DNA from: Pectobacterium punjabense
GTDB taxonomy: Bacteria; Pseudomonadota; Gammaproteobacteria; Enterobacterales; Enterobacteriaceae
Assembly (NCBI RefSeq): GCF_012427845.1
Contig: NZ_CP038498.1
Coordinates: 992,001 to 1,056,000 of the forward strand
DNA length: 64,000 nucleotides
Direction of reading: 5' to 3'
Shown here: positions 1 to 64,000 of the stretch, in pieces
Position numbering within the stretch: the stretch's first letter is position 1
Layout of the letters: each line of letters begins with the position of its first letter
The notes under the pieces: model-generated
Database searches by the model: none
The model's input: the letters and a program-made list of their open reading frames with translations, nothing else
Told to the model about the DNA's origin: nothing
Translations under genes and position numbers: made by a program

Positions 1-636
1 AGCAAAGACCGCTTTCCCGCTGAGTCGATTCTCTTTGGTGACCTTAACCACACTCTCTTTAATCGCGAAAAGCGTAATCAGGAAGCTGGTAAACAGCATG
101 CCTCCCGTGATGAAAAAGACGATACGTAGCCCGATATAGTCAGCCATAAAGCCACCGAATAAGGGACCGAGGATGACGCCTGCGATCTGTCCGGTCGATA
201 GCATCCCCAGCGCCCAGCCGCTTTTTTCACGCGGAACCTGTGAGGCGATCAGTGCCATCGCGTTGGGAATGTAGCCGGAGGTCAGCCCCATTAACGAACG
301 CAGGATGAACAACTGCCACACGTTGGTCGCTAACCCTTGCAGCGACATCACGATCGCCATGCCGAGCGCAGCGCGCAGCAGCATGAGCTTGCGCCCCTTA
401 CGGTCGGCGAGGCTTCCCCATAGCGGTGCCACGGCAGCAGAGATGAGAAAAGACGAGCTGAAGATCAAACCAGACCACAGGCTCAGCGATTCGTGTGAAT
501 TCACACCAAGCTGCTCAATGTACAGTGGCAAGAAGGGCAGTATCTGGCTCATGGCCAGCCCGGTGAAAAAGCATCCCAGCCAGGCAGAGAAGAGGTTAAG
601 TTTCCAGGTTTCCATGTGGGCGGAAGGGGCCTTCAT
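1..636 (-). CDS. mdtG: MdtG-like MFS drug exporter (3' end cut by window edge)
   Basis: The minus strand from 636 to the window edge reads as the first half of a major facilitator superfamily transporter. The start reads [16 protein letters not shown], then [20 protein letters not shown]. The loop signature [18 protein letters not shown] between helices 2 and 3 and the segment [16 protein letters not shown] closely match enterobacterial MdtG (YceE), an inner-membrane proton-driven multidrug exporter. About 212 codons are present, roughly half the usual length of about 400. The start is uncertain: the ATG at 636 and an in-frame ATG at 615 both lack a strong ribosome-binding site. It is transcribed away from the small ORF at 999. 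The family call is firm; the exact MdtG orthology is recalled, not searched. Confidence 0.8.
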
Positions 637-998
637 CAGCGAATAACCAATGGCGAAATTGTGGTTACCGTGCGTAAAAAGTGGGCTAACTGCTAGCGAA
701 TAGCGCTCAATTAATAACGGAGAGTGACTAAAATTTCGTCTTTCATCATGAGCATAGCATAGCCCGCAGCGTATTGGTTACTGAGGGTAATGATTCGCAA
801 CAAAAGAAAATCAGCATCAGTAGGGGATAGCGTGGGTTAATATAATTTTGTGATTCACGTCACAAAAAATGTGCTTTTGCTAGGCTGCCGTTGTACAATT
901 CACCGACATAAGGCAAAGCATCGCCATTAAGAGAAAAGTTATTCCATCGCGTGATTAAAACTATTGCTTAATTAAACAATAAGTTAAGTAAAACCAAG
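637..998. other. Divergent promoter region between mdtG and a 28-codon ORF
   Basis: This gene-free stretch separates two divergently read genes. It holds a CRP-like palindrome at 849-864 and a possible -10 hexamer TACAAT at 894-899 reading rightward. No other ORF or repeat is convincing. It is AT-rich in its right half, as expected for promoter DNA. Confidence 0.5.
849..864. promoter_or_regulatory. Candidate CRP-binding site
   Basis: The sequence TGTGA-TTCACG-TCACA is an exact match to the core CRP half sites (TGTGA-N6-TCACA). It lies 150 bp upstream of the small ORF at 999 and about 213 bp upstream of mdtG on the other strand, so either could be the target. CRP control is inferred from the motif only. 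Confidence 0.6.
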
Positions 999-1085
999 GT
1001 GAAAAAAGTGCGTAACTTCTTTAAAAAAATGCTGGCGGCTTACCTGAATACTTATAAAGACGTGCCGCCTGGCGCACTGTTCTAA
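999..1085 (+). CDS. Short 28-residue basic peptide
   Basis: A GTG-started ORF encodes MKKVRNFFKKMLAAYLNTYK followed by DVPPGALF. The first half is an amphipathic, lysine-rich helix; the end is a Pro-Pro-Gly turn. There is a CRP-like box and a candidate -10 upstream and a strong hairpin 18 bp downstream, so the ORF sits in a complete-looking transcription unit. I cannot name a family with confidence. The ribosome-binding site is weak, so translation from the internal ATG at 1029 is possible. The unit could instead be a small RNA that happens to contain an ORF. Confidence 0.5.
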   Translation: MKKVRNFFKKMLAAYLNTYKDVPPGALF

Positions 1086-1103
1086 GAATCTGTGCTATGC
1101 AAG

Positions 1104-1130
1104 CAGGCCGCCATATTGGCGGCCTGTTTA
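1104..1130 (+). terminator. Rho-independent terminator-like hairpin
   Basis: CAGGCCGCC and GGCGGCCTG form a nine-base-pair perfect stem around ATAT, followed by TTTA. It ends the short unit beginning at 999. On the opposite strand it could also stop transcription coming from svx. Confidence 0.75.
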
Positions 1131-1201
1131 TTGATGGGGCCGACTTATTTTGAGAATCAACGTAACGTGGTTCTCAGTCCGTTCCCATTTTCATCGTGAT
1201 A

Positions 1202-3067
1202 TTACTTCGTACTGTAGACCGGAACCGCTGTCACTTCTGGCACGGCCTCGGTCAAGTAAGCACCGGCTGCGCTGCTTTTGACTTCATTCTCATCAATAAA
1301 GCCATAGAACACGCCCTGCGACGCGGAAACGCCGCGAATTTCTGCATCCCCGCGCATTTGCGCATTGCCTGATAACACAATACCGCGTTCATAGGCTCCC
1401 GGCCCCATGAAGACCGTATGTAGCCGCGCGTTATCACGTACGACAGTATCGCCCTGCATAACGGTGAGGCCGCTCACAACGGCACGACCTTCTACTGTTC
1501 CGCTCAGAATCGTTGCACGATCTTCAATTCTGGCGTTATCCCTCACCGTACCACCGATGACGCGAGCGTAAGGCCCGACGTATGCGGTAGGGGCGACATT
1601 CGCGGAATTAGACACCCAGCCGCCGCCGTTTGGATGGCGAGAGCCGTTAGCGGTTGGATTTGGCGCTCCGGGCTGGCTGCCCTCCGGCCAAACGCCAGTG
1701 AAATCAGCCATCCACGGATAGCGGTAAAGGGAGTAGTAAGCCTGATCCCACTTGATTTTCTGCATTTGCGACGGTGTGCCCATCACGACCATGTAAATGC
1801 CGCGATCGTCCTGTCGAATAGTGAAATTTTTCACCGTTGCCGATGCACCGCGCTGCAATTCGCTATAACGTGAAACACCGTCTGCGCCAATCGCAACAAG
1901 ACCCCAGCGCCAGTCTGAATTAGGCTGCGGCATGGTTACCGGATCGTTTTTCAGTCCAGGGAAGCGGGTAATGGCCGATTTACTTTGCACCATGCCACGG
2001 AATTTGACGGTGATTTTCGTCGCACCATTTTCAGGGATTAATCGGACGATGTTGTAGCCCAACTGCTGCGGAGCCTGATCGAACGGTACAGAGAAACGCC
2101 TGAGGCTGGCGCTGGCACCGACCACCGGCTCAAGCGCTGTGGTTCTCAACAGACGGTCGGCGTTACTCTGGTTAGGTTGTACCGCACCATAGCCGCCATA
2201 GGTTGAACGATAGAAACGACCACGATCGAAACCATCGGGATCGACGTAATCCCAGTTGACGTTGTGCATCGCCCAGTCGCCGAAGACGTCGTTGAATTCA
2301 GACTGGCTCCAGCCCATGTTGGTGCGTAAAACGGATAGCGGATCGGCGGTAGACTGGCCGCTTTCGCCCCATTTCGGCGCTTTTGCCCACATATCGTTGA
2401 TAGCACCATAACCGAAACGGTTCTTCAGGTATTCCATAAACTGCCAGTTGCAGTAGCGGTTACGCGTTGAACCCAAATAAATATGCGAATAGTTGACCTG
2501 CATTTCTGAACAGTGTGCTGACGTACCGCGGAATTCATCCATCTGGTGCGTCATCCAGTTCGCGTGGGATTCCCAAATCCAGCCCACGTAGTTATCTCCC
2601 GTGCTCTGAAAACCGCCAGTTTGCCCTTGCAGCGCATGGGTAAATTCGTGCGCCAGCCCCCAGTTATCCTTGAGTGAGGCTGGCCCGATCCACATCCCCA
2701 TACTGCCACCGCCAGCAATACCGCCGCTGAGGCCAAAAGTGGGATCGATGTGGATATTGGCTTTATATTTCACGGTTTGTTTGCAGTAAGGTTCGGGATA
2801 CTGAATTTGGTTAATGAACTTATCCCAAATTTGTTCCAGTTTCTGCCCTGCGGCAACCGCATCATTACGGTTAACGTCGTTATTATTCCAGCGGAAGGCA
2901 AAGTGCTCCGTTTGGTATTTCACGGAAGGCATATCAGTGATGGAATTATCCACCTGCCAACTGCCTGCGACACAAGCCTCAGCGGCGTTTGCCGTATTGA
3001 CCATTAATGCGCCACTTAAAACGAGTAGACAGTTTAGGGGCGTGAGACGTGTTTTTATTTTTGGCAT
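1202..3067 (-). CDS. svx: Svx-like secreted zinc metalloprotease-type virulence protein
   Basis: A protein of about 621 residues with a Sec signal peptide (MPKIKTRLTPLN, a hydrophobic stretch, then TANA) and a zinc-protease motif HEFTH near residues 140-144, with LAHEFTHALQG around it. Overall it matches Svx of Pectobacterium, a quorum-controlled virulence factor secreted by the Out type II system and related to Xanthomonas AvrXca. A pattern of repeated V/I-x-G-x-A turns (about residues 500-590) suggests a beta-helix-like C-terminal part. I chose the ATG at 3067 because it has AAGGA five bases upstream; the in-frame ATG at 3085 has no such site. It stands alone, with terminator-like hairpins on both sides. 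The substrate is not known to me. Confidence 0.82.
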   Translation of the reverse strand: MPKIKTRLTPLNCLLVLSGALMVNTANAAEACVAGSWQVDNSITDMPSVKYQTEHFAFRWNNNDVNRNDAVAAGQKLEQIWDKFINQIQYPEPYCKQTVKYKANIHIDPTFGLSGGIAGGGSMGMWIGPASLKDNWGLAHEFTHALQGQTGGFQSTGDNYVGWIWESHANWMTHQMDEFRGTSAHCSEMQVNYSHIYLGSTRNRYCNWQFMEYLKNRFGYGAINDMWAKAPKWGESGQSTADPLSVLRTNMGWSQSEFNDVFGDWAMHNVNWDYVDPDGFDRGRFYRSTYGGYGAVQPNQSNADRLLRTTALEPVVGASASLRRFSVPFDQAPQQLGYNIVRLIPENGATKITVKFRGMVQSKSAITRFPGLKNDPVTMPQPNSDWRWGLVAIGADGVSRYSELQRGASATVKNFTIRQDDRGIYMVVMGTPSQMQKIKWDQAYYSLYRYPWMADFTGVWPEGSQPGAPNPTANGSRHPNGGGWVSNSANVAPTAYVGPYARVIGGTVRDNARIEDRATILSGTVEGRAVVSGLTVMQGDTVVRDNARLHTVFMGPGAYERGIVLSGNAQMRGDAEIRGVSASQGVFYGFIDENEVKSSAAGAYLTEAVPEVTAVPVYSTK

Positions 3068-3162
3068 AAATCCTTTTCCTAGCATGAATATTGCTAATTA
3101 GACTTATTATTTCGCGAGAATAGATTCCTCGTTAATATATAAGACTCCATCCCAAGGCCATC

Positions 3163-3213
3163 ATGGCCTATACCCGTCATACTTCAAACTGCCTGTGCGT
3201 GAACGCCCATTCA
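3163..3213. repeat. Possible dispersed intergenic repeat upstream of svx
   Basis: GGCCATCATGGCC is a short perfect palindrome and is followed by TATACCCGTCATACTTCAA. The latter resembles an intergenic repeat common in Pectobacterium, Serratia and Yersinia genomes. A shorter relative (TATACCCGTTCAA) occurs near 16120 between fimbrial genes. The identification rests on memory of the motif. Confidence 0.4.
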
Positions 3214-3255
3214 GTTGGAATTATTCAGGAGCTATTTTGCTTAAGTGAAAATATA

Positions 3256-3279
3256 TCGACCTCTGTAGAAAGAGGTCGA
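3256..3279 (-). terminator. Terminator hairpin after the permease gene
   Basis: TCGACCTCT and AGAGGTCGA form a perfect nine-base-pair stem with a six-base loop. Read on the minus strand it is followed by TATATATTTT, so it would end the transcript from the LuxR/permease pair before svx. Confidence 0.7.
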
Positions 3280-3319
3280 TTGGAGTATAGGTTAATTTTA
3301 CCGTGTTAACTATTTCATT

Positions 3320-4630
3320 TTAAGTTTTGGTTATGTCCTGGTTTCCTAAAATAATGTGATTGTTGGTGTAGTGCTTTATTAACCAATAAAGCAAGCTGGC
3401 AGCCAGTAACGAATTAAAGGCAGGTACACCCCACTCAAAGGCTAATCCGACGATGGCTCCAACAACGCTGGCGATAATTGCTGGCCAGCCAATCAGTGGC
3501 GTTTGCGTGCTGTCGGGTAATTGGCCTTCAGCACGACTGGTGTCGAGCAGCGTTCTGTGAGTGCGTAGAATATAATAATCAACCAGCATCACGCCGATAA
3601 TTGGTGGGAATAACACGCCCAATAGCGTCAGGAAATCGATAAAGCGGTCCAGAATACCAGCCACGGATAGCGCGGTACCGATGAGGCCAATCACCAGTGT
3701 TATTGATACATAACGCAGTTTTTTCCCCGTTACGCCTTCTATCGCATTGGCGATACCTAAAGAGGAAGAATAAAGATTGATATCATTTACCCTCAATGTC
3801 GAAAATATAACGGCAATGAGCCCAAGTCCGCCCGCAGCCTGGGACATGATCGTTACGACGTCCGCAGTATTGAGTGCGCGGGCAATAATGATGGCGAGGC
3901 CATTCACAATAAATTCCCCGACGATAATCGACAGCATTGTCATCCAGAAAACGTGTTTTCCTTTTTGGGAATAACGCGTCATATCTGGGGTAATTAAGCT
4001 GGCGACAATACAGCCGCCTACCACCATCGTCGCGCCTGCGCTAATGGAAATAACCTCGCCGTTGGGGGCTGAGGCAAGCAGTTCAGCAATATTGTGGCCG
4101 GAGAGCGTCATGATCGAAATATAGCCGACGACGAGAACAAACATCGGTACGGCAATTTTAGCGGTGAAGCGTAATGCTCTGAAGCCAAAGGCAACCAGCA
4201 GTGTCAGCGCAATGCCGGAAAGGGCAGCAGACCAGCCAAAGCCGAGTTTATTTTCCATTGCGAAGTTGAGTGCTTTGGCGAATACGGCATTTTGGACACC
4301 AAACCAGCCAATAAGGCTAATGGCGATAACCAATCCAATCAGGACTGATCCAATACGGCCGAAACCGCACCAGCGCGCCAGAAGGCTGCCGGACATGCCT
4401 TCTTTCATCCCTGCATAGCCTAATCCCACGGTCACTACGCCAAAAATGGCGCTGCCAATAAAGATGGCGATAAATGCCTGGCTTAGCGTCATTGAATGGC
4501 CGAGCACTGCGCCTAGCATAAATTGGTCTAGCGCGGTTAACATCCCGATGTGCACTAAAGCGACATTTAAAAAAGGCAGTCGAACATTTAGCGGAACGCG
4601 ACTGACCGGATAATCATCTATTTTTTCCAT
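3320..4630 (-). CDS. NCS1 family (cytosine/purine) permease, CodB-like
   Basis: 436 residues from the ATG at 4630 (MEKIDDYPVSRVPLNVRLPF), with about twelve hydrophobic segments. The early segment LDQFMLGAVLGHSMTLSQA and the region NDINLYSSSLGIAN resemble cytosine permease CodB and related nucleobase:cation symporters. The open frame extends 28 codons further upstream, but that would run into the regulator gene; the 4630 start leaves a natural 14-base gap. It lies directly downstream of, and is probably co-transcribed with, the LuxR-type gene at 4645. No deaminase gene is adjacent, so the substrate is uncertain within the nucleobase family. Confidence 0.8.
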   Translation of the reverse strand: MEKIDDYPVSRVPLNVRLPFLNVALVHIGMLTALDQFMLGAVLGHSMTLSQAFIAIFIGSAIFGVVTVGLGYAGMKEGMSGSLLARWCGFGRIGSVLIGLVIAISLIGWFGVQNAVFAKALNFAMENKLGFGWSAALSGIALTLLVAFGFRALRFTAKIAVPMFVLVVGYISIMTLSGHNIAELLASAPNGEVISISAGATMVVGGCIVASLITPDMTRYSQKGKHVFWMTMLSIIVGEFIVNGLAIIIARALNTADVVTIMSQAAGGLGLIAVIFSTLRVNDINLYSSSLGIANAIEGVTGKKLRYVSITLVIGLIGTALSVAGILDRFIDFLTLLGVLFPPIIGVMLVDYYILRTHRTLLDTSRAEGQLPDSTQTPLIGWPAIIASVVGAIVGLAFEWGVPAFNSLLAASLLYWLIKHYTNNHIILGNQDITKT

Positions 4631-4644
4631 GTGGGTATATTCGC

Positions 4645-5334
4645 TTATATAAATTGAATGCCTTTTGTGATGAGAGTGCGGGGAACGTAGCTGTCTACAC
4701 CAAGATTTCGACAAAATGCTTCAAATTGCTGTAGAGAATGCGTGTCAGTTTTTTGGTACATGTTATAGACCCTGTTCTCTATTGTTTTCGGTGTAACGTT
4801 CATTTTTTTGGCAATTTCTTTATTTGAAAAGCGTTGCAATAGCAGAAATATAATGTCGAGTTCTGCCGGAGTAAAAACATCGGTGGAGAGTTCTGTTTGT
4901 AATAAGGTTGGCTTTTGCTGATTGATATAGAGCAGCGGAGACAGGGAATCTAACTGTCTGGCGCTCCACATTGTGCCAATACAGACCTTGTTTTTATCAA
5001 AGATGGGAATTTTTTCGCTAACGCAAGGTGTGAGTGTTTTTTTGCCATACCAGTAATCTGTTTCGATTACTGTCACGCGTTTCTCACTATTTTCCGTCAA
5101 TCTATCATGCTCTTTTAAACCATCAGAGAGTTCAGCCCAACTGGCAGGAAATTCATCATCAAAACGACCCTCGATGTCAAATCGCTCCGGCGTTCCTGTA
5201 TAAAAAAACGCCGCCTTGTTCATGTAAATATGCCGTGATGATAAATCTTTAATACCCCATGGCTCGTTTAAATACTCCATCATAGTAATTAGATTTTGAA
5301 TATAGTCCGTCATGCTTTCTACCAATGGTGGCAT
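4645..5334 (-). CDS. PAS-LuxR type transcriptional regulator
   Basis: 229 residues with an N-terminal PAS-like sensor half (about residues 15-130, including IKDLSSRHIYMNKAA) and a C-terminal LuxR helix-turn-helix (about 155-215). The recognition helix region is FSNKEIAKKMNVTPKTIENR. AGGAGG seven bases before the ATG fixes the start. Proteins of this layout are usually standalone DNA-binding regulators that sense a small ligand or redox state through the PAS fold. The downstream permease, 14 bases away, is the obvious target or co-regulated partner. The ligand cannot be deduced from the sequence. Confidence 0.75.
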   Translation of the reverse strand: MPPLVESMTDYIQNLITMMEYLNEPWGIKDLSSRHIYMNKAAFFYTGTPERFDIEGRFDDEFPASWAELSDGLKEHDRLTENSEKRVTVIETDYWYGKKTLTPCVSEKIPIFDKNKVCIGTMWSARQLDSLSPLLYINQQKPTLLQTELSTDVFTPAELDIIFLLLQRFSNKEIAKKMNVTPKTIENRVYNMYQKTDTHSLQQFEAFCRNLGVDSYVPRTLITKGIQFI

Positions 5335-5928
5335 TCTGCCCTCCTGAGGGCGAAATTAATTAGAGACGTTTTAATTTTTAATAATGATTAATATTATTTT
5401 GTTTATTATTATCTTGCTAACTTATGATTCACTTACCATTTTTTTATTTCCTATGCAAGGGTGTTTTTGGCCTTTTATTATTGTATATTTATGTGATAAA
5501 ATTTCCTGCCACGTATTTTTATGTGTATTATACGTCTGTGGCATGACGAAATTAAGTGAAATATTCGCTACACCAGGGAAATAATGCTTCCCCCTTCAAG
5601 GGATGGCATTGGGGTTTAAACAAAGAAATAAATTATTCTAATTTTACTATCTGATTTTTAAGTGTTTTTATGTCGTTAATTTTTATCTGTTCTTAACAAT
5701 GCAGAGCATCGCCCGGTTTATGCCAGCGAAATGTAGCACTATTTCTTCGCTGGCATCTCCTCTCCCGACCGATCCCCATCACATAACGTATGTTGCAACA
5801 TAGGCAAAAAGACGACATTGTTATTGCCCCATGGAATTGTTACGGCTTTCTATCGCATTGCTCTGGTGTAACGCTCGATAGCGCACCATTTTTTACCGTT
5901 CATATATAGAGGCCGGAGAGTGGACTGA
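5335..5928. other. AT-rich divergent intergenic region with an 11-bp inverted repeat
   Basis: About 590 bp with no credible gene separate the divergent LuxR and LysR regulators. A perfect inverted repeat, ATGCCAGCGAA at 5720-5730 and TTCGCTGGCAT at 5746-5756, could be a hairpin or operator. A 66-codon open frame at 5384-5584 is leucine/isoleucine-rich simply because the DNA is AT-rich and lacks a start signal, so I do not call it. Confidence 0.45.
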
Positions 5929-6822
5929 ATGTCGTTAAAAGCCTTACGCACGCTGGTTGCGATTGCCCAGTATGGATCTTTTTCCCGTGCGGCTGAGGCC
6001 GTATGCCTGACGCAATCAGCCGTTAGCCTGCACGTTCGTGCTTTGGAGGAGGATTTCAATGCGTCACTTTTCGATCGCTCACGTCGCGTTCCGGTTCTGA
6101 CTGAAGCGGGACTCCGTGCGGTGGAGCAAGCGCGGGAAATTCTTGCGCAATATGACGCGATTGCCACCGAGCTAGGCGAGGGCGGTGAACTAGCCGGACG
6201 CCTGCGAGTTGGTGCGATCCAAACTGCTTTGGCCGGCGTTTTGCCCGCCGCACTGGCTGCGTTGCGTCGTGCTCATCCACGTTTGCGTGTTCAGGTGAAT
6301 TCTGGGATGTCGGCGGAGCTGGCTATCCGTATTGACGCCGGGGAGCTGGATGCCGCCGTGACGACCGAACCGGTAAAACCCTATCCAACCGGTTTGGTGA
6401 GTACGCCACTGTATCAGGAAGGATTCTGGATTATTGCGCCGTCAGATCTGGCGTCTCTGGATGCCAGCTCGCTCTTACAGCACTATCCCTTTATTCGTTT
6501 CGATCGCCGCGCCTGGGCTGGGCGAACCATCGATCGTGAGCTGCGTCGTCAGCGACTGCGGGTACAAACCGATATGGAGTTGGACAGTCAGGATGCCATT
6601 ATCCAGATGGTTACCTGCGGGCTTGGCGTGGCAGTTATTCCGCTGTCCGAACGGGAGAGGGAGCGTTTGGATAATCTGACCTGTCTCCCATTTGGGGCTC
6701 CCCAACAACAGCGGCGTGTTGTGCTGCTGGAGCGAGAAGATCGCCCGGCGGGGCGTTTTGCCACGGCGCTGGCCGAAGCTATACGGACGCAGGCGGGTAA
6801 GGCTGCAATCCATGAGAAATAA
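5929..6822 (+). CDS. LysR family transcriptional regulator
   Basis: 297 residues. The N-terminal winged helix-turn-helix (residues 1-60) contains the typical LysR string GSFSRAAEAVCLTQSAVSLH. An effector-binding domain resembling a periplasmic binding protein follows (about 90-290). GGAGAG lies a little upstream of the ATG. The next gene on the same strand, 147 bp downstream, is an AEC-family transporter. This pairing is common and suggests the regulator controls export or uptake of an organic acid-like compound. The inducer is not predictable. Confidence 0.85.
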   Translation: MSLKALRTLVAIAQYGSFSRAAEAVCLTQSAVSLHVRALEEDFNASLFDRSRRVPVLTEAGLRAVEQAREILAQYDAIATELGEGGELAGRLRVGAIQTALAGVLPAALAALRRAHPRLRVQVNSGMSAELAIRIDAGELDAAVTTEPVKPYPTGLVSTPLYQEGFWIIAPSDLASLDASSLLQHYPFIRFDRRAWAGRTIDRELRRQRLRVQTDMELDSQDAIIQMVTCGLGVAVIPLSERERERLDNLTCLPFGAPQQQRRVVLLEREDRPAGRFATALAEAIRTQAGKAAIHEK

Positions 6823-6969
6823 TTGAGTTAATGTTGATTTAATCTCGTTTTTTTCTCATCGAAAGTCCCGCTATGGTAGTACCTGTTTCGTCACTTTCAG
6901 GTATTGAACTATGGTGTTCCATTCGCAATTCTCCCCACTTTCACCGTCTTCCCCCTTGCGTGGCAGCCT

Positions 6970-7896
6970 ATGATCGTCTCTCTCCTGTTGGCATTATTGC
7001 CGATTGCTCTGCTGATTATTCTGGGATCGTGGTTACGCCAACGTGCTTTTTTGGCGGCAGTATTCTGGCCGCAGGCTGAAAAGCTGGGTTATTACATTCT
7101 GCTTCCTGCACTGTTTCTGCATGGACTGGCGACAGCGCGTTTGGATGGCGTGCCGATAACGGCGATGATCCTGACACTGGTGTGCTCGACGTTGGCGGTG
7201 GCCGTCGTGCTGGTTGCGGTGCGCCGCTTCTTTCCCGTTGATGATTCGGCGTTTACTTCAATCTTTCAGGGAGGCGTCCGTTTTAATAACTACGTTGGCG
7301 TGTCTGCTGCCGCTGGGTTATTTGGCGCACACGGTGTGGCGCTTGCTGCCGTCGCGAATGCGGCGATTGTGCCGACGGTCAATATTCTTTGTGTATTGGT
7401 CTTCGCCCGCTACGGCAATGCTGGGACGCCTTCATTCAAGAATATTGCCCGATTGTTGGTGTTGAACCCGTTGGTGGTGGCCTGCGCTATCGGCATTACT
7501 TTGCAGATTGCCGCTTTAGGTCTGCCGCCGGGGATTGAACCGGTTCTAAAATCGCTAGGGCAAGCGTCACTGCCGCTGGGGTTGTTGTGTGTCGGTGCGG
7601 CGCTGGATTTTTCTGCCGCTCGTAGCTGGTTGCGCCCGGTAGTGATTGCATCATGTGCAAAATTCATTGCCATGCCGCTGGTGACGATCGTCGCCTGCTA
7701 CCTCTTTAATCTGTCTGGTGCGGCGGCGATTGCTGCACTGCTGTTTCAGGCACTGCCGACGGCATCGTCGTCTTACATTATGGCTCGTCAGCTTGGCGGT
7801 GATGCGCCATTGATGGCAGGTATCATTGCGATTCAAACCTTGATGGCAGGCGTCGCGTTGCCGCTGGCAGTCCTTGGGCTGAGTGGACTGTTATGA
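6970..7896 (+). CDS. AEC family (auxin efflux carrier-like) transporter
   Basis: 308 residues from the ATG at 6970 (MIVSLLLALLPIALLIILGS), with about ten hydrophobic helices arranged as two five-helix halves. The segment FNNYVGVSAAAGLFG in the first half and the C-terminal LFQALPTASSSYIMARQLGG are typical of AEC/YfdV/MdcF-type carriers of the inner membrane. The frame opens at 6904, but the extra 22 residues are not typical for the family and lack a good ribosome-binding site. It probably follows the LysR gene as its regulated target. Substrates of related carriers are malonate- or malate-like acids; the one here is unknown. Confidence 0.75.
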   Translation: MIVSLLLALLPIALLIILGSWLRQRAFLAAVFWPQAEKLGYYILLPALFLHGLATARLDGVPITAMILTLVCSTLAVAVVLVAVRRFFPVDDSAFTSIFQGGVRFNNYVGVSAAAGLFGAHGVALAAVANAAIVPTVNILCVLVFARYGNAGTPSFKNIARLLVLNPLVVACAIGITLQIAALGLPPGIEPVLKSLGQASLPLGLLCVGAALDFSAARSWLRPVVIASCAKFIAMPLVTIVACYLFNLSGAAAIAALLFQALPTASSSYIMARQLGGDAPLMAGIIAIQTLMAGVALPLAVLGLSGLL

Positions 7897-8005
7897 ATCT
7901 CTCAAATGTTTCTTTTTTAACAATGCCTCGTTAACGATATGGTGATTTGTTCTTTTATATCTATTTGTATTTTAATGAAATTAATCATTTTATTGAAGTA
8001 TTAAT

Positions 8006-8024
8006 AATAATGCGTATAGTTATC
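8006..8024. promoter_or_regulatory. Candidate Fur box upstream of fhuE
   Basis: AATAATGCGTATAGTTATC matches the 19-bp Fur consensus GATAATGATAATCATTATC at 13 positions. It is about 80 bp before the fhuE start codon, a usual place for iron repression of siderophore receptors. Confidence 0.6.
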
Positions 8025-8104
8025 ATTTACCTTTCTGTGCAAATGTTGACAAAAAACGCCTCAGCATCTCGCCAACATTACCATCAGTTAACCGAGGATA
8101 TACC

Positions 8105-10309
8105 ATGTCTTTTGGAGTTACTCGCGCCGGAAAAATGCGCGTTTGTGATTCTTCGTTGGCCGGAGTAAAACCATTCGGAGTCTCTCTTCTCGCCCTATTG
8201 ATTTCCGCTTCTTTCCTGCCTGCTCAGGCCGCTACCGAAGAAAAACCAACTTCCGGTGATACGCTTGTCGTCAGCGCGAATGCTAACGCTAACGCAGAAG
8301 TTAGCGACCCGCAGGATTACAGCGTGAAAGTCACTAACGCTGGAACTAAGATGACGTTGACGCCGCGTGATATTCCGCAGTCGGTGAGTGTCATCAGTAA
8401 GCAGCGTATCGAAGATCAGAACTTGCAAACGATTGGTGAGGTGATGGCAAACACGACGGGAGTCTTTGCCAACAATATCGATTCCGACCGCTCTAGTTAC
8501 TATTCTCGTGGTTTTCTGATCAATAATTACTTATTCGACGGTATTCCAACCGTAGTGGATGATATCTGGGATTTTGGTGACTCAGGTTCCGATACGGCAA
8601 TCTATGACCGTATTGAAGTGGTGCGTGGCGCGACAGGGCTGATGACGGGAACGGGTAATCCTTCTGCTGCCGTAAATATGGTGCGTAAGCATGCGGACAG
8701 CCGTGAATTCAAAGGTTCTGTGTCTGGCAGTTACGGTTCATGGAATAACCAGCGGATGGTGACCGATTTGTCTGCGCCGCTGACGGAATCCGGCAACGTG
8801 CGCGGGCGAGTAGTCGCGGGCTATCAGGATAATGACACTCGGCTCGATCGTTATCATAAACGAAAAAAATTCCTCTACGGTGTGGTCGATGCCGATGTGA
8901 CTGACTCGACGACGATCTCCCTAGGTTATGATTATCAGGAAAGTAATACAGACAGCCCAACCTGGGGCGGGCTGCCGACGTGGTTTACTGACGGTAGCTC
9001 TACACATTTTGGTCGTAGCTTTAATACCGCGCCAAACTGGAGCTACTCCGATAAAACGTCGAGAAAAGTGTTTGCCGATCTGACTCAGCGTTTTGATAAC
9101 GGCTGGCAACTGCGTATGAACGGAACGCATGCCGAAACCAACTTCGATTCCAAGCTGATGTATGCCAATGGTTTCCCGGATAAAGATACCGGAATACTTG
9201 TTGATCCGTTTGGGGCTAATGTGGGTGCTTACGGTGGATGGAATAAAGGAACACGTAAGGTCGATTCTATCGATACCTACGCCTCTGGCCCGTTCGAGCT
9301 ACTGGGACGCCAGCATGAGCTGGTGGTAGGCGGTAGCTACAGCCGACAACGTAACCAGTTCTATAATTCCCAATCGACGATCGATCCGGCAGATATGGGC
9401 AATTACTACAACTGGAATGGCAATATTGCCGATCCAGCATGGGGAGCCTGGGTGGATTATGAGCATTCTACGTTACGCCAAAAATCACTCTATACCTCAG
9501 CGCGTTTCTCTCTGGCCGATCCGCTGCACTTAATCGCTGGTGCGCGTTATACCGACTGGAGCATCATCGGTTCGACGGGGGATACCAGTAAGAGTCGGGT
9601 GACGCCTTATGTCGGTCTGGTTTATGACATTAACGATACCTGGTCGACGTATGCCAGCTACACCGATATCTTCCAGCCGCAAACAAAGAAAGAAGGGCCT
9701 AACACGTATCTGGCTCCTGTAACGGGTAAAAACTATGAAGCAGGTCTGAAAGGAGATTGGTACAACAGCCGTCTAACTGCTTCAGTTGCCGTGTTCCGTA
9801 TTGAACAGGATAACTTGGCTGAGGCACTGCCCCCTTCTGGCGCACCTGAAACCTATTACCGGTCTGTTGATGGTATGGTGAGCAAAGGCATCGAGTTTGA
9901 AGTCAATGGTGCGGTGACAGATAACTTGCAAATGACGTTTGGTGGCTCTCGCTTCGTTGCCGACGATAAAGATGGTAAGTCGATCAACTCATATCTACCG
10001 CGTACGTCACTTAAGCTGTTTACCCGCTATCAGTTGCCAATGCTGCCGGACTTAACCGTCGGCGGCGGCGTGAACTGGCAAAATGGTATCTGGCAAGAAG
10101 GCTCTGGTCCGCAACGTACCACGTTGCGTGTCGAGCAGGGCAGCTACGCGCTGGTTAATCTGTTTAGCCGTTATCAGGTAACGAAACAGCTGGCGGTGCA
10201 GGCGAATATCAACAACCTGTTTGATAAAGAGTACAGCGATTTCCTTGCACCTTATGCCGTGTATGGTGCGCCTCGTAGCGTCTCGATGACCGTTAACTAT
10301 GCGTTCTAG
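8105..10309 (+). CDS. fhuE: TonB-dependent ferric siderophore receptor, FhuE type
   Basis: 734 residues with a signal peptide (cleavage near AQA-A), a TonB-box-like GDTLVVSA (about residues 51-58), a plug domain (about 75-200) containing RDIPQSVSVISKQRIEDQNL and VVRGATGLMTGTGNPSAAVN, and a 22-strand beta-barrel that ends in VNYAF. The outer-membrane aromatic terminus is intact. Many blocks are near-identical to E. coli FhuE, including SPTWGGLP, FGRQHELV-like and ADPLHLI, so the likely ligands are hydroxamates such as coprogen or rhodotorulic acid. It is a single-gene unit with a candidate Fur box upstream and a terminator downstream. GAGG precedes the ATG. Confidence 0.88.
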   Translation: MSFGVTRAGKMRVCDSSLAGVKPFGVSLLALLISASFLPAQAATEEKPTSGDTLVVSANANANAEVSDPQDYSVKVTNAGTKMTLTPRDIPQSVSVISKQRIEDQNLQTIGEVMANTTGVFANNIDSDRSSYYSRGFLINNYLFDGIPTVVDDIWDFGDSGSDTAIYDRIEVVRGATGLMTGTGNPSAAVNMVRKHADSREFKGSVSGSYGSWNNQRMVTDLSAPLTESGNVRGRVVAGYQDNDTRLDRYHKRKKFLYGVVDADVTDSTTISLGYDYQESNTDSPTWGGLPTWFTDGSSTHFGRSFNTAPNWSYSDKTSRKVFADLTQRFDNGWQLRMNGTHAETNFDSKLMYANGFPDKDTGILVDPFGANVGAYGGWNKGTRKVDSIDTYASGPFELLGRQHELVVGGSYSRQRNQFYNSQSTIDPADMGNYYNWNGNIADPAWGAWVDYEHSTLRQKSLYTSARFSLADPLHLIAGARYTDWSIIGSTGDTSKSRVTPYVGLVYDINDTWSTYASYTDIFQPQTKKEGPNTYLAPVTGKNYEAGLKGDWYNSRLTASVAVFRIEQDNLAEALPPSGAPETYYRSVDGMVSKGIEFEVNGAVTDNLQMTFGGSRFVADDKDGKSINSYLPRTSLKLFTRYQLPMLPDLTVGGGVNWQNGIWQEGSGPQRTTLRVEQGSYALVNLFSRYQVTKQLAVQANINNLFDKEYSDFLAPYAVYGAPRSVSMTVNYAF

Positions 10310-10377
10310 TCCGCTGCTCTAAATCGATGCAAGTGACTTGCCCGATGGTTCGGTGACCTGCTATCGCGAATAATCGT

Positions 10378-10413
10378 AGCGCCCGTTGTCTCAATGACTC
10401 GGGCGCTTTTTCT
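10378..10413 (+). terminator. Terminator of fhuE
   Basis: AGCGCCCG and CGGGCGCT pair perfectly over eight bases around a 14-base loop and are followed by TTTTTCTTTT. This is a standard intrinsic terminator 69 bp after the fhuE stop codon. Confidence 0.85.
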
Positions 10414-10579
10414 TTTACCGCGATGTTGAAATGTTTCCCTTCATCACCTGAAGCATTGGTTACATGAATGGATAGTGGAATAGGGGGTTAACATTGATTC
10501 GGGGATCGGAGACAATTGCGTATTATATTCAGGCGGGGAAGCGTTTTTCCTTTTGGAACATTTTTACAGGGATTAAAAA

Positions 10580-11074
10580 ATGAAGTGCTTGAACTGCGAG
10601 AACGATGCGCAAAAAGAGTCGGGCTTGTGTACAGCGTGTGAAGGAAAAGAGCAGCAGAAGATTAACGGTATTCTCTACCTTCCGGCGCTGGGAATTATTC
10701 TTTCTGTCATTATGGCGCCGTTCTCACTGTATGAACTGGTCAGTGTCGTGCTGGCGCATTTCAAAAAAACTGGATTTGTTAGTTATTACAGTCTGTTCGC
10801 TATATTTTGCGTAATTGCTTTATTCGGCATGTCGATTTTTACTGCGCTAACATTTTTTCGCCGCAAGCGGCGGACGAAGGTGGTAATGGTCGCTTACTAT
10901 GTCATTAATGCCGTTTGCGTATGTTGCTTAACGTTATTGCCTTCACTGCTGTTTGGTGTCGCGCTGGACGATAATGCATTGAGTATGCTTTCTGGCGTTG
11001 TTGTCGGCATTATCGTCTGGATTCCGTATTTCCTGTTCTCGAAAAGAGTTCCGCAGGTTTTTAGCCGCGAGTAA
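10580..11074 (+). CDS. DUF2569-like membrane protein with N-terminal zinc ribbon
   Basis: 164 residues. The first 22 carry two CxxC pairs (MKCLNCEN and LCTACEG), a likely zinc ribbon facing the cytoplasm. Four hydrophobic helices follow (about residues 31-52, 67-88, 100-122, 130-152), the architecture of the DUF2569/YdgK-type inner-membrane family. The start has a GGG-containing site eight bases upstream. It is convergent with the fimbrial cluster, whose last gene ends ten bases away. Function is unknown. Confidence 0.65.
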   Translation: MKCLNCENDAQKESGLCTACEGKEQQKINGILYLPALGIILSVIMAPFSLYELVSVVLAHFKKTGFVSYYSLFAIFCVIALFGMSIFTALTFFRRKRRTKVVMVAYYVINAVCVCCLTLLPSLLFGVALDDNALSMLSGVVVGIIVWIPYFLFSKRVPQVFSRE

Positions 11075-11083
11075 ATAGGTTCG

Positions 11084-11653
11084 TTATAAATAGCTCAACG
11101 TGAAGTTTGCCGTTGCCACAAAATCACCGGACTTAATCAGGTCGTCGCGTATCTTTTCGATACGGGCTGAAAAGGGAATGGCGTTGTCCCCACTTTGCAG
11201 CACAATGCTATCTGTGCTGCTGTTGATGCCGACCAGTTGATTGGCATGATAAATGCCAATCGCGATACCTTTGGCACCGGATGGCGTATCCAGCGCCAGA
11301 CGCTTGGGCAGTAGCGGCTCTTCTTTCCCTGAAAAGCGGACGGTAACGTTTTGGTAAGTATCCAGATTGCAGTCCGTGAGGTTAATCGTGAAATCATGCC
11401 AACTGCCGTAGCTATTGATTTTTAGATAGCGCTCAGAGATTTCGCTCATGTTCACCACAATCGCTTTGCTTTCCGTACTGACATTACAGGCTGCGTTGAC
11501 GACGGAGACGCGGAACGTCACTTCACGATCGCTCAAAAGAGGGGGCTGTTGTGCAAGAGGTGAACTTGATTGTAGTGTCATCATACCGGCCGCTACGGTG
11601 AGCAGGACGCGGCGAAACGTGATGCTTAGTACTGTATTGTCATTTTTTATCAT
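11084..11653 (-). CDS. Minor fimbrial subunit
   Basis: 189 residues with a signal peptide and a type 1 fimbrial fold: two cysteines (in NAACNV and LTDCNL) that would form the conserved disulfide, and the pilin C-terminal pattern ATANFTLSYL whose penultimate Tyr marks the beta-zipper end. It is the last gene of the chaperone-usher cluster, 27 bp after the adhesin-like gene. Its size suggests a minor, adaptor or terminator pilin. Confidence 0.75.
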   Translation of the reverse strand: MIKNDNTVLSITFRRVLLTVAAGMMTLQSSSPLAQQPPLLSDREVTFRVSVVNAACNVSTESKAIVVNMSEISERYLKINSYGSWHDFTINLTDCNLDTYQNVTVRFSGKEEPLLPKRLALDTPSGAKGIAIGIYHANQLVGINSSTDSIVLQSGDNAIPFSARIEKIRDDLIKSGDFVATANFTLSYL

Positions 11654-11680
11654 CGTTGCTATCTCATGCAGGCGCGCGGA

Positions 11681-12715
11681 TTAGTGATAATTAAATCGCA
11701 GAATAATATTTTTTTCGGTATCGCCGACGGTTGCGGGGCCTGCGGCATAGAGTTGGGCTTTATAGCGTCGCTCAACTACGCCACTTGCTGCCGTCAATCC
11801 TTCAACCAGACTAATGAACTGATTAAACGTCACGTTATTACCGCTGCGCATATCTTCGATTTTCAGCGTGGCGCCGTTCCCCATATTCATGCCGTCTATC
11901 CCGACGAGTGAATTCCCCCGTGAAGTGGCATCAAAATTGATGTCCAGATCGAATCCCTTACCGCAGTCTTCGCCACCGTCGGTGGACACATCAATGTTAA
12001 ATTCTGACTGTGCTAGTGGACCGGCCTCCGTTCCTGACCACGCCCTGACCGTACCAAAATCGACATAGCTATCGGGCGAAACGTTGATCGTCGCGGCGCA
12101 CTGCATAATGTCGATGCCGTGTAGCCCTGACAGGCTCAAGCCATAGTTACTGTCGGGTTTATTATTGATGCCCCCTTCACCATCAATCTGGAAGACTCTC
12201 AGGGAGTCCGCGCCTGCTGTGGTGTCGGTAATGTTCCCCGTTTTTTCGAGATAGAGCTGTACCGTGACATTTAGCATGGTTGGTGAGGCCGGTGGGCTTG
12301 AGCCGCTGGGGCCTGCGATGACCCACTGTCCTGTGGGCACGCGGGAAGAGGTGGAGCCGCCATTTGTGATCACGCCGAGATCTTGCCCATTATAGATGAT
12401 ACCGATTCCGATGCCCTGTCCGATGATCTTTCCTTCGGGATTGGGATAGAAATAGGACATCTCACCCTGCGGACGGACGGAATAATATGCCCAGCAGGCC
12501 AAACTGCGGGTATAGCTTTTCGACGTCCAGAGACGGCTGCCGATCGGTAATGTCGCCGGGATCTTGAGCGTACCGATATCTTCATAGTCGGCTACCGGCC
12601 CCGTCACGGTGCCCAATCGACATTCCAGCGCACTGGCATTAAACGCCGTTAAGCTGAGACAAAGTGCTGCACAGAAGACAACATAGCGATTTTTACGAAT
12701 GGCTAACCAATGCAT
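11681..12715 (-). CDS. Two-domain fimbrial tip protein (putative adhesin)
   Basis: 344 residues, about twice the size of a pilin. A signal peptide ends near NASA-LEC. The N-terminal half (about 30-195) is a lectin-like domain unlike the pilins; the C-terminal half (about 200-344) has the pilin features AATINVSPDSYVDFGTV and a terminal ILRFNYH. This arrangement matches tip adhesins such as MrkD or FimH, which bind host surfaces through the N-terminal domain. It lies between the chaperone and the minor subunit gene. The receptor cannot be predicted. Confidence 0.72.
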   Translation of the reverse strand: MHWLAIRKNRYVVFCAALCLSLTAFNASALECRLGTVTGPVADYEDIGTLKIPATLPIGSRLWTSKSYTRSLACWAYYSVRPQGEMSYFYPNPEGKIIGQGIGIGIIYNGQDLGVITNGGSTSSRVPTGQWVIAGPSGSSPPASPTMLNVTVQLYLEKTGNITDTTAGADSLRVFQIDGEGGINNKPDSNYGLSLSGLHGIDIMQCAATINVSPDSYVDFGTVRAWSGTEAGPLAQSEFNIDVSTDGGEDCGKGFDLDINFDATSRGNSLVGIDGMNMGNGATLKIEDMRSGNNVTFNQFISLVEGLTAASGVVERRYKAQLYAAGPATVGDTEKNIILRFNYH

Positions 12716-12733
12716 GGTGGATATCCCTGTAGC

Positions 12734-13483
12734 TTATTCATCGGTAATGGGCTGGCACTGGTTTTGTGCGCAAGTAAAAGGCAATGCAACATGGCCGCCG
12801 TAGTCGTTGACGTAGTACAGATAGAAGCGATTGATCGCGCCGTCATTGATTTCAACAGGCAGCGTTGAGCGCGGTGCCACCATAAAGGCGTTGCCTTTTA
12901 ACAGATTGGCAGGGTTGGCATTGGCTACTTTGGGTTGCTTCAGGATGCTGCTTACGGTGATGTAGTACGGGGTCGGGTTTTCCACCTGAAAAACGTTGCC
13001 CGTTTTTTTAATCAGCAGTTTTTTCTGCCATATCTCATCTTTTGCGGGTTTCACACCGCGTGGGCGGAAGAACACCTTGATTTCAGACTGAATGGCGATC
13101 TGCAATACGTTAGCCTTTTCCGTTTTGGGCGGAATTTCCCGTACATTAAGATAAAACAACGATTCGCGATCGGTTGGCAATTGTGTGATTTGTTCCGTCT
13201 TAACCAGACGGATCAGGCTATATCCTTTTGCTTCGATGCGCTGCAATGGCGGTAACACCATCAGCGGACTTGTTACTTTATTGCGTCGCTCGTCCGTCAG
13301 CCAGGACTGTGCCAGAAACGGATTTTCCGCGTTTTGGTTCATCAGCATCACCGTTGCTGACTGTTCATCATCGTTAAAAATAACGCGGGTGCGATCGAGG
13401 CTCAGCGCACTATAGGCTGAGGGTATCAAAAGCAGGCAGCCGATAAAGATTCCTGCTGTTCGCCGATAAGATGGGTATTTCAT
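12734..13483 (-). CDS. Periplasmic fimbrial chaperone (PapD family)
   Basis: 249 residues: a signal peptide (cleavage near AYS-A) and two immunoglobulin-like domains. The family signature around ESLFYLNVREIPPK is present, as is the conserved RTRVIFNDDEQSATVMLMN at the start of domain 1. The chaperone supplies the missing beta-strand to each pilin by donor-strand complementation and delivers it to the usher. The gene sits 33 bp downstream of the usher, the usual order. Confidence 0.85.
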   Translation of the reverse strand: MKYPSYRRTAGIFIGCLLLIPSAYSALSLDRTRVIFNDDEQSATVMLMNQNAENPFLAQSWLTDERRNKVTSPLMVLPPLQRIEAKGYSLIRLVKTEQITQLPTDRESLFYLNVREIPPKTEKANVLQIAIQSEIKVFFRPRGVKPAKDEIWQKKLLIKKTGNVFQVENPTPYYITVSSILKQPKVANANPANLLKGNAFMVAPRSTLPVEINDGAINRFYLYYVNDYGGHVALPFTCAQNQCQPITDE

Positions 13484-13516
13484 ACGTACTCTCCGGGATT
13501 TTCTATTTCTTGCCGC

Positions 13517-16015
13517 TTATTTGCAGGGCAGCAGCAATGTATCAAGGTGGTTTAAGGTAGCGGGTAGGGTGATGGAGCACTGCGACTCCCCCTCCCAGAT
13601 AACGGACAGCGTTTCGTCAGGCGACACGCCCGTGATATAGGCCTGTCCACTGTTGGTGATCATGGCTATATCGCGGCCTTTCTTGTTTTTTATCTGAGCC
13701 GCGAAGGGGGGATATTTGCCATCAGCCAGCATGATGTGTCCCATGATTTTTGCCCCGCTGACCACATCAAATTTGCGGTAGCCAATTGCACCTTCAGTCA
13801 GGGTTCCTTGAACCACGGTCGTCATCGCTTCGATGTTTTGCGGTAATTTCTGCATATCGATGCGGGTCGAGACATCGTAGTAGCTACTGCTGCCAGCAAT
13901 TACAGCCAGGCCATAGCGGTTAGTCTCGACTTGGCTGCCGGCGAATGCGACGCCTGCCTGATCCGTATCGACCATAATGCGAGTACCACCTTGGTTGCCT
14001 TTCGGATGTGCTGCAACGCCGTGGCGGGTTGCGGTGATACCGCCGCGTAGCGAACCGTTCAGATAGGTATAACGATCCTGCTGCCAGGCGACACCCACGG
14101 AGGCATCGGTCATTGGTGCCAGACGGGTATAGTTGCCGCTCAGGTACGTGTTCTCCCTGCTGTCATGCCGGGTGCTTAGGTTCCAGGTTCGGCTCGGATC
14201 GGCGTTATTGGAATAAGTCAGCGTCTGATTACTGCTGTTGTTATAGTGGCCCACGCTGTAGCTCAGACGATCCTTTTCCCTGAGGGGAATGGAAAAGCTG
14301 AGGTACAGACTGTCATCAGTACGTTGGTTGAATTCGGTACGATAGGCCGATAAATTCGCAGAAATACCTTTAATCTCGCCGATATCAAAATATTTGTTCA
14401 GTGAAATCCCATAGCGATCCTGCTCGGCTTCATTCCAGTAGGTTTGGCGCGTATAGGTAACGTAAGTTGATAGTCCGCTCAGCAGTGAGGCTGTCTCTTG
14501 TGTCGCGAAGTTTTTTGAGACCGTAATGGTGTAGCGTTCTTTTTCATTGCGATAACGGCTATCAAGATTCAGGGCGTAGAGATACTGCGCCATGCTCATG
14601 TAGGTTTTTTCTGAGAAGCGGTAGCCCGCAAAGCTGACTTGGCTATCGATCGAATTGAAATATTTAGACCAGTTAAGTGAAAAAGCATGCCCCATTTGCG
14701 ACGTGGATGGCGCCGGTAGTGTTGCGCGTGACTGGGTGACGTCAGCGGACAGCGCGCCAAAGAGATAAAGATTTTTCCCAATGCCCGCCGACCAAGACTG
14801 ATAGCTATCGGACAAAATCGTGCCGCCGTACACCGACCAGGCATTGGATAATCCCCATGAGGCTTCCGCGGCAGAAAAGGCAGGCCCTTGCAGGCGGTGA
14901 TTGGTATTCGACGGTTTACCCGCGGCGAGTTTGTACTGGACGTGGCCTGGTCGTGTCAGGTAAGGCAGATTGGCCGACTCGGTCTGGAACGTGGTTACCG
15001 TGCCATCTTCTTCTGTTACGCGAACATCCAGCGTACCGCTGACGCCATTTTTCATATCTTGAATCGCAAAAGGACCCGCAGGCACGGTCGTTTCATAGAT
15101 CAGCCTGCCATTTTGCATCACGGTCACCGTCGCATTTGATTTGGCGACGCCGCGAATTTCTGGCGCATAACCACGCAGAGAAGGGGGAAGCATAGTGTCG
15201 TTATTGGCTAATGACACACCGGTAAAGCGGTAGCTATCAAATAAATTACTGCTGAAATACATTTCACCCAGTTTGAGATCGGCTGACAGGGTGGGAAGCG
15301 GGCGGTAGGCGTAAAACTGATCCCACGAAAAGCTATCGCGATTCGAATGGCGTGATTTTTGCAGAAAATAGCGATAATCGGCACGGTAGCGCCAGGCTCC
15401 CAGATTGAATCCGGTTGTGCCGTAACTACTGAGATAGTGCGATGTGCCTCTGCCGTTAGTATCACGACGCATGTTCCCAACGAGGTTATAGTCCAGCAGC
15501 GCACCGCCGATCCCGTGGTTCCATTGTTCTGGTGGAACCCAGTTGCGATCGCTGTACATCAACCACGCTTGGGGGATGGTAATATTCAGCGTTCCCATGC
15601 CTATTTGATTAGAGACTTTGACGCCGGCAATGGGGGTTAGATCGACGCATGTTCCGTTATTCCAGGATTCGATTTTATCGCGTGCTTCTTTTTTGAGTGC
15701 CAGTTTATCGACAAGTTCAGGTGGAAGGCAGGCTGTAGGCCGGGCGCTCTTATTGCCTTCTGGTAGATAGTTTATTATCTGCTGCTGTATTTCACGTGAG
15801 TTTACTTTTAGGGATAAAAGGTAGGCACCTGGTGTGACATATTCGGGATCGGAAAAATGGCTAAGATCAATGTCATTGCGATCGTCGACATCAAGTACAT
15901 TGACGTTAAATTCCGTTGCACTGATCGATGTCGTGCCCAAAGAAAAAATAAAAATACTATAGCGGGCTAACATGGTTTTTATTTTTTCTTTGAACGTAAT
16001 ATTTTTCATTGCCAT
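13517..16015 (-). CDS. Outer-membrane fimbrial usher (FimD/PapC family)
   Basis: 832 residues, the usual usher length. It has a signal peptide and an N-terminal periplasmic domain (FNVNVLDVDDRNDIDLSHFS). A 24-strand barrel with plug follows, including PPSLRGYAPEIRGVAKSNATV and VTVMQNGRLIYETTVPAGPF, then two C-terminal domains ending in a cysteine pair (SQCSI and LLPCK). It forms the secretion pore that polymerises the fimbria. A 142-bp gap with a strong palindrome separates it from the major subunit gene upstream. Confidence 0.9.
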   Translation of the reverse strand: MAMKNITFKEKIKTMLARYSIFIFSLGTTSISATEFNVNVLDVDDRNDIDLSHFSDPEYVTPGAYLLSLKVNSREIQQQIINYLPEGNKSARPTACLPPELVDKLALKKEARDKIESWNNGTCVDLTPIAGVKVSNQIGMGTLNITIPQAWLMYSDRNWVPPEQWNHGIGGALLDYNLVGNMRRDTNGRGTSHYLSSYGTTGFNLGAWRYRADYRYFLQKSRHSNRDSFSWDQFYAYRPLPTLSADLKLGEMYFSSNLFDSYRFTGVSLANNDTMLPPSLRGYAPEIRGVAKSNATVTVMQNGRLIYETTVPAGPFAIQDMKNGVSGTLDVRVTEEDGTVTTFQTESANLPYLTRPGHVQYKLAAGKPSNTNHRLQGPAFSAAEASWGLSNAWSVYGGTILSDSYQSWSAGIGKNLYLFGALSADVTQSRATLPAPSTSQMGHAFSLNWSKYFNSIDSQVSFAGYRFSEKTYMSMAQYLYALNLDSRYRNEKERYTITVSKNFATQETASLLSGLSTYVTYTRQTYWNEAEQDRYGISLNKYFDIGEIKGISANLSAYRTEFNQRTDDSLYLSFSIPLREKDRLSYSVGHYNNSSNQTLTYSNNADPSRTWNLSTRHDSRENTYLSGNYTRLAPMTDASVGVAWQQDRYTYLNGSLRGGITATRHGVAAHPKGNQGGTRIMVDTDQAGVAFAGSQVETNRYGLAVIAGSSSYYDVSTRIDMQKLPQNIEAMTTVVQGTLTEGAIGYRKFDVVSGAKIMGHIMLADGKYPPFAAQIKNKKGRDIAMITNSGQAYITGVSPDETLSVIWEGESQCSITLPATLNHLDTLLLPCK

Positions 16016-16091
16016 AGGGAATATATGCTTAAGCAGATGCCGCGTTGTAGGTATCCACGCACGTCAATAACGTGTGGAATAAAGAGGGTAT

Positions 16092-16110
16092 AGGGGAGGA
16101 ATCCTCCCCT
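16092..16110. repeat. Palindrome between major pilin and usher genes
   Basis: AGGGGAGGA and TCCTCCCCT form nine-base-pair arms around one base. TTTTT follows only on the plus strand, so on the fimbrial (minus) transcript it is a hairpin without a U tract. Such a structure could stabilise the pilin mRNA or reduce readthrough into the usher, giving more major subunit than assembly proteins. That role is inference. Confidence 0.55.
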
Positions 16111-16157
16111 TTTTATTGGGTATACCCGTTCAAACCTGCTGTTGGCATAGCTGCCTT

Positions 16158-16706
16158 TTATTGATAAGAAACAACAAAATTAGCTGTGCTAGAGAAGCTA
16201 CCCGTTGTGACTACTGGGGCTTGGCCTGCCTCTGGTGTTGGCAGTTTTTCGACATAAGAGGTGAAGGAGAAAATATTGTCCCCATTTGATAACGGCGTGG
16301 CCGCTACGGCCAGCGTCGTTCCGTCGAATTTAATTTTTTCGCCGACTCGTTCTACGGCAATACCTGCACCGCTGGCACTGCCATTTAACGCTAACAGCTC
16401 ATTATTGGTGCCAGATGCAACACCGCCAGAGAAAACAATTTTGGCGCTGGTTGCTGTGTCCAAACTGCAATCTTTTAATGTGATATCAAAAGGCTTAATT
16501 TCTGAGGTACCGCCGTTTTCCAATACAGTTTTACTGATTTCACCAAAATCGATAGTTTGGTGCAGATCTTCGGGAGACACCGAGCAAGGCGTATCAATAA
16601 TTTTTCCTTTAAACGTCACCGATCCATTGTGTGAATCTGCTGCCTGTGCACCGACAGAAAATATCACGGAGATGAGTGATGCCAGGGTGAATTTTGATAA
16701 TTTCAT
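16158..16706 (-). CDS. Major fimbrial subunit (type 1 pilin)
   Basis: 182 residues, first gene of the cluster. The signal peptide MKLSKFTLASLISVIFSVGA ends near AQA-A. The mature pilin has the canonical start GSVTFKGKIIDTPCSV, a second cysteine in LKDCSL, and the C-terminal STANFVVSYQ. These are the donor-strand and disulfide features of FimA-like subunits. It is read away from the membrane regulator at 17389, with about 680 bp of AT-rich promoter DNA between. Confidence 0.85.
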   Translation of the reverse strand: MKLSKFTLASLISVIFSVGAQAADSHNGSVTFKGKIIDTPCSVSPEDLHQTIDFGEISKTVLENGGTSEIKPFDITLKDCSLDTATSAKIVFSGGVASGTNNELLALNGSASGAGIAVERVGEKIKFDGTTLAVAATPLSNGDNIFSFTSYVEKLPTPEAGQAPVVTTGSFSSTANFVVSYQ

Positions 16707-17388
16707 ATGATGCTCTCTCTGTTGGTTACTCTATTAAAAGCGTGAACGCGAATCATGAGTACTCGCCACATTCCTACATGGTGAGTTGTGCCTTTGCTTT
16801 TGTGGTTGCTTAACGATTTGCAGCCTTACTCACATGGTGAATATATTTGCTGACTTGCCCAGTCGGCTGCCCTGGATCTGGTGAAATAGTAGTGTTAGGT
16901 AGTTTTATGGTCAAATATATTAATTTAATTACATTTATTTAGATTAAATGTTTTAAATTTATGTTTATTTAGGTTTTTATTCTGGTTGCTGCGTGTGGTG
17001 GACAATGTCGAATGGTGTGATGTAAATATCATTTTCTAGATAAGTTATTTTAATTCAGTGTGTTATTTGTCATTCCTCTTCTTGTGGCGCTGATAAGGCT
17101 GGATATCTTTTTATTTATAAAAATAATGAAATGTCTTTTTATTTATACAATGATTAAATGAAAATTAAATAATCTTTGACAATATATAGGTAAATTTTTA
17201 TCCTTGCCAAGGATAGCCTTGATAAGGCTATGTATATAATTGATTTTATCTTTTGTTGATAACGTTTTTTTGTTTGGTTTTTGTGGTTTTTCAGACTATT
17301 CCGTAGGTTTTATGCCCATAAAAAAGCGTATCTATAATCTTACTGTAACGAATGAATAGTGCCTCTAATCTTGATGGAAAAAGGTCGA
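16707..17388. promoter_or_regulatory. AT-rich divergent control region of the fimbrial cluster
   Basis: No gene is visible in this stretch. It contains two touching palindromes: TCCTTGCCAAGGA at 17201-17213 and ATAGCCTT-GAT-AAGGCTAT at 17213-17231. The related string GATAAGGCT also occurs at 17091. High A+T content and clustered symmetrical sites suggest H-NS-type silencing and binding by a local regulator, but this is inference. I saw no invertible-promoter repeats of the fimS kind. Confidence 0.45.
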
Positions 17389-18156
17389 ATGGTTTATTTG
17401 ATTAATGATTTAATCATTTTCAACGAGGGAGAGGGAACGCTGGCATGGATAGAACGTGAAAATGAAGCAACCTCTGTGAATTTTCCTATTTCACGATTGC
17501 TCTGTTTGTTAATTGAGAATCAAGGAGTAACGTTAAGCCGTGATTTTTTGTTAAAGGAGGCATTGGAAAAGCATGCACTTTGCCCTTCTCTCAATAATCT
17601 CAACAATTATCTCTCTCTACTCAGGAAGGTGTTGCGTGAGTTTGATCTTTCGGACTCGATTGTGACTATCCCTAAACTGGGAGTTGTTTTTAACGCCGCG
17701 AGTATTGTTTCCTATCCGATGTCAGAGGGGAGAGAAAAAGAAACGTTAAATCAAAGGGAAGACGAGAAAGTTAAAGAAGATATTTATGAAGAAGAAAAGC
17801 CATTTTCTATAAAACATCACGCCATACCTGAACCAGTAAAAAAACAGCAATATGTCCGGTTTCTTCTCATATGGATAATGATAGTTGGGGTTTTCCTGAT
17901 CGTTTTGGGGAGCGTAAATCGTTTTCCGTATCGACATCTTGTTGATGTAAAGATGAATGGGAAGTGCGATCTTTTCTATTTATATAACAGTGTGGGCTAT
18001 CCTCTCCCGACCGACTATAAAAATCTGTGCTCAGATAACGCATTATTCTTCCTATCGAAAAAGATTGTTATATCTGGAGTGTTGGACCGGAAAAGTGAGA
18101 TCGTTATTTCCTGCAATAAAGATGGGCATGGATGTATCACTTATGTTAATAATTAA
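17389..18156 (+). CDS. ToxR/CadC-like membrane-anchored transcriptional regulator
   Basis: 255 residues from the ATG at 17389, chosen because AAGG lies five bases upstream (GTG 17359 and ATG 17374 are in frame). An N-terminal OmpR/ToxR-type winged helix (about 1-105, including LNNYLSLLRKVLREF and TIPKLGVVF) is followed by a charged linker and one transmembrane helix (about 158-178). A short periplasmic domain with four cysteines (CDL, LCS, SCN, GCI) comes last. Such one-component regulators read a periplasmic signal and bind DNA directly. Being divergent from the fimbrial cluster, it probably controls it. The C-terminus overlaps the next gene. Confidence 0.72.
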   Translation: MVYLINDLIIFNEGEGTLAWIERENEATSVNFPISRLLCLLIENQGVTLSRDFLLKEALEKHALCPSLNNLNNYLSLLRKVLREFDLSDSIVTIPKLGVVFNAASIVSYPMSEGREKETLNQREDEKVKEDIYEEEKPFSIKHHAIPEPVKKQQYVRFLLIWIMIVGVFLIVLGSVNRFPYRHLVDVKMNGKCDLFYLYNSVGYPLPTDYKNLCSDNALFFLSKKIVISGVLDRKSEIVISCNKDGHGCITYVNN

Positions 18157-18613
18157 AGTCAGAAAGAAATTTTTTTGCACCATATTGGTGCTTTTTATTT
18201 CACTTTCTCTTGGGGTTGTTTTTTATTTAACCAGCAATTTATACAGAAAGCCGCTGATATGTCAGGGCGAAGTAAAGCTCTACGAAGAAGATCAGAAGGT
18301 CAGAAAGGAATATGACGTCTATTTTTATCTCAATAAACAAAATAGGGCGCTGGTTTTAGTCAATGGTCTTTACATTGGCGAGGATGGTGTACCGTTGACG
18401 ATTCGGCGCACGTTCAGCTTTGATTCCGTGTGGGAGGGGAATCGACTGGTGGTGAACAATATCGGGATGAGTAAGAATACCAATGATAATGCGCCCGATG
18501 AGGCGATTCCCATCCTGGCTGAAAATGATGTTATCCAGTTCGAAATGCTGACGAAGCATGCCTATCTGATTAGCACCGTCCAGTCAAAGATGGCATGTAA
18601 TATCCGCGATTAA
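18143..18613 (+). CDS. FidL-like single-pass membrane protein
   Basis: About 156 residues from the ATG at 18143; in-frame ATGs at 18122 and 18128 are alternatives. One N-terminal transmembrane helix (about 8-28) is followed by a periplasmic domain of about 125 residues containing ICQGEVKLYEE and KMACNIRD with two cysteines. It overlaps the regulator gene by 14 bases, so the two are translated together. FidL-like proteins are typically found beside CadC-like regulators and fimbrial genes, and a role in modulating the partner's sensor domain is plausible. The family assignment rests on context and layout. Confidence 0.6.
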   Translation: MLIIKVRKKFFCTILVLFISLSLGVVFYLTSNLYRKPLICQGEVKLYEEDQKVRKEYDVYFYLNKQNRALVLVNGLYIGEDGVPLTIRRTFSFDSVWEGNRLVVNNIGMSKNTNDNAPDEAIPILAENDVIQFEMLTKHAYLISTVQSKMACNIRD

Positions 18614-18675
18614 TGGATGTGGGAACTACACATTAATCGCAATTCAGGATGTTATCGCTATTTTTGGCGTGTGGC

Positions 18676-19257
18676 TTATGCGCTTAACAATACGCGTTGT
18701 ATAAAATCCTCAATATCTTCAATTGCTTGATTAAAATCAGCGGGAGTAGGGTTAATAATCAGATGATCGGAGTAGCCGTTTAACAGCGCATCTAGCTGGC
18801 GGGAAACTCGCTGGGTATCGGTATTTTTAAAGGCACCGGATGCGATGCCCGATGCAATAATCTCTTCCAGTAAAGCAGACCATTTCTCTGTCATTACATG
18901 GGCGAGTTCTTCGTAAGCGGTATTGTGAACGGCCAACTGCCATAGTGATCCATAGAGATTCCAGATGACGTCAGTGGTATCCGGCAGGTAATTCTTCACC
19001 AACTCATATAGCTTCTCTTTTGGTGGTAATGTGGCGATTTCTGCCGCGACCTCTTCCAAATCCGCCTGCATGAACGCCGTTAGCGCCTCAATGGATAATG
19101 TCTGCCAGTCAGGAAAGTAGTGGTAAAGATGACTGCGCGAAATACCAACGTGTTCCGCCAGTTCGCGCGTTGTCACTTTCTCTATACCTTTCTCAATAAA
19201 CAGCTCGATTGCGCCATCAAGGATTTTGTCTTTTAGCGCTTTCGTCGTCTCTTTCAT
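18676..19257 (-). CDS. TetR family repressor
   Basis: 193 residues from the ATG at 19257, which has GGGGA seven bases upstream; an upstream in-frame ATG at 19308 would put the start inside the operator. The N-terminal helix-turn-helix (about 20-60) reads VTTRELAEHVGISRSHLYHYF. The C-terminal half is the helical ligand-binding and dimer domain. It is divergent from the transporter-like gene at 19351, and two matched palindromes fill the shared promoter, so it probably represses itself and that gene. Ligand unknown. Confidence 0.82.
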   Translation of the reverse strand: MKETTKALKDKILDGAIELFIEKGIEKVTTRELAEHVGISRSHLYHYFPDWQTLSIEALTAFMQADLEEVAAEIATLPPKEKLYELVKNYLPDTTDVIWNLYGSLWQLAVHNTAYEELAHVMTEKWSALLEEIIASGIASGAFKNTDTQRVSRQLDALLNGYSDHLIINPTPADFNQAIEDIEDFIQRVLLSA

Positions 19258-19276
19258 TACCGTCCCCACGTTGACT

Positions 19277-19324
19277 TTGAGCGGTTGCTCAAATACAATT
19301 TTTTGCACTTGAGCAACCGCTCAA
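19277..19324. promoter_or_regulatory. Twin TetR-type operators
   Basis: Two 16-bp palindromes, TTGAGC-GGTT-GCTCAA (19277-19292) and TTGAGC-AACC-GCTCAA (19309-19324), are exact reverse complements of each other and start 32 bp apart, about three helical turns. The second has arms extended to eight bases (ACTTGAGC/GCTCAAGT). Their position between divergent genes marks them as binding sites for the TetR protein encoded at 18676. Confidence 0.8.
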
Positions 19325-19350
19325 GTATAACTCTGTTAGATGCTATTCTC

Positions 19351-20244
19351 ATGCAAACCCATAATATCAGCGAACCAGTCAAGGTTTCGCATAGTGCCGT
19401 TGTCACCCTTAAAAAACTTGGCAAGCTGCATGGCAAAAAACTGATTCTCACTCTGCTGCTGGTAGTAGCGGAGAATGTGACTTATCTGCTTTATCCCCTG
19501 ATGGCAGGCTTCGCTATTAACGCCATTCTGAATGCTCAACCTTGGCATGCGGTGCTGTATGCGCTGATGGTCTTTATTATGTGGGCGATTGGTGCGGCGC
19601 GGCGCAGTGTGGATACTCGCACATTCGCCCGTATTTATGCTGCACTGGCCGTACCGGTGATTCTGGCGCAGAGAAAAGAAAACCATAACCACTCAACCAT
19701 CGCAGCGCGCGTAGCGCTTTCACGCGAATTCGTCGACTTTTTTGAAATTCACCTCCCGGTGCTGATCACGTCGCTGGCATCGATCACCGGTGCGGCGGTG
19801 ATGCTGCTGGTGATTGAATTCTGGGCAGGTGCTGCCTGCATCGTAATTTTGCTGTTTTTTGCTTTTTTTCTGCCGGGTTACACTCGCAAGAATGAAGTTC
19901 TGTTCGGTAAATTAAATAATCGTCTGGAAAAAGAGGTTGGCTTTGTCAGTAGCGCGACCGCCGCTTCACTGACCAAGCATTACCACGTGCTGGCTGGGCT
20001 GCGCATTCGTCTGTCGGATCGTGAAGCATTAGGCTACCTTGCTATCGGTGCCGCTGCTGCCGTCCTGTTTTCACTGACGATTGTGTATATGGCGCTTAAC
20101 GGTGGAACCAATGCGGGGCATATCTATTCAGTGATGACCTACATGTGGATGTTTGCAATGAGTCTGGACGATGCGCCCGGATTGTTAGAAAAATACTCGC
20201 AGCTCAAAGATATCGGTAAGCGCGTGGATACTGGCGTGGTGTGA
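19351..20244 (+). CDS. ABC-transporter-like six-helix membrane protein without ATPase domain
   Basis: 297 residues from the ATG at 19351. About six hydrophobic helices resemble the transmembrane half of ABC exporters, but the protein ends without a nucleotide-binding domain and no ATPase gene is near. Segments such as LLVVAENVTYLLYPLMAGFA and DTRTFARIYAALAVPVI fit the ABC_membrane_3 type. The in-frame ATG at 19285 lies between the operators, so it is unlikely. The only evident regulator is the divergent TetR protein. Transport activity is uncertain. Confidence 0.65.
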   Translation: MQTHNISEPVKVSHSAVVTLKKLGKLHGKKLILTLLLVVAENVTYLLYPLMAGFAINAILNAQPWHAVLYALMVFIMWAIGAARRSVDTRTFARIYAALAVPVILAQRKENHNHSTIAARVALSREFVDFFEIHLPVLITSLASITGAAVMLLVIEFWAGAACIVILLFFAFFLPGYTRKNEVLFGKLNNRLEKEVGFVSSATAASLTKHYHVLAGLRIRLSDREALGYLAIGAAAAVLFSLTIVYMALNGGTNAGHIYSVMTYMWMFAMSLDDAPGLLEKYSQLKDIGKRVDTGVV

Positions 20245-20364
20245 GTGAGTCGTGTGGTGACTGGTTGATTCCAGATGTCCGATAGCCTTATATGCGATAA
20301 CGCAATATCGTCTTTAGTATGTAGTAGTAGAATGGTTAGTACAATTTGTTACAGGGAGCTTGTG

Positions 20365-20931
20365 ATGAGAGTTGGCGTTTTTTGTGGTTCGGCATCGGGT
20401 AATTCACCTATCTATATTGAGAAAACTAAACAGATGGGGCATTTCCTTGCCGATTCTGGTGTAGAGATTGTCTATGGTGGCGGTAAAGTCGGGCTGATGG
20501 GGGAGATTGCGAATTCCGTGCTATCCCACGCTGGCACCGCGATCGGCGTGATGCCCAGAGCGCTCGTTGAAAAAGAAATTGTGCATCAGGGGCTGACAGA
20601 ATTGCATGTTGTTGAAAATATGCATGAGCGCAAGAGCAAGATGGCAGAACTGTCTGATGCGTTTATTGCACTTCCCGGCGGTGCGGGAACATTTGAAGAA
20701 ATATTCGAACAATGGACATGGGCACAGCTTGGAATTCATGATAAACCCTGTGCTTTTCTGAACATTGCCGGTTATTTTGATCCCTTGCAAGACATGATTA
20801 GTAGCATGGTTGATGCAGGATTCTTACGTCGCGATTATGCGGACATGCTACTTTTTTCTGACAGCCCTGAAGCGTTATTAACATTCTTTCATGCTTATCA
20901 GCCACCAGAAAAGAAATGGACGCAAAAGTAA
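20365..20931 (+). CDS. LOG family nucleotide monophosphate phosphoribohydrolase
   Basis: 188 residues from the ATG at 20365, with AGGGAG upstream. It has a Rossmann-like fold opening MRVGVFCGSASG, followed by VYGGGKVGLMGE and the catalytic PGGAGTFEE signature. These are the phosphate-binding and active-site motifs of LOG (lonely guy) proteins. Plant and fungal members release cytokinin bases from riboside monophosphates; bacterial members may have a general role in nucleotide salvage. In a plant pathogen a cytokinin-related role is possible but not shown by the sequence. It stands alone. Confidence 0.85.
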   Translation: MRVGVFCGSASGNSPIYIEKTKQMGHFLADSGVEIVYGGGKVGLMGEIANSVLSHAGTAIGVMPRALVEKEIVHQGLTELHVVENMHERKSKMAELSDAFIALPGGAGTFEEIFEQWTWAQLGIHDKPCAFLNIAGYFDPLQDMISSMVDAGFLRRDYADMLLFSDSPEALLTFFHAYQPPEKKWTQK

Positions 20932-21097
20932 GAGCGCCGATTATTGTCTGTGTAACCTGTATTTTTAATCTCGCTACATCATGTCTTCTGGTGTGTAAAT
21001 AAGAAGCGAGAGCTATTTTACTGCCGGGGGCATCCCCGGCGAAAATAAGCATGGCCGTTGGTGTTTTTCCTATCGTGCAGTAGGTTAGTACCTTTCA

Positions 21098-21649
21098 CTA
21101 TGCCTGTTCTTTCAATGGCAATGTCGTCATGCAGGTTTGGCTGTCGCTATAGGTCGCAAATGGTGAGCTTGCCACACGTCCTTGATAGGTGACATTAATC
21201 GTTCCTTCAATATTGCGTGGTAACCATACGCCAACAAAACCGTTCTGGTGGCTGTTTAGGGTTTTCTGCACGATAACGTTACCGGCTTTATCCGTGATTT
21301 TTACATCAAATGCCGTATTGGCGAGCTCGCCCTGGCACCCAGACAAGCTGTGGTTAAAGCAGGGATGCGTTTGCTGAATATAAGGGGCGAATGAGAGATA
21401 AAATTTATCTCCCAGCGCATAGCTGTATTGCTGTTGCCCATCCGATAATTTCAGTTCTTTGCTGGTGATGGAAGCGCTGTAAGGCAAAGGCCTCGCTTGC
21501 GGCGACCGATCGATAGCATCGACGATCTGCTCGACAGTTTTCCCCGCCAGCCCTTGCTTGGCTAGAAAAGTGTTGGCATCAGCTGTCGCTGCGAAACCAT
21601 GGCTGCTTAATGTCAGGCCGAGTAGTACCGCCATCATCTTTATCTTCAT
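21098..21649 (-). CDS. cueP: CueP periplasmic copper-binding protein
   Basis: 183 residues with a signal peptide (cleavage near GFA-A). Blocks such as GLAGKTVEQIVDAIDRSPQA, LGDKFYLSFAPY and THPCFNHSLSGCQGE, and a late TCMTT, match Salmonella CueP. The three cysteines and nearby histidines (C in HPCF, SGCQ and TCMT) are the metal ligands. CueP stores copper in the periplasm and supplies it to SodC-type superoxide dismutase. GGGGAAAG precedes the ATG. A perfect CueR operator lies 56 bp upstream, so copper induction by a CueR encoded elsewhere is expected. Confidence 0.9.
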   Translation of the reverse strand: MKIKMMAVLLGLTLSSHGFAATADANTFLAKQGLAGKTVEQIVDAIDRSPQARPLPYSASITSKELKLSDGQQQYSYALGDKFYLSFAPYIQQTHPCFNHSLSGCQGELANTAFDVKITDKAGNVIVQKTLNSHQNGFVGVWLPRNIEGTINVTYQGRVASSPFATYSDSQTCMTTLPLKEQA

Positions 21650-21704
21650 TATTACTTTCCCCTTAATAGCGTCATTACCTTGAAATAAGATGCTATGACG
21701 TTAC

Positions 21705-21725
21705 ACCTTCCCCCTACGGGAAGGT
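21705..21725 (-). promoter_or_regulatory. CueR (MerR-type) operator and promoter of cueP
   Basis: ACCTTCC-N7-GGAAGGT is a perfect MerR-family palindrome of the CueR type. On the minus strand TTGACC overlaps one arm and, after a 19-bp spacer, TAACGT can act as the -10. The overlong spacer is the hallmark of promoters activated by MerR proteins through DNA twisting. Confidence 0.85.
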
Positions 21726-21868
21726 CAAAAGCTTGAGCGTATAGAAAGGTAAAATAATGTATTTGCTGGTTTTTTATTGATTTTGATCAATTTCAAACCA
21801 TGCTAAGTGGCGGTGCTCTCTGAGCCGTTATTGATGTAGGTCATGAGTCGGGTTTTATTAATCCGTGC

Positions 21869-22270
21869 TTACTGACCTGACCAGTAAAACTCGATGCGGA
21901 TTCCACTCGGTTCATAGCACATCATATGCATTGCCGGACCATCATTAATCAGAGAAGGCGCGAACTCAATGTTGATCTTATGGGCGGATAATTTCTCAAA
22001 GATCTCAAACAGCGCGGCTTTGTTATCAACCTTAATCGCAAGATGATGCAAACCGACATTGTTTTTTCGATCGAACTGGACAGGTTCGCTGGCCTGTACC
22101 TGCCAAAGCGTTAGCATCACCGTGCCGTCGCTGACAAAAATAGCAGGGTAATCCTCTCTTCGTTTCACCTCTTGCCAACCCAGCAGTTCGGTGAAGAAAT
22201 GTGCGCTTTCTTCCAATGCTGATACCGTCAAACCAATATGGTGAGCGCCTTGCGTTACTGGTGAATTCAT
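21869..22270 (-). CDS. Glyoxalase/VOC family protein
   Basis: 133 residues from the ATG at 22270, with GGAAG six bases upstream. A single vicinal-oxygen-chelate fold starts at HHIGLTVSALEESAHFFTEL and ends at GIRIEFYW. The positions used as metal ligands in this superfamily are present: H near the start, H in LHHLAIKV and E near the end (IEFYW). Possible activities are lyase, dioxygenase or antibiotic binding. The neighbouring TetR gene upstream on the same strand may belong to the same unit (85-bp gap). Confidence 0.75.
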   Translation of the reverse strand: MNSPVTQGAHHIGLTVSALEESAHFFTELLGWQEVKRREDYPAIFVSDGTVMLTLWQVQASEPVQFDRKNNVGLHHLAIKVDNKAALFEIFEKLSAHKINIEFAPSLINDGPAMHMMCYEPSGIRIEFYWSGQ

Positions 22271-22355
22271 CGTTACTTCCTTAATTAAAGACAAAATCTA
22301 TGGTGACTACTCGTTCGTCGGTTTGCTTTGCCGATGTGCGGTAGGCACCGCGTTG

Positions 22356-22928
22356 TTACTGGCTGAGAGAAGGATGAGATAATGCTAAGAGCTTCGCGTG
22401 TCGGCGATAAACATCCTCGCTGCTGGCTACGCCGATAAATTCCGCTCTCACGATCATCCCTTCAAGAAACGTCATGATAGCTTCGGCTTTATACTCCTTG
22501 TCTGATTCTTCGGGCGTGAAGATTGATAGTAAAAATGACTTGAGCCAGATTTTATGGCGCAGCGCCAGAGCGGTAATGGTTTCATCTTGCCCTTTAAATT
22601 CAGCCAGCGCATGCATGAACATACATCCTTTAAAGCTTGCGGTTCGGAACCAGGAAAAATGCCAATCCATCACGGCATCCAGGCGACTTTCCGCGTCTTT
22701 ACTTCCTGATACTACGTGAGTGAGTCCTTCCTCAAAATGCGTATGCCGACGAATCAATACGGCTTCAATCAGCTTGTTTTTTGAACCGAAATGGCGATAC
22801 ATGGAGGTCTTGGAGACTTCCGCCTTATCTCGAATTAAATCTACGCCAACGGCGGTATAGCCAAATTCATTAAATAGCGCTTCTGCGATATCTAGAATGT
22901 GTTCTTTCTTACCCACGCTCTCTTTCAT
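22356..22928 (-). CDS. TetR family repressor
   Basis: 190 residues. The N-terminal helix-turn-helix (about 25-65) reads AVGVDLIRDKAEVSKTSMYR, typical of the AcrR/NemR-like subgroup, with a longer C-terminal effector domain containing WFRTASFKGCMF. The lone Cys-Met-Phe in that helix recalls electrophile-sensing members, which is only a hint. It is divergent from the HPP protein gene; two near-identical palindromes lie in between. The VOC protein gene downstream may be co-regulated. Confidence 0.8.
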   Translation of the reverse strand: MKESVGKKEHILDIAEALFNEFGYTAVGVDLIRDKAEVSKTSMYRHFGSKNKLIEAVLIRRHTHFEEGLTHVVSGSKDAESRLDAVMDWHFSWFRTASFKGCMFMHALAEFKGQDETITALALRHKIWLKSFLLSIFTPEESDKEYKAEAIMTFLEGMIVRAEFIGVASSEDVYRRHAKLLALSHPSLSQ

Positions 22929-22963
22929 CGTTTTTCTTCATCAGTAATGGGTTGTTTTTGTGT

Positions 22964-23008
22964 GTACAGATCTGTACCATTTCCTTGCGAGTGTACAGAT
23001 CTGTACAC
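22964..23008. promoter_or_regulatory. Twin palindromic operators of the TetR regulator
   Basis: GTACAGATCTGTAC (22964-22977) and the longer GTGTACAGATCTGTACAC (22991-23008) share the same core, with centres 29 bp apart. Both are perfect palindromes between the divergent TetR and HPP genes, so they are the likely sites of auto- and cross-regulation. Confidence 0.8.
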
Positions 23009-23060
23009 TAAATATAGCACGGCAATTTCATAAAACTCACATTTTTTATCGGGGATGACA

Positions 23061-23594
23061 ATGAAGAGACTCAGGGGCGGCGGTGCTTTGCCACCAAAAC
23101 CAACGTTTATGCAGTTGATGAAAGGGTTAATTGGCGGAAGTGTAGGGATTCTATTCCTAAGCTACTTAGGGCAATCCACTGGCGCACCCTGGTTGATGGC
23201 ACCTTTTGGCGCAACGTGCGTCATTTTATTTGCTGCGCCAGCGTCGCCTTTCGCGCAGCCAAGAAACGTAATTGGAGGTCATTTCATCACGTCAGCAGTA
23301 GGTCTTATTGCTTTATATGGATTCGGTGACACGATCGTTGTTTTGTCACTCGCGGTTGGTGTGGCGACGATGTTGATGCAATATTTTCGTGCGGTTCATC
23401 CACCAGCTGGCGCTAACCCACTGGTCATTATTCTGGCAGGGAAAAGCGCCGTAGGGTTTGAGTTCTTAGTCACGCCGGTTCTACTGGGGAGCATTGTGCT
23501 GGTGGCGATCGCCGCTGTGATCAATAACTACGCAGAGGAAAACCACTGGCCTGCGTACTGGCACGGTATTGGTTTGCGTAAGCGCCAACCCTGA
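23061..23594 (+). CDS. HPP family integral membrane protein
   Basis: 177 residues from the ATG at 23061, which has GGGG six bases upstream; the ATG at 23055 is two codons earlier but touches that site. Four or five hydrophobic helices surround the family signature RAVHPPAGANPLVI (HPP motif). Family members are inner-membrane proteins; plant and cyanobacterial relatives transport nitrite, but bacterial roles are largely unknown. The divergent TetR gene and the twin operators suggest it is induced by a small molecule. Confidence 0.75.
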   Translation: MKRLRGGGALPPKPTFMQLMKGLIGGSVGILFLSYLGQSTGAPWLMAPFGATCVILFAAPASPFAQPRNVIGGHFITSAVGLIALYGFGDTIVVLSLAVGVATMLMQYFRAVHPPAGANPLVIILAGKSAVGFEFLVTPVLLGSIVLVAIAAVINNYAEENHWPAYWHGIGLRKRQP

Positions 23595-23677
23595 GATGGT
23601 CTGCCTCAGGGATGAGGCGAGTCGCTAGATGTTTTTTGATGTGGGGTGTTTTCTTACTAATCCGGTATTAGACCACT

Positions 23678-24304
23678 TCAGCTATTTTGCAGGGAAACGT
23701 TATGGCGCTCGTTTGCACTGTATCTTTGCACCATAGAAATGATCACATGGAATAGCTCATTCTTAGCCTGTTGTTCCGTAATAATCCCTTTAACTGCGGC
23801 ATAAGATAATCCTTCTGCGGAACCGAGCATAGCCCGCAGTGAGGCATCATGCAGCGGTTGACCTGCACAGAATGGAGCGAAAAGAGCGCGGCATTTTTCC
23901 GTGAAAATAGCATCGTACTCCTGCCTGATGTGTTCCAGCTCGGGAGTGCCAGTGAGTGCTGCCATGACGTTAGGCATTTCGCGCCCCTGAAGCAGCACGC
24001 AATCAATGTATGAGGTGGCAATCACCGTCGCCAACTGATCGAGTACAGGTTCGGTCTTACGGATAATGTCATCCATAATCGCCGTCTGGCGAGCATCGTA
24101 TTCCTTGTAAAGTGCAGCTAACAGCCCCGAACGGTTAGTAAAGTGATCGTAAACTACCGGTTTCGTTACGCCCGCCTGTTCTGCCAAATGCCCAAGCGTC
24201 AGCGCCTCCGTACCTTCCTCCCGAATAATCTGCCAGGCGGCTTGTATCAGTTGTCTATGGCGCTCTTCTCTTGATAAACGCTGTCGTGTCTGTGGTCTGG
24301 GCAT
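23678..24304 (-). CDS. TetR family repressor
   Basis: 208 residues from the ATG at 24304 (MPRPQTRQRLSREERHRQLI); an upstream in-frame ATG at 24340 overlaps the operator. The helix-turn-helix (about 28-70) includes LTLGHLAEQAGVTKPVVYDH. The C-terminal domain would bind the inducer. It is divergent from the oxidoreductase at 24422, with an inverted repeat between, the usual arrangement for repressors of quinone or electrophile detoxification enzymes. Confidence 0.8.
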   Translation of the reverse strand: MPRPQTRQRLSREERHRQLIQAAWQIIREEGTEALTLGHLAEQAGVTKPVVYDHFTNRSGLLAALYKEYDARQTAIMDDIIRKTEPVLDQLATVIATSYIDCVLLQGREMPNVMAALTGTPELEHIRQEYDAIFTEKCRALFAPFCAGQPLHDASLRAMLGSAEGLSYAAVKGIITEQQAKNELFHVIISMVQRYSANERHNVSLQNS

Positions 24305-24341
24305 CACCGATATTATCCTGTTGACATTCTTATGTACCAAA

Positions 24342-24366
24342 AGTAACTTACCAGTAGTAGGTTACT
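24342..24366. promoter_or_regulatory. Candidate TetR operator
   Basis: AGTAACTTACCA and TAGTAGGTTACT form an imperfect inverted repeat (10 of 12 positions) in the divergent promoter between the TetR and oxidoreductase genes. Confidence 0.6.
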
Positions 24367-24421
24367 GTTAGTATATAAGACTATATCTGACGTCGTTTTA
24401 TGGCAATAGGGAGTATCCAGA

Positions 24422-25009
24422 ATGCATGCATTACTTGTCGTTTCTCATCCTGTTAATACCTCGCTGACCCATAGTGTCGCGACCGCCATTGCGGAAGGGA
24501 TTGTTGGGGTAAATCCGACAAATACGTTTGAAATCGCAGATCTTACCCAGGAAGGCTTTAACCCGGTGTTTTCTGTGTCTGATATGGCGGCTTTTCAGCG
24601 CACAGGTGCAACACCGCCTGACGTTATTGCGCAGCAGTCCCGTATTGATAACGCCGATGCGCTGGTGCTGGTCTTCCCGATTTATTGGTGGTCCATGCCG
24701 GGGTTGTTGAAAGGTTGGATCGACCGTGTTTTTGCAAACGGCTGGGCCTATGAAGAAACGGCTGATGGGCGTGTGATAAAGAAACAGGGGCATTTACCGG
24801 TGCACCTTGTGGCTCTGGGCGCTGCCAACCAGATAACATTCAAAAAACGTGGCTACGCAGATGCTTTTCAGGCGCAGATCGCACATGGGATTTTTGACTA
24901 CTGCGGTGCGCCAGTTTTGACGTCTGAAATGCTGTTGATGCCGGAACTGGGAACACCGGAAGCGTGTATCGATGCCGCTCGCCATATTGGCGAAAATGTT
25001 TTTCGGTAA
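24422..25009 (+). CDS. Flavodoxin-fold NAD(P)H (quinone) oxidoreductase
   Basis: 195 residues with the NQO/KefF/MdaB-type flavodoxin fold. The start MHALLVVSHPVNTSLTHSVA is the FMN/FAD phosphate loop, and FPIYWWSMPGLLKGWIDRVF is the family signature around the isoalloxazine ring. It probably reduces quinones or nitro-compounds by two-electron transfer in the cytoplasm, often as a detoxification response. The divergent TetR protein is its probable repressor. A good GGGAG-containing site precedes the ATG. Confidence 0.85.
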   Translation: MHALLVVSHPVNTSLTHSVATAIAEGIVGVNPTNTFEIADLTQEGFNPVFSVSDMAAFQRTGATPPDVIAQQSRIDNADALVLVFPIYWWSMPGLLKGWIDRVFANGWAYEETADGRVIKKQGHLPVHLVALGAANQITFKKRGYADAFQAQIAHGIFDYCGAPVLTSEMLLMPELGTPEACIDAARHIGENVFR

Positions 25010-25303
25010 TTTTTTCATTGAGCCTACGTTTCGTATCATCGCTGAATTGACAAGGGCATGCCATGCGTGTGGAAAAATTTCTATCTGCTATTTGATAATC
25101 CATGCTGGAGCATGAAGAAGGTTATTAATGAATACATCTTTCAATCAGTTATCTATCAGAATGGAACATGGTGCAGAATGTTGAAAGTATGAACGATACG
25201 CTTAACTTAAGCTGGTTAATCACTATGGGTATGAATAAAGTAAAAACCCGCTATTCTGTCTTTGCAATTAGATCAAACACAGTGCGCATGGCTAGATTTC
25301 GTT

Positions 25304-25341
25304 AATACTGTTATTAAAAACATGTTATTAATAACAGTATT
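25304..25341. repeat. Perfect 14-bp inverted repeat
   Basis: AATACTGTTATTAA (25304-25317) and TTAATAACAGTATT (25328-25341) are exact reverse complements around a ten-base spacer. Nothing adjacent explains it; it could be a protein-binding site, a stem-loop, or the end of a small mobile element remnant. Confidence 0.6.
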
Positions 25342-25883
25342 GACATGGTTTTTAAAACCCGTAAATTGGTTATCAATAGCAGTAAGGTTTCAGTTTACTG
25401 TTATATTAAAGACAACGAACATGTTCTTTAATAAGTATTTTTGCGATAAAGGCCACGAAGTATTTTTGTATGGGACATCGGTGTTGAGGGAAATTTATAT
25501 TCATCACTCGATGATGCTTTTAGGCCACGTAGTCAGTACCGACAATCGCAAAAAATGGGGCGAGAGCGCGATGATGTAAGGCTATGATTTAGCGTTATTG
25601 TTTGCGATAGGTCGTGATTGAGTTATGTGTAAAATATCGCAACGAGAGTAAGGCCACGCATCAAAGAGTATATATCGCGATGGGGGATGTACCTGCTAAC
25701 CGCCTACCTTTGGGTGTTTGGTAAGGTTGGTGGGGTGTTTAAACCAGCAAATATATGGGAGGTTTTAGCTATTTTTTTAATACCCAATATTATCTGTGAT
25801 AAACGCGTACATTTGAGGCAGTATCAATAGTAGTAAGACGTTACTAAGTCAATGAATGTTAAATATTAAGTCTGTAGTACCTT

Positions 25884-25915
25884 AAAAGCCCTGGCTACGC
25901 AGTCAGGGCTTTTAT
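25884..25915. terminator. Bidirectional terminator hairpin
   Basis: AAAAGCCCTG and CAGGGCTTTT pair over ten bases, with A and T tracts on the two flanks, so it can stop transcription from either side. No clear gene precedes it on the plus strand; on the minus strand it follows the GNAT gene. Confidence 0.8.
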
Positions 25916-26047
25916 CATTTTATATCTAACGATCAGAGCGTCACTTTTTCAGCTGACAGTTCGTTAATTTTCATGCTTTCTTTTTGTGCAGGGTAATTAT
26001 TTATTGAAACCATTGCATATATTCGATCAACCTACTTAAAGCAGCCC

Positions 26048-26554
26048 TTATAGCAATTTATAAAAGAAAGTTGTGCCATCGAGAGTACCTGCGGAGCTAC
26101 GAGCAAACTGTGGGATTTGACCTGCTTCCTGATAGCCTGATTTGCGATACAAAATAGAGGCTGTGTCGTTAGTTCGGGTATCAAGGACGAGCAGGGTACG
26201 CTGATTGGCTTGTGCCTGACGTTCCACTTCTGCCATTAACTGCTGAGCAATGCCGCGTTGACGAAATGCCGTATGCACCATCAGTTTTTCTACTTCAGCA
26301 CGGTGGCTGCCGTTTTTCTTTGGACAATAGCTAATTTGCACTGCACCCGTGATGCGTCCCGCCTCACGCGCGACCAATAACGTACGACCACCTTCAGCCA
26401 GATCGACGGCAACCCCCTGCCAATAGCGTTCTGATTCACCGGTTTCCAGTGGCGCAAGAAAACCGATGGACGCTCCACTTTCCACACAATCGTTTAATAA
26501 GACAACTAACTCATCATAGCTTTCTGACAGCGTACTCAATTGCTCAATTTTCAT
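26048..26554 (-). CDS. GNAT family N-acetyltransferase
   Basis: 168 residues from the ATG at 26554, with AGGA upstream. The acetyl-CoA-binding motif A is seen in EKLMVHTAFRQRGIAQQLMA (about residues 90-110) and the C-terminal motif B in TASILYRKSGYQEAG. It would transfer an acetyl group to a small molecule or protein amine. No neighbour points to the substrate. The next DNA rightward is the ICE junction. Confidence 0.8.
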   Translation of the reverse strand: MKIEQLSTLSESYDELVVLLNDCVESGASIGFLAPLETGESERYWQGVAVDLAEGGRTLLVAREAGRITGAVQISYCPKKNGSHRAEVEKLMVHTAFRQRGIAQQLMAEVERQAQANQRTLLVLDTRTNDTASILYRKSGYQEAGQIPQFARSSAGTLDGTTFFYKLL

Positions 26555-26578
26555 ATGTCCTAGCCTCTCAACGTACAA

Positions 26579-27303
26579 TCCTGGGATGAAGAAACCAACA
26601 TCTTCCCTGACATTTTCACCTACGTGTTTGCCAACATAAGCTCTGGTGCCACGCTGGACTCAGCGCCGCAGACGGTGTGGCTAGCCGCATGAACGAGCAA
26701 GGCCGTTATCCCACCGACGTTATTGCGGTGTTGAAAAAGCGAGGAACATTACTGGCAGCGGTTTCACGTAAAGCTGATTAAGTAAGTGGATGCAAAGCGT
26801 GGATGCATTCACTCTCTATTAAGTTGAAATGTAGCATAAATATTAACCCTGACTACTATCAGTATTCGTAGACCGATCCATGTTGAGTTCAAACGGGGGC
26901 TTACAGATTGAGACCTTGCGAATCAATGAGCTTATAAGATTGTGCGAGAGGTTTCGCGGATCGGACTTTGCTGTCAGTTAGCCTATGAGGGTCACTCCCG
27001 TTCATCGAACTGAATGACCCACAATCTGACCCACAAATTCCCCGATACGAAGGGATAAATCAAAACGCATTGGAAAATATTTTCAATGCGAACTATTGAA
27101 TACAAACAATATGTTTATTGGTAAGGGGGCATAAAAAAGGAAAGGAGTGCTGGACTCGGACAAACGCTGGAGGCGTTGAGCAGCGCGCTTGTCGCGCTGG
27201 CCTCGAAAGTATGAGCCGCTTGCGACGAATAATCGAATGGAGTTCGGGAGTCCGAATCCCCAAAAGCAAGAAACCAGCCGTTAGGCTGGTTTCTTTAAAT
27301 TAG
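26579..27303. other. Chromosomal flank of the ICE with gene remnants
   Basis: No intact gene. At 26581-26781 a fragment remains readable as EETNIFPDIFTYVFANISSG, a stop, then MNEQGRYPTDVIAVLKKRGT, which I cannot assign; it looks like the decayed end of a longer gene. TGACCCACAA occurs twice (27015-27024, 27027-27036), a motif often seen beside phage-type integrases. CGCATTG/CAATGCG arms form a hairpin at 27066-27090. From 27150 to 27265 the DNA is GC-rich and strongly self-complementary. Confidence 0.4.
27268..27297 (-). terminator. Probable native tRNA-Phe terminator
   Basis: AAACCAGCC and GGCTGGTTT form a nine-base-pair stem with a four-base loop. On the minus strand it starts 12 bases beyond the CCA end of the tRNA-Phe fragment, exactly where a tRNA terminator belongs. 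This supports the view that the DNA left of the fragment is the original downstream flank of the tRNA gene. Confidence 0.7.
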
Positions 27304-27353
27304 TGGTGCCCGGACTCGGAATCGAACCAAGGACACGAGGATTTTCAATCCTT
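27304..27353 (-). repeat. ICE attachment site: 3' fragment of a tRNA-Phe gene
   Basis: The minus strand ends in GTCCTTGGTTCGATTCCGAG followed by TCCGGGCACCA. With the preceding GGATTGAAAATCC this is the anticodon arm (anticodon GAA), variable loop, T arm, acceptor strand and CCA of enterobacterial tRNA-Phe. The 5' half of the tRNA is absent, and the outer anticodon-stem bases differ from E. coli tRNA-Phe. So this is the duplicated att core left by insertion, not a working tRNA. SPI-7-type elements use tRNA-Phe in the same way. The intact copy should be at the other ICE end, beyond the window. Confidence 0.85.
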
Positions 27354-27404
27354 TAGTTCTATTGTTAATCAAATGTAGAGTTTTTTTGGTGTGAGCATAT
27401 ACAT

Positions 27405-27421
27405 CCTGATTAGTTATCAGG
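27405..27421 (+). promoter_or_regulatory. Inverted repeat overlapping the parA ribosome-binding site
   Basis: CCTGAT-TAGTT-ATCAGG lies ten bases before the parA ATG, and its right arm contains the AGG of the ribosome-binding site. It could act as an operator or as a small hairpin limiting translation. Confidence 0.45.
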
Positions 27422-27430
27422 TGAATCTAT

Positions 27431-28318
27431 ATGCATGTAATTCCTGTAATTTCCACTAAAGGTGGGGAAGGAAAGTCTACTCAGGCCGCAAATTTGGCGG
27501 GGTTTCTGGCTGATGCTGGATTAAAGACTTTATTGATAGACGGCGATTACGCCCAACCTACATCAAGTAGTATTTTTGCTCTGGAGTATGAGGCTCCTTG
27601 TGGTTTGTATGAGCTGTTAATGCAAACCGTCAATCTCAACGATCCCACTCAAGTTATCTCCAAAACCGTTATCTCTGGGCTTGATCTCATTATCTCAAAT
27701 GATCCTAATGCCCAATTGCCTACTGCAATGTTAAATGCGCCAGATGGACGTTTTCGTCTGCGCAATATTCTCCAGCACCCACTTTTTTCTCAATACGATG
27801 TGATCATCGTCGACTCACAGGGGGCTCGAACTATTATGTTGGAGCTCATTGTACTGGCGGCTACGAGCACCGCAATTGGCGTTATCAAACCCATTTTGCC
27901 GGATGTCAGAGAGTTTATACGTGGCACCATCCATATGATGGAAAGCCTGCTGCCTTTTTCTGCATTTGGACTGGTATTGCCGCAGGTAAAAGTCCTCATC
28001 AATTGCATGAAATACACTCGTCGTGCAAAGGAAACCTACAAGACCCTTAGCGAAATTATTGATACGGGTAAGTATAGCCAGCATAGCCAGTCGATATTAG
28101 TTTCTCTTTTAGATACATTTATTTACGACCTAGAGATTTATGTTGAGGGTCACTCTGCTGGTCAACCTGCCCATCGCCTTGAAAGTGAAACCAAACGTGT
28201 AAGTGACTCTGCTGCAGCGACGATGCATGCATTGGCGTGTGAATTATTTCCTCAGTGGAAAGATAAGTTTGATTCCGCAGTACCGTTCCAAATCAGTGCA
28301 GAACGCGAGGATTCATGA
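27431..28318 (+). CDS. parA: ParA/Soj-type partitioning ATPase of the ICE
   Basis: 295 residues. The deviant Walker A motif STKGGEGKST (residues 8-17) and the switch-like DGDYAQPTSSS define a ParA/MinD-superfamily ATPase. First gene inside the att site, as in PAPI-1 and SPI-7, where the Soj protein keeps the excised circle from being lost. The gene ends in an ATGA overlap with the next, so the two are coupled. The candidate ParB partner is the gene at 30058, two genes further on. Confidence 0.88.
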   Translation: MHVIPVISTKGGEGKSTQAANLAGFLADAGLKTLLIDGDYAQPTSSSIFALEYEAPCGLYELLMQTVNLNDPTQVISKTVISGLDLIISNDPNAQLPTAMLNAPDGRFRLRNILQHPLFSQYDVIIVDSQGARTIMLELIVLAATSTAIGVIKPILPDVREFIRGTIHMMESLLPFSAFGLVLPQVKVLINCMKYTRRAKETYKTLSEIIDTGKYSQHSQSILVSLLDTFIYDLEIYVEGHSAGQPAHRLESETKRVSDSAAATMHALACELFPQWKDKFDSAVPFQISAEREDS

Positions 28319-28704
28319 TGAAAATTCTCCATCGCGCAATCTGTTTCTGCTCCGATTCTCAGTATCGCGGTTTTGATGAGCAGTATGTCTTTTTCGAAAC
28401 GGTAAATGATGAGCATGCTGGAGAACGCCTGCAGGCCATGTTATCTGAGGTCTGGGCTGTCCATGAATCTGCCGTGGGCATTTGTAATATCTCTTCGGAG
28501 AAACAACTGGTTCTTGATTCGCATGATGATTCTCCTGGACGTGGTGACAAGGCCCTGTTTGAAAATGGCTGGGATAATGGCTGCGTTCGGTATATTTCCC
28601 ATAACGATTGGCCCTTGATGTTAGTTTCTCCCCGAACTCACGAACGTCTGCTGAAAGTCTTTCTGAGTTTGAATGAAAGAAATGTGGAGGCGAACCATGG
28701 CTAA
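28315..28704 (+). CDS. Conserved ICE protein of unknown function (129 aa)
   Basis: Starts at ATG 28315 within an overlap with parA, with GAGG five bases upstream (ATG 28318 is an alternative), and its end overlaps the dnaB-like start by eight bases. The protein is soluble and acidic, with no motif I can name; notable strings are ICNISSEKQLVLDSHDD and WDNGCVRYIS. Its tight coupling between parA and the helicase argues that it is a real gene of the maintenance block. Confidence 0.65.
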   Translation: MMKILHRAICFCSDSQYRGFDEQYVFFETVNDEHAGERLQAMLSEVWAVHESAVGICNISSEKQLVLDSHDDSPGRGDKALFENGWDNGCVRYISHNDWPLMLVSPRTHERLLKVFLSLNERNVEANHG

Positions 28705-30058
28705 TCAAAAGCAAAAGGCATCACCTCCTCTCCCTTACTCCACGGGAGCTGAGCAATCTGTGCTCGGGTCGCTGATGCTCGATAATGAACGCTGGGATGA
28801 GGTTGTTCTCATTATTGGCGAGAATGACTTTTTTAATCTCATGCATCGCGTGATTTTTCGTGAAATGGCTCGTCTGGTTGGTGCCGGACAGCCTATAGAC
28901 TTAATTACGCTGTCCGACTCACTGGAGAAGCAGGGAAGCTCTCGTGAGGAACATATTTTTGCCTATCTTGCTGAGATGGCGAAAAACACGCCAAGTGCAG
29001 CGAATACAGTAGCATATTGTGAAATCGTTGCCAGAGACAGCCGGGCCAGACAGCTTGCCGCTCTTGGTGCAGATTTGACTCAGCAGGTTAGCCAGCCTCA
29101 TGCTGATATCCCCCAGATTATGGAGATGGCTGAACGACGAATTATTGATATTGCAGAAAAGGCTGATCCGCAAAAGACAATTACCGTCATTGACGGGCTT
29201 GAAAAGGTTGTGGCGGAGTTGGAGGTTCGCCATCGTTCCACCAATGGTATCACTGGTACGGCAACAGGATTTATCGAGCTGGATGCAAAAACCTGTGGCT
29301 TACAGAATGGCGATCTGATTTTGTTGGCAGCTCGCCCTTCAATGGGAAAGACGGCGTTAGGGCTAAACATGATCACCGGAACGCTAAATCACAATAGCGC
29401 CAATGTTACCCAGATATACAGCCTTGAGCAGCCTTCGACCCAACTCCTTATGCGTCTTATCTCTTCCATTGGGTTTGTTCCATTGCAAAACCTGCGTAGT
29501 GGCGATCTGACTGATGAGCAATGGTCACAGATTGGCTCGGCAGTTGAAACCATTACTAAATGGCAAAAAAGACTGGTTATCGATGATACCAGCGATCTTA
29601 CGCCAGCAATGCTGCGGGTGAGAGCCCGCCGTAATGCCAGGAAATACGGTAAACCCGCGTTGATAATGGTTGACTACCTGCAGCTAATGCGATGCCCCGA
29701 CATGGAGAACAGAACGCAGGAAATTGCTGAGATATCTCGTTCGCTAAAATCTCTGGCCAAGGAGATGGACTGCCCTGTTGTCGCGCTTTCTCAGCTTAAC
29801 CGCTCTCTGGAGCAGCGTGCTGATAAACGCCCCAATAATGGTGATTTACGTGATTCCGGTTCGCTCGAACAGGATGCGGATGTCACGTTATTTATTTATC
29901 GTGACGACGTTTACAACCCGAATAGTCCGGACAAAGGATTGGCAGAAATTATTATGGGTAAACAGCGTCAAGGGCCAATAGGAACCATAAAAGTTCAGTT
30001 TGACGGGCGTTTCACTCGCTTCACCAATATGCCTTTCGATGCTCAGGGAGGTTACTGA
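28697..30058 (+). CDS. dnaB: Replicative DnaB-like helicase of the ICE
   Basis: 453 residues from the ATG at 28697, chosen for GGAGG seven bases upstream. It has an N-terminal DnaB domain (about 12-115, PYSTGAEQSVLGSLMLDNER) and a RecA-like C-terminal domain with Walker A ARPSMGKT (about 212-219). MVDYLQLM is the Walker B region, and the family's SRSLKSLAKEM and LRDSGSLEQDADV blocks are intact. It would unwind DNA during autonomous replication of the excised element. The stop overlaps the next ATG by one base. Confidence 0.88.
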   Translation: MANQKQKASPPLPYSTGAEQSVLGSLMLDNERWDEVVLIIGENDFFNLMHRVIFREMARLVGAGQPIDLITLSDSLEKQGSSREEHIFAYLAEMAKNTPSAANTVAYCEIVARDSRARQLAALGADLTQQVSQPHADIPQIMEMAERRIIDIAEKADPQKTITVIDGLEKVVAELEVRHRSTNGITGTATGFIELDAKTCGLQNGDLILLAARPSMGKTALGLNMITGTLNHNSANVTQIYSLEQPSTQLLMRLISSIGFVPLQNLRSGDLTDEQWSQIGSAVETITKWQKRLVIDDTSDLTPAMLRVRARRNARKYGKPALIMVDYLQLMRCPDMENRTQEIAEISRSLKSLAKEMDCPVVALSQLNRSLEQRADKRPNNGDLRDSGSLEQDADVTLFIYRDDVYNPNSPDKGLAEIIMGKQRQGPIGTIKVQFDGRFTRFTNMPFDAQGGY

Positions 30059-31782
30059 TGGCGAGTAAACCGAAAGCGCTGAATATGACGGATGCGCTAC
30101 TGATGCGAGGAAAATCGCCAGCTCAACAATCGCAGGTCGCTGTACTACCTGTGAGTGAAATGGCGATGGTACTGACGCTCGACGAGCTGCGTCCTAACCC
30201 CGATAACCCCCGTACGTCGCGTAACCCTAAATATGCGGACATCAAAGCGTCTATCCGTATGCGTGGTCTGGATTCATTGCCTAAAGTGACCAGAGACCCT
30301 GATGGTGATGACATCTATATCTTTAGTGACGGAGGGAATACACGCTACCAGATATTGTGTGAACTCTATCAGGAAACCGGGGATGAACGATTCTATCGGA
30401 TCCATACGATATTCAAACCCTGGCCAGGACGTCTGCAATGCGTGATTGGTCATTTGGCCGAGAATGAAGTCCGTGGCGATTTAACCTATATCGAAAAGGC
30501 GTTCGGTATTCACAAGGCTCGAACGATTTGGGAAGAACAACTGGGGCGTAGTGTCACACTGCGTGAGCTTTCCGAACTGTTAAATCAGCAGGGTTATCCG
30601 ATTGATAACTCCAGTATCAGCCGTATGGAAGATACACTGAAATATTTGCATCCCCACCTGCCAAACCTGCTGAATTCTGGCTTAGCCCGTGTGAGAGTTT
30701 TACCACTATTGGCACTGCGCTCAGCGGCAGAGAAGACGTGGGCAAAGCATCAGATGCAGGTGGAACATGAATCTGTGTTTGATGACGTTTTTGGTCATGC
30801 CTGTCAGCAGTTTGATGACCCTGATCGGTATTCACTGGAAATGTTTCGTGATGAGCTGATTGGGGAGTTATTGAAAGCGCTGCCGCATCCGTCACTCAAC
30901 TACGATCGCTGGTTGATAGAGTTGGATCCCAAAGAGCAACAGCGCCGAGAATTATTTGGTGAGCCTCCGGCTCCACCTGTTGTGCAAGAGCCCATCCGTC
31001 AGCCATTAAAAGAGAATATCACTCAGCTTCCGCCACAAACAGGGCCAGAGAATCCGGTCACTGGCTTACGTTCAGGGACGCTTGTCGGTGGAGTAACTCG
31101 CCCCGAACCTGCTCCGGGTAACGCTCCAGAAACAGGGCTGACTCCTGATGCGGGTATGCAACCGATTGATGCAGGGATAGCTTCCACTTCGCCATATCGT
31201 GCCGAGCTTCAGCCGGATCTCTACGGTGGCCAGACGGTGATTGGTGGTGAAACGGTAAGCCCTATGGGAAATGGTTTTTCGCAGACATCATTGATGTCCG
31301 CGTTATCTGAAAACCGTGACAGCGCATTATTAGAAGAAGGACATGTTTCATCCTCTTCATCTGTTTCTTTTGCGGCTACAGGGCTGGAGCCTGTCGCGGA
31401 TATCTGGCACATACCTGCACTTCAGGACGACATTGAGCACCTACAGGATATGTCCTACAGACTGGCTTTTGAGTTGGCTGAAGCCATGGGATGTGCCGAC
31501 GATATTTCAGAAGCTAAACGCTGGGATCAGGCTGGCTATACCACGTCGGACACAAACAACAACGAGTTTGTTTTGTTGCTTGCCGGGCTGACTGGGGAAG
31601 ATCGCGAACTGCCTTTTAATACATTCGGTTTTTGCCTGAACTTCCTGGGTTTTCCTCAGAAATCCGGCTCTCCCGTCCTTCATGATGTCCATGCCGTGAA
31701 ATTTATGCGGTTGATTCGCGTGCTGCGCCGCTTGCGTGAACTGCAACGTGATGATGCCCGTGGAGGTGACCATGTCGCATGA
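30058..31782 (+). CDS. parB: ParB family protein of the ICE
   Basis: 574 residues, longer than chromosomal ParB (about 300). The ParB/Sulfiredoxin-like N-terminal domain is at about 40-130 (LRPNPDNPRTSRNPKYADI, then FSDGGNTRYQIL). A helix-turn-helix region follows (about 150-200, LRELSELLNQQGYPIDNSSI). A long proline/glycine-rich linker (about 300-440) leads to a C-terminal domain typical of this ICE family. It is translationally coupled to the helicase and probably partners ParA at 27431. The DNA site it binds is unknown; the repeats near 34683 and 35324 are candidates. Confidence 0.8.
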   Translation: MASKPKALNMTDALLMRGKSPAQQSQVAVLPVSEMAMVLTLDELRPNPDNPRTSRNPKYADIKASIRMRGLDSLPKVTRDPDGDDIYIFSDGGNTRYQILCELYQETGDERFYRIHTIFKPWPGRLQCVIGHLAENEVRGDLTYIEKAFGIHKARTIWEEQLGRSVTLRELSELLNQQGYPIDNSSISRMEDTLKYLHPHLPNLLNSGLARVRVLPLLALRSAAEKTWAKHQMQVEHESVFDDVFGHACQQFDDPDRYSLEMFRDELIGELLKALPHPSLNYDRWLIELDPKEQQRRELFGEPPAPPVVQEPIRQPLKENITQLPPQTGPENPVTGLRSGTLVGGVTRPEPAPGNAPETGLTPDAGMQPIDAGIASTSPYRAELQPDLYGGQTVIGGETVSPMGNGFSQTSLMSALSENRDSALLEEGHVSSSSSVSFAATGLEPVADIWHIPALQDDIEHLQDMSYRLAFELAEAMGCADDISEAKRWDQAGYTTSDTNNNEFVLLLAGLTGEDRELPFNTFGFCLNFLGFPQKSGSPVLHDVHAVKFMRLIRVLRRLRELQRDDARGGDHVA

Positions 31783-32011
31783 TCTTGATGATGAAATGGC
31801 AATGGCCACAACCGAACAACTGTTGCAGAGCAGCTTGTCATTGATTCTTAGAAACGTTCATAACGGGCGTATTTCAAATACATGCTGTGATGCATGCGGG
31901 AATGAAATCCCCGAGGCTCGTCGTCTGGCGGTTCCTGGTGTAGAGCTTTGTGTCGGATGTCAGGAAGTCGAAGAACATCTGACAAAAGTCGGTAGCCGGA
32001 GGGGGAAATGA
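31772..32011 (+). CDS. TraR/DksA-type zinc-finger protein
   Basis: 79 residues from the ATG at 31772, with GGAGG seven bases upstream; it overlaps the parB end by 11 bases. The C4 zinc finger CCDACGNEIPEARRLAVPG followed by CVGC is the TraR/DksA signature. F-plasmid TraR binds the secondary channel of RNA polymerase and mimics DksA with ppGpp, so this protein may adjust host transcription when the ICE is active. It ends in an ATGA overlap with the next gene. Confidence 0.78.
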   Translation: MSHDLDDEMAMATTEQLLQSSLSLILRNVHNGRISNTCCDACGNEIPEARRLAVPGVELCVGCQEVEEHLTKVGSRRGK

Positions 32012-32673
32012 ATAACAGCACCAGATTACCTAAACGTATTCGGAAACTGATGTCGTTAGTCACGCGAAATAACGATCTGAATGACATTACCCGAGCATTG
32101 CGTTTGGCTCAAAAGCTCATTCTGCGTCATTCAATCCTGGAGCAAGAACCTGAAATTTCATCGATTCGTGAATCGATATGCCGCCGAGTCCCATCAGATG
32201 CGGTCAGTATTCCTGGGTGGCTTAACGGACTTGCTGCTGTTGTGTGCATGGCCACAGGTTGTAGCTGCTGGTTTGATCTATACAGCACGACCAATCGTTA
32301 TCGAGGAATGTGTCTTCGCCGTTCGATCCACTTTTATGGATTCAGTGGCCGTTCTGATATCGCCGCTTACCTTTTTAAGGTGCTCTCTCAGCAACTAAGG
32401 GGAGCGACTGAGCGGCATATGAAGGATTTTCCTCGTTTGAAATCCCAGCTCCGCCGTATTCGTACTGACCAGTTTCGGGAAGGTTGGGTGGGGGGCGTGT
32501 GGTGCGCTTTGGAACCATTCACTCCATCTGAACGTGAAGGCCAGCTTCTCAAGTCGTGGCTACGTCTGCGCTGCGTGAAAAACGCATTATCACCCTCTCC
32601 GGCGTACCACGCTCATCAGGATAGTGCTTTGAATTCTCCCGATTACCAATATGCAGGGGATATTCATGGATAA
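32008..32673 (+). CDS. Conserved ICE protein, unknown function (221 aa)
   Basis: Coupled to the zinc-finger gene by an ATGA overlap. It is a basic, soluble protein with a middle segment GWLNGLAAVVCMATGCSCWF and a motif REGWVGGVWCALEPFTPSER near residue 150-170, reminiscent of DUF2786/DUF7168-type phage and ICE proteins. I cannot assign a function. It sits in the replication/maintenance block. Confidence 0.6.
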   Translation: MNNSTRLPKRIRKLMSLVTRNNDLNDITRALRLAQKLILRHSILEQEPEISSIRESICRRVPSDAVSIPGWLNGLAAVVCMATGCSCWFDLYSTTNRYRGMCLRRSIHFYGFSGRSDIAAYLFKVLSQQLRGATERHMKDFPRLKSQLRRIRTDQFREGWVGGVWCALEPFTPSEREGQLLKSWLRLRCVKNALSPSPAYHAHQDSALNSPDYQYAGDIHG

Positions 32674-32782
32674 CTTACTGAAAAACCTGGCTGGAAATAC
32701 GTTTTTGTTCATTTGTTGCGGGATGAGTTGGGCTGTTGATTTTTTGTTGATCGTCGATTGGGTGAATGGGGGGCAGCTATGA
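32666..32782 (+). CDS. Small 38-residue membrane peptide
   Basis: The ATG at 32666 lies inside the end of the preceding gene, with AGGGGA seven bases upstream, and the stop codon at 32780-32782 overlaps the next ATG (ATGA). The product (MDNLLKNLAGNTFLFICCGM and on to VNGGQL) has one hydrophobic stretch of about 20 residues. Being coupled on both sides with a good ribosome-binding site makes translation likely. Function unknown. Confidence 0.55.
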   Translation: MDNLLKNLAGNTFLFICCGMSWAVDFLLIVDWVNGGQL

Positions 32783-33360
32783 GCCAGGGATTATCTCAGG
32801 CAACAAATGCGTTATTGACGCATATCTTAATGGAACTGAAGTCAGGAAATATCCGTCGTTGTGAAGCATTGGGAATGACGATGGAAGAGGTTCGTCAATT
32901 GAGCCAACTGACGGTGGACGATCTGTATTACCTGACGCAAAGCAGTGTATCCGTACTCAACTTTCAGATTAATCACGACAATTTTTGGTCAATGGTTAAC
33001 CAGGCTCGTACTGAACAAAAACGGTTACAGCGAATTGATCGCGCTCTGGCGTTAGGTGGCTCAATAGAACTGATGCAATTCTATTTTGGCCTGTCGACGT
33101 CGGAAGTTAGCTCAAGACGCCGTTTAAATGGTGTCGAAACACGGCAGGGGAGAGTTCAGGCCCCCACGGAAGAAGAAGACGCTGCACTATGGGAGCAATG
33201 GCGCAGCTCTGGACTGTCATCGCCTGATTCACATGAGGCACTGGACGTCATGATGCTGGCGGCAGAACAGCAGAATGTTTCTCTCACTGCGGTCTGGACT
33301 CGTGTTAATGCCTGGTGCCGTGAAGCAGTACTGGAAAGAAAGGAAAAGGCGGGAGGCTGA
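32779..33360 (+). CDS. DUF2857 family ICE protein (STY4526-like)
   Basis: 193 residues from the ATG at 32779, coupled to the small peptide gene. The protein is mostly helical, with LMELKSGNIRRCEALGMTME near the start and a region GSIELMQFYFGLSTSEVSSR (about 95-115) that reads like a helix-turn-helix. This is the pattern I associate with DUF2857 proteins found at this place in SPI-7-like elements. A DNA-binding regulatory role is plausible but unproven. Confidence 0.68.
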   Translation: MSQGLSQATNALLTHILMELKSGNIRRCEALGMTMEEVRQLSQLTVDDLYYLTQSSVSVLNFQINHDNFWSMVNQARTEQKRLQRIDRALALGGSIELMQFYFGLSTSEVSSRRRLNGVETRQGRVQAPTEEEDAALWEQWRSSGLSSPDSHEALDVMMLAAEQQNVSLTAVWTRVNAWCREAVLERKEKAGG

Positions 33361-33361
33361 G

Positions 33362-33592
33362 ATGCAGCTTGCTGAGTTTCGTATATGTCAACGCGCAACC
33401 CCTAGTGTTGTGCGTAAAGCGACTCGTTTCATCGCGGCATGGCAGCGCGGTGAACGAATTTACAAGCGCTTGCAAACCAATGGCTACCTCAAAATCGACA
33501 TTGGGCCGTTCTGGCGTTTGTTAAGCAAGGATGGTGGCGGACATTGGCATTTGATGAGCCATGAGACCTATAACAGGGAAATCAAAAAATGA
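33362..33592 (+). CDS. ParE-like small protein
   Basis: 76 residues from the ATG at 33362, one base after the preceding stop. The C-terminal half, DIGPFWRLLSKDGGGHWHLM then SHETYN, resembles the ParE/RelE-like toxin fold found as a conserved small gene in these ICEs. No typical antitoxin is adjacent; the 65-residue product of the next gene is the only candidate partner. So a toxin role is uncertain. Confidence 0.55.
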   Translation: MQLAEFRICQRATPSVVRKATRFIAAWQRGERIYKRLQTNGYLKIDIGPFWRLLSKDGGGHWHLMSHETYNREIKK

Positions 33593-33786
33593 CGATAAAG
33601 CGCAAGATCTGGGCTGCCAAGACGACGCTATGGCTACCGTCATCCCGCGTTCAACTGGATGGTGACGTTGAGTCGGTAGTCGTCGAATTGTTTTGCTGTT
33701 TACCGGAAGAAAAGCAACAGTCATTGCTTGCCGCAATACACCGTGCCCATGTTCGTATGGGCAAATTACCTCAGGAGAGCAAGTGA
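33589..33786 (+). CDS. Small ICE protein (65 aa)
   Basis: Overlaps both neighbours by four and one bases (ATGA and TGATG junctions), so it is part of a translationally coupled chain. The product is short and helical at its end (LFCCLPEEKQQSLLAAIHRA). No family recognised. It could pair with the ParE-like protein just upstream. Confidence 0.5.
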   Translation: MTIKRKIWAAKTTLWLPSSRVQLDGDVESVVVELFCCLPEEKQQSLLAAIHRAHVRMGKLPQESK

Positions 33787-34028
33787 TGATACTTGCCGAT
33801 AAATCGTATGTTCTGGGGGCGATGTTCATTCAGTTCCTGCTGGCTGATGAGCTGTGGTATACAACAACCAGAAGCGAAGGGATCATTTATCATGTGATTC
33901 ATTTGGGGTTCTCATCGTTAAAAAAACCGTCTTCCCGCTTTCCATTTCGAACTTTTCATATCATTACGTTCTCGTTTCTTATCATGAATGTCCGTGTTGG
34001 ATTGATTCAAACAAACGGTAAGCGATGA
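33786..34028 (+). CDS. Small hypothetical protein (80 aa)
   Basis: Coupled to the preceding gene by a one-base overlap and to the following gene by ATGA. AGGAG lies nine bases upstream of the ATG. The product starts MILADKSYVLGAMFIQFLLA and has two moderately hydrophobic stretches. It has no recognisable domain, and the C-terminal half is unusually rich in Phe/Ile, so part of it may be non-conserved. Confidence 0.42.
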   Translation: MILADKSYVLGAMFIQFLLADELWYTTTRSEGIIYHVIHLGFSSLKKPSSRFPFRTFHIITFSFLIMNVRVGLIQTNGKR

Positions 34029-35323
34029 TGGGATTACCTGCTGACAGTGTCATCGCATTCACACTCCAGAGAATGGAGGAGGGTATTTCCCGACAGGGAA
34101 ATAGTGACTCCTCGAGCCCAGTCAATGAACGTAGCGGATTGCTTTATCTGGGGAATGTGCATGATGCCGTTCCCCGGCGACTGTTTCTGGATAGCAGGCT
34201 TAGCCCGCTGGATAAAACAGCATGGGTGATGATCCGTTTATATGCCCAGCAAAATGATGGTGCGGTATTTCCTACATACGATGAGCTGCAACTCCAGTTG
34301 GCTTCACCTCACGCAGAGAAAGCCTCGCGCGAAACCATCAGCCGTACGCTGCTAATGTTGCGAATAACCGGCTGGCTTAGTCTTTGTAAACGTGTGCGCG
34401 ATGAGTATGGGCGCGTACGCGGGAATATCTACGCTCAACATGATGAGCCGCTGAGCTGCCGCGATGCGGAAACGTTCGATCCAGGCTGGCTGGATTTGGT
34501 TGCACGCAGCTGCGGACATAAAAATAAATCCGTACGGATGACCGCACTCAATGTTTTGGAGGCGATCCGCAACGACCCCTCCATGCGACATCGTCATTCC
34601 AGAGTGTCCATGATTGAGGCACGCCTGGATTCACCATCAACGCCCTCTCAACTGGCATCACTCCAGCGGGGAATGCAGCCGGGTTCGAATTCCGAACTCA
34701 GTAAAAAACAAGGCGAGATAAGGGAAAAATCACTGAGTTCGGAATCCGAACTTAGTGATGGGAATAGCAATAATACACAGAGTTCGGAATCCGAACTCTG
34801 TCTAAAATCAACAGGTTATAACCAAGTTCGAAAATCGAACTGTAACGTACGTAGTTTCACACACAGTGTGAATAAAAAAACGTACGTACCCGAGGGAAGG
34901 GATCGTTTAACGCTGCCTGAAGCGTTGCTCAGCCGGATCAAGCCCCATGATGCCGACATGTTGACCAGGCAGCTCTCCGTATTGCCGGATGAGCAAGCAT
35001 CTGCTCTGCTGACCATGCTGAATACACAGCTCAAGCGCGGGCAGTTAGCCAACCCACTTGGTTGGCTATTGTCGATGATGAAATGCGCCCGGGAAGGGCG
35101 ACTGGTGCTGCCAACTGAGCAAACAGAACAATCAACAGGAAGCGTAGCGCTTTCTGAAACGGCGAAGGGAAGAGCGTCGGCAACAATGACACCAACGGTG
35201 GAGCGTCCCGCTCCTGAGCTGGCAGAAAGCCTTCCTGCGCAGCCAGCCTCCAAGGCGAGTCAGGAAAGAGTTTCCAGCCTGGTTTCTGATATCAGAGCCA
35301 GAATATTGAACGCTGGAAAATAA
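34025..35323 (+). CDS. STY4528-like ICE replication-associated protein
   Basis: 432 residues. The N-terminal half (about 45-150) contains a winged-helix region: DKTAWVMIRLYAQQNDGAVF, then TISRTLLMLRITGWLSLCKR. The middle (about 220-290) is a low-complexity Ser/Glu-rich linker and the C-terminus a helical domain. The layout and place between DUF2857 and topB fit the STY4528 pathogenicity-island replication protein. The linker-coding DNA carries four 15-bp palindromes, so the coding sequence doubles as a DNA site. It ends at the start of the repeat array. Confidence 0.7.
   Translation: MMGLPADSVIAFTLQRMEEGISRQGNSDSSSPVNERSGLLYLGNVHDAVPRRLFLDSRLSPLDKTAWVMIRLYAQQNDGAVFPTYDELQLQLASPHAEKASRETISRTLLMLRITGWLSLCKRVRDEYGRVRGNIYAQHDEPLSCRDAETFDPGWLDLVARSCGHKNKSVRMTALNVLEAIRNDPSMRHRHSRVSMIEARLDSPSTPSQLASLQRGMQPGSNSELSKKQGEIREKSLSSESELSDGNSNNTQSSESELCLKSTGYNQVRKSNCNVRSFTHSVNKKTYVPEGRDRLTLPEALLSRIKPHDADMLTRQLSVLPDEQASALLTMLNTQLKRGQLANPLGWLLSMMKCAREGRLVLPTEQTEQSTGSVALSETAKGRASATMTPTVERPAPELAESLPAQPASKASQERVSSLVSDIRARILNAGK
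34683..34840. repeat. Four GTTCG-N5-CGAAC palindromes inside a coding sequence
   Basis: GTTCGAATTCCGAAC (34683-34697), GTTCGGAATCCGAAC (34737-34751 and 34782-34796) and GTTCGAAAATCGAAC (34826-34840) share invariant arms, with starts 54, 45 and 44 bp apart. The two middle sites extend to AGTTCGGAATCCGAACT. They lie in the linker-coding part of the STY4528-like gene. Regular spacing and conserved arms point to a protein-binding iteron or operator set. Confidence 0.8.
34844..34888. repeat. Paired AACGTACGTA repeats around a CAC palindrome
   Basis: AACGTACGTA occurs at 34844-34853 and 34879-34888. Between them TTCACAC-ACA-GTGTGAA (34856-34872) forms a seven-base-pair palindrome. They follow directly on the GTTCG array and are probably part of the same control or origin region. 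Confidence 0.6.
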
Positions 35324-35710
35324 GGTGGTTAAAAATTGTGCTTGCTGCCAGTGGCAGAAAGGTCAAGAAATGAGCAACCTGATGTCCAGGATGGCATGCG
35401 GGGTATCTGGCTAGTACGGATTTGGTGTGGTGGTTAAAAAGTGTACTGTGTTGCGCCCCGCAACACAGTATGAAAAACAACCAGTGCGATATTCAGGGTG
35501 GTATACGGGATATCAGGTCAGTACGGATTTGGCTGTATGGTTAAAAAGTGTACTTTGCTGCCACTGGCAGCACGGTATGAAAAACAACCAATGTGATATT
35601 TAGGGTGATATTTAGGGTGATATTCGGGGTACCTGGTTAGCGTGGATTTGGTCGTGTGGTGAAAAAGCGTACTTGTTGCGCCCCGCAACAAGGCTAAAAA
35701 ACAACCATAT
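35324..35710. repeat. Four-unit direct-repeat array with alternating hairpins (candidate origin)
   Basis: Units begin with TGGTTAAAAA at 35326, 35431, 35538 and TGGTGAAAAA at 35657, i.e. every 105-119 bp. Each holds a hairpin: CTGCC-AGT-GGCAG (35345), TACTGTGTTGCG/CGCAACACAGTA (35444-35470), TGCTGCC/GGCAGCA (35556-35572) and CTTGTTGCG/CGCAACAAG (35672-35692), so two hairpin types alternate. Three units share GAAAAACAACCA- or AAAACAACC-like tails; two or three share GTACGGATTTGG. Unit 3 carries a 12-bp tandem triplication (GATATTTAGGGT). No gene is present. pKLC102 has repeat-rich oriV DNA, which makes an origin the leading guess. Confidence 0.75.
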
Positions 35711-35828
35711 TGATGCGCTTGCGTCAAATTCGTGAAACCAATATTGAGTTTTGCGTTGTTGGGGGAGTCCTCTTTATTAACTATTTAGTCTTTCTTAACT
35801 GATTAATTAACAGGTTAGAGAGACAACG

Positions 35829-36581
35829 ATGGCTGAAAGAGTTGGAAAGACGACGGGTGCATTGCAGTCTGAGTTAAAAATTGAATTGCATACTAACTAT
35901 GCAATCAATCTCTGGGTAGGGCGCCGAAGAGTAAAACAGAATGACGAAAATGGTGTTGCTGCCCGTCCTCCTATTATGGGAATGCCCGGGTTCCTGCATC
36001 AGGCTGCGCGTATCAACAGCGATTCGCTGAAGAACAACCCATGGGCTGACAAGACCATGTTGGCTCTTGAGGAAAAACTCAATGAGGCCAGCACATTGAT
36101 GCATGAAGAAATTGCATCCCTGGATAAGGAAATGAATGTATTGCCTCGGGGAGTCACTCTGACGGAAGCCGTTGCTAAAGAGCCTCTGGACATCAAGGTA
36201 TACAGCAATTCGCCACTGGGATATCGCTGTGTCTATCTGCTGATTGGGTTTGACCAACTGGCTAAACAGGTTTTACAGGCATTTCACTATGGCTTGATTT
36301 CACGTAATCGTCGCGATCAGTTACTTCAGGGGAATGGTCGATCGCTACGCCAGATCTACTCGATTGTTTTGAAATACCGATCGGTTCCAGTGTCACGAAT
36401 TGACGCTATCGAACAAAATGAAGCCTGGCAAAAAGCCTGTGAGGCCTTAGGTGAGCCCGATCGTGATGTATTGCTGGGTAAGAAACGTTCCATATTCTCT
36501 CCGCCAATCCATGAAGCCAGCGTCAATTTGTTGCTCATGCACGATAAAGCGCGCGCGATTCCTACGTCAACTAATCGGTAG
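35829..36581 (+). CDS. TIGR03761 family ICE protein (PFL_4669-like)
   Basis: 250 residues, soluble, beginning MAERVGKTTGALQSELKIEL and containing PLGYRCVYLLIGFDQLAKQV and LLGKKRSIFSPPIHEASVNL, blocks I associate with the TIGR03761 family of the ICE backbone. It is placed between the repeat array and topB, like its relatives. Function is not known; a role in replication or DNA processing is inferred from context. Confidence 0.75.
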   Translation: MAERVGKTTGALQSELKIELHTNYAINLWVGRRRVKQNDENGVAARPPIMGMPGFLHQAARINSDSLKNNPWADKTMLALEEKLNEASTLMHEEIASLDKEMNVLPRGVTLTEAVAKEPLDIKVYSNSPLGYRCVYLLIGFDQLAKQVLQAFHYGLISRNRRDQLLQGNGRSLRQIYSIVLKYRSVPVSRIDAIEQNEAWQKACEALGEPDRDVLLGKKRSIFSPPIHEASVNLLLMHDKARAIPTSTNR

Positions 36582-36595
36582 TCTGGAGGGACGTT

Positions 36596-38608
36596 GTGCG
36601 CCTCTTTATCTGTGAAAAACCCTCTCAGGCCAGAGATATTGCTGCTGTTCTGGGAGCAACAAAGCGAGGACAAGGTTTTTTATCTGCTCCAGGAATAACC
36701 ATAACCTGGGCCCGGGGGCACCTTTTAGAAACCGCCTCACCAGAAGTCTATGGCACCCAGTTTGAGAAACCGTGGCGAATAGATGTGTTACCGGTTTTGC
36801 CCCCCGTATGGCAGATGGTTGTGAAGTCAGAATCGTCAGACCAGTTCACGGTCATCTCCCGATTGTTGAAGCAGGTTGATGAAGTCGTCATATCAACTGA
36901 TGCTGATAGGGAAGGAGAAGTTATCGGATGGTCTCTGTTGGAATATTGCGGATGGAGAGGTCCCGTTTTTCGTTTGTGGCTGTCTGCATTGGATGAGTCC
37001 AGTATTCGTGCTGCATTAGCTGCTATCAAACCAGGTTCAGAAACAAAGCCGCTTTATTATGCTGGCCTGGGGCGTTCGCGAGCGGACTGGCTAATAGGTA
37101 TGAACCTGACCCGGCTTTATACCGTGAAAGCTAGGGATAAGGGATATGACGGGCTTCTGTCTGTTGGGCGAGTGCAAACCCCTGTATTGGCGATGGTCGT
37201 TAATCGTGAGCGAGAAATAGCGACGTTCGTCCCTAAACCTTACTGGCAAGTATGGGTAGCACTACAGTCTAATGGTGTCCGTTTCTCTGCGCAGTGGGTT
37301 CCAGCGAAAATGTATGTCGATGAAGAGAAACGCTGTATTCATCAGGACATCGCTCAGCAAGTTGCACAGCTTTGTAAACAAACAGGCAAGGCAACGGTAA
37401 TTGAGCAGGAAACAAAGCGAGAAAAAGAGGCTGCACCCTTGGCGTTCACCATGGGAACGCTACAGCAGGCCTGCGGCAGACTTTGGGACATGAGTCCTCA
37501 GAAAGTGCTGGACATAGCACAGAGCCTGTATGAGACGCATAAAGCAACGTCTTACCCGCGAACCGATTGTGGGTTTCTTCCTGAGTCAATGCGTGAGGAA
37601 ATTCCTGATGTCCTGAGTGCATTGGTGAAAATCGACCCCTCACTACAGGCGTTGATTTCTCAGCTAGATACTCGTTTTGTTTCCCGCATATGGGATGACA
37701 AAAAAATGACTGCCCACCACGGTATCATTCCGACACGGCATGTTTGTGACATGTCGAAGATGAGCGATCAGGAAAAGCAGGTTTACGTGTTAATCAGACG
37801 ACATTATCTAGCCCAGTTTTTTCCTCTGCATGAAGTCGATTTCACGCGACTTTCCCTAAATATCGGAGGCCAACTGTTTCAGACAACGGGTCGGGTCGTT
37901 GTTGTTCCTGGGTGGAAACGTTTGTTTAGTCAGCAGGATGACGGTGAGCACAAAGAGTCGGCGGCGGATGAGAAAGATCAATCTTTACCTATGCTGGTAA
38001 AAGGAGATAACGGTGCTGTTACTGGCGCTGAGATAAAGGCGCTGAAAACAAAGCCTCCCCAGTATTTTACCTTCCAATCATTGATTGCGGCCATGATGAA
38101 CGCTGCGGCGTATGTGACCGATTTAACATTGAAAAAAGTACTGAAAGAGAACGCAGGGTTAGGTACGGAAGCGACGCGTGGTGGGATTGTCGAAACGTTA
38201 CTTGCACGTAATTTCATCATCATAAAAGGTCGCTACTTGCGTGCAACAGATATTGCGATGGATCTTATCGACGCTTTACCTCACGCATTAAAGGAACCGG
38301 GTATGACGGCGCTTTGGGAGCAGGCGCTCGATGAGGTTGCTAAAGGGAAAATGACGCTGGATAACTTTATGTCCCGGCAAACTCAGTGGATTTGTCAGCT
38401 TGTTTCCCTGGGCGCTCAACAAGATGTTGTCGTTCGCGTTCCTCCTACGCCTGCTTGCCCGCTTTGTGGTAGTAAGACGCGGTTACGAAAAGGGGTAAAG
38501 GGATCGTTTTATGGTTGTGAGAAATATCCTGACTGTAAGGGGATGATTAACATCCCTGGCCAAGGCAAGAATACGGCACCTAAAACACGAAAGAAAAAGC
38601 AGAATTAA
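36596..38608 (+). CDS. topB: DNA topoisomerase III of the ICE
   Basis: 670 residues, GTG start with GGAGGG eight bases upstream. TOPRIM domain with the metal-binding DADREGE (102-108). The type IA fold follows, with SVGRVQTPVLAM (189-200) and the catalytic SYPRTD (Tyr about residue 320). A C-terminal zinc-finger/ribbon carries CPLCGS and YGCEKYPDCKG. It would decatenate or relax single-stranded DNA during conjugative replication, and TopB is a standard gene in this ICE class. Confidence 0.9.
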   Translation: MRLFICEKPSQARDIAAVLGATKRGQGFLSAPGITITWARGHLLETASPEVYGTQFEKPWRIDVLPVLPPVWQMVVKSESSDQFTVISRLLKQVDEVVISTDADREGEVIGWSLLEYCGWRGPVFRLWLSALDESSIRAALAAIKPGSETKPLYYAGLGRSRADWLIGMNLTRLYTVKARDKGYDGLLSVGRVQTPVLAMVVNREREIATFVPKPYWQVWVALQSNGVRFSAQWVPAKMYVDEEKRCIHQDIAQQVAQLCKQTGKATVIEQETKREKEAAPLAFTMGTLQQACGRLWDMSPQKVLDIAQSLYETHKATSYPRTDCGFLPESMREEIPDVLSALVKIDPSLQALISQLDTRFVSRIWDDKKMTAHHGIIPTRHVCDMSKMSDQEKQVYVLIRRHYLAQFFPLHEVDFTRLSLNIGGQLFQTTGRVVVVPGWKRLFSQQDDGEHKESAADEKDQSLPMLVKGDNGAVTGAEIKALKTKPPQYFTFQSLIAAMMNAAAYVTDLTLKKVLKENAGLGTEATRGGIVETLLARNFIIIKGRYLRATDIAMDLIDALPHALKEPGMTALWEQALDEVAKGKMTLDNFMSRQTQWICQLVSLGAQQDVVVRVPPTPACPLCGSKTRLRKGVKGSFYGCEKYPDCKGMINIPGQGKNTAPKTRKKKQN

Positions 38609-39133
38609 CTGATTGCAGGCGGGGGGATGAGTTGTTATTGTGCATCCGGCTCTGAAGCCGCACCCCGTGACTGCGGTCTCTGTCAGCGTTTGCATAGCGT
38701 TGTCAGTGAACAGTCTGACTGACAGCTCCCTCACCTGAGAGCCGAGTCTGAAGGCACTAAAACTCCGTGAAACCAGTGTCGGGTCCTGAACATACCCCGG
38801 AGCTACTGTGAAAACAGATATACCGAAGATCGATGGTGCAGATCGTATGGCGGTGCCTTGTGGCACCGCTTTTTTTTTTATTTTCATTCTTCGGTGATGA
38901 GTTTTTCCATAGCCGGAAGATTGACTTCTTTTTCACCAGGTTTAATGATTAACAGGCCAATCGTTGTCTCTGACAACTGCCAATGTTCCCGTGATTTGAG
39001 AGGAGCGCCTTCGGGTAATCACATGCCAATGCCATCGTTAACCTGAGAGATGGCGCTTTCGAGCGGTAAATCTGTTTAACCTTTGAAAACAGAGACCGAA
39101 TACCGGTTAAGGCCCACTTCACTCATACAGCCA
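38609..39133. other. Noncoding region with terminator and hairpins downstream of topB
   Basis: No ORF of note. After the terminator at 38850, further inverted repeats appear: GCCATC/GATGGC (39031-39036, 39049-39054) and TTAACC/GGTTAA (39076-39081, 39105-39110). The 240 bp before the terminator contain CTCCG/CGGAG and CTGAC/GTCAG complementary runs and could encode a small structured RNA. No family recognised. Confidence 0.45.
38850..38879 (+). terminator. Strong intrinsic terminator
   Basis: GCGGTGCC-TTGT-GGCACCGC is a perfect eight-base-pair stem followed by ten T residues. It closes the upstream (topB) transcription unit or a small RNA encoded just before it, so the STY4534-like gene needs its own promoter. 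Confidence 0.9.
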
Positions 39134-39238
39134 GTCAAAGGCTCAATTGTCTTTGACTCCCCTGCGGGAAACATACTCCCGCCAGGGATGACTGTTTCTC
39201 CGCTACCTGTTTGTTTTTTACTCCGGAGAAACATCATG
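39134..39238 (+). promoter_or_regulatory. Three-hairpin leader hiding the ribosome-binding site
   Basis: Three consecutive inverted repeats precede the ATG at 39236: GTCAAAG/CTTTGAC (39134-39157), CCCTGCGGGA/TCCCGCCAGGG (39160-39187) and GTTTCTCCG/CGGAGAAAC (39194-39202, 39224-39232). The last pairs the whole ribosome-binding site (CGGAG) of the downstream gene. This looks like translational control, for example autoregulation by a nucleic-acid-binding product, but the effector is unknown. Confidence 0.65.
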
Positions 39239-39739
39239 ACTGCAAATAAATCTACCCAGAATCAAGCTACTAGCACTCAAAATGGCAAAAGCAATGAGTA
39301 CTTCAATCTGAATGTTACTGGATTGGGGTATCTGAGCGATATTCGCCATGTTACTGGACCGAATGGTCCATTCATCAGTTGTGTCATCAATGCCTTAAGT
39401 GGTCAGAAAGACAATGCGAATTATGTTCGCTTTGACGTGACCCCAGCAGGTAAAGAGGCCATCGCTTTGATTAAACGCTGCGAAAAAGCTGTTGATGAAG
39501 ACAAAAAGGTGTTGATTAATTTCACACTGAGCAATCTGTCTCCCAGCATCTTTACGCTGAACTCTGGTGACCATGCCGGTGAACAACGTGTCAGCCTCAA
39601 AGCCCGTTTAATCAAGATCACCAGGATTAAAGTGGGTCAAGAAGAAGTCTACAAAGCCGAGAAGTCTGATTCATCTGACTCCACGCCGATTCAGAACAGC
39701 CCTGCGGATTCTAAAGCGTATGCGGAGAATTCGTTCTAA
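39236..39739 (+). CDS. STY4534 family ICE replication protein (DUF3577)
   Basis: 167 residues from the ATG at 39236, directly behind CCGGAG. It has a compact beta-rich domain (about 22-140): YFNLNVTGLGYLSDIRHVTG, then PFISCVINALSG and RVSLKARLIKI, and a Ser/Asp-rich tail. The pattern matches DUF3577 proteins, which resemble OB-fold single-strand binding proteins and sit beside ssb in SPI-7-type ICEs. A role on single-stranded DNA is inferred. The upstream open frame to 39083 is excluded because the leader is highly structured. Confidence 0.78.
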   Translation: MTANKSTQNQATSTQNGKSNEYFNLNVTGLGYLSDIRHVTGPNGPFISCVINALSGQKDNANYVRFDVTPAGKEAIALIKRCEKAVDEDKKVLINFTLSNLSPSIFTLNSGDHAGEQRVSLKARLIKITRIKVGQEEVYKAEKSDSSDSTPIQNSPADSKAYAENSF

Positions 39740-39808
39740 TTCGTTCTGATAACAAGCATCCCTTAACCCCTCTGCTTGCAGAGGGCTTCAACAGGCAGGA
39801 GAAAGATT

Positions 39809-40357
39809 ATGGCTTCACGTGGCGTAAATAAAGTAACACTTATCGGATTTTTGGGACAGGATCCTGAAGTTCGTTATATGCCAAATGGTAACGCAGTTAC
39901 TGGTATTACTATGGCAACGTCAGAAACCTGGCGCGATAAACAAACTGGCGAAGAAAAAGAGCGTACTGAATGGCACCGTGTGGTGATATTCGGCAAGCTT
40001 GCAGAAATCGCCGGAGAGTATTTGCGTAAAGGGTCTCAGGTTTACATTGAAGGGCAACTTCAAACACGTAAGTGGCAAGACAGTGCGGGTGTAGATCGTT
40101 GGACGACCGAAATTGTAGTCAGCCAGCGTGGCACGATGCAGATGTTAGGATCTCGCCCGAACGATGGAAATAACAATCAAAGTGCAGCCAATACTGCATG
40201 GGGAAAACCTCAGCAGCCAGTTGCACCGGCGCAGAGTGGTACGCCTCAGTCTCAACGTCCAGCAGGCAATGAACCGCCAATGGACTTCGACGACGATATA
40301 CCGTTCCTTGGGTTTGGTTATGGTGTATGTCGCAAAGCGATTTATGCTGTTTCGTAA
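39809..40357 (+). CDS. ssb: Single-stranded DNA-binding protein
   Basis: 182 residues from the ATG at 39809, with AGGAG upstream. OB fold 1-115: [20 protein letters not shown], then [21 protein letters not shown] Gln/Pro-rich linker follows, then the acidic tip MDFDDDIPF. Unlike E. coli SSB, which stops there, the protein continues for 16 more residues ([16 protein letters not shown]). Similar extensions occur in some ICE-borne SSBs. It would protect transferred single strands and recruit repair proteins; the extension may alter partner binding. Confidence 0.9.
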
Positions 40358-40363
40358 ACACAT

Positions 40364-40393
40364 GCACCAGTCTTTGACTGGTGCTTTTTTTTT
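40364..40393 (+). terminator. Terminator after ssb
   Basis: GCACCAG and CTGGTGC form a seven-base-pair stem with a seven-base loop, followed by nine T residues, six bases after the ssb stop codon. Confidence 0.88.
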
Positions 40394-40404
40394 ACATGAC
40401 AGAG

Positions 40405-40426
40405 CTTGTCGGCGGAATAATCGCCT
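40405..40426 (+). repeat. Leader repeat, copy 1
   Basis: CTTGTCGGCGGAATAATCGC plus CT matches 19 of 22 bases of a motif at 41096-41117, just before pilL. The two copies flank the DUF4160/DUF2442 pair. Confidence 0.6.
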
Positions 40427-40529
40427 TTTTACCTATCTCAACGGGAGAGTCAGTGTGTCGCAATACTTGTCTCAGGTTTGACTGGCGCATTTTTATTCAC
40501 CATAATCCAACGTAATGAAAGGGACGCCG

Positions 40530-40772
40530 ATGCCAGTGATACTGAGGTTTAGAGGTTTTACATTTTTCTTCTACTCGAATGAAGGCAACCCCTTGGAGCC
40601 AGCACATATCCATGTACGAGGTTCAGGCGCGGAGGCCAAATTCTGGTTAATGCCAGAGGTTGAACTTGCTCGAAATGATGGGTTTAATGCTCGAGTGTTG
40701 AAAGATCTCTCCGAAATTATTGATACTAACAAAGCGTCATTTCTGGAGGCCTGGAATGACTATTTCAGCTAA
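40530..40772 (+). CDS. DUF4160 family small protein
   Basis: 80 residues from the ATG at 40530, with AGGGA upstream (ATG 40515 is in frame). The family string FYSNEGNPLEPAHIHVRGSG with the conserved PAHIHV is present. DUF4160 genes are usually followed by a DUF2442 gene, as here, with a 17-base overlap. Such pairs have toxin-antitoxin-like distribution, but no activity is established as far as I know. The pair interrupts the ICE backbone between ssb and pilL. Confidence 0.75.
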   Translation: MPVILRFRGFTFFFYSNEGNPLEPAHIHVRGSGAEAKFWLMPEVELARNDGFNARVLKDLSEIIDTNKASFLEAWNDYFS

Positions 40773-41004
40773 GAAAGTTCGTTTCGATGAATTCAACATG
40801 TGGGTAGAACTGAGTGATGCTCGTACCTTGGGGATCCCGTTAGCCTGGTTTCCCCGACTGTTGCATGCAACAGAAGCGGAACGGAATAACTATGAACTGA
40901 GTCCCCGCGGTATTCACTGGGATAATCTTAATGAAGATATTTCTGTTGAAGGTTTGCTTGATGGACGTGGCGATGTTACCCATCGTCCTCACTATGCAGC
41001 ATGA
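40756..41004 (+). CDS. DUF2442 family small protein
   Basis: 82 residues from the ATG at 40756. The segment RTLGIPLAWFPRLLHATEAE followed by NNYELSPRGIHWDNLNEDIS is the DUF2442 signature (WFPRL, GIHW, LDEDIS-like). It overlaps the DUF4160 gene, so both are made together. DUF2442 is thought to be DNA-binding or antitoxin-like. A terminator follows 24 bp downstream. Confidence 0.75.
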   Translation: MTISAKKVRFDEFNMWVELSDARTLGIPLAWFPRLLHATEAERNNYELSPRGIHWDNLNEDISVEGLLDGRGDVTHRPHYAA

Positions 41005-41028
41005 TTATTTTTATTAATCCAATAATGT

Positions 41029-41060
41029 AACGCTGGCTTCGGTCAGCGTTTTTCTTTTCT
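41029..41060 (+). terminator. Terminator after the DUF4160/DUF2442 pair
   Basis: AACGCTG and CAGCGTT form a seven-base-pair stem around GCTTCGGT, followed by TTTTCTTTTCT. It isolates the small pair from the pil operon. Confidence 0.85.
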
Positions 41061-41095
41061 GAGCACGTTTTTAGTTTAGCGTTGTTCAGTCCCTG

Positions 41096-41117
41096 CTTGT
41101 CGGCAGAATAACCACCT
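41096..41117 (+). repeat. Leader repeat, copy 2 (pilL leader)
   Basis: CTTGTCGGCAGAATAACCAC plus CT lies 34 bp before the pilL ATG. CCACC within it can pair with GGTGG next to the pilL ribosome-binding site (GGTGGAG), so it may also affect translation. Confidence 0.55.
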
Positions 41118-41150
41118 GATTTTGAGATTTCTCTTAAACGGTGGAGACTG

Positions 41151-42385
41151 ATGACAAGACTTATACGGCACCCTCGAAATACGCCAACGCTGGCATGCCT
41201 TTCTGCTGCTGCAATGTTGGTAGCGGGATGTGCTCAACAGACAACGACGTCCTCAGTTTCCCGTCAGAACGTATCCCCCAGAGTGAACGACATTTATCAA
41301 AATCGTTCGCCAGAAGTCGTGCGTTATGACCGCTATACGCTGGTCAGCACTCGGCCTGCTGATTCACAACGCGATCCCCTCAATCAAATGATCGACATCA
41401 CGATGCCGCCACAACTGGTGCGTAGCGTCGGGGATGGGTTTCGTTATTTGCTGCTTGAATCGGGGTATTCATTATGTCCCAGCAGTTCCTCGATGTTCAC
41501 TGAACTGTTGAATCGCCCCTTACCTGGCTTACAGCGCTCAATTGGCCCTGTTCGGTTAAGTGAGGCATTACAGATAGTGGCGGGGCCGCGTGGCGGTTAC
41601 GTGTTGACGATGTGAATCGTGAAGTTTGCTTTGTTCTGCGTGATGAATATCGTTCATTTGCGCCTGTATCTCCCACCGTATCGTCTAAACCCGCTATTGC
41701 TACCACAGATAATGCAAGGCAGGTTGCGGCAACGTCTGGAATGTTAAAACCAGACAGCCAGCTGTTGCCTGTACCGGCGTTAACAGCGCTCCCTCCTCTG
41801 GCATCTTCTCGTAAGACGGTTGCTCCAACAGTGGCCAGCAATACTGTCCCCTTGAATAAACCAGTATCGTCATCGGCAACAATGTTGCCAATTAGCCCAA
41901 CCCCCGCGAACGGAAAAGAATCCGTTACACAGGTAAAACCACTTTCTTCCCCTTCGACTGTAAAACCGGTTGCGGCACCGACAACGGCATTGCCTCCCTC
42001 ACCTGAGGCATTGGCTTCGCAACCTTCAGCTTCGATCGCGTTACCCTCATCAACTGCGTCACGATCGCCATTTGTTTCAGGTAAGCCCGTCAGCACATTA
42101 CCTAAGGGGACGCTATGGCGTGCCGAAGTAGGAACCACGTTGCATGAGTCAGTCAATAAATGGGCTAGTGAGTCGTTGTGTGTCAATGGCGGTAACTGGA
42201 TTGTCATCTGGCCGGTCAATCTGGACTACCGAATTGATGCTCCACTTTCTTTTCATGGCAACTTCGAATCTGCGGTAACGCAGGTATTTGATTTGTACCG
42301 TAATGCCGAAAAACCGCTGTTTGCCGAAGCTAACCGTATTCAGTGCCTGATTTCGGTCAGCGACCGTCCGGGAGAGCGGCGTTAA
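41151..42385 (+). pseudogene. pilL: pilL, type IVB pilus lipoprotein, broken by a one-base deletion
   Basis: The first frame (41151-41615) encodes a lipoprotein signal with lipobox LVAGC (Cys about 27) and the PilL N-terminal domain up to LQIVAGPRGGYVLTM and a stop. The frame continues in phase +1 from near 41588: restoring one G would give VAGPAWRLRVDDVNREVCFV, then the Ser/Pro-rich linker and a C-terminal TcpQ-like domain (CVNGGNWIVIWPVNLDYRID) ending at 42385. So one base is missing near 41586-41588. This may be a real mutation or a sequencing error. PilL is needed for pilus assembly in related elements. Confidence 0.8.
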
Positions 42386-42822
42386 TGGGATATTCCATCA
42401 CGGCGTTCGCTCTGGTGTTCTTCCTGATTGTCGGTAACGCCAACATCAGGCGTTCTGATATTCGAGAAGGTAGCATCGGCACAGGAGTTGCATCGTTAGT
42501 GGCAAGCGACATGTTACGTATCGCGTCATCAATTAATGACTGGCGTTATGACAACGTGGTGGAGGATGGCGTAGTTGATTTTGCCAACATTGCATTAATG
42601 CCCCGTCCTGATTACCGAATCAATCATGTCATTGCCGATGGACGACTCTGGATATGGACGACGAGTTTTCCTGGTCTGATTGCTGCACTGAGCGAGCGAT
42701 CGGTGACATCTGCGCTGATCGGTGTGGCCACTCATGGCCGTCTGACGATGTTAGACGGCACAGATATGAATTTAACGCTTCCGGTCGGTGTCGCCGACGG
42801 AGATGTTGTTTACCTTAATTAG
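42385..42822 (+). CDS. pilM: PilM type IVB pilus protein
   Basis: 145 residues from the ATG at 42385, which overlaps the pilL stop by one base. One N-terminal transmembrane helix (MGYSITAFALVFFLIVGNAN) is followed by a periplasmic domain of about 125 residues with MLRIASSINDWRY and GRLWIWTTSFPGLIAAL, as in R64/SPI-7 PilM. It is an inner-membrane assembly component, coupled to pilL and followed after nine bases by pilN. Confidence 0.78.
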   Translation: MGYSITAFALVFFLIVGNANIRRSDIREGSIGTGVASLVASDMLRIASSINDWRYDNVVEDGVVDFANIALMPRPDYRINHVIADGRLWIWTTSFPGLIAALSERSVTSALIGVATHGRLTMLDGTDMNLTLPVGVADGDVVYLN

Positions 42823-42831
42823 GAGAGCAGG

Positions 42832-44553
42832 ATGCAACCGTATCCGGTTTATATGGGGCGTCGCCGATTCGCGTTAGGTTCGATTGCGTTAGCAGTATTA
42901 CTGTCGGGATGTGCGCTGCGAGACATCAAGCAGATGGAAAATGATGCGGAAGCGACAGGGCAGCAGGCTAGTCGTATTACTGTATCACAGACATCACGTA
43001 AGCAATCCTCGGTTACCTGGGTGGATACACCCTGGGTGAATTTGAGCCCGATTGTCGCGGTTCCTTCATCGTCGGCAGAGAATAAAAAACTGGCCTATTG
43101 CCCCTTTACGGTCAATCGCCCAGATGGACTGTCTTTGCTGGAGTTGGGGCAGCGTCTAACTCGAGTTTGTGGTATTCGCGTTGTCATCACACCAGATGCA
43201 GCACAAGTTCAGTCTGCCGCCATCAGTAATTCTATTACACAGCAAATGCCGGGAGCGTTGCCTGCCCCGGATGATAATGGGCGAGTATCTTTGTCACGGA
43301 TACCGGGTGCGGCGAATGCACAATCTGCACAAATTTCATCGGGGGCGTCGGGGCTGCGTTTAGGCGCGTTGAAATGGGATGGTAATGGCGTTGGTGTTGC
43401 AGGCCTGCTTGATAATGTGGCCGGTCAGTTAGGGTTGTCATGGCGAGCAGATAACGTCAATCAGGCGGTATTTTATTACACAGAAACCCAAACGTACCAA
43501 CTCGCCATCCTTAATACCAAGACGGAAAGTACGGCCAGTGTGATTTCTGGGTCATCGACGAGCATGGGGGCTTCTGGAGGGAGTTCGGCGTCAAGTGCGG
43601 CTTCCGGTGATGCGAGCTCATCGCAGAAAACGACGACAGATTTGAGCAGTGACCTCTATGAAGATATCCGGAAAACGGTAGAAACCATGCTGACACCTCA
43701 GCATGGTCGATTTTGGTTGTCTGCGGCCAGCGGATCGTTAACCGTAACGGATACGCCAGAGGTGCAGGCCCGTGTCGCCCGCTATGTTGAGCATCAAAAT
43801 GAGGTGCTTAATAGACAGGTACAACTGAATGTTCAGTTGATCAGCGTCATACAGAGTAAAACGAATCAGGTCGGGCTGGACTGGTCTCTGGTTTATAAAT
43901 CATTAAATAATATCGGCGCCACCATGAGCGGTAGTTTCAACGGGGCGTCGGATAACGCGATGAGCGGTGGCGTGTCGATTCTAGAGAGTGCGACAGGCAA
44001 TGCGGCGAAATTCTCCGGATCCAGTGCGTTGCTCAAAGCGTTAGCAGAACAGGGTAACGTCAAAGTCGATATGAGTCAGGCCGTACCGACGACAAACTTG
44101 TCTCCTGCACCGTTTCAACTATCAGATCAGACTGTCTATATTGCGCGTAGCAGCACAACCTCGACAACGAATGCTGGCTCTACCAGTTCTCTTGAGCCTG
44201 GCATGATCACGACCGGACTCAATATCACCATGCTGCCATTCATCAGAGAAACCGGTGATGTGCAGTTGCAGTTCTCATTCAATTTATCTGACCCGCCAAC
44301 TATCCGCTCATTTGTGACGGCAGACGGTAACTCGCGTATGGATATGCCGTACACCAAAGTACGGTCGTTAACCCGAAAAGTGAATCTACGCGCAGGGCAA
44401 TCTTTGGTACTGACCGGGTTTGAGCAGGTGAATACCACAACAAACAAATCAGGCACGTTTAGTCCTGATAATTTTATCTTCGGTGGCGGGCGCAGTGGGA
44501 ATAATACCCGAACGTCGTTGGTTATCGTCATTACCCCAGTCGTGTTGAGGTAA
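42832..44553 (+). CDS. pilN: PilN outer-membrane secretin lipoprotein
   Basis: 573 residues. Lipoprotein signal with lipobox LLSGC (Cys 27), an N-terminal periplasmic region (about 80-320) with a Ser/Gly-rich insert, and a secretin domain (about 330-573). The secretin domain includes VQARVARYVEHQNEVLNRQV, LNVQLISVIQSK and the C-terminal LVIVITPVVLR. It forms the outer-membrane ring through which the type IVB pilus passes. AGGAGAG precedes the ATG. Confidence 0.88.
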   Translation: MQPYPVYMGRRRFALGSIALAVLLSGCALRDIKQMENDAEATGQQASRITVSQTSRKQSSVTWVDTPWVNLSPIVAVPSSSAENKKLAYCPFTVNRPDGLSLLELGQRLTRVCGIRVVITPDAAQVQSAAISNSITQQMPGALPAPDDNGRVSLSRIPGAANAQSAQISSGASGLRLGALKWDGNGVGVAGLLDNVAGQLGLSWRADNVNQAVFYYTETQTYQLAILNTKTESTASVISGSSTSMGASGGSSASSAASGDASSSQKTTTDLSSDLYEDIRKTVETMLTPQHGRFWLSAASGSLTVTDTPEVQARVARYVEHQNEVLNRQVQLNVQLISVIQSKTNQVGLDWSLVYKSLNNIGATMSGSFNGASDNAMSGGVSILESATGNAAKFSGSSALLKALAEQGNVKVDMSQAVPTTNLSPAPFQLSDQTVYIARSSTTSTTNAGSTSSLEPGMITTGLNITMLPFIRETGDVQLQFSFNLSDPPTIRSFVTADGNSRMDMPYTKVRSLTRKVNLRAGQSLVLTGFEQVNTTTNKSGTFSPDNFIFGGGRSGNNTRTSLVIVITPVVLR

Positions 44554-44556
44554 GCG

Positions 44557-45864
44557 ATGAAGCCACTAAGTCGAAAAGCGAAAAATACAGAAACGGCACA
44601 CGCATCACTGGTATTACCAGTTGGTCGCAATGGGTGGGTCGCCGGATTAAAATGGGTACCGGAAGCCGATATGACATCTACGACATCCCGGTTTGCCAGA
44701 ACCTTCAAAACCTATCCAGGTACACACCGTGTTGCGATAGGAAAAAAACGTCCGCGTAATATGGGGTATGGTCGCTCGGGTCGTTTGCATCAGCGCCGAA
44801 CATTGTATTCGCTGGCAGGCGCGTTCCTGCAACACGAAGGGGACAACAGTTACGGTATTTACCAGATTGATGAATCTCGCTGGGTCTTTCTGGCGACACT
44901 CAATGGTCAACCGTCTGTTATGGCGGATATCGTTGGCTCACTGAATGAGGTATTGAACAGTCAGACACGCTTTTTATCATTTAATGATGCGCCAGCGGAC
45001 GGTTGGACATTGGCGGCAGACCCCGAGTCTGCGACGAGCTGGCAGGTACTGACACAGGATCTGAGCCATCAGCAACTCAAACAGATCCGGCTCGTACGTC
45101 TGACATCCCCGTATAGAATGTTTATTGCCGTCTTGTTACTGGCAGCCATTGGGGTGGGGGGAGGATATTGGCAACAGGAAAATGAATTGGCCGAACAACA
45201 CGCTGTGGCTCTTGCTGCCCTGAAAGCGGAGCAAACGAAAGCGCGTCAGCAGGCACAAGCTCATACATTCCCGCACCCTTGGGCAAAGGTTTGGCCAACG
45301 TCGTATTTTCTCAGCAAATGTTATTTCACCCGTCAGCCGTTACCCGTGTCGATTGCCGGTTGGCTCCTCAACGCCGGTGAGTGCGTCAACGAGGGTATGC
45401 GTTTACGCTACGACGCCCGTCCAGGTAGTACGGTTGCTGATTTTGACAAACGAGTCCGTGAGCTTTTTGGTCAGACGGCATCATTCAAATTTTTGGAAGG
45501 CGCGAAATCAGGCGACGTTTTTATTCCCTTTATTACTGACAGCGCCCCAATTCCATGGCGTGATGAACCCGTCCCGATGGCCAGGGTTCAACTGATACGT
45601 TTTGTCTCGCATTTTCAGCGTCGGAATATCGAGGTTCCGCTAACTAAAGTTGCCCCACCAACTCATGCACCAGGGGATGCGCCCGATAAGCAGGTGCAAG
45701 ACTGGCATGAGTATACGTTCACCATTGATTCTCGTCTGGCGCCGGAATGGCTGTTAGCAGATTTTGACGAAACGGGCATTCGGCTGAATAGCATTGCATT
45801 TACGCTGAGTGCTGAAGGGCAGTTTGATTACAAGATCCAGGGGCATCTCTATGCGCAAAAATAA
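44557..45864 (+). CDS. pilO2: PilO2 type IVB pilus inner-membrane protein
   Basis: 435 residues, starting three bases after pilN with GAGG upstream. An N-terminal cytoplasmic domain (about 1-185; FLATLNGQPSVMADIVGS) leads to a transmembrane helix near 188-208 (MFIAVLLLAAIGVGGGYWQQ), then a periplasmic domain with VSIAGWLLNAGECVNEGMRL. It resembles PilO2 of R64-type pili, part of the inner-membrane platform linking the ATPase to the periplasm. The end overlaps pilP by 14 bases. Confidence 0.8.
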   Translation: MKPLSRKAKNTETAHASLVLPVGRNGWVAGLKWVPEADMTSTTSRFARTFKTYPGTHRVAIGKKRPRNMGYGRSGRLHQRRTLYSLAGAFLQHEGDNSYGIYQIDESRWVFLATLNGQPSVMADIVGSLNEVLNSQTRFLSFNDAPADGWTLAADPESATSWQVLTQDLSHQQLKQIRLVRLTSPYRMFIAVLLLAAIGVGGGYWQQENELAEQHAVALAALKAEQTKARQQAQAHTFPHPWAKVWPTSYFLSKCYFTRQPLPVSIAGWLLNAGECVNEGMRLRYDARPGSTVADFDKRVRELFGQTASFKFLEGAKSGDVFIPFITDSAPIPWRDEPVPMARVQLIRFVSHFQRRNIEVPLTKVAPPTHAPGDAPDKQVQDWHEYTFTIDSRLAPEWLLADFDETGIRLNSIAFTLSAEGQFDYKIQGHLYAQK

Positions 45865-46366
45865 TCAATGGGGCTGGCTGCTTCTGCTGTTTGTCTTCTC
45901 TGTCCAGGCTGATGAGCCAGATGCGAAAACGGCAGAGGCATTATTAGCGGCAATAGATGTCACGGTAGGGCGACTGGAGGCCGTCCAAGCATACAACATG
46001 CTGCTGGCAGCGCAGGTCGAAAATGCAAAGCTGAAACGCATGCTGAATGAAAGTCAGCAACTCCCCGTTCAGCCACCTGTCGCTGTTTCATCATCACCCG
46101 CTGGTGTGCCATTTTCTCTACCCGTTTCATCAATGGCGGGGCAGGTTGCGCAAACCGCGCGTACAACGGGATCCGACAAACCTGCAACGCTGGTATTACT
46201 GGAAACATACGGTAATGGAAAAACCATGTTTGCCAGATTACGTCTTGCCAATGGTGGCGTTATTGAGGTGACACGCGGTGATCGGCTGCCTGGTACTAAC
46301 ACCACGATCAGCGCTATTTCTGATGCGACCATTAGGTTGAGTGATGGCACATCGCTGTCATTTTGA
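45851..46366 (+). CDS. pilP: PilP type IVB pilus periplasmic protein
   Basis: 171 residues from the ATG at 45851. A signal peptide ends near VQA-D, followed by a coiled-coil-prone segment (AVQAYNMLLAAQVENAKLKR), a Pro/Ser linker and a C-terminal beta-domain (about 115-171) with GVIEVTRGDRLPGTNTTISA and IRLSDGTSLSF. This is the PilP layout, which connects the inner-membrane platform to the secretin. It overlaps pilO2 and precedes the ATPase gene by 17 bases. Confidence 0.78.
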   Translation: MRKNNQWGWLLLLFVFSVQADEPDAKTAEALLAAIDVTVGRLEAVQAYNMLLAAQVENAKLKRMLNESQQLPVQPPVAVSSSPAGVPFSLPVSSMAGQVAQTARTTGSDKPATLVLLETYGNGKTMFARLRLANGGVIEVTRGDRLPGTNTTISAISDATIRLSDGTSLSF

Positions 46367-46383
46367 GATAAGAGGCCGAAACC

Positions 46384-47940
46384 ATGTTTTCAGTTGATGA
46401 GCGGATTGCGGACTGTGTGCTGCTGGAGAATGTCTCTGGCAGTATAAATGTTGTTATTGATGTGAACCGACGTTCTGACCCTGTATTGCAGACTTGGATT
46501 GCTCAGTTTATGCAAACAGAGCGTCAGGCCAAAACTGAATTTGTGCCGCTGAGTGATTTGAATGAACGCCGTAAGAGAAAGATGTCAGATAGCGGCAAGG
46601 GGATTTCTCTCGCTGACTTAGCCGATGTGAGTGTTCGGCAGAAACAGGTCCTGGGCTATTTTGAACAGGGTAAAGTTTTTCAGGCCTCTGATATTCACCT
46701 GATCATTGATGCTGATCTGTGCCGTATTCAGTACCGTATCCACAGTGAACTGGAGACGGTTGATGAGTTGAAAGGCGAAGAAGGAATGTCGTTGGCGTCT
46801 ACGACCATCCTATCTATGTGCGATGTGACAGAAACGCAGTTCTACCCTAATCGTAAGCAGGATGGGCGCATTAAGGCTGAGTTTCTGCGCAAGGTAGGAT
46901 TGTTTGGGGCGCGTTACAGCCATACGCCAACGGCATCAGGTCTCTACGTTGTCATGCGAATTATCCCTGATGACGGTGACAACGTGCCGTCATTGGCGCA
47001 ATTGGGATTACTGCCTCAGCAACAGCAACTGGCGCAACAGATGGTACGAACGCCTGAAGGGATCGTTTTGTTGACAGGCCCGACGGGGTCAGGAAAAAGT
47101 ACGACGTTGCGTTCATTCAGTGCCATGTACCTCGAACGCACAAAGGGGCGCAAGCGACTGCTAACCATAGAGGATCCGCCTGAAGGCGCGATCCCTGGCG
47201 CTATTCAGACGCCAATTATCGCCGATAAAAGCAACGCAAATGCAGTGAAGCAGGCCTGGGATAAAGCGAACTCATCTGCATTGCGACTGGACCCTGATGC
47301 GATCCTGATGGGTGAAATCCGTGATGATGTTTCCCTTAAAGCCGCGCTGTATGCCTCAGAAACCGGACATCTGGTTCTGAGTACGCTGCATGCCAATAGC
47401 GCGGTAGGCTCTCTGCGTCGCATGGGGCTGATGGGAATATCAGAGGAGCTGATCGCCGATCCCCAACTGCTTATCGGTTTGATCAGTCAGCGTCTGGTGC
47501 AGGTTTTATGTCCACATTGCCGGGTTTCCTGGGGACAGAAGGTTCTTCAGTTATCACTTGAGCAACGTGAACGTCTGGAACGTTATTGCCAGGCCGCTGG
47601 TCTCTGCCAGGTTGAGAACCTGCATTTCCGGAATGCTGAGGGGTGTCCCCAGTGCCAGAAAAAACTGAATGAACGTATTGTCAGTCGTGGTGTTGTGGGT
47701 CGCAGCGTGATTGCTGAAGTTATTCGCCCTGATGCGCGGTTTATGTCGTTATACCGGAATGAAGGACAATTAGCAGCACGACAATACTGGATCGACGGTC
47801 TGGGCGGAATTTCCCGGCGCACGCATCTTTTGCACAAACTCAATGCAGGACAGGTCGATGCGCTGGACGCTGATTTAGTGTGCCCATTGGATGAAGATGA
47901 CATGTTGCGCATTGACCTGCGGAGTTCAACGCATGCGTGA
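46384..47940 (+). CDS. pilQ: PilQ pilus extension ATPase
   Basis: 518 residues. GspE/PilB-type secretion ATPase: N-terminal domain with FQASDIHLIIDADLCRIQYR (about 99-118), Walker A GPTGSGKST (232-240), Asp and Walker B boxes (DPDAILMGEIRD, about 302-313), and a tetracysteine zinc site in the C-terminal region (LCPHCRVSWG and GCPQCQKK). It powers pilin polymerisation from the cytoplasm. It overlaps pilR by eight bases. Confidence 0.9.
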   Translation: MFSVDERIADCVLLENVSGSINVVIDVNRRSDPVLQTWIAQFMQTERQAKTEFVPLSDLNERRKRKMSDSGKGISLADLADVSVRQKQVLGYFEQGKVFQASDIHLIIDADLCRIQYRIHSELETVDELKGEEGMSLASTTILSMCDVTETQFYPNRKQDGRIKAEFLRKVGLFGARYSHTPTASGLYVVMRIIPDDGDNVPSLAQLGLLPQQQQLAQQMVRTPEGIVLLTGPTGSGKSTTLRSFSAMYLERTKGRKRLLTIEDPPEGAIPGAIQTPIIADKSNANAVKQAWDKANSSALRLDPDAILMGEIRDDVSLKAALYASETGHLVLSTLHANSAVGSLRRMGLMGISEELIADPQLLIGLISQRLVQVLCPHCRVSWGQKVLQLSLEQRERLERYCQAAGLCQVENLHFRNAEGCPQCQKKLNERIVSRGVVGRSVIAEVIRPDARFMSLYRNEGQLAARQYWIDGLGGISRRTHLLHKLNAGQVDALDADLVCPLDEDDMLRIDLRSSTHA

Positions 47941-49021
47941 GATATCCGGTTTTGAACGTATCCGCTACGAAATATTGCGTCGAACGTTCAGTGGCGCCTA
48001 TCGAGCCCGATTCTATACCGTGCTGCGTTTTTTGCTGGAGAACAACACCCCTTTGCTGGATGCGATGCAGGAAATCGAGGATGTGCATACCAATTTCGGT
48101 GAACACTGGCATCCCTATGCAGAACTGACGGCCGATTGCATTGATGCGCTGCGCGATAACAGTGAAGGCAATTCGCTAGAGGATGTATTGGCAAAATGGG
48201 GACCGGCAGAAGAGGCGGCATTAGTCAGTTCTGGAATGGTAAGCGGCTCTTTACCCGATGCGCTGGGTCAAGTGAGCGTGCTGATTGAAGCACGTCGGAC
48301 CATTTTTTTCATGGTGTTGCAGATGCTGATTTATCCGCTGCTACTTCTGATTATGGTAAGCGGTATGTTTGCTGTGGTGACATACGGCCTGAAACCAACG
48401 CTGGCGCAAATGTCCGATCCTGCCAATTGGTCTGGCGCATTGAGTGTTCTGGCAGCGATGTCTGATGTTATTGAATTACATGGTGTGATCATCGCTATTT
48501 TGGCGCCGATGGTGGTTTTTCTGGTGTTGTGGTCTCAGTCTCGATGGACAGGAATGTTACGTCAGTATGCTGACGCTATGATGCCCTGGTCCATTTATAA
48601 AGAGCTTCAGGGCTCGGTGTTTTTGATGAATATCGCGTCTTTACTGGAAGCAAACGTGAAAACGCTGGATGCGCTGAATCTGCTGCGCCGATTTGCCTCG
48701 CCCTGGCTTTGCGAGCGGCTGGATGCGGTTATTGACAACCTGGAAGAGGGCGCCCCATTAGGGAAAGCACTGCGTGACTGCGGTTATCAGTTTCCGAGTA
48801 AAGAGGGCGTAAATTACCTCTACCTGCTGACCAGCCGTGATGGTTCGGCGGCTATGATCCGCCGTTACGGTGAGGAATTTCTGAAAACCACGCTGGCCCG
48901 CATTCGCTTTCGTATTGCACGTATGCGTCTGTATTCACTTCTGCTGATTATCGGCTTCTTCATTCTTGTCTTGCTGACCATATTCCAGGTTCAGGACATG
49001 AGTAATTTCACTGGGCAATAA
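47933..49021 (+). CDS. pilR: PilR type II secretion F-like membrane protein
   Basis: 362 residues from the ATG at 47933 within the end of pilQ. Two T2SS-F repeats and three transmembrane helices (about 125-150, 180-200, 330-355) mark the polytopic platform protein. LRFLLENNTPLLDAMQEIED and LLEANVKTLDALNLLRRFAS are the repeated cytoplasmic motifs. It anchors the ATPase and feeds pilins into the growing fibre. Confidence 0.87.
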   Translation: MREISGFERIRYEILRRTFSGAYRARFYTVLRFLLENNTPLLDAMQEIEDVHTNFGEHWHPYAELTADCIDALRDNSEGNSLEDVLAKWGPAEEAALVSSGMVSGSLPDALGQVSVLIEARRTIFFMVLQMLIYPLLLLIMVSGMFAVVTYGLKPTLAQMSDPANWSGALSVLAAMSDVIELHGVIIAILAPMVVFLVLWSQSRWTGMLRQYADAMMPWSIYKELQGSVFLMNIASLLEANVKTLDALNLLRRFASPWLCERLDAVIDNLEEGAPLGKALRDCGYQFPSKEGVNYLYLLTSRDGSAAMIRRYGEEFLKTTLARIRFRIARMRLYSLLLIIGFFILVLLTIFQVQDMSNFTGQ

Positions 49022-49046
49022 TGTATTGATTAAGGAAGGAAAAATA

Positions 49047-49646
49047 ATGTCTGATATTTTTGAACCTGTTTCTCAACAAAAACGCCAGAACCCTCATCGG
49101 GGCTGGGCGATTATGGAAAATGGTGCGGTCGCACTGGTAGTTATTGTGGTGATTGTGGCTATTTTGGGGAGCATTTATATGTTGTGGGGGCGAAAAAATG
49201 TCGCCACTGAAATCACCAACTATCAGAATATGATATCCAGTGCTCAGGGATTATTGAGTGATGGGGGGGGATACGATTTTAGTAGTGGTACGAAAATGAC
49301 GGGGTCGCTGGTTCAGGTTGGTGGCGCTAAAGGTGTGAAAACACAAGGAGCGATCAGTTCAGGAAATGCGACGCTCTGGAATACTTGGGGTGGGCAAATC
49401 ATTCTGACACCCGTTGCCGCCAATGGATTCAATAATGGATTTACGCTGGCAACAGAGAAAATTCCTCAGGACGCCTGCATCACGATTGCGACTCGTATGA
49501 GTTCTGCCGGCGCCGTATCGGGGATCACGATTAACAGCAGTGCTCATGCGGATGGAAAAGTATCATTGGAAACGGCGGGGACAGAATGTCTGGCTGATAA
49601 TGGGCGGACGGGGCAGAACAAACTGACCTTCACGGTTAACGGTTAA
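49047..49646 (+). CDS. pilS: PilS major type IVB pilin
   Basis: 199 residues from the ATG at 49047, with GGAAGG seven bases upstream. A 22-residue leader ends NPHRG, then W, and the methylated-type helix AIMENGAVALVVIVVIVAIL starts the mature pilin. The IVB features are a long leader, a non-Phe first residue (Trp) and a C-terminal disulfide pair (DACITI and TECLADN). The gene has a separate strong ribosome-binding site after a 25-base gap, fitting high expression of the major subunit. Confidence 0.85.
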   Translation: MSDIFEPVSQQKRQNPHRGWAIMENGAVALVVIVVIVAILGSIYMLWGRKNVATEITNYQNMISSAQGLLSDGGGYDFSSGTKMTGSLVQVGGAKGVKTQGAISSGNATLWNTWGGQIILTPVAANGFNNGFTLATEKIPQDACITIATRMSSAGAVSGITINSSAHADGKVSLETAGTECLADNGRTGQNKLTFTVNG

Positions 49647-49649
49647 TGC

Positions 49650-50141
49650 GTGAACAGCCGTGTCTTTCTCCTGATGCTGATGGCACTCCTGTTAATCAGT
49701 CAGGCTGCATCAGCCTTCTGTTTTGACGCAGCCGGCACGAAATATCGGGTTGATGCGTTGCTGATAAAAGCTATTGCGGAGGGAGAAAGCTCCCTCAATC
49801 CAGGGGCCATCAACATCAATAGGAGCAAAGAAACCCGACGAGAAGTGAGTCGTGATTTCGGATTGATGCAGGTGAATTCAACGCATGTGCCCAAGCTGAT
49901 TGCGATGGCGGTTATTAGTGATAAAAGCGAATTATTAACCAAACCTTGTTTGAATGTGCAAATTGGCACATGGATATTGGCAACGCATTTTCAGGTGTGT
50001 GGTATCAGTTGGAATTGCCTCGGGTCTTATAATGCAGGATTCAGAAAAGACCGCCATGAGACGAGGGAATCCTATGCCAACCGCATTTATAAAATCTATA
50101 AACGATTGTTGAAAGAAGAGCGGGGGATTGTATTGCCATGA
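49650..50141 (+). CDS. pilT: PilT lytic transglycosylase
   Basis: 163 residues, GTG start three bases after pilS. Signal peptide (cleavage near SA-F) and an SLT domain with catalytic Glu in AIAEGESSLNPGAIN and the motifs RDFGLMQVNSTH and WNCLGSYNAG. It trims peptidoglycan so that the pilus can cross the wall; in R64-type systems PilT has this role and is not a retraction ATPase. It overlaps pilU by an ATGA junction. Confidence 0.85.
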   Translation: MNSRVFLLMLMALLLISQAASAFCFDAAGTKYRVDALLIKAIAEGESSLNPGAININRSKETRREVSRDFGLMQVNSTHVPKLIAMAVISDKSELLTKPCLNVQIGTWILATHFQVCGISWNCLGSYNAGFRKDRHETRESYANRIYKIYKRLLKEERGIVLP

Positions 50142-50800
50142 TATTCCAGTTCAATGCGTTTACCCCGTGGTCACCTTTTATTTTTGTCGGATTGTTTGCC
50201 GTATTCAGTTATTTGTTGAATCAATCCCGTCAGTATTTAGCTGAACGCGGGGAACATCTTTACTGGAATGAATATATTGCCCGTTTCTTTGTAGCGGTAT
50301 ATGCCCTGGCGGGCGTGTTGGTTTTTTTATCTCCCCTCTCACTTTTTGAACGTTTAAGCATGCTTCTGTTTTTGGGATTCATGTTGCAACTTAGCGTGAT
50401 TGATGCAATGGCAGGTTGGTTGCCGATTGAATATACCGGAGCGACCAGTGTCGCGGGGATAGTTGTGACGCTAAGCCGTGGGGATATAAGGGGATTTATT
50501 TATGTTTTAGGGACGATGGCAGGGATAGGCATACTTTTCGCAGTTGCTCGTTTTTATTTCAACCTCAAAGCTCGGCGTGAAGTATTGGGACTTGGGGATG
50601 TGTGGTTGTCGGTAGCGATCGCTACCTGGTGTGGCTGGTCAGACACATTGCACGCTTTAATGATGGGCGTGAGTGGATTTGTCATCTGGCACGCGTGCTC
50701 CCGATATAAAAGAAAGGAAGGGCCGCTGGGGCCATGGCTATGTGCTGGCGCCATGCTGGTACTGATAAACCGCGTATTCAATCCTGTTGTCGTGTGGTGA
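50138..50800 (+). CDS. pilU: PilU prepilin peptidase (A24 family)
   Basis: 220 residues with about six transmembrane helices. The two catalytic aspartates fit QLSVIDAMAGWLPIEYTG and the GxGD-type motif LGLGDVWLS. It lacks the zinc-finger N-methylase domain of larger PilD enzymes, as usual for IVB systems. It would cleave PilS and PilV after the Gly of their HRG leaders. Coupled to pilT upstream and 12 bp before pilV. Confidence 0.85.
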   Translation: MIFQFNAFTPWSPFIFVGLFAVFSYLLNQSRQYLAERGEHLYWNEYIARFFVAVYALAGVLVFLSPLSLFERLSMLLFLGFMLQLSVIDAMAGWLPIEYTGATSVAGIVVTLSRGDIRGFIYVLGTMAGIGILFAVARFYFNLKARREVLGLGDVWLSVAIATWCGWSDTLHALMMGVSGFVIWHACSRYKRKEGPLGPWLCAGAMLVLINRVFNPVVVW

Positions 50801-50812
50801 AAGGTGAAAATA

Positions 50813-52234
50813 ATGTTGATGTTCAATAAACCGCGGACACCGCATCGTGGCTGGGCTCTAATGGAGTTCGGTGCGGCGTTACTGATTCTGCTGAGTGTGG
50901 CTATTTGGGGGACGTCGCTCTATCGCGACTATATGCAGGAGTTGCAGTATCAGGTTATGGCGCAACAAGGGACTCGTTTTAAAGCAGCCCTAAAAGGATA
51001 CGCGGGTCGCTATTACGATATGTTACTTGGACAAGCGGGAACGGCAACACCTGTTATTGTCACGACTACGATGCTGAAAAATACAGGATTCTTGCAGGCT
51101 GGGTTTAGTGAAACGAATCCTTCCGGACAGCGCTGGCAAGGCGCGATAGTCAGGAATGCGCAAAATACGTCTCAACTTCAGGCTCTGGCCTATACCCATA
51201 CGGGGTCTGCGTTACCCTTTAAAGCACTTCGTTTCATTTCATCGAATATGAATGGGGGCGGCTACATATGGGAAACCGGTCAGATTACGGGTGCGCTGGG
51301 GATATGGAAAGAACCGTTAGCTACTTTTGGTGTTACGACGACGCCAGGGCAGCTTGCTGCCGTTCTGACAACAGATGAATTACGTGGTGCCAGAGAGGAG
51401 AGTGACCGTTTATATCGTTTTGCTGTCAACGGCAAACCTGATTTAAACCGCATGCATACTGCTATTGATATGGGCGGCAATAGCATTAATAACGTGGATA
51501 AGGTGAATGCTGAAAATGATATTACGACGAACAATGGTTGGCTGGTCACCAAAAATAACAAGGGTTGGATGAACGAAACGCATGGTGGTGGGATCACTAT
51601 GGATGATAATGACTGGGTCAAAGTCATCAACAACAAAGGGATTAAGACTGACAGGGTTTCAACGCACTATGTTGAGCTCGAAAAGATCGAGATTGCAGGC
51701 ACAACCTGTCTGAAGGATGGGGTTGTAGCCCGTGATAATGTTGGTGCAATACTTTCTTGCCAATCCGGTGCGTGGAAATCACCCTCATCTATCCAGCCTG
51801 GCACCATCACGATGTGGGGAACGCCCGTTCCTCCTGAGGGCTGGCTGGAGCTCAACGGCCAGCTATTTAATCCCAGCGGAAATCCCATTCTGGCCAGCCT
51901 GTATCCTTCCGGCCAGGTGCCGGATTTTCGCGGTTACTTTCCTCGAGGCTGGGATAATGGGGCGGGGATTGATCCAGGTGAACGGGCTATGCTTAGTTAT
52001 CAGGAGGATGCCATTAGAAATCTGACTGGCGAATTCCAAACAATTGATTATCTCGGGTATGAAGCTAGTGGTGTATTCGGTCGCGTTGAAAAAACAGGTA
52101 GAGCTCAAATAGGCGGAACACCTCAAGACTGGAGTCATTCAAAAATTCAACTTGATGCATCCCGCTTAGTACCTACCGCTGATGAAAATCGACCTAAAAA
52201 TATCGCGGTAATGTTTATTATCAAGGCTGGTTGA
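50813..52234 (+). CDS. pilV: PilV minor tip pilin, expressed shufflon form A
   Basis: 473 residues from the ATG at 50813, with AAGGTG seven bases upstream. The leader ends PHRGW (like PilS) and the hydrophobic helix LMEFGAALLILLSVAIWGTS follows. A constant part runs to CQSGAW at the sfx site 51757-51775, beyond which lies cassette A. Cassette A contains a phage tail collar-like domain ([20 protein letters not shown], then [16 protein letters not shown]) and ends FIIKAG. PilV tips decide which recipient cells are contacted in R64 mating; inversion would swap this end. Confidence 0.87.
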   Translation: MLMFNKPRTPHRGWALMEFGAALLILLSVAIWGTSLYRDYMQELQYQVMAQQGTRFKAALKGYAGRYYDMLLGQAGTATPVIVTTTMLKNTGFLQAGFSETNPSGQRWQGAIVRNAQNTSQLQALAYTHTGSALPFKALRFISSNMNGGGYIWETGQITGALGIWKEPLATFGVTTTPGQLAAVLTTDELRGAREESDRLYRFAVNGKPDLNRMHTAIDMGGNSINNVDKVNAENDITTNNGWLVTKNNKGWMNETHGGGITMDDNDWVKVINNKGIKTDRVSTHYVELEKIEIAGTTCLKDGVVARDNVGAILSCQSGAWKSPSSIQPGTITMWGTPVPPEGWLELNGQLFNPSGNPILASLYPSGQVPDFRGYFPRGWDNGAGIDPGERAMLSYQEDAIRNLTGEFQTIDYLGYEASGVFGRVEKTGRAQIGGTPQDWSHSKIQLDASRLVPTADENRPKNIAVMFIIKAG

Positions 52235-52251
52235 ACCGCTTGAACGCTTTG

Positions 52252-52738
52252 CCAATCCGGTGCGTGGAAATCATCTTCCTCCATCCAGCCTGGCACCATC
52301 ACGATGTGGGGAACGCCCGTTCCTCCTGATGGTTGGCTGGAGCTCAACGGCCAGCTATTTAATCCCAGTGGAAATCCCGTTCTGGCCAGCCTGTATCCTT
52401 CCGGCCAGGTACCGGATTTTCGCGGGTATTTCCCTCGAGGCTGGGATAATGGTGCTGGTGTCGATTCTGACAGTGTCCGTTCAATTTTAAGTTATCAGGG
52501 CGATGAAATTATTTCGCATAAACACGCAATAACCATGTCTCATGAGCACCAAGGGGCTACTGATGGAGCCGGTTTTCCACAAACAGATGGGTCGGGGCCT
52601 ATGATTAAGCATGCAGAAACAGAGCCTGATGGTTCGTTTCCAGAAAGAAGCGGGGCAGGAAATCCCATGTTTTCTTTTGGTGGAAAAGAGACTCGTCCAA
52701 AAAATGTAGCGGTAATGTTCATTATCAAGGCTGGTTGA
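52252..52738 (+). CDS. Silent PilV C-terminal cassette B
   Basis: Begins in frame at the second sfx site ([16 protein letters not shown]) and ends FIIKAG. The first 70 residues are nearly the same as cassette A (tail collar-like), while the tip differs: [20 protein letters not shown]. It has no start codon of its own. It is flanked on both sides by the same 29 bases (GTTGAACCGCTTGAACGCTT and the sfx start), suggesting cassette duplication. Confidence 0.82.
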
Positions 52739-52755
52739 ACCGCTTGAACGCTTTG

Positions 52756-52969
52756 CCAATCCGGTGCGTGGGAAAACGTAGAAAAACCGGAGTCACTATG
52801 TGGTTTCTCATCAGAGGATCATCTGGCTGGTAATGTGAATATCATACCTTGTCAGGGGCATAATCCGCTTTTTTCATGCCCCTATGGTTATGATCGATTT
52901 AATATTTTTAAGGCTGATAGCAATGCCCTATTTTCATGCGTGATCACCAAAATTTTATCCGGTGATTAG
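52756..52969 (+). CDS. Silent PilV C-terminal cassette C (short type)
   Basis: Open in frame from the third sfx site: CQSGAWENVEKPESLCGFSS and on to FSCVITKILSGD, about 71 codons. It has no collar domain; instead it has four extra cysteines (SLCGF, IPCQGHN, FSCPYGY, FSCVI). The stop codon lies one base before the next sfx site, so this segment holds one cassette only. Confidence 0.8.
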
Positions 52970-52973
52970 TTTG

Positions 52974-53190
52974 CCAATCCGGTGCGTGGTCCGGTGATGA
53001 AAAACCACAGGGTGCATTGTGTGGTTTTGCATCTGATGACCACTTATCAGGGAATATCAATATCTATCTTTGCAAGGGGCATAACCCATCGATTTCATGC
53101 CCTCATGACTATGTTCGATCGAGAATTTTCCAGGCAGACTCGAATTTTCTCTACTCTTGCGTCGTCATCAAAGAGTTGATCGGTAGCTAA
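52974..53190 (+). CDS. Silent PilV C-terminal cassette D-plus (short type)
   Basis: In frame from the fourth sfx site: [20 protein letters not shown] and on to [11 protein letters not shown]. It is clearly related to cassette C ([34 protein letters not shown]). Its stop TAA at 53188-53190 overlaps the stop of the opposing cassette. Confidence 0.8.
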
Positions 53191-53628
53191 CCGGCCTTGA
53201 TGATGAACATCACTGCGATGTTCTGAGGCCTAGTCTCAACACCACCAGTTTTTCCTGAATCGGATGGATCATAGTTATCAAAGCCCTGAGCATCATCATT
53301 CCCCCAGCCATCAATATGGCCCCCCCACGTATATTTCCTAACTATAGAACCTGTATGAGAGTGCTCTTTTAATTCATCTCGCTGATAGCTAATTATAGAG
53401 CGGGTACTATCAGGGTCGACACCAGCACCATTATCCCAGCCCCGGGGGAAATATCCCCTGAAGTCCGGCACTCTTGATGAGGGATATAGTTCCGCCAGAA
53501 TGGGATTGCCGCTGGGATTAAATAGCTGGCCGTTGAGCTCCAGCCAGCCCTCAGGAGGAACGGGCGTTCCCCACATCGTGATGGTGCCAGGCTGGATAGA
53601 TGAGGGTGATTTCCACGCACCGGATTGG
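53187..53628 (-). CDS. Silent PilV C-terminal cassette D-minus (collar type)
   Basis: Reads leftward from the inverted fifth sfx site: [20 protein letters not shown] and then the collar domain, with a unique tip [20 protein letters not shown], ending FIIKAG. The stop TAG (53189-53187) overlaps the stop of cassette D-plus on the other strand. One inversion between the first and fifth sfx sites would place it in pilV. Confidence 0.85.
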
Positions 53629-53686
53629 CAATTAGGAAAACTACGGTATTGTCTTCCCTTTTAAATTTTAGGGACTGACACTTCTG

Positions 53687-54811
53687 ATGAAAAAACGTAT
53701 AAAAAAGATGCTATTAAGCAAGGCGCTGGACAAATATTTCGCTACTGTCTCACGCTATAAACGGGGGCAGTTGCAGGAATTTTATCGAATAAACGTTATC
53801 AAAAGATCATCGCTTGCCAACCGAAATATGGATGAAATTTCATCAGTTGATATTGCTGGATATCGAGATGACAGACTGGCCCAGATTAATCCACGTACAA
53901 AAAAATCTATCAGTGGCAACACTGTTCGTCTTGAGCTTGCGTTGCTCTCCGCATTGTATAATTTGGCCAAAGTTGAATGGGGAACATGCACGAGTAATCC
54001 AGTTGAACATGTAAGAAAGCCTGCGGTGTCTTCAGGTCGGGTGCGTAGGTTAACGTCACAAGAAGAACGAGGTCTGACCCGTTACTTCAGAGGTAAAAAA
54101 CCTGAGTTATTAGCTATTTTCCGTTTGGCCATTGAGACAGCGATGAGGCAAGGTGAAATACTGTCATTACAATGGGAGAATATTGATCTTCGACTCGGGA
54201 TTGCTCACCTGCCGTTCACAAAAAATGGTTCTGCCCGTGATGTCCCATTGTCTTCAAAGGCGCGTCTGGTCTTGAAGGAAATTGGCGAGCTGGGGCGTGA
54301 TGATACGGGAAGTGTTTTTACATATACGTCGAGTGGCTTTAAAAGTGCCTGGCGTATCGCATTACAGTCTCTATCGATTAATGATCTGCATTTTCATGAT
54401 TTGAGGCATGAAGCGATTAGCCGGCTGTTTGAATTAGGGACATTAAACGTCATGGAGGTTGCTGCGATATCTGGGCATAAATCCATGAATATGCTGAAAC
54501 GGTATACGCATCTCAGGGCTACTCACCTTGTCAGTAAATTGGATGCTCGCAAAAAGCAGGCACAAAAACTAACCTCAATATTTATTCCTTATCCCGCAGA
54601 CATTTACACTTATGATGGTGCGATCACCCTGAAGTTTTCTGATTTTGATGACCTTGAAGTGACTGCTGCAACTCACGATGAGGCATTACGGAACGCATCG
54701 GTAGAACTGTTACGGTTCCAAGCTATAGCAGCTAAAAATGGCGAAAGGCTCCCCCCTCCTGGTCCTGTATCTGTGAATTCAGTTAATAGGCTTCTCATCA
54801 GCCCCTTGTAA
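53687..54811 (+). CDS. rci: Rci shufflon tyrosine recombinase
   Basis: 374 residues. The tyrosine-recombinase catalytic set is intact: Arg154 ([11 protein letters not shown]), HDLRH (237-241), His264 ([13 protein letters not shown]) and the nucleophile Tyr273. The N-terminal core-binding domain starts [22 protein letters not shown]-terminal extension (about 300-374) goes beyond the catalytic domain, as in R64 Rci, where it helps recognise sfx. It is adjacent to the shufflon it inverts. Confidence 0.9.
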
Positions 54812-54915
54812 CAAGACTTGGTAATTTTCACATGACGGTATTGAGTTAAATATCGTCATTCTTCTCCGTATTTAGCACTGTACATGCCTCATTATATTTA
54901 AAAGGGCTTTGTTCA

Positions 54916-55719
54916 GTGGCTACTGAGATATTTCCTGGTACAGCGTCGTCACCCAATGATGATGCGCCGCGCGCCAAAACGACCTCTTGGGGGCGCCGCA
55001 CTTTAGTTAAACCTGTTTTATACACACTCCTGGGGTTGGGAACTGCTGTTCCATCTATTCTCTGTGTGATTTTTTACCTGCAAATGAGTGAGATGGGTAT
55101 ACGTCTTAACTCTCTTGAAGCCGCGCTCCGTAGCGGCCAGCTTAATCAATTGTCGGTTTCTGTGACTGAGTTAGAGAAACATGTGGTAGAGCAGAATTTA
55201 CGCTTTGCAACTAATGAAAAACTCGATGCGGGTATGCAGGAGCTTTTTTCCCGGGTTGATAGGAATGTCGCATCGTTATCGAAAGAAAATGAGGATATTC
55301 GTCAGCAACTGGTGCAGGACGATAACCGATTCATGGAATTGAAGTCAGCTTTCAATCAGTCGCTATTACGTCTTGATGCTCTAAGCCAGCTAAAGGAAGT
55401 ATTTGAGAAGAAAAATGCTGAGCCTCCTTCTAGTGCAACCACCTCTCAATCTCGGCCAGCTAATTCCCCGGCTAAATCAAAAAAGTCGATACGGTCAGCC
55501 AAAAGTGTGCCACTGGCTGCACCGTTTATTCTGACGGGCATTGAACAGCGGGGAGGGCAACGGTACGCCGTAGTTATGCGTCGTGGCGCGACAACGCTAT
55601 CAGAAATGCAATTGGTTGCAGTGGGAGATTCTGCATGGGGATGGACACTACGAGATATGCAGGACCATGAAGCGATATTTTCCGTCGGCGGCAGTCAACA
55701 GCGCCTTTCAGTTCAATAG
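54916..55719 (+). CDS. Single-pass membrane coiled-coil protein of the ICE
   Basis: 267 residues, GTG start with no strong site; the frame has no better start. A cytoplasmic basic segment is followed by one transmembrane helix (about 35-58, VLYTLLGLGTAVPSILCVIF), a long coiled coil (about 65-170), a Ser/Pro/Lys linker and a small C-terminal domain (FILTGIEQRGGQRYAVVMRR, WGWTLRDMQDHEAIFSV). This looks like a periplasm-spanning scaffold protein with a PilP-like end. It lies between rci and the TIGR03759 gene, so it belongs to either pilus or transfer machinery. Confidence 0.62.
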   Translation: MATEIFPGTASSPNDDAPRAKTTSWGRRTLVKPVLYTLLGLGTAVPSILCVIFYLQMSEMGIRLNSLEAALRSGQLNQLSVSVTELEKHVVEQNLRFATNEKLDAGMQELFSRVDRNVASLSKENEDIRQQLVQDDNRFMELKSAFNQSLLRLDALSQLKEVFEKKNAEPPSSATTSQSRPANSPAKSKKSIRSAKSVPLAAPFILTGIEQRGGQRYAVVMRRGATTLSEMQLVAVGDSAWGWTLRDMQDHEAIFSVGGSQQRLSVQ

Positions 55720-55727
55720 GACTCCCT

Positions 55728-56435
55728 ATGAAAAAATGTAGCATTGCTATTTTGAGTTTATTTTTTGTTTATTCCCTTTCTAATGCAGCTCTTCCGGGGC
55801 CAGTGCAACAAAAAGAGCTGCAACAACGTGATATTCAGATCAAAGAAACTGAGCAGGAAGCACAGCGGTGGGGGCTGAGCCATTCTGAATGGGAAAAATA
55901 TCAACAACTCAAGCAAGGCAAGCGCGGAATACAATCGCCTGGCTTAGATCCGCTGACGACCTTAGGGATTGAAAGTGACAGCTCAGCGGAACGACGTCGT
56001 ATGGCTGAGCTTTGGGTTAAAGAAGAGTATCAACGTACGGAAAAAGAACTGGCTTTTCAGCGTGAAGTGAATGCTGCCTGGAACCGTCTGTACCCTAATG
56101 CTCTCTCTGTAAACATGGGTAACGCTGCCGGCATTGCTCATGATTCCGATGGTCGGCTGGCGTTATTTGTTCGTGATAACTGTACCCGTTGCGATACCCG
56201 ATTAGCGGCTGTTCTGGCTGATAACCGAGAAGTCGATATTTATTTGGTTGGCAGCGACGGAAAAGACGAAACGGTCCGACAGTGGGCTGTTAGCCATAGT
56301 ATTCCTGTTGATCGCGTCAGAAACCGACAGATAACGCTCAATCATGATCAGGGGCTGTGGGCGCGTTATGGTCAAGGTCAAATGCCAGTCATCCTGCAAC
56401 AAGGGGAAAATGGATGGCAAATCGCAGCATTTTAA
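55728..56435 (+). CDS. TIGR03759 family ICE protein
   Basis: 235 residues with a signal peptide (cleavage near SNA-A). The N-terminal part is helical (KELQQRDIQIKETEQEAQRW, LSHSEWEKYQQL). The C-terminal part is thioredoxin-like, with a CxxC in VRDNCTRCDTRLAAVL and RYGQGQMPVILQQ. This is the standard TIGR03759 layout; the periplasmic CxxC suggests a disulfide or assembly role in the mating apparatus. It overlaps the next gene. Confidence 0.8.
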   Translation: MKKCSIAILSLFFVYSLSNAALPGPVQQKELQQRDIQIKETEQEAQRWGLSHSEWEKYQQLKQGKRGIQSPGLDPLTTLGIESDSSAERRRMAELWVKEEYQRTEKELAFQREVNAAWNRLYPNALSVNMGNAAGIAHDSDGRLALFVRDNCTRCDTRLAAVLADNREVDIYLVGSDGKDETVRQWAVSHSIPVDRVRNRQITLNHDQGLWARYGQGQMPVILQQGENGWQIAAF

Positions 56436-57064
56436 TCAGTACGCTCATCGTACTAGGGATAATGCATAGCGGTATTGTTAGCGCACAAAAACGTCCTGTT
56501 ACCTTGCAACAAATTCCTGCAGCATACCGACAAATTGCTAAAGATGCGCGCGTGCCAGCTGAGTCACTTTATTCACTCGCACTAACGGAAAGCTCACGTC
56601 GATTGCCTTACGGTGAGCGGCCATGGCCGTGGTCGGTCAATGTTGCTGGAAAAACGTATCGGTATGAGACACGCGAATTGGCATGGCAGGCGTTACGCCA
56701 GTTTATTCGCCAGACACCGCTAAAGAACATTGATGTTGGGATCGCTCAGGTTAATTTGGGCTGGAACGGACATCGTTTTCGCTCTTTTTATGACGCATTT
56801 GAGCCGTTTACCAATTTACGCGTTGCTGCACAAATCTTACGTGAGTGCTATGACGCCAAACCTGGTAGTTGGTTACGTGCCGCAGGGTGTTATCACCGTC
56901 CTGCCGGCGGCCTGCCAGCTGAAAGGTATATGGCGATTGTGCGCCAAAAGCTGAAGCTTATTTCTCCGGTTCAGGAATCATTGGAGTCATCGCCGCCCAT
57001 CCTACTTGCATCTTCCGAAGCCATTATTCCCAGTCACCAATTAACATGGATTGAGCCAGAATGA
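56414..57064 (+). CDS. ICE lytic transglycosylase
   Basis: 216 residues from the ATG at 56414, overlapping the TIGR03759 gene by 22 bases. Signal peptide (cleavage near VSA-Q) and an SLT-type domain with catalytic Glu in YSLALTESSRRLPYGERPWP and IDVGIAQVNLGWNGHRFRSF. This is the second transglycosylase in the element: PilT serves the pilus, this one the conjugation channel. It is coupled to the next gene by an ATGA junction. Confidence 0.85.
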   Translation: MANRSILISTLIVLGIMHSGIVSAQKRPVTLQQIPAAYRQIAKDARVPAESLYSLALTESSRRLPYGERPWPWSVNVAGKTYRYETRELAWQALRQFIRQTPLKNIDVGIAQVNLGWNGHRFRSFYDAFEPFTNLRVAAQILRECYDAKPGSWLRAAGCYHRPAGGLPAERYMAIVRQKLKLISPVQESLESSPPILLASSEAIIPSHQLTWIEPE

Positions 57065-57603
57065 ATACATTACGTCCTTTCGTTTTGTCGATTATTTTTT
57101 CGGGTATTTTCTTATTGCCATCTTTTGTTTCAGCGGAACTTACTGTTGTGGCCGATCTCGGTGGGGAATCTACCGACGCCTATTTTGAGGCGATTAATCC
57201 ACAAACGGATCCGAATTTTTCCGGTAGCACTCTGTCACTAGATTTACCCTCTCCTGTCTCAGGTACTGGTCTGACAATAGCCTCCGTGCTTCCCGTCACG
57301 ACACCAGAGCTTACTCCTGGCAAGGTTGCACCCAGAGCATTAAAGCTCACTGGTATGCCACCGATTTTCATTATTGGTGATGATCCCCTGTCTCGGGACT
57401 GGCTGGTAAAGCGGGCGGGGGAGCTGCAGCGCCTGAAAGCGACGGGATTTGTGGTCAGTGTTTCGTCCGAAACATCTCTGCGTGAGTTACAGATGTTATT
57501 GCCGGGAAATGATATTGCCCCCGTATCAGGAAGTGACCTGGCGAAGCGTTTGCAGCTTTCTCATTATCCTGTGCTGATAACTGAAAACGGATTGTCACAG
57601 TGA
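57061..57603 (+). CDS. TIGR03765 family ICE protein (PFL_4695-like)
   Basis: 180 residues with a signal peptide (cleavage near VSA-E). The family string GMPPIFIIGDDPLSRDWLVK (about 98-117) and the C-terminal LSHYPVLITENGLSQ are present. It is a periplasmic protein of the mating-pair system with no known activity. It overlaps its neighbours by four bases on each side (ATGA, GTGA). Confidence 0.82.
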   Translation: MNTLRPFVLSIIFSGIFLLPSFVSAELTVVADLGGESTDAYFEAINPQTDPNFSGSTLSLDLPSPVSGTGLTIASVLPVTTPELTPGKVAPRALKLTGMPPIFIIGDDPLSRDWLVKRAGELQRLKATGFVVSVSSETSLRELQMLLPGNDIAPVSGSDLAKRLQLSHYPVLITENGLSQ

Positions 57604-58223
57604 TCGGGAACCAATATTTGATCGCTGAGTTATGGCTTAAATTAGCCAATGCTCCAGCTCTCATTGTGTTATGGGGGGCTGTGTCCCTCATTTTGATTGT
57701 CCTCCTGCCATTTTTTTGCAAACGAAAAAGCGCGAGACAACGTCGCCATCAGCGTTACTTGATACAGGCCGTTAGAATATTGGCATTACTCCCTAAAATG
57801 AGTGGAGGAAACAAGCAACTTTCTTACCTCAGAAAGATTAACCCTTATGTTTTTGAAGAGTTGATACTGCTGGCCTTTGAGCATCAGGGATTCAAGGTGG
57901 TTCGTAACGCCTCATATAGTGGCGATGGTGGTTTGGATGGGCAGGTTTTTATCGCAGGCCGACGCTGGTTAATCCAGGCGAAGCGCTATAGCAGGGCTAT
58001 TGAACCAGCACACGTTGAAGCTTTTTCAGAATTGCTGATTCAACATCAATGTGGTGGCTTATTTATTCATACCGGGCGTACTGGAACTAAAAGTAGGCAA
58101 CGAGAGAATTCAGAGAGAAATAATAACTTTCCTATTTATATTATAAGCGGTCAGCGGTTGCTGCTCTTATTAACAGGTAAGGTTGGTTGGTCAAAACTAA
58201 TTGAGGTGGTATGTGAAGATTAA
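57600..58223 (+). CDS. Membrane-anchored Mrr-like restriction endonuclease
   Basis: 207 residues, GTG start in a GTGA overlap. One transmembrane helix (about 17-40) is followed by an Mrr_cat-type nuclease fold (about 75-190): FEELILLAFEHQGFKVVRNA, GDGGLDGQVFI and WLIQAKRYS, which give the D-Q-x-K catalytic triad. Such genes occur at this position in several ICEs of the class. The cleavage target is unknown; processing of incoming or chromosomal DNA, or defence against other mobile DNA, is possible. Confidence 0.75.
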   Translation: MIGNQYLIAELWLKLANAPALIVLWGAVSLILIVLLPFFCKRKSARQRRHQRYLIQAVRILALLPKMSGGNKQLSYLRKINPYVFEELILLAFEHQGFKVVRNASYSGDGGLDGQVFIAGRRWLIQAKRYSRAIEPAHVEAFSELLIQHQCGGLFIHTGRTGTKSRQRENSERNNNFPIYIISGQRLLLLLTGKVGWSKLIEVVCED

Positions 58224-58737
58224 TTATAAATATACTTATCGATATTCATTTCGGAACGTGATTTCCTTTCTGATTGAACTTTTTATGTTCCTTTTTAAGG
58301 TGGTTATATATTGGCCATCTTTTATTATTGGTATGTCTATTGTGCTGTTTTTTCTTTTTGGGGCTGTCGATGGAGTTATTTTCCGTAATGGCGCTGAATA
58401 TCATGTGTTTAATATATTATCGGATATTGCACAGGCGTATCAGTCAGCTCCTCCAGGAGAGGTCATGGTGGAGGTTTGCTCTTATCCTCATTTTGGCATT
58501 GATTTCCCCGGAGGTTCTGCCTCGGAGAATGTGTGTGTTTTAACAGGTGAAACCAGGACGTTGTCTAATATTGCTGTTCAGGTTATTCGATTCGCAAACA
58601 GTGTTTATTTCGTTCTTGTGGGGCTATCGGGGTGCGGTGAAGCATTTATTCGCTATGGGCGAATTGTGTGTGATCAGGGAGCATACAGGGCGAGCCGAAA
58701 TTATGCTCAGGATGCGGGGAGGATGGCGGATGAGTGA
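58213..58737 (+). CDS. ICE membrane protein of unknown function (174 aa)
   Basis: GTG start at 58213, with GAGGTGG five bases upstream, inside the end of the endonuclease gene. Two hydrophobic regions (about 18-56 and 118-135). Between them is a periplasmic loop with two cysteines (VEVCSYPHFG and ENVCVLTGE). The last 50 residues appear cytoplasmic (CDQGAYRASRNYAQDAGRMA). Position just before traD suggests a role with the coupling protein. No family recalled with certainty. Confidence 0.62.
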   Translation: MKINYKYTYRYSFRNVISFLIELFMFLFKVVIYWPSFIIGMSIVLFFLFGAVDGVIFRNGAEYHVFNILSDIAQAYQSAPPGEVMVEVCSYPHFGIDFPGGSASENVCVLTGETRTLSNIAVQVIRFANSVYFVLVGLSGCGEAFIRYGRIVCDQGAYRASRNYAQDAGRMADE

Positions 58738-60841
58738 CCGTTATGTGATGGAGTCGTTGCTACGCCCCGCGGTCGAGCTCTATACAGCGACAACGGCGTG
58801 GAGTGCGACTTATATCTGCCTGACAGCTCCCTGGGCTGTTGCTCTTGCTCCATCCGTTAGCTGGGTTACTGCAGCAGGGTTTGGCGTGCTGGCATTGAAG
58901 CGCACGAGGCAAGGGTTACGGATCCTTCGTTACCGCCGCAATATCCGGCGACTTCCTCGGTATGTGATGAGCAGCAAACAGATCCCCGTGAGTAACCGCT
59001 ACCTGTTTCTCGGGAGGGGATTTCAGTGGACGCAGAAACATACTCAGCGGCTCCTGGAAGCTCGTCGGCCAGAGACAGAGTGTTATGTTCAGCCATCCGT
59101 CATTTATCGTATGGCGCGTGACCTGGAGAAAAAACTTGAGTACAGCCTGCCATACCTCTGCCGGCTTACTCAATCCGACACCGTCTTTAATCCCGTCAGA
59201 CCGTTACCTCCCGTGGGGGGGAGTCCCATCTATCACGGTGTTGAACCTGATGAATCCGATATTGGTTATGATCTGGGGGAGCGTGTAGGGCACTCGTTAG
59301 TCATGGGAACAACACGTGTTGGTAAAACACGCCTGGCCGAATTATTGATCACACAGGATATCCGACGTGGCGATGTCACCATCGTATTTGACCCCAAAGG
59401 AGATGCTGACCTGCTGAAACGGATGTGGGCGGAAGCGCGGAGAGCTGGAAGGGAAAGTGAGTTTCATGTTTTCCATCTTGGTTGGCCAGATATCAGTGCG
59501 CGTTATAACGCGATTGGACGTTTTAGCCGTATCTCTGAAGTGGCTTCGCGTGTTGCCGGACAGCTTTCAAGTGAAGGTAATTCTGCCGCTTTTAAGGAAT
59601 TCGCCTGGCGATTCGTCAATATCATTACACGAGCGCTGGTTGCCCTGGGCCAGCGGCCTGATTACAGCCTGATACTTCGTTATGTCACCAATATCGGTGA
59701 CCTTTACGAAATTTATGTCGAAAATCTGTTAAGCACTCAAGCTCCACAACTGTGGGTCACGGTGGAGAACTTAATCAGCTCAGGCATGCTTAATGAGCGG
59801 GATCTTCCCCGAAATATGCAGGGACAAGCGAACGCGATGAAAGTGTGGGCCATTGAGACCGTTCTTGGCAGTGATGAAGGTAAAAAAATATGGGATCCGG
59901 TTTTGGATGGTCTGAGGTCAGCCGTACGTTATGATCGGACTTATTTTGATAAAATAGTGGCGTCGCTATTGCCCTTACTGGAAAAACTGACGACGGGAAA
60001 AACAGCAGCGTTGCTGGCACCTGATTACACCGATATGGATGATCCTCGCCCCATCTTTGACTGGCAGGAAGTCATTAGAAAAAGAGGGATTGTGTATGTC
60101 GGGCTCGATGCGCTGTCGGATGCGGAGGTCGCATCAGCGGTAGGCAATAGCATGTTTGCTGACCTTGTATCTGTGGCAGGTTACATCTACAAGTTTGGTA
60201 TCGGCGGAGAAACCCCACAGAAAAAAATACCCATAAACCTCCACTGTGATGAGTTTAACGAACTGATGGGTGAGGAGTTTATTCCGCTTATTAACAAAGG
60301 CGGCGGCGCTGGGATTCAGGTCACTGCCTATACACAGACCTTGTCGGATATTGAAGCCAGGATTGGCAGTAGTGCCAAGGCCAACCAGGTGATTGGTAAC
60401 TTCAACTCGTTAATCATGCTACGGGTTAGAGAAAATAGTACAGCGGAGTTGCTGACCAGCCAGCTTCCTGAAGTGGATGTCTATACCAAGACGCTGGTTT
60501 CCGGTGTAACGGATATTACTAATCCTGACCAAGGTTCTGACTTTACCAGTAACGTTCAGGATCGCGTCAGTAATGTCAGGATGCCAATGATTACGCCCGC
60601 TGACATTATCAATCTGCCAAAAGGGCAGGCGTTTGCATTGCTTGAGGGGGGGCGGCTATGGAAAATCCGCATGCCATTACCTGATAGCGCAAATGACCCG
60701 TTCATGCCGGAAAGTATCAGCCGCATTGCCGAGTACATGCAGCAGAATTACCGCACCGGTGAAACCTGGTGGACGGGGAGTACATTACCTTCTGACAGCT
60801 TTGCGGGGTCTGCCTTTGGGCTAGAGGATGAGGTGGCATAA
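58730..60841 (+). CDS. traD: TraD-like conjugative coupling ATPase
   Basis: 703 residues from the ATG at 58730, with GGGAGG upstream, overlapping the previous gene. Two N-terminal transmembrane helices are followed by a VirD4/TraD ATPase domain. Walker A is GTTRVGKT (about 193-200) in SLVMGTTRVGKTRLAELLIT, with FDPKGDADLL, INLHCDEFNELMG (Walker B) and ITPADIINLPKGQAFALLEG. It delivers the relaxase-DNA complex to the secretion channel. The relaxase gene is not in the window. The stop overlaps the next start. Confidence 0.9.
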   Translation: MSDRYVMESLLRPAVELYTATTAWSATYICLTAPWAVALAPSVSWVTAAGFGVLALKRTRQGLRILRYRRNIRRLPRYVMSSKQIPVSNRYLFLGRGFQWTQKHTQRLLEARRPETECYVQPSVIYRMARDLEKKLEYSLPYLCRLTQSDTVFNPVRPLPPVGGSPIYHGVEPDESDIGYDLGERVGHSLVMGTTRVGKTRLAELLITQDIRRGDVTIVFDPKGDADLLKRMWAEARRAGRESEFHVFHLGWPDISARYNAIGRFSRISEVASRVAGQLSSEGNSAAFKEFAWRFVNIITRALVALGQRPDYSLILRYVTNIGDLYEIYVENLLSTQAPQLWVTVENLISSGMLNERDLPRNMQGQANAMKVWAIETVLGSDEGKKIWDPVLDGLRSAVRYDRTYFDKIVASLLPLLEKLTTGKTAALLAPDYTDMDDPRPIFDWQEVIRKRGIVYVGLDALSDAEVASAVGNSMFADLVSVAGYIYKFGIGGETPQKKIPINLHCDEFNELMGEEFIPLINKGGGAGIQVTAYTQTLSDIEARIGSSAKANQVIGNFNSLIMLRVRENSTAELLTSQLPEVDVYTKTLVSGVTDITNPDQGSDFTSNVQDRVSNVRMPMITPADIINLPKGQAFALLEGGRLWKIRMPLPDSANDPFMPESISRIAEYMQQNYRTGETWWTGSTLPSDSFAGSAFGLEDEVA

Positions 60842-61593
60842 TGGCCGAGCAGACGTCGTCGTCTCCACAACGTCAGGAGCCACCCAAAAAGCCGGGTCTG
60901 TTTCAAACGCTATTATGGGTTTGGCCATTGAAAGTGATTGGCATTCTGCTGGTTTCTTTGCTGGTCAGTTTGCTCATTGAATATATCGGCATGCTGTTTT
61001 TTTGGACAAATGAAGGCGCAGAACACAGTCGGCAGGTGATGTTGACGGAAAGTGGTTATCTGGCTGAAGGGTTTACCCAAAGCTTATTGATGTCTGAACC
61101 GGTTATCCTCATCGGCGGCATGGTTCACCAATCCTATCAGTGGCTGTTTGTGGACAGCGGTTTTATCAGTTGGCTTCATCAGGCAAAACAGATGAAGCCG
61201 AAGGATGGGGCGGCGCAAATGTTTAATTGGGTTGGGAGCTGGCTGGCGTTGGCGTTGTGGGAGTACTTACAGGCGACGGTTTATGTCACGGTCATTTTTG
61301 CGATACGGGTTGGCATTCTGGTGCTATCGATACCGCTTTTTATCATGGTTGCTGTGACTGGGATCGTTGATGGTCTGGTTCGTCGGGATTTACGGCGCTA
61401 CGGTGCTGGGTATGAATCCAGTTTTATCTATCATCATGCGAAGCGGTTTGTGAAGCCTGCGGTGTACGGGCCATGTATGCTGTATTTGTCCTGGCCAACT
61501 GCTGTGTGGCCTAATCTGTTGCTCTTACCCGCAGCGGTGTTGTTGGGTATTGTGCTGTCGATCGTTACTGGTGCTTTTAAAAAATACCTTTAA
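60841..61593 (+). CDS. TIGR03747 family ICE membrane protein
   Basis: 250 residues with four or five transmembrane segments (about 25-50, 80-105, 150-175, 205-245). The family strings GLFQTLLWVWPLKVIGILLV and RRDLRRYGAGYESSFIYHHA are recognisable. It is an integral part of the mating machinery, one base overlapped with traD (TAATG junction). Exact role unknown. Confidence 0.82.
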   Translation: MAEQTSSSPQRQEPPKKPGLFQTLLWVWPLKVIGILLVSLLVSLLIEYIGMLFFWTNEGAEHSRQVMLTESGYLAEGFTQSLLMSEPVILIGGMVHQSYQWLFVDSGFISWLHQAKQMKPKDGAAQMFNWVGSWLALALWEYLQATVYVTVIFAIRVGILVLSIPLFIMVAVTGIVDGLVRRDLRRYGAGYESSFIYHHAKRFVKPAVYGPCMLYLSWPTAVWPNLLLLPAAVLLGIVLSIVTGAFKKYL

Positions 61594-61629
61594 TGTTTAA
61601 GTTAAGGGTAATGGAAGCGTGAAAGCAGC

Positions 61630-62499
61630 ATGAGGGCATTGATGATGTTTCATTTATTAGTAAAGTATAGTGGTTGGAACCAGCATTCTGATTCAGTTGA
61701 TTTATCAAGATCGATTGCACCTAGTTATACGGATAAATCAATTGCAGCTATTTATCGACCAAATGGCGATTTTTCGGTTAAAGATATCATTCGTATACCG
61801 GCTATTTTTATGCCAGAGATTGATGGGAGTGGTGAGCCATTTGCTAGGGTTGGGCAGATCACTAATGTGATAAAAAAAACTCGAAGTGCTATAATTAACT
61901 ATGTTTATGATTCGAATATCCCTCCAATACATCTAGATAATATAGAGGAGATAGCTTCTTCCCTTGGTGTCGTTGGATTTCAACTGAGACATTCTCACTG
62001 GGCAGTTCATGATGCAGACTTGTTTGAAGTTTTGTTTAAGAGCAATCAGCACAGCTTGCCAAGCCCGAAGGTATTCAGTATCGATGGGTTAAATAAAATA
62101 TCACGAAAGCAAATCTCGGTAATGATGCCTTTTTCTAATAGTTTTGATGCTGTTTATTCCTCAATAAAGGAAATGGCCTCAGAAATGGGTATGGCTTGTA
62201 ATAGAGCTGATGATATTTGGCAAGAGCATTCAATTATTCAAGATATTGTTTCCTTAATTTGTATGTCATCTGTGGTAATTTGCGATCTCTCAGATAAGAA
62301 TCCAAATGTATTTTATGAGGCAGGGATCGCTCATGCTCTGGGAAAAGAGGTTATTCTATTGGCGCGGCACATTGGCGATGTGCCTTTTGATTTGAGGCAC
62401 TTACGTATTATCACTTATTTAAATAATGGCGAAGGAATTGCAAATATGATTCGCCAGCTACGCCCAAGAGTTACCATGCTGATGGGCGATACTTTGTGA
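61630..62499 (+). CDS. TIR-like/nucleoside-hydrolase-fold cargo protein, possible defence gene
   Basis: 289 residues in AT-rich DNA, inserted between two backbone genes. The C-terminal half (about 160-265) has the fold pattern of nucleoside deoxyribosyltransferase/TIR-like domains: SVMMPFSNSFDAVYSSIKEM (163-182), RADDIW (192-197), then CDLSDKNPNVFYEAGIAHAL (218-237), with the Asp and Glu expected to bind nucleotide. The N-terminal half (about 50-138) contains IPPIHLDNIEEIASSLGVVG and HSHWAVHDADLFEVLF, a module seen in phage-defence-type proteins. It may degrade NAD or nucleotides when triggered. Activity is inferred, not shown. Confidence 0.65.
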   Translation: MRALMMFHLLVKYSGWNQHSDSVDLSRSIAPSYTDKSIAAIYRPNGDFSVKDIIRIPAIFMPEIDGSGEPFARVGQITNVIKKTRSAIINYVYDSNIPPIHLDNIEEIASSLGVVGFQLRHSHWAVHDADLFEVLFKSNQHSLPSPKVFSIDGLNKISRKQISVMMPFSNSFDAVYSSIKEMASEMGMACNRADDIWQEHSIIQDIVSLICMSSVVICDLSDKNPNVFYEAGIAHALGKEVILLARHIGDVPFDLRHLRIITYLNNGEGIANMIRQLRPRVTMLMGDTL

Positions 62500-62552
62500 T
62501 TGAAGCTTCTGGTTAATTCATTATCTTTATGAAACGAAAGGATTTTTTATGG

Positions 62553-62594
62553 TATAATGTAACCATTAATGAAGTGAGTGATGTTCATTAATGG
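62553..62594 (+). promoter_or_regulatory. Promoter with inverted repeat before a small ORF
   Basis: A perfect -10 hexamer TATAAT (62553-62558) is followed by CCATTAATGAA (62563-62573) and its exact reverse complement TTCATTAATGG (62584-62594) around ten bases. The repeat covers the expected start point, so it could be a repressor site or a 5' hairpin. GGATTC/GAATCC arms follow near 62603-62624. Confidence 0.6.
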
Positions 62595-62648
62595 CCCAAT
62601 ATGGATTCGGGTCAATCAAGAATCCGTCATGTCTAAAAGGATTTTAAC

Positions 62649-62807
62649 ATGACCAATTATAATGTAACAACGCCAGATATTATCTGGCTTAAAATTGAGC
62701 AAATTGAATTGATTCTATCGACTGTTGATCAGAACGATCTTCAGCTAAAAGCACGACTTGAAGCTGAATTGGAGTATTGGTCTAATCAGTTATTCGGTTC
62801 TTGGTAA
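62649..62807 (+). CDS. Small 52-residue protein beside the TIR-like gene
   Basis: ATG at 62649 with AAGGA eight bases upstream, preceded by its own promoter and inverted repeat. The product is acidic and helical (MTNYNVTTPDIIWLKIEQIE, then LKARLEAELEYWSNQLFGSW), of the size and character of an antitoxin or small regulator. The base composition is as AT-rich as the upstream cargo gene, so the two probably arrived together. Confidence 0.5.
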   Translation: MTNYNVTTPDIIWLKIEQIELILSTVDQNDLQLKARLEAELEYWSNQLFGSW

Positions 62808-62959
62808 TAAACTTTAAGCTCAGGGGGGATATTTTCCCCCTTTCTTTTTTCTTCTTTTGTCCCTTAATTTTCACCATCCCATAAACAGTTTCCTGCTGTG
62901 CTTATCCCCCTGTTACGTCAGTCTTTCTCCTCGCCGTTATGCGCTACAGGAGAAGAGAG

Positions 62960-63268
62960 ATGTACCGATTGATTGGGCTGAGTGTACTGCTGGCTTCGGT
63001 TTGCGTAGTTCAGGCCCATGCTTCCGAAAAAGACGAGCTTGCTCTGGCTATGCGTCAACTTGACCAGGTTCAGGCTGGATTAGATCGTGCCCGAGTAGTT
63101 GCCAATCAGAATGGTCAGGATGCGCGCTTTTATTTTGATTACAGTAGTGCTTCCCGAGACATATCCGCTATGCGGAAGGGTATTGAGCAATATCTTGAGC
63201 CCTCTCGCGCTCAACCTTCGGTACCGCTTTCTGTCAGTGGGCAATACCGCCAGGAGAGAGGGCAATGA
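62960..63268 (+). CDS. RAQPRD family ICE protein (TIGR01690)
   Basis: 102 residues from the ATG at 62960, with AGGAG upstream. Signal peptide (cleavage near AHA-S), a helical body with ELALAMRQLDQVQAGLDRAR, and the end YLEPSRAQPSVPLSVSGQYR, a variant of the RAQPRDP-LxGxYR motif that names the family (here RAQPSVP). It is periplasmic and a backbone component of the conjugation system. It ends in an ATGA overlap with the next gene. Confidence 0.82.
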   Translation: MYRLIGLSVLLASVCVVQAHASEKDELALAMRQLDQVQAGLDRARVVANQNGQDARFYFDYSSASRDISAMRKGIEQYLEPSRAQPSVPLSVSGQYRQERGQ

Positions 63269-63501
63269 ATGCTGCACAGAAGGCCGCCTGGAGCGCAGCA
63301 TCGGGTAATACAGACCCCTCAGTACTCAATCTGCTTATCCTTGGTCTTCTCTTCTCCATTTTATTTCTGTGGGCAACCTGGGCATTGGTCATGGCCTACA
63401 AGGGGTGGACCACGAAATCCATCGGTGCTGAATCTATAGGAACATTTACGGTTCGGCTCATTCTGCTTCTGGTTATCTCTATTTTTCTCTTCGCTAGCTG
63501 A
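63265..63501 (+). CDS. TIGR03758 family ICE membrane protein
   Basis: 78 residues with two transmembrane helices (about 22-46 and 58-77). The opening MNAAQKAAWSAASGNTDPSV and MAYKGWTTKSI are typical of the family. It probably resembles small pilin- or VirB2/3-like membrane parts of the mating channel. Coupled to the RAQPRD gene by four bases. Confidence 0.8.
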   Translation: MNAAQKAAWSAASGNTDPSVLNLLILGLLFSILFLWATWALVMAYKGWTTKSIGAESIGTFTVRLILLLVISIFLFAS

Positions 63502-63530
63502 TTTTCACTCTGAACAAAAAAGGTTAACTC

Positions 63531-63890
63531 ATGAAAATAGTCTCAATAATGCGTCGTACCACAGAACGTCTGACAATGTTAGTTGTTCTCGGAGGACTCC
63601 ATTCAGGTCAGGTGCTGGCCGATTTGCCGCCTATTGAAGCGCCATCAAGTGGAGGTGGTGGCGGTTTATTCGGCACTCTGAAAGGCTATATCAAAGATGG
63701 GGTGGCTCTTGGAGGGCTTGTTATTGCTGCGATCGCATTCATTGTTGTTGCTCTGGCTGCGATATCTTCGTTTCATGATGTGAGATCTGGTAAGGAGAAA
63801 TGGTCAACATTTGGGGCGTTTGTCATTGTTGGGGTGATACTGCTTGTTGCTGTTATCTGGTTAGCCACTAAGGCGCTGGACATTCTGTAA
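63531..63890 (+). CDS. TIGR03745 family ICE membrane protein
   Basis: 119 residues: signal-like N-terminus ending near VLA-D, then PPIEAPSSGGGGGLFGTLKG, and two hydrophobic helices (about 60-80 and 96-116). This is the TIGR03745 pattern, small proteins resembling conjugative pilin/VirB2. The start could also be the ATG at 63549. It lies 29 bp after the TIGR03758 gene. Confidence 0.8.
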   Translation: MKIVSIMRRTTERLTMLVVLGGLHSGQVLADLPPIEAPSSGGGGGLFGTLKGYIKDGVALGGLVIAAIAFIVVALAAISSFHDVRSGKEKWSTFGAFVIVGVILLVAVIWLATKALDIL

Positions 63891-63901
63891 GGAGCGGGAG
63901 C

Positions 63902-64000
63902 ATGGCCGTGATTGAGTTTCTCCCCGATCGTCTGAATGTTGCCCCAGTGGTTTATCGTGGATTCACCACAGGAGAGTTAGGACTGGCTGCGGGCCTAGGG
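63902..64000 (+). CDS. TIGR03750 family conjugal transfer protein (5' end only)
   Basis: The first 33 codons before the window edge read MAVIEFLPDRLNVAPVVYRG and then FTTGELGLAAGLG. The string RLNxxPVVYRGxTxxELGL is typical of TIGR03750 proteins (TraL/VirB3-like inner-membrane components). GGAGCGGGAGC lies just upstream of the ATG, eleven bases after the preceding stop. Confidence 0.75.
   Translation, partial: MAVIEFLPDRLNVAPVVYRGFTTGELGLAAGLG

Follow-up and report, generated by a model that had tools for sequence, protein, structure and literature searches.

A candidate replication origin within the gene of a predicted initiator, STY4528, in SPI-7/pKLC102-type ICEs

Results

The window considered here, the whole 64-kb stretch of DNA that was analysed, carries an STY4528-family gene on its plus strand (34025..35323), whose 432-amino-acid product is a predicted replication initiator. 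Its score against NF040582 (414.5 bits, above the curated cut-off of 130) places the product in this family, for which NCBIfam already uses the name 'STY4528 family replication protein'. Neighbours on the plus strand include genes for a ParA-like ATPase, an SPI-7-type DnaB helicase (28673..30058; NF040583, 759 bits) that would be a likely partner, an ICE ParB-family protein (30058..31782; TIGR03764, 399 bits) and a DUF2857 protein, together with the PFL_4669-family gene (35829..36581), topoisomerase III, an STY4534 protein and SSB. Pectobacterium carotovorum is the named source of a 99%-identical protein. A STAXI RNA (RF01728, 121.7 bits) was found at 38962-39117 of the window, where the STY4534-family gene region begins. 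The PFL_4669 product has a predicted AcaB-like fold; a sequence search against solved structures returned no relevant match for it, and a combined literature query on AcaB returned no paper.

In the AlphaFold2 model, STY4528 comprises a winged-helix N-terminal half, a disordered linker and a helical C-terminal domain. Residues 102-114 form the predicted recognition helix (34328..34366, plus strand), which includes E103 (codon 34331-34333, plus strand). A sequence search of STY4528 against solved structures gave no relevant match, and Foldseek against the PDB and a viral library gave nothing at E ≤ 0.001; structural likeness was seen to chains 4pql and 4pta, which we take to be RepA-type chains. 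The C-terminal part of the STY4528 profile also matches alone in other proteins (rows G172, G206, G265 and others), hinting at a C-terminal domain common to several initiators.

Exact searching located four copies of the palindrome GTTCGN5CGAAC in the window, all within 34683-34840 and none with an assigned strand: iteron 1 (GTTCGAATTCCGAAC, 34683..34697), iteron 2 (GTTCGGAATCCGAAC, 34737..34751), iteron 3 (GTTCGGAATCCGAAC, 34782..34796) and iteron 4 (GTTCGAAAATCGAAC, 34826..34840). Four palindromes at these spacings (54, 45 and 44 bp) inside the STY4528 gene had been claimed from the letters alone, and the search together with shuffling bears this out far beyond chance, as shuffles expect 0.01 copies and reached four in 0 of 100. 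The whole 4.79-Mb genome holds seven copies, four of the seven inside 158 bp. When up to three mismatches were allowed, the number of places rose to 18, below the 22 expected, and only the known four formed a cluster. All four are of the GTTCGGN3CCGAAC type, whose arms are the same in pKLC102.

The relatives compared were the best 80 of 84 loci, obtained from named genomes through a single protein scan. Among these 80, at least one exact GTTCGN5CGAAC lies in or just 3′ of the gene in 64, seven carry the arm GTCCG instead (L012, L014, L026, L035, L079, L081 and L082), and in the remaining nine, all from Xenorhabdus, the sites are solely of a looser TTCG type. Loci commonly hold two to four copies, and up to six, at conserved places. 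The switch to GTCCG is imperfect per site: one site of L026 is still GTTCG-like, and a single half-and-half site occurs in L079 as well as in each of seven GTTCG-class loci. With 80 of 81 genes (window included) anchored on a ACGTACGT- or ATGTACGT-type word, the slot of iteron 3 (-63 relative to the anchor) is kept in 73 of the 80 loci and that of iteron 4 (-19) in 54. The reading frame of iteron 4 differs from that of iteron 3, as it does between slots 3 and 4 in relatives, and therefore a single protein motif cannot account for both.

Several further loci deserve mention. DNA matches were found in 21 plasmid records and in 152 of 5426 complete E. coli genomes, none of them spanning more than 80% of the query. 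Presence on plasmids was not kept as proof of replication, since pEB102 and pNBBC01-4 hold another annotated initiator. In E. coli NS-NP030, no more than a relic of the origin module (L128, 2500-2560) is left, near Tn3 pieces and iroN, with no annotated initiator gene. In Mixta (L081, about 8690-8720), the STY4528 gene, as judged by eye, ends near the second palindrome, cut by unrelated transposase-like sequence. Distant relatives (L089, L096, L102 and L146) repeat different palindromes within the corresponding gene, such as ACTTCAAAATCTGAAGT, AAGTTCAAAATTTGAACTT and GTTCCN5GGAAC.

Downstream of iteron 4, paired ACGTACGT words around a CAC palindrome were found where the sequence-only reading had put them. 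The left AACGTACGTA word (34844..34853), the palindrome TTCACACACAGTGTGAA (34856..34872), both arms of which covary in several relatives, and the right AACGTACGTA word (34879..34888) have no strand. Words of the TTAAAAANNGTAC type are few elsewhere in the window. Of the best 80 of 84 loci, 50 carry both ACGTACGT words in exact form, at a distance of 35 bp in 43 of them, 33 bp in one and 32 bp in six. A further 14 have a single exact word and 16 have none; 15 of these 16 are Xenorhabdus, with ATGTACGT-type words where read.

An IHF-consensus site, AATCAACAGGTTA, lies between iterons 3 and 4 (34806..34818, plus strand). Exact WATCARNNNNTTR occurs in 51 of the 80 anchored loci, always placed at -39 (49 loci) or -42 (two loci) relative to the anchor, with no other copy in the first 1250 bp; 17 more loci have it at -39 with one mismatch. 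A DnaA box, TTATTCACA, lies on the minus strand at 34867..34875, and a perfect TTWTNCACA stands at the same place, on the minus strand between the two ACGTACGT-type words, in 58 of the 80. GC content falls to 37-40% at 34700-34899, as against 49-57% in the neighbouring 100-bp windows. ICEHin1056 likewise places an IHF consensus (minus strand) between palindromes 3 and 4, the latter followed directly by a DnaA box; searches of the gene in pKLC102, L129 and two Stutzerimonas plasmids found neither consensus. In all five of these, as judged by eye, the last palindrome is followed by an AT-rich stretch with GTAC-containing words on either side.

Dimeric palindromes can also be operators, and the product of the next gene, PFL_4669, has the AcaB fold prediction mentioned above; the palindromes might accordingly serve transcription control by STY4528 or another regulator rather than an origin. 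We give this explanation very little probability, given that the palindromes sit about 660 bp inside a coding sequence, in several copies at conserved places, and are accompanied by an AT-rich dip as well as by sites for IHF and DnaA.

The coding stretch that holds these elements carries a signature of its own. In 38 dereplicated genes with less than 85% amino-acid identity to one another, from which the interrupted genes L006 and L083 were excluded, codon identity was scored only where the amino acid is shared. Across codons 221-290 (34685-34894), synonymous codon identity exceeded expectation by a factor of 2.1-2.8, as against ratios of 0.8-1.6 in all other ten-codon blocks of the gene, which confirms the DNA-level constraint suspected in the linker. 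Codon 275 is GTA and codon 276 CGT, both within the left AACGTACGTA word, in 38 of 38 genes. At codon 264 the amino acid varies and the final T is present in 35 of 38, whereby the IHF consensus is kept. The alignment across relatives that had been proposed as a check finds palindrome arms conserved while linker residues change. This comparison of genes shows the DNA of 34683-34888 to be conserved beyond the needs of the protein. The linker encoded by the stretch is predicted to be disordered and would therefore tolerate the sequence demands of origin DNA. A caution follows for this coding region, whose evolution is governed by constraint on the DNA rather than on the protein.

Which protein reads the palindromes is suggested by a single residue. 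Among 81 STY4528 proteins, the 74 from GTTCG-class loci have E at residue 103 in 73 cases and G in one, and all seven from GTCCG-class loci have D. A larger DNA set, in which residue 103 was obtained for 138 of 140 loci, includes many closely related loci (L158 and L159 represent one gene, and L093 and L094 are near copies). There, E103 (96 loci) goes with GTTCG in 92 and with fewer than two sites in four; D103 (eight loci) goes with GTCCG in seven, the other being truncated with a single GTCCG site; and K103 (14 loci) goes with GTTCC in 13 and with no site in one. Other residues stand at 103 in 20 loci, among which only L072 (G103) has at least two sites of these types.

A second protein set of 109 members consists largely of Salmonella-type relatives of L072 (94). 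Classes here were assigned from linker motifs by overlapping regular expressions, such that both motifs were matched by 6 of 120 proteins and, in the second set, by 34 of 109. All 48 D103 proteins of the second set have the GTCCG-type motif, and 17 also the GTTCG type; the 40 G103 proteins have the GTTCG type alone (29), both (8), the GTCCG type alone (2) or neither (1). Across 229 proteins, 16 of them unclassed by linker motif, column 103 alone of 219 separates the classes at ≥0.95 in both sets, with three exceptions (two G103, one H103) in the Salmonella-type set. R182 had seemed diagnostic in the 81 proteins and was rejected on the larger set, as position 182 is L also in 53 of 108 non-D103 main-set proteins. 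One protein, P0178, combines H103 with a SADSAL linker peptide, the coding DNA of which could hold palindromes of a fourth class; no close copy of the P0178 DNA was found among 394 genomes.

A tree built on residues 1-200 (42 rows, with column 103 included) forces at least two class changes, the second resting on L082, which is on a long branch. The neighbouring proteins provide a measure of what lineage can do. PFL_4669 has four class-disjoint columns, of which one (V188) is conserved, but its class C consists of just five members from one clade; TopB has two, one conserved (K178; R or L in class C); the DnaB, DUF2857 and STY4534 proteins have one variable column each; and ParA has none. Disjoint columns in several neighbour proteins mean that lineage alone yields a few, and it is recurrence that sets residue 103 apart from these.

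The ParB-family protein had been named as an alternative binder, and the palindromes could in principle be a parS-like centromere that it binds. Palindrome clusters are typical of such sites, and ParA-like ATPase and ParB-family genes are close by. In 76 ParB proteins, however, class-disjoint columns are limited to 270, 295 and 310, all hypervariable, whereas position 103 of STY4528 is conserved within class and lies in the predicted recognition helix; DnaA and IHF sites would also suit an origin better. We therefore regard a centromere as very unlikely, and ParB as the less favoured binder. Because residue 103 of the predicted recognition helix tracks palindrome class, STY4528 is very likely the initiator.

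The second component of the locus is a hairpin repeat array. The four-unit array noted about 440 bp downstream is present and starts at 35324, a distance of about 435 bp, but is intergenic, following the STY4528 stop at 35323; it extends to about 35713 (35324..35713, no strand), before the PFL_4669 gene that it adjoins, with start-to-start spacings of 105, 107 and 119. Repeat searching gave the hairpin of unit 1, with an imperfect right arm (35343..35363), and those of units 2 (TGTTGCGCCCCGCAACA, 35449..35465), 3 (TGCTGCCACTGGCAGCA, 35556..35572) and 4 (TGTTGCGCCCCGCAACA, 35674..35690) match TGYTGN7CARCA exactly, all being listed on the plus strand. The exact motif occurs three times in the window versus 0.34 expected, a number reached in 1 of 100 shuffles. 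Tips differ between units in 16 of 32 multi-unit arrays and are mostly self-complementary, six through compensated pairs. With a lenient unit set, which lets in chance units, including one in the window, 12 of 78 elements have no hairpin unit.

Hairpins with self-complementary variable tips could also point to a structured RNA or a transfer origin, and palindromes and array together might be one of these instead of a replication origin. At gathering score, Rfam has nothing in origin or array, and at E ≤5 over 34000-36000 it returns five weak miRNA- or snoRNA-family matches, which we take as chance. Non-Watson-Crick cells in the hairpins (G-T 15, A-C 24, other 27) give no wobble excess and no support to an RNA reading, which was discarded. 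The relaxase gene lies about 7 kb (ICEHin1056) or 15 kb (pKLC102, as circle) from STY4528, distances with which a transfer origin here is still compatible. On balance, we judge this combined explanation extremely improbable. A rather less remote, though still doubtful, explanation concerns the array only, as a binding region of the AcaB-like PFL_4669 that would control the operon or copy number apart from the origin; the varied self-complementary tips within arrays are unlike a fixed operator, and the elements lacking a unit also speak against it. The array is likely a second, more variable part of the system, acting as extruded DNA hairpins or as sites for the neighbouring regulator.

Discussion

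The iterons, the IHF site, the DnaA box, the AT-rich dip and the conserved place in an initiator-like gene make an origin the best reading of this stretch, in agreement with the candidate ICE replication origin first proposed from the sequence. We consider it highly probable that this stretch is the replication origin of an SPI-7/pKLC102-type ICE and lies inside the gene of the element's own predicted initiator, STY4528. Replication after excision has been reported for relatives of this element. Mechanistically, an STY4528 dimer would bind the four palindromes via its winged helix, IHF would bend the DNA between iterons 3 and 4, and DnaA may assist. Melting would then affect the AT-rich stretch between the two ACGTACGT words, where the element's own DnaB could be loaded, perhaps via the C-terminal domain of STY4528.

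More broadly, we see roughly even chances that a superfamily of ICEs and plasmids shares a self-contained initiator-plus-origin gene, in which residue 103 (E, D or K) would set the iteron class and compatibility groups could be read from the initiator, with an adjoining DNA-hairpin array selected for self-complementarity and not sequence. The likely initiator gene and a 206-bp stretch inside it can now be named, and a three-state residue predicts the sites of each version. ICE replication, and possibly incompatibility between co-resident ICEs, thereby become directly testable.

The idea of an oriV for this element family is already in print. In the parts of these papers available to us, a putative oriV is described for PFGI-1 of Pseudomonas Pf-5, with the statement that no Rep protein is encoded (PMC2647930), and named for pKLC102 (PMC7685784; PMC2258188), and Haemophilus ICEs are given a putative oriV with iteron-like repeats, likened to pKLC102, SPI-7 and PAPI (PMC2258188). 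As far as these texts describe them, the PFGI-1/pKLC102 oriVs have the same CTGAGTTCGGAATCCGAACTCAGT palindrome four times and, ahead of PFL_4669, an array of direct repeats that carry inverted repeats (hairpins). Unlike the PFGI-1 description, the palindromes here lie inside the gene of a likely initiator with a recognition helix that follows their class, and the PFGI-1/pKLC102 picture gains sites for IHF and DnaA. No paper joining STY4528 and the palindrome was found in the open-licence literature. What is new here is the probable initiator, its specificity residue, the IHF/DnaA module and the self-complementary, sequence-variable hairpin tips.

Origins inside initiator genes are described, in the excerpts consulted, for lambdoid phages (PMC7466680) and pSK41 (PMC5703833). 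As in the phage lambda ori within gene O, four iterons, each an inverted repeat, occupy the mid-part of the initiator gene here, and an AT-rich stretch comes after them (PMC7466680, in part). The present locus differs in that STY4528 has no Pfam match linking it to O, a weak O-like PHROG match being confined to the pKLC102 homologue (E 0.033), and in that the ICE has its own DnaB. The pSK41 RepA_N replicon, according to the same partial source, shares a winged-helix N-terminal domain, four Rep boxes in mid rep, an ori-encoded linker and a separate C-terminal domain (PMC5703833), and this layout of DBD, linker and CTD with boxes inside the gene is also the predicted one of STY4528. Unlike pSK41, the context here is a Gram-negative ICE; PF06970 (RepA_N) is absent from the window protein and from all of 50 family members at E 0.05. 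HTH_36, which that source reports in the chimeric pPR9 Rep (PMC5703833), is matched by 7 of 50 STY4528 members. The origin inside an initiator gene is thus a known kind, on which the STY4528 family with its specificity residue would be a new variation.
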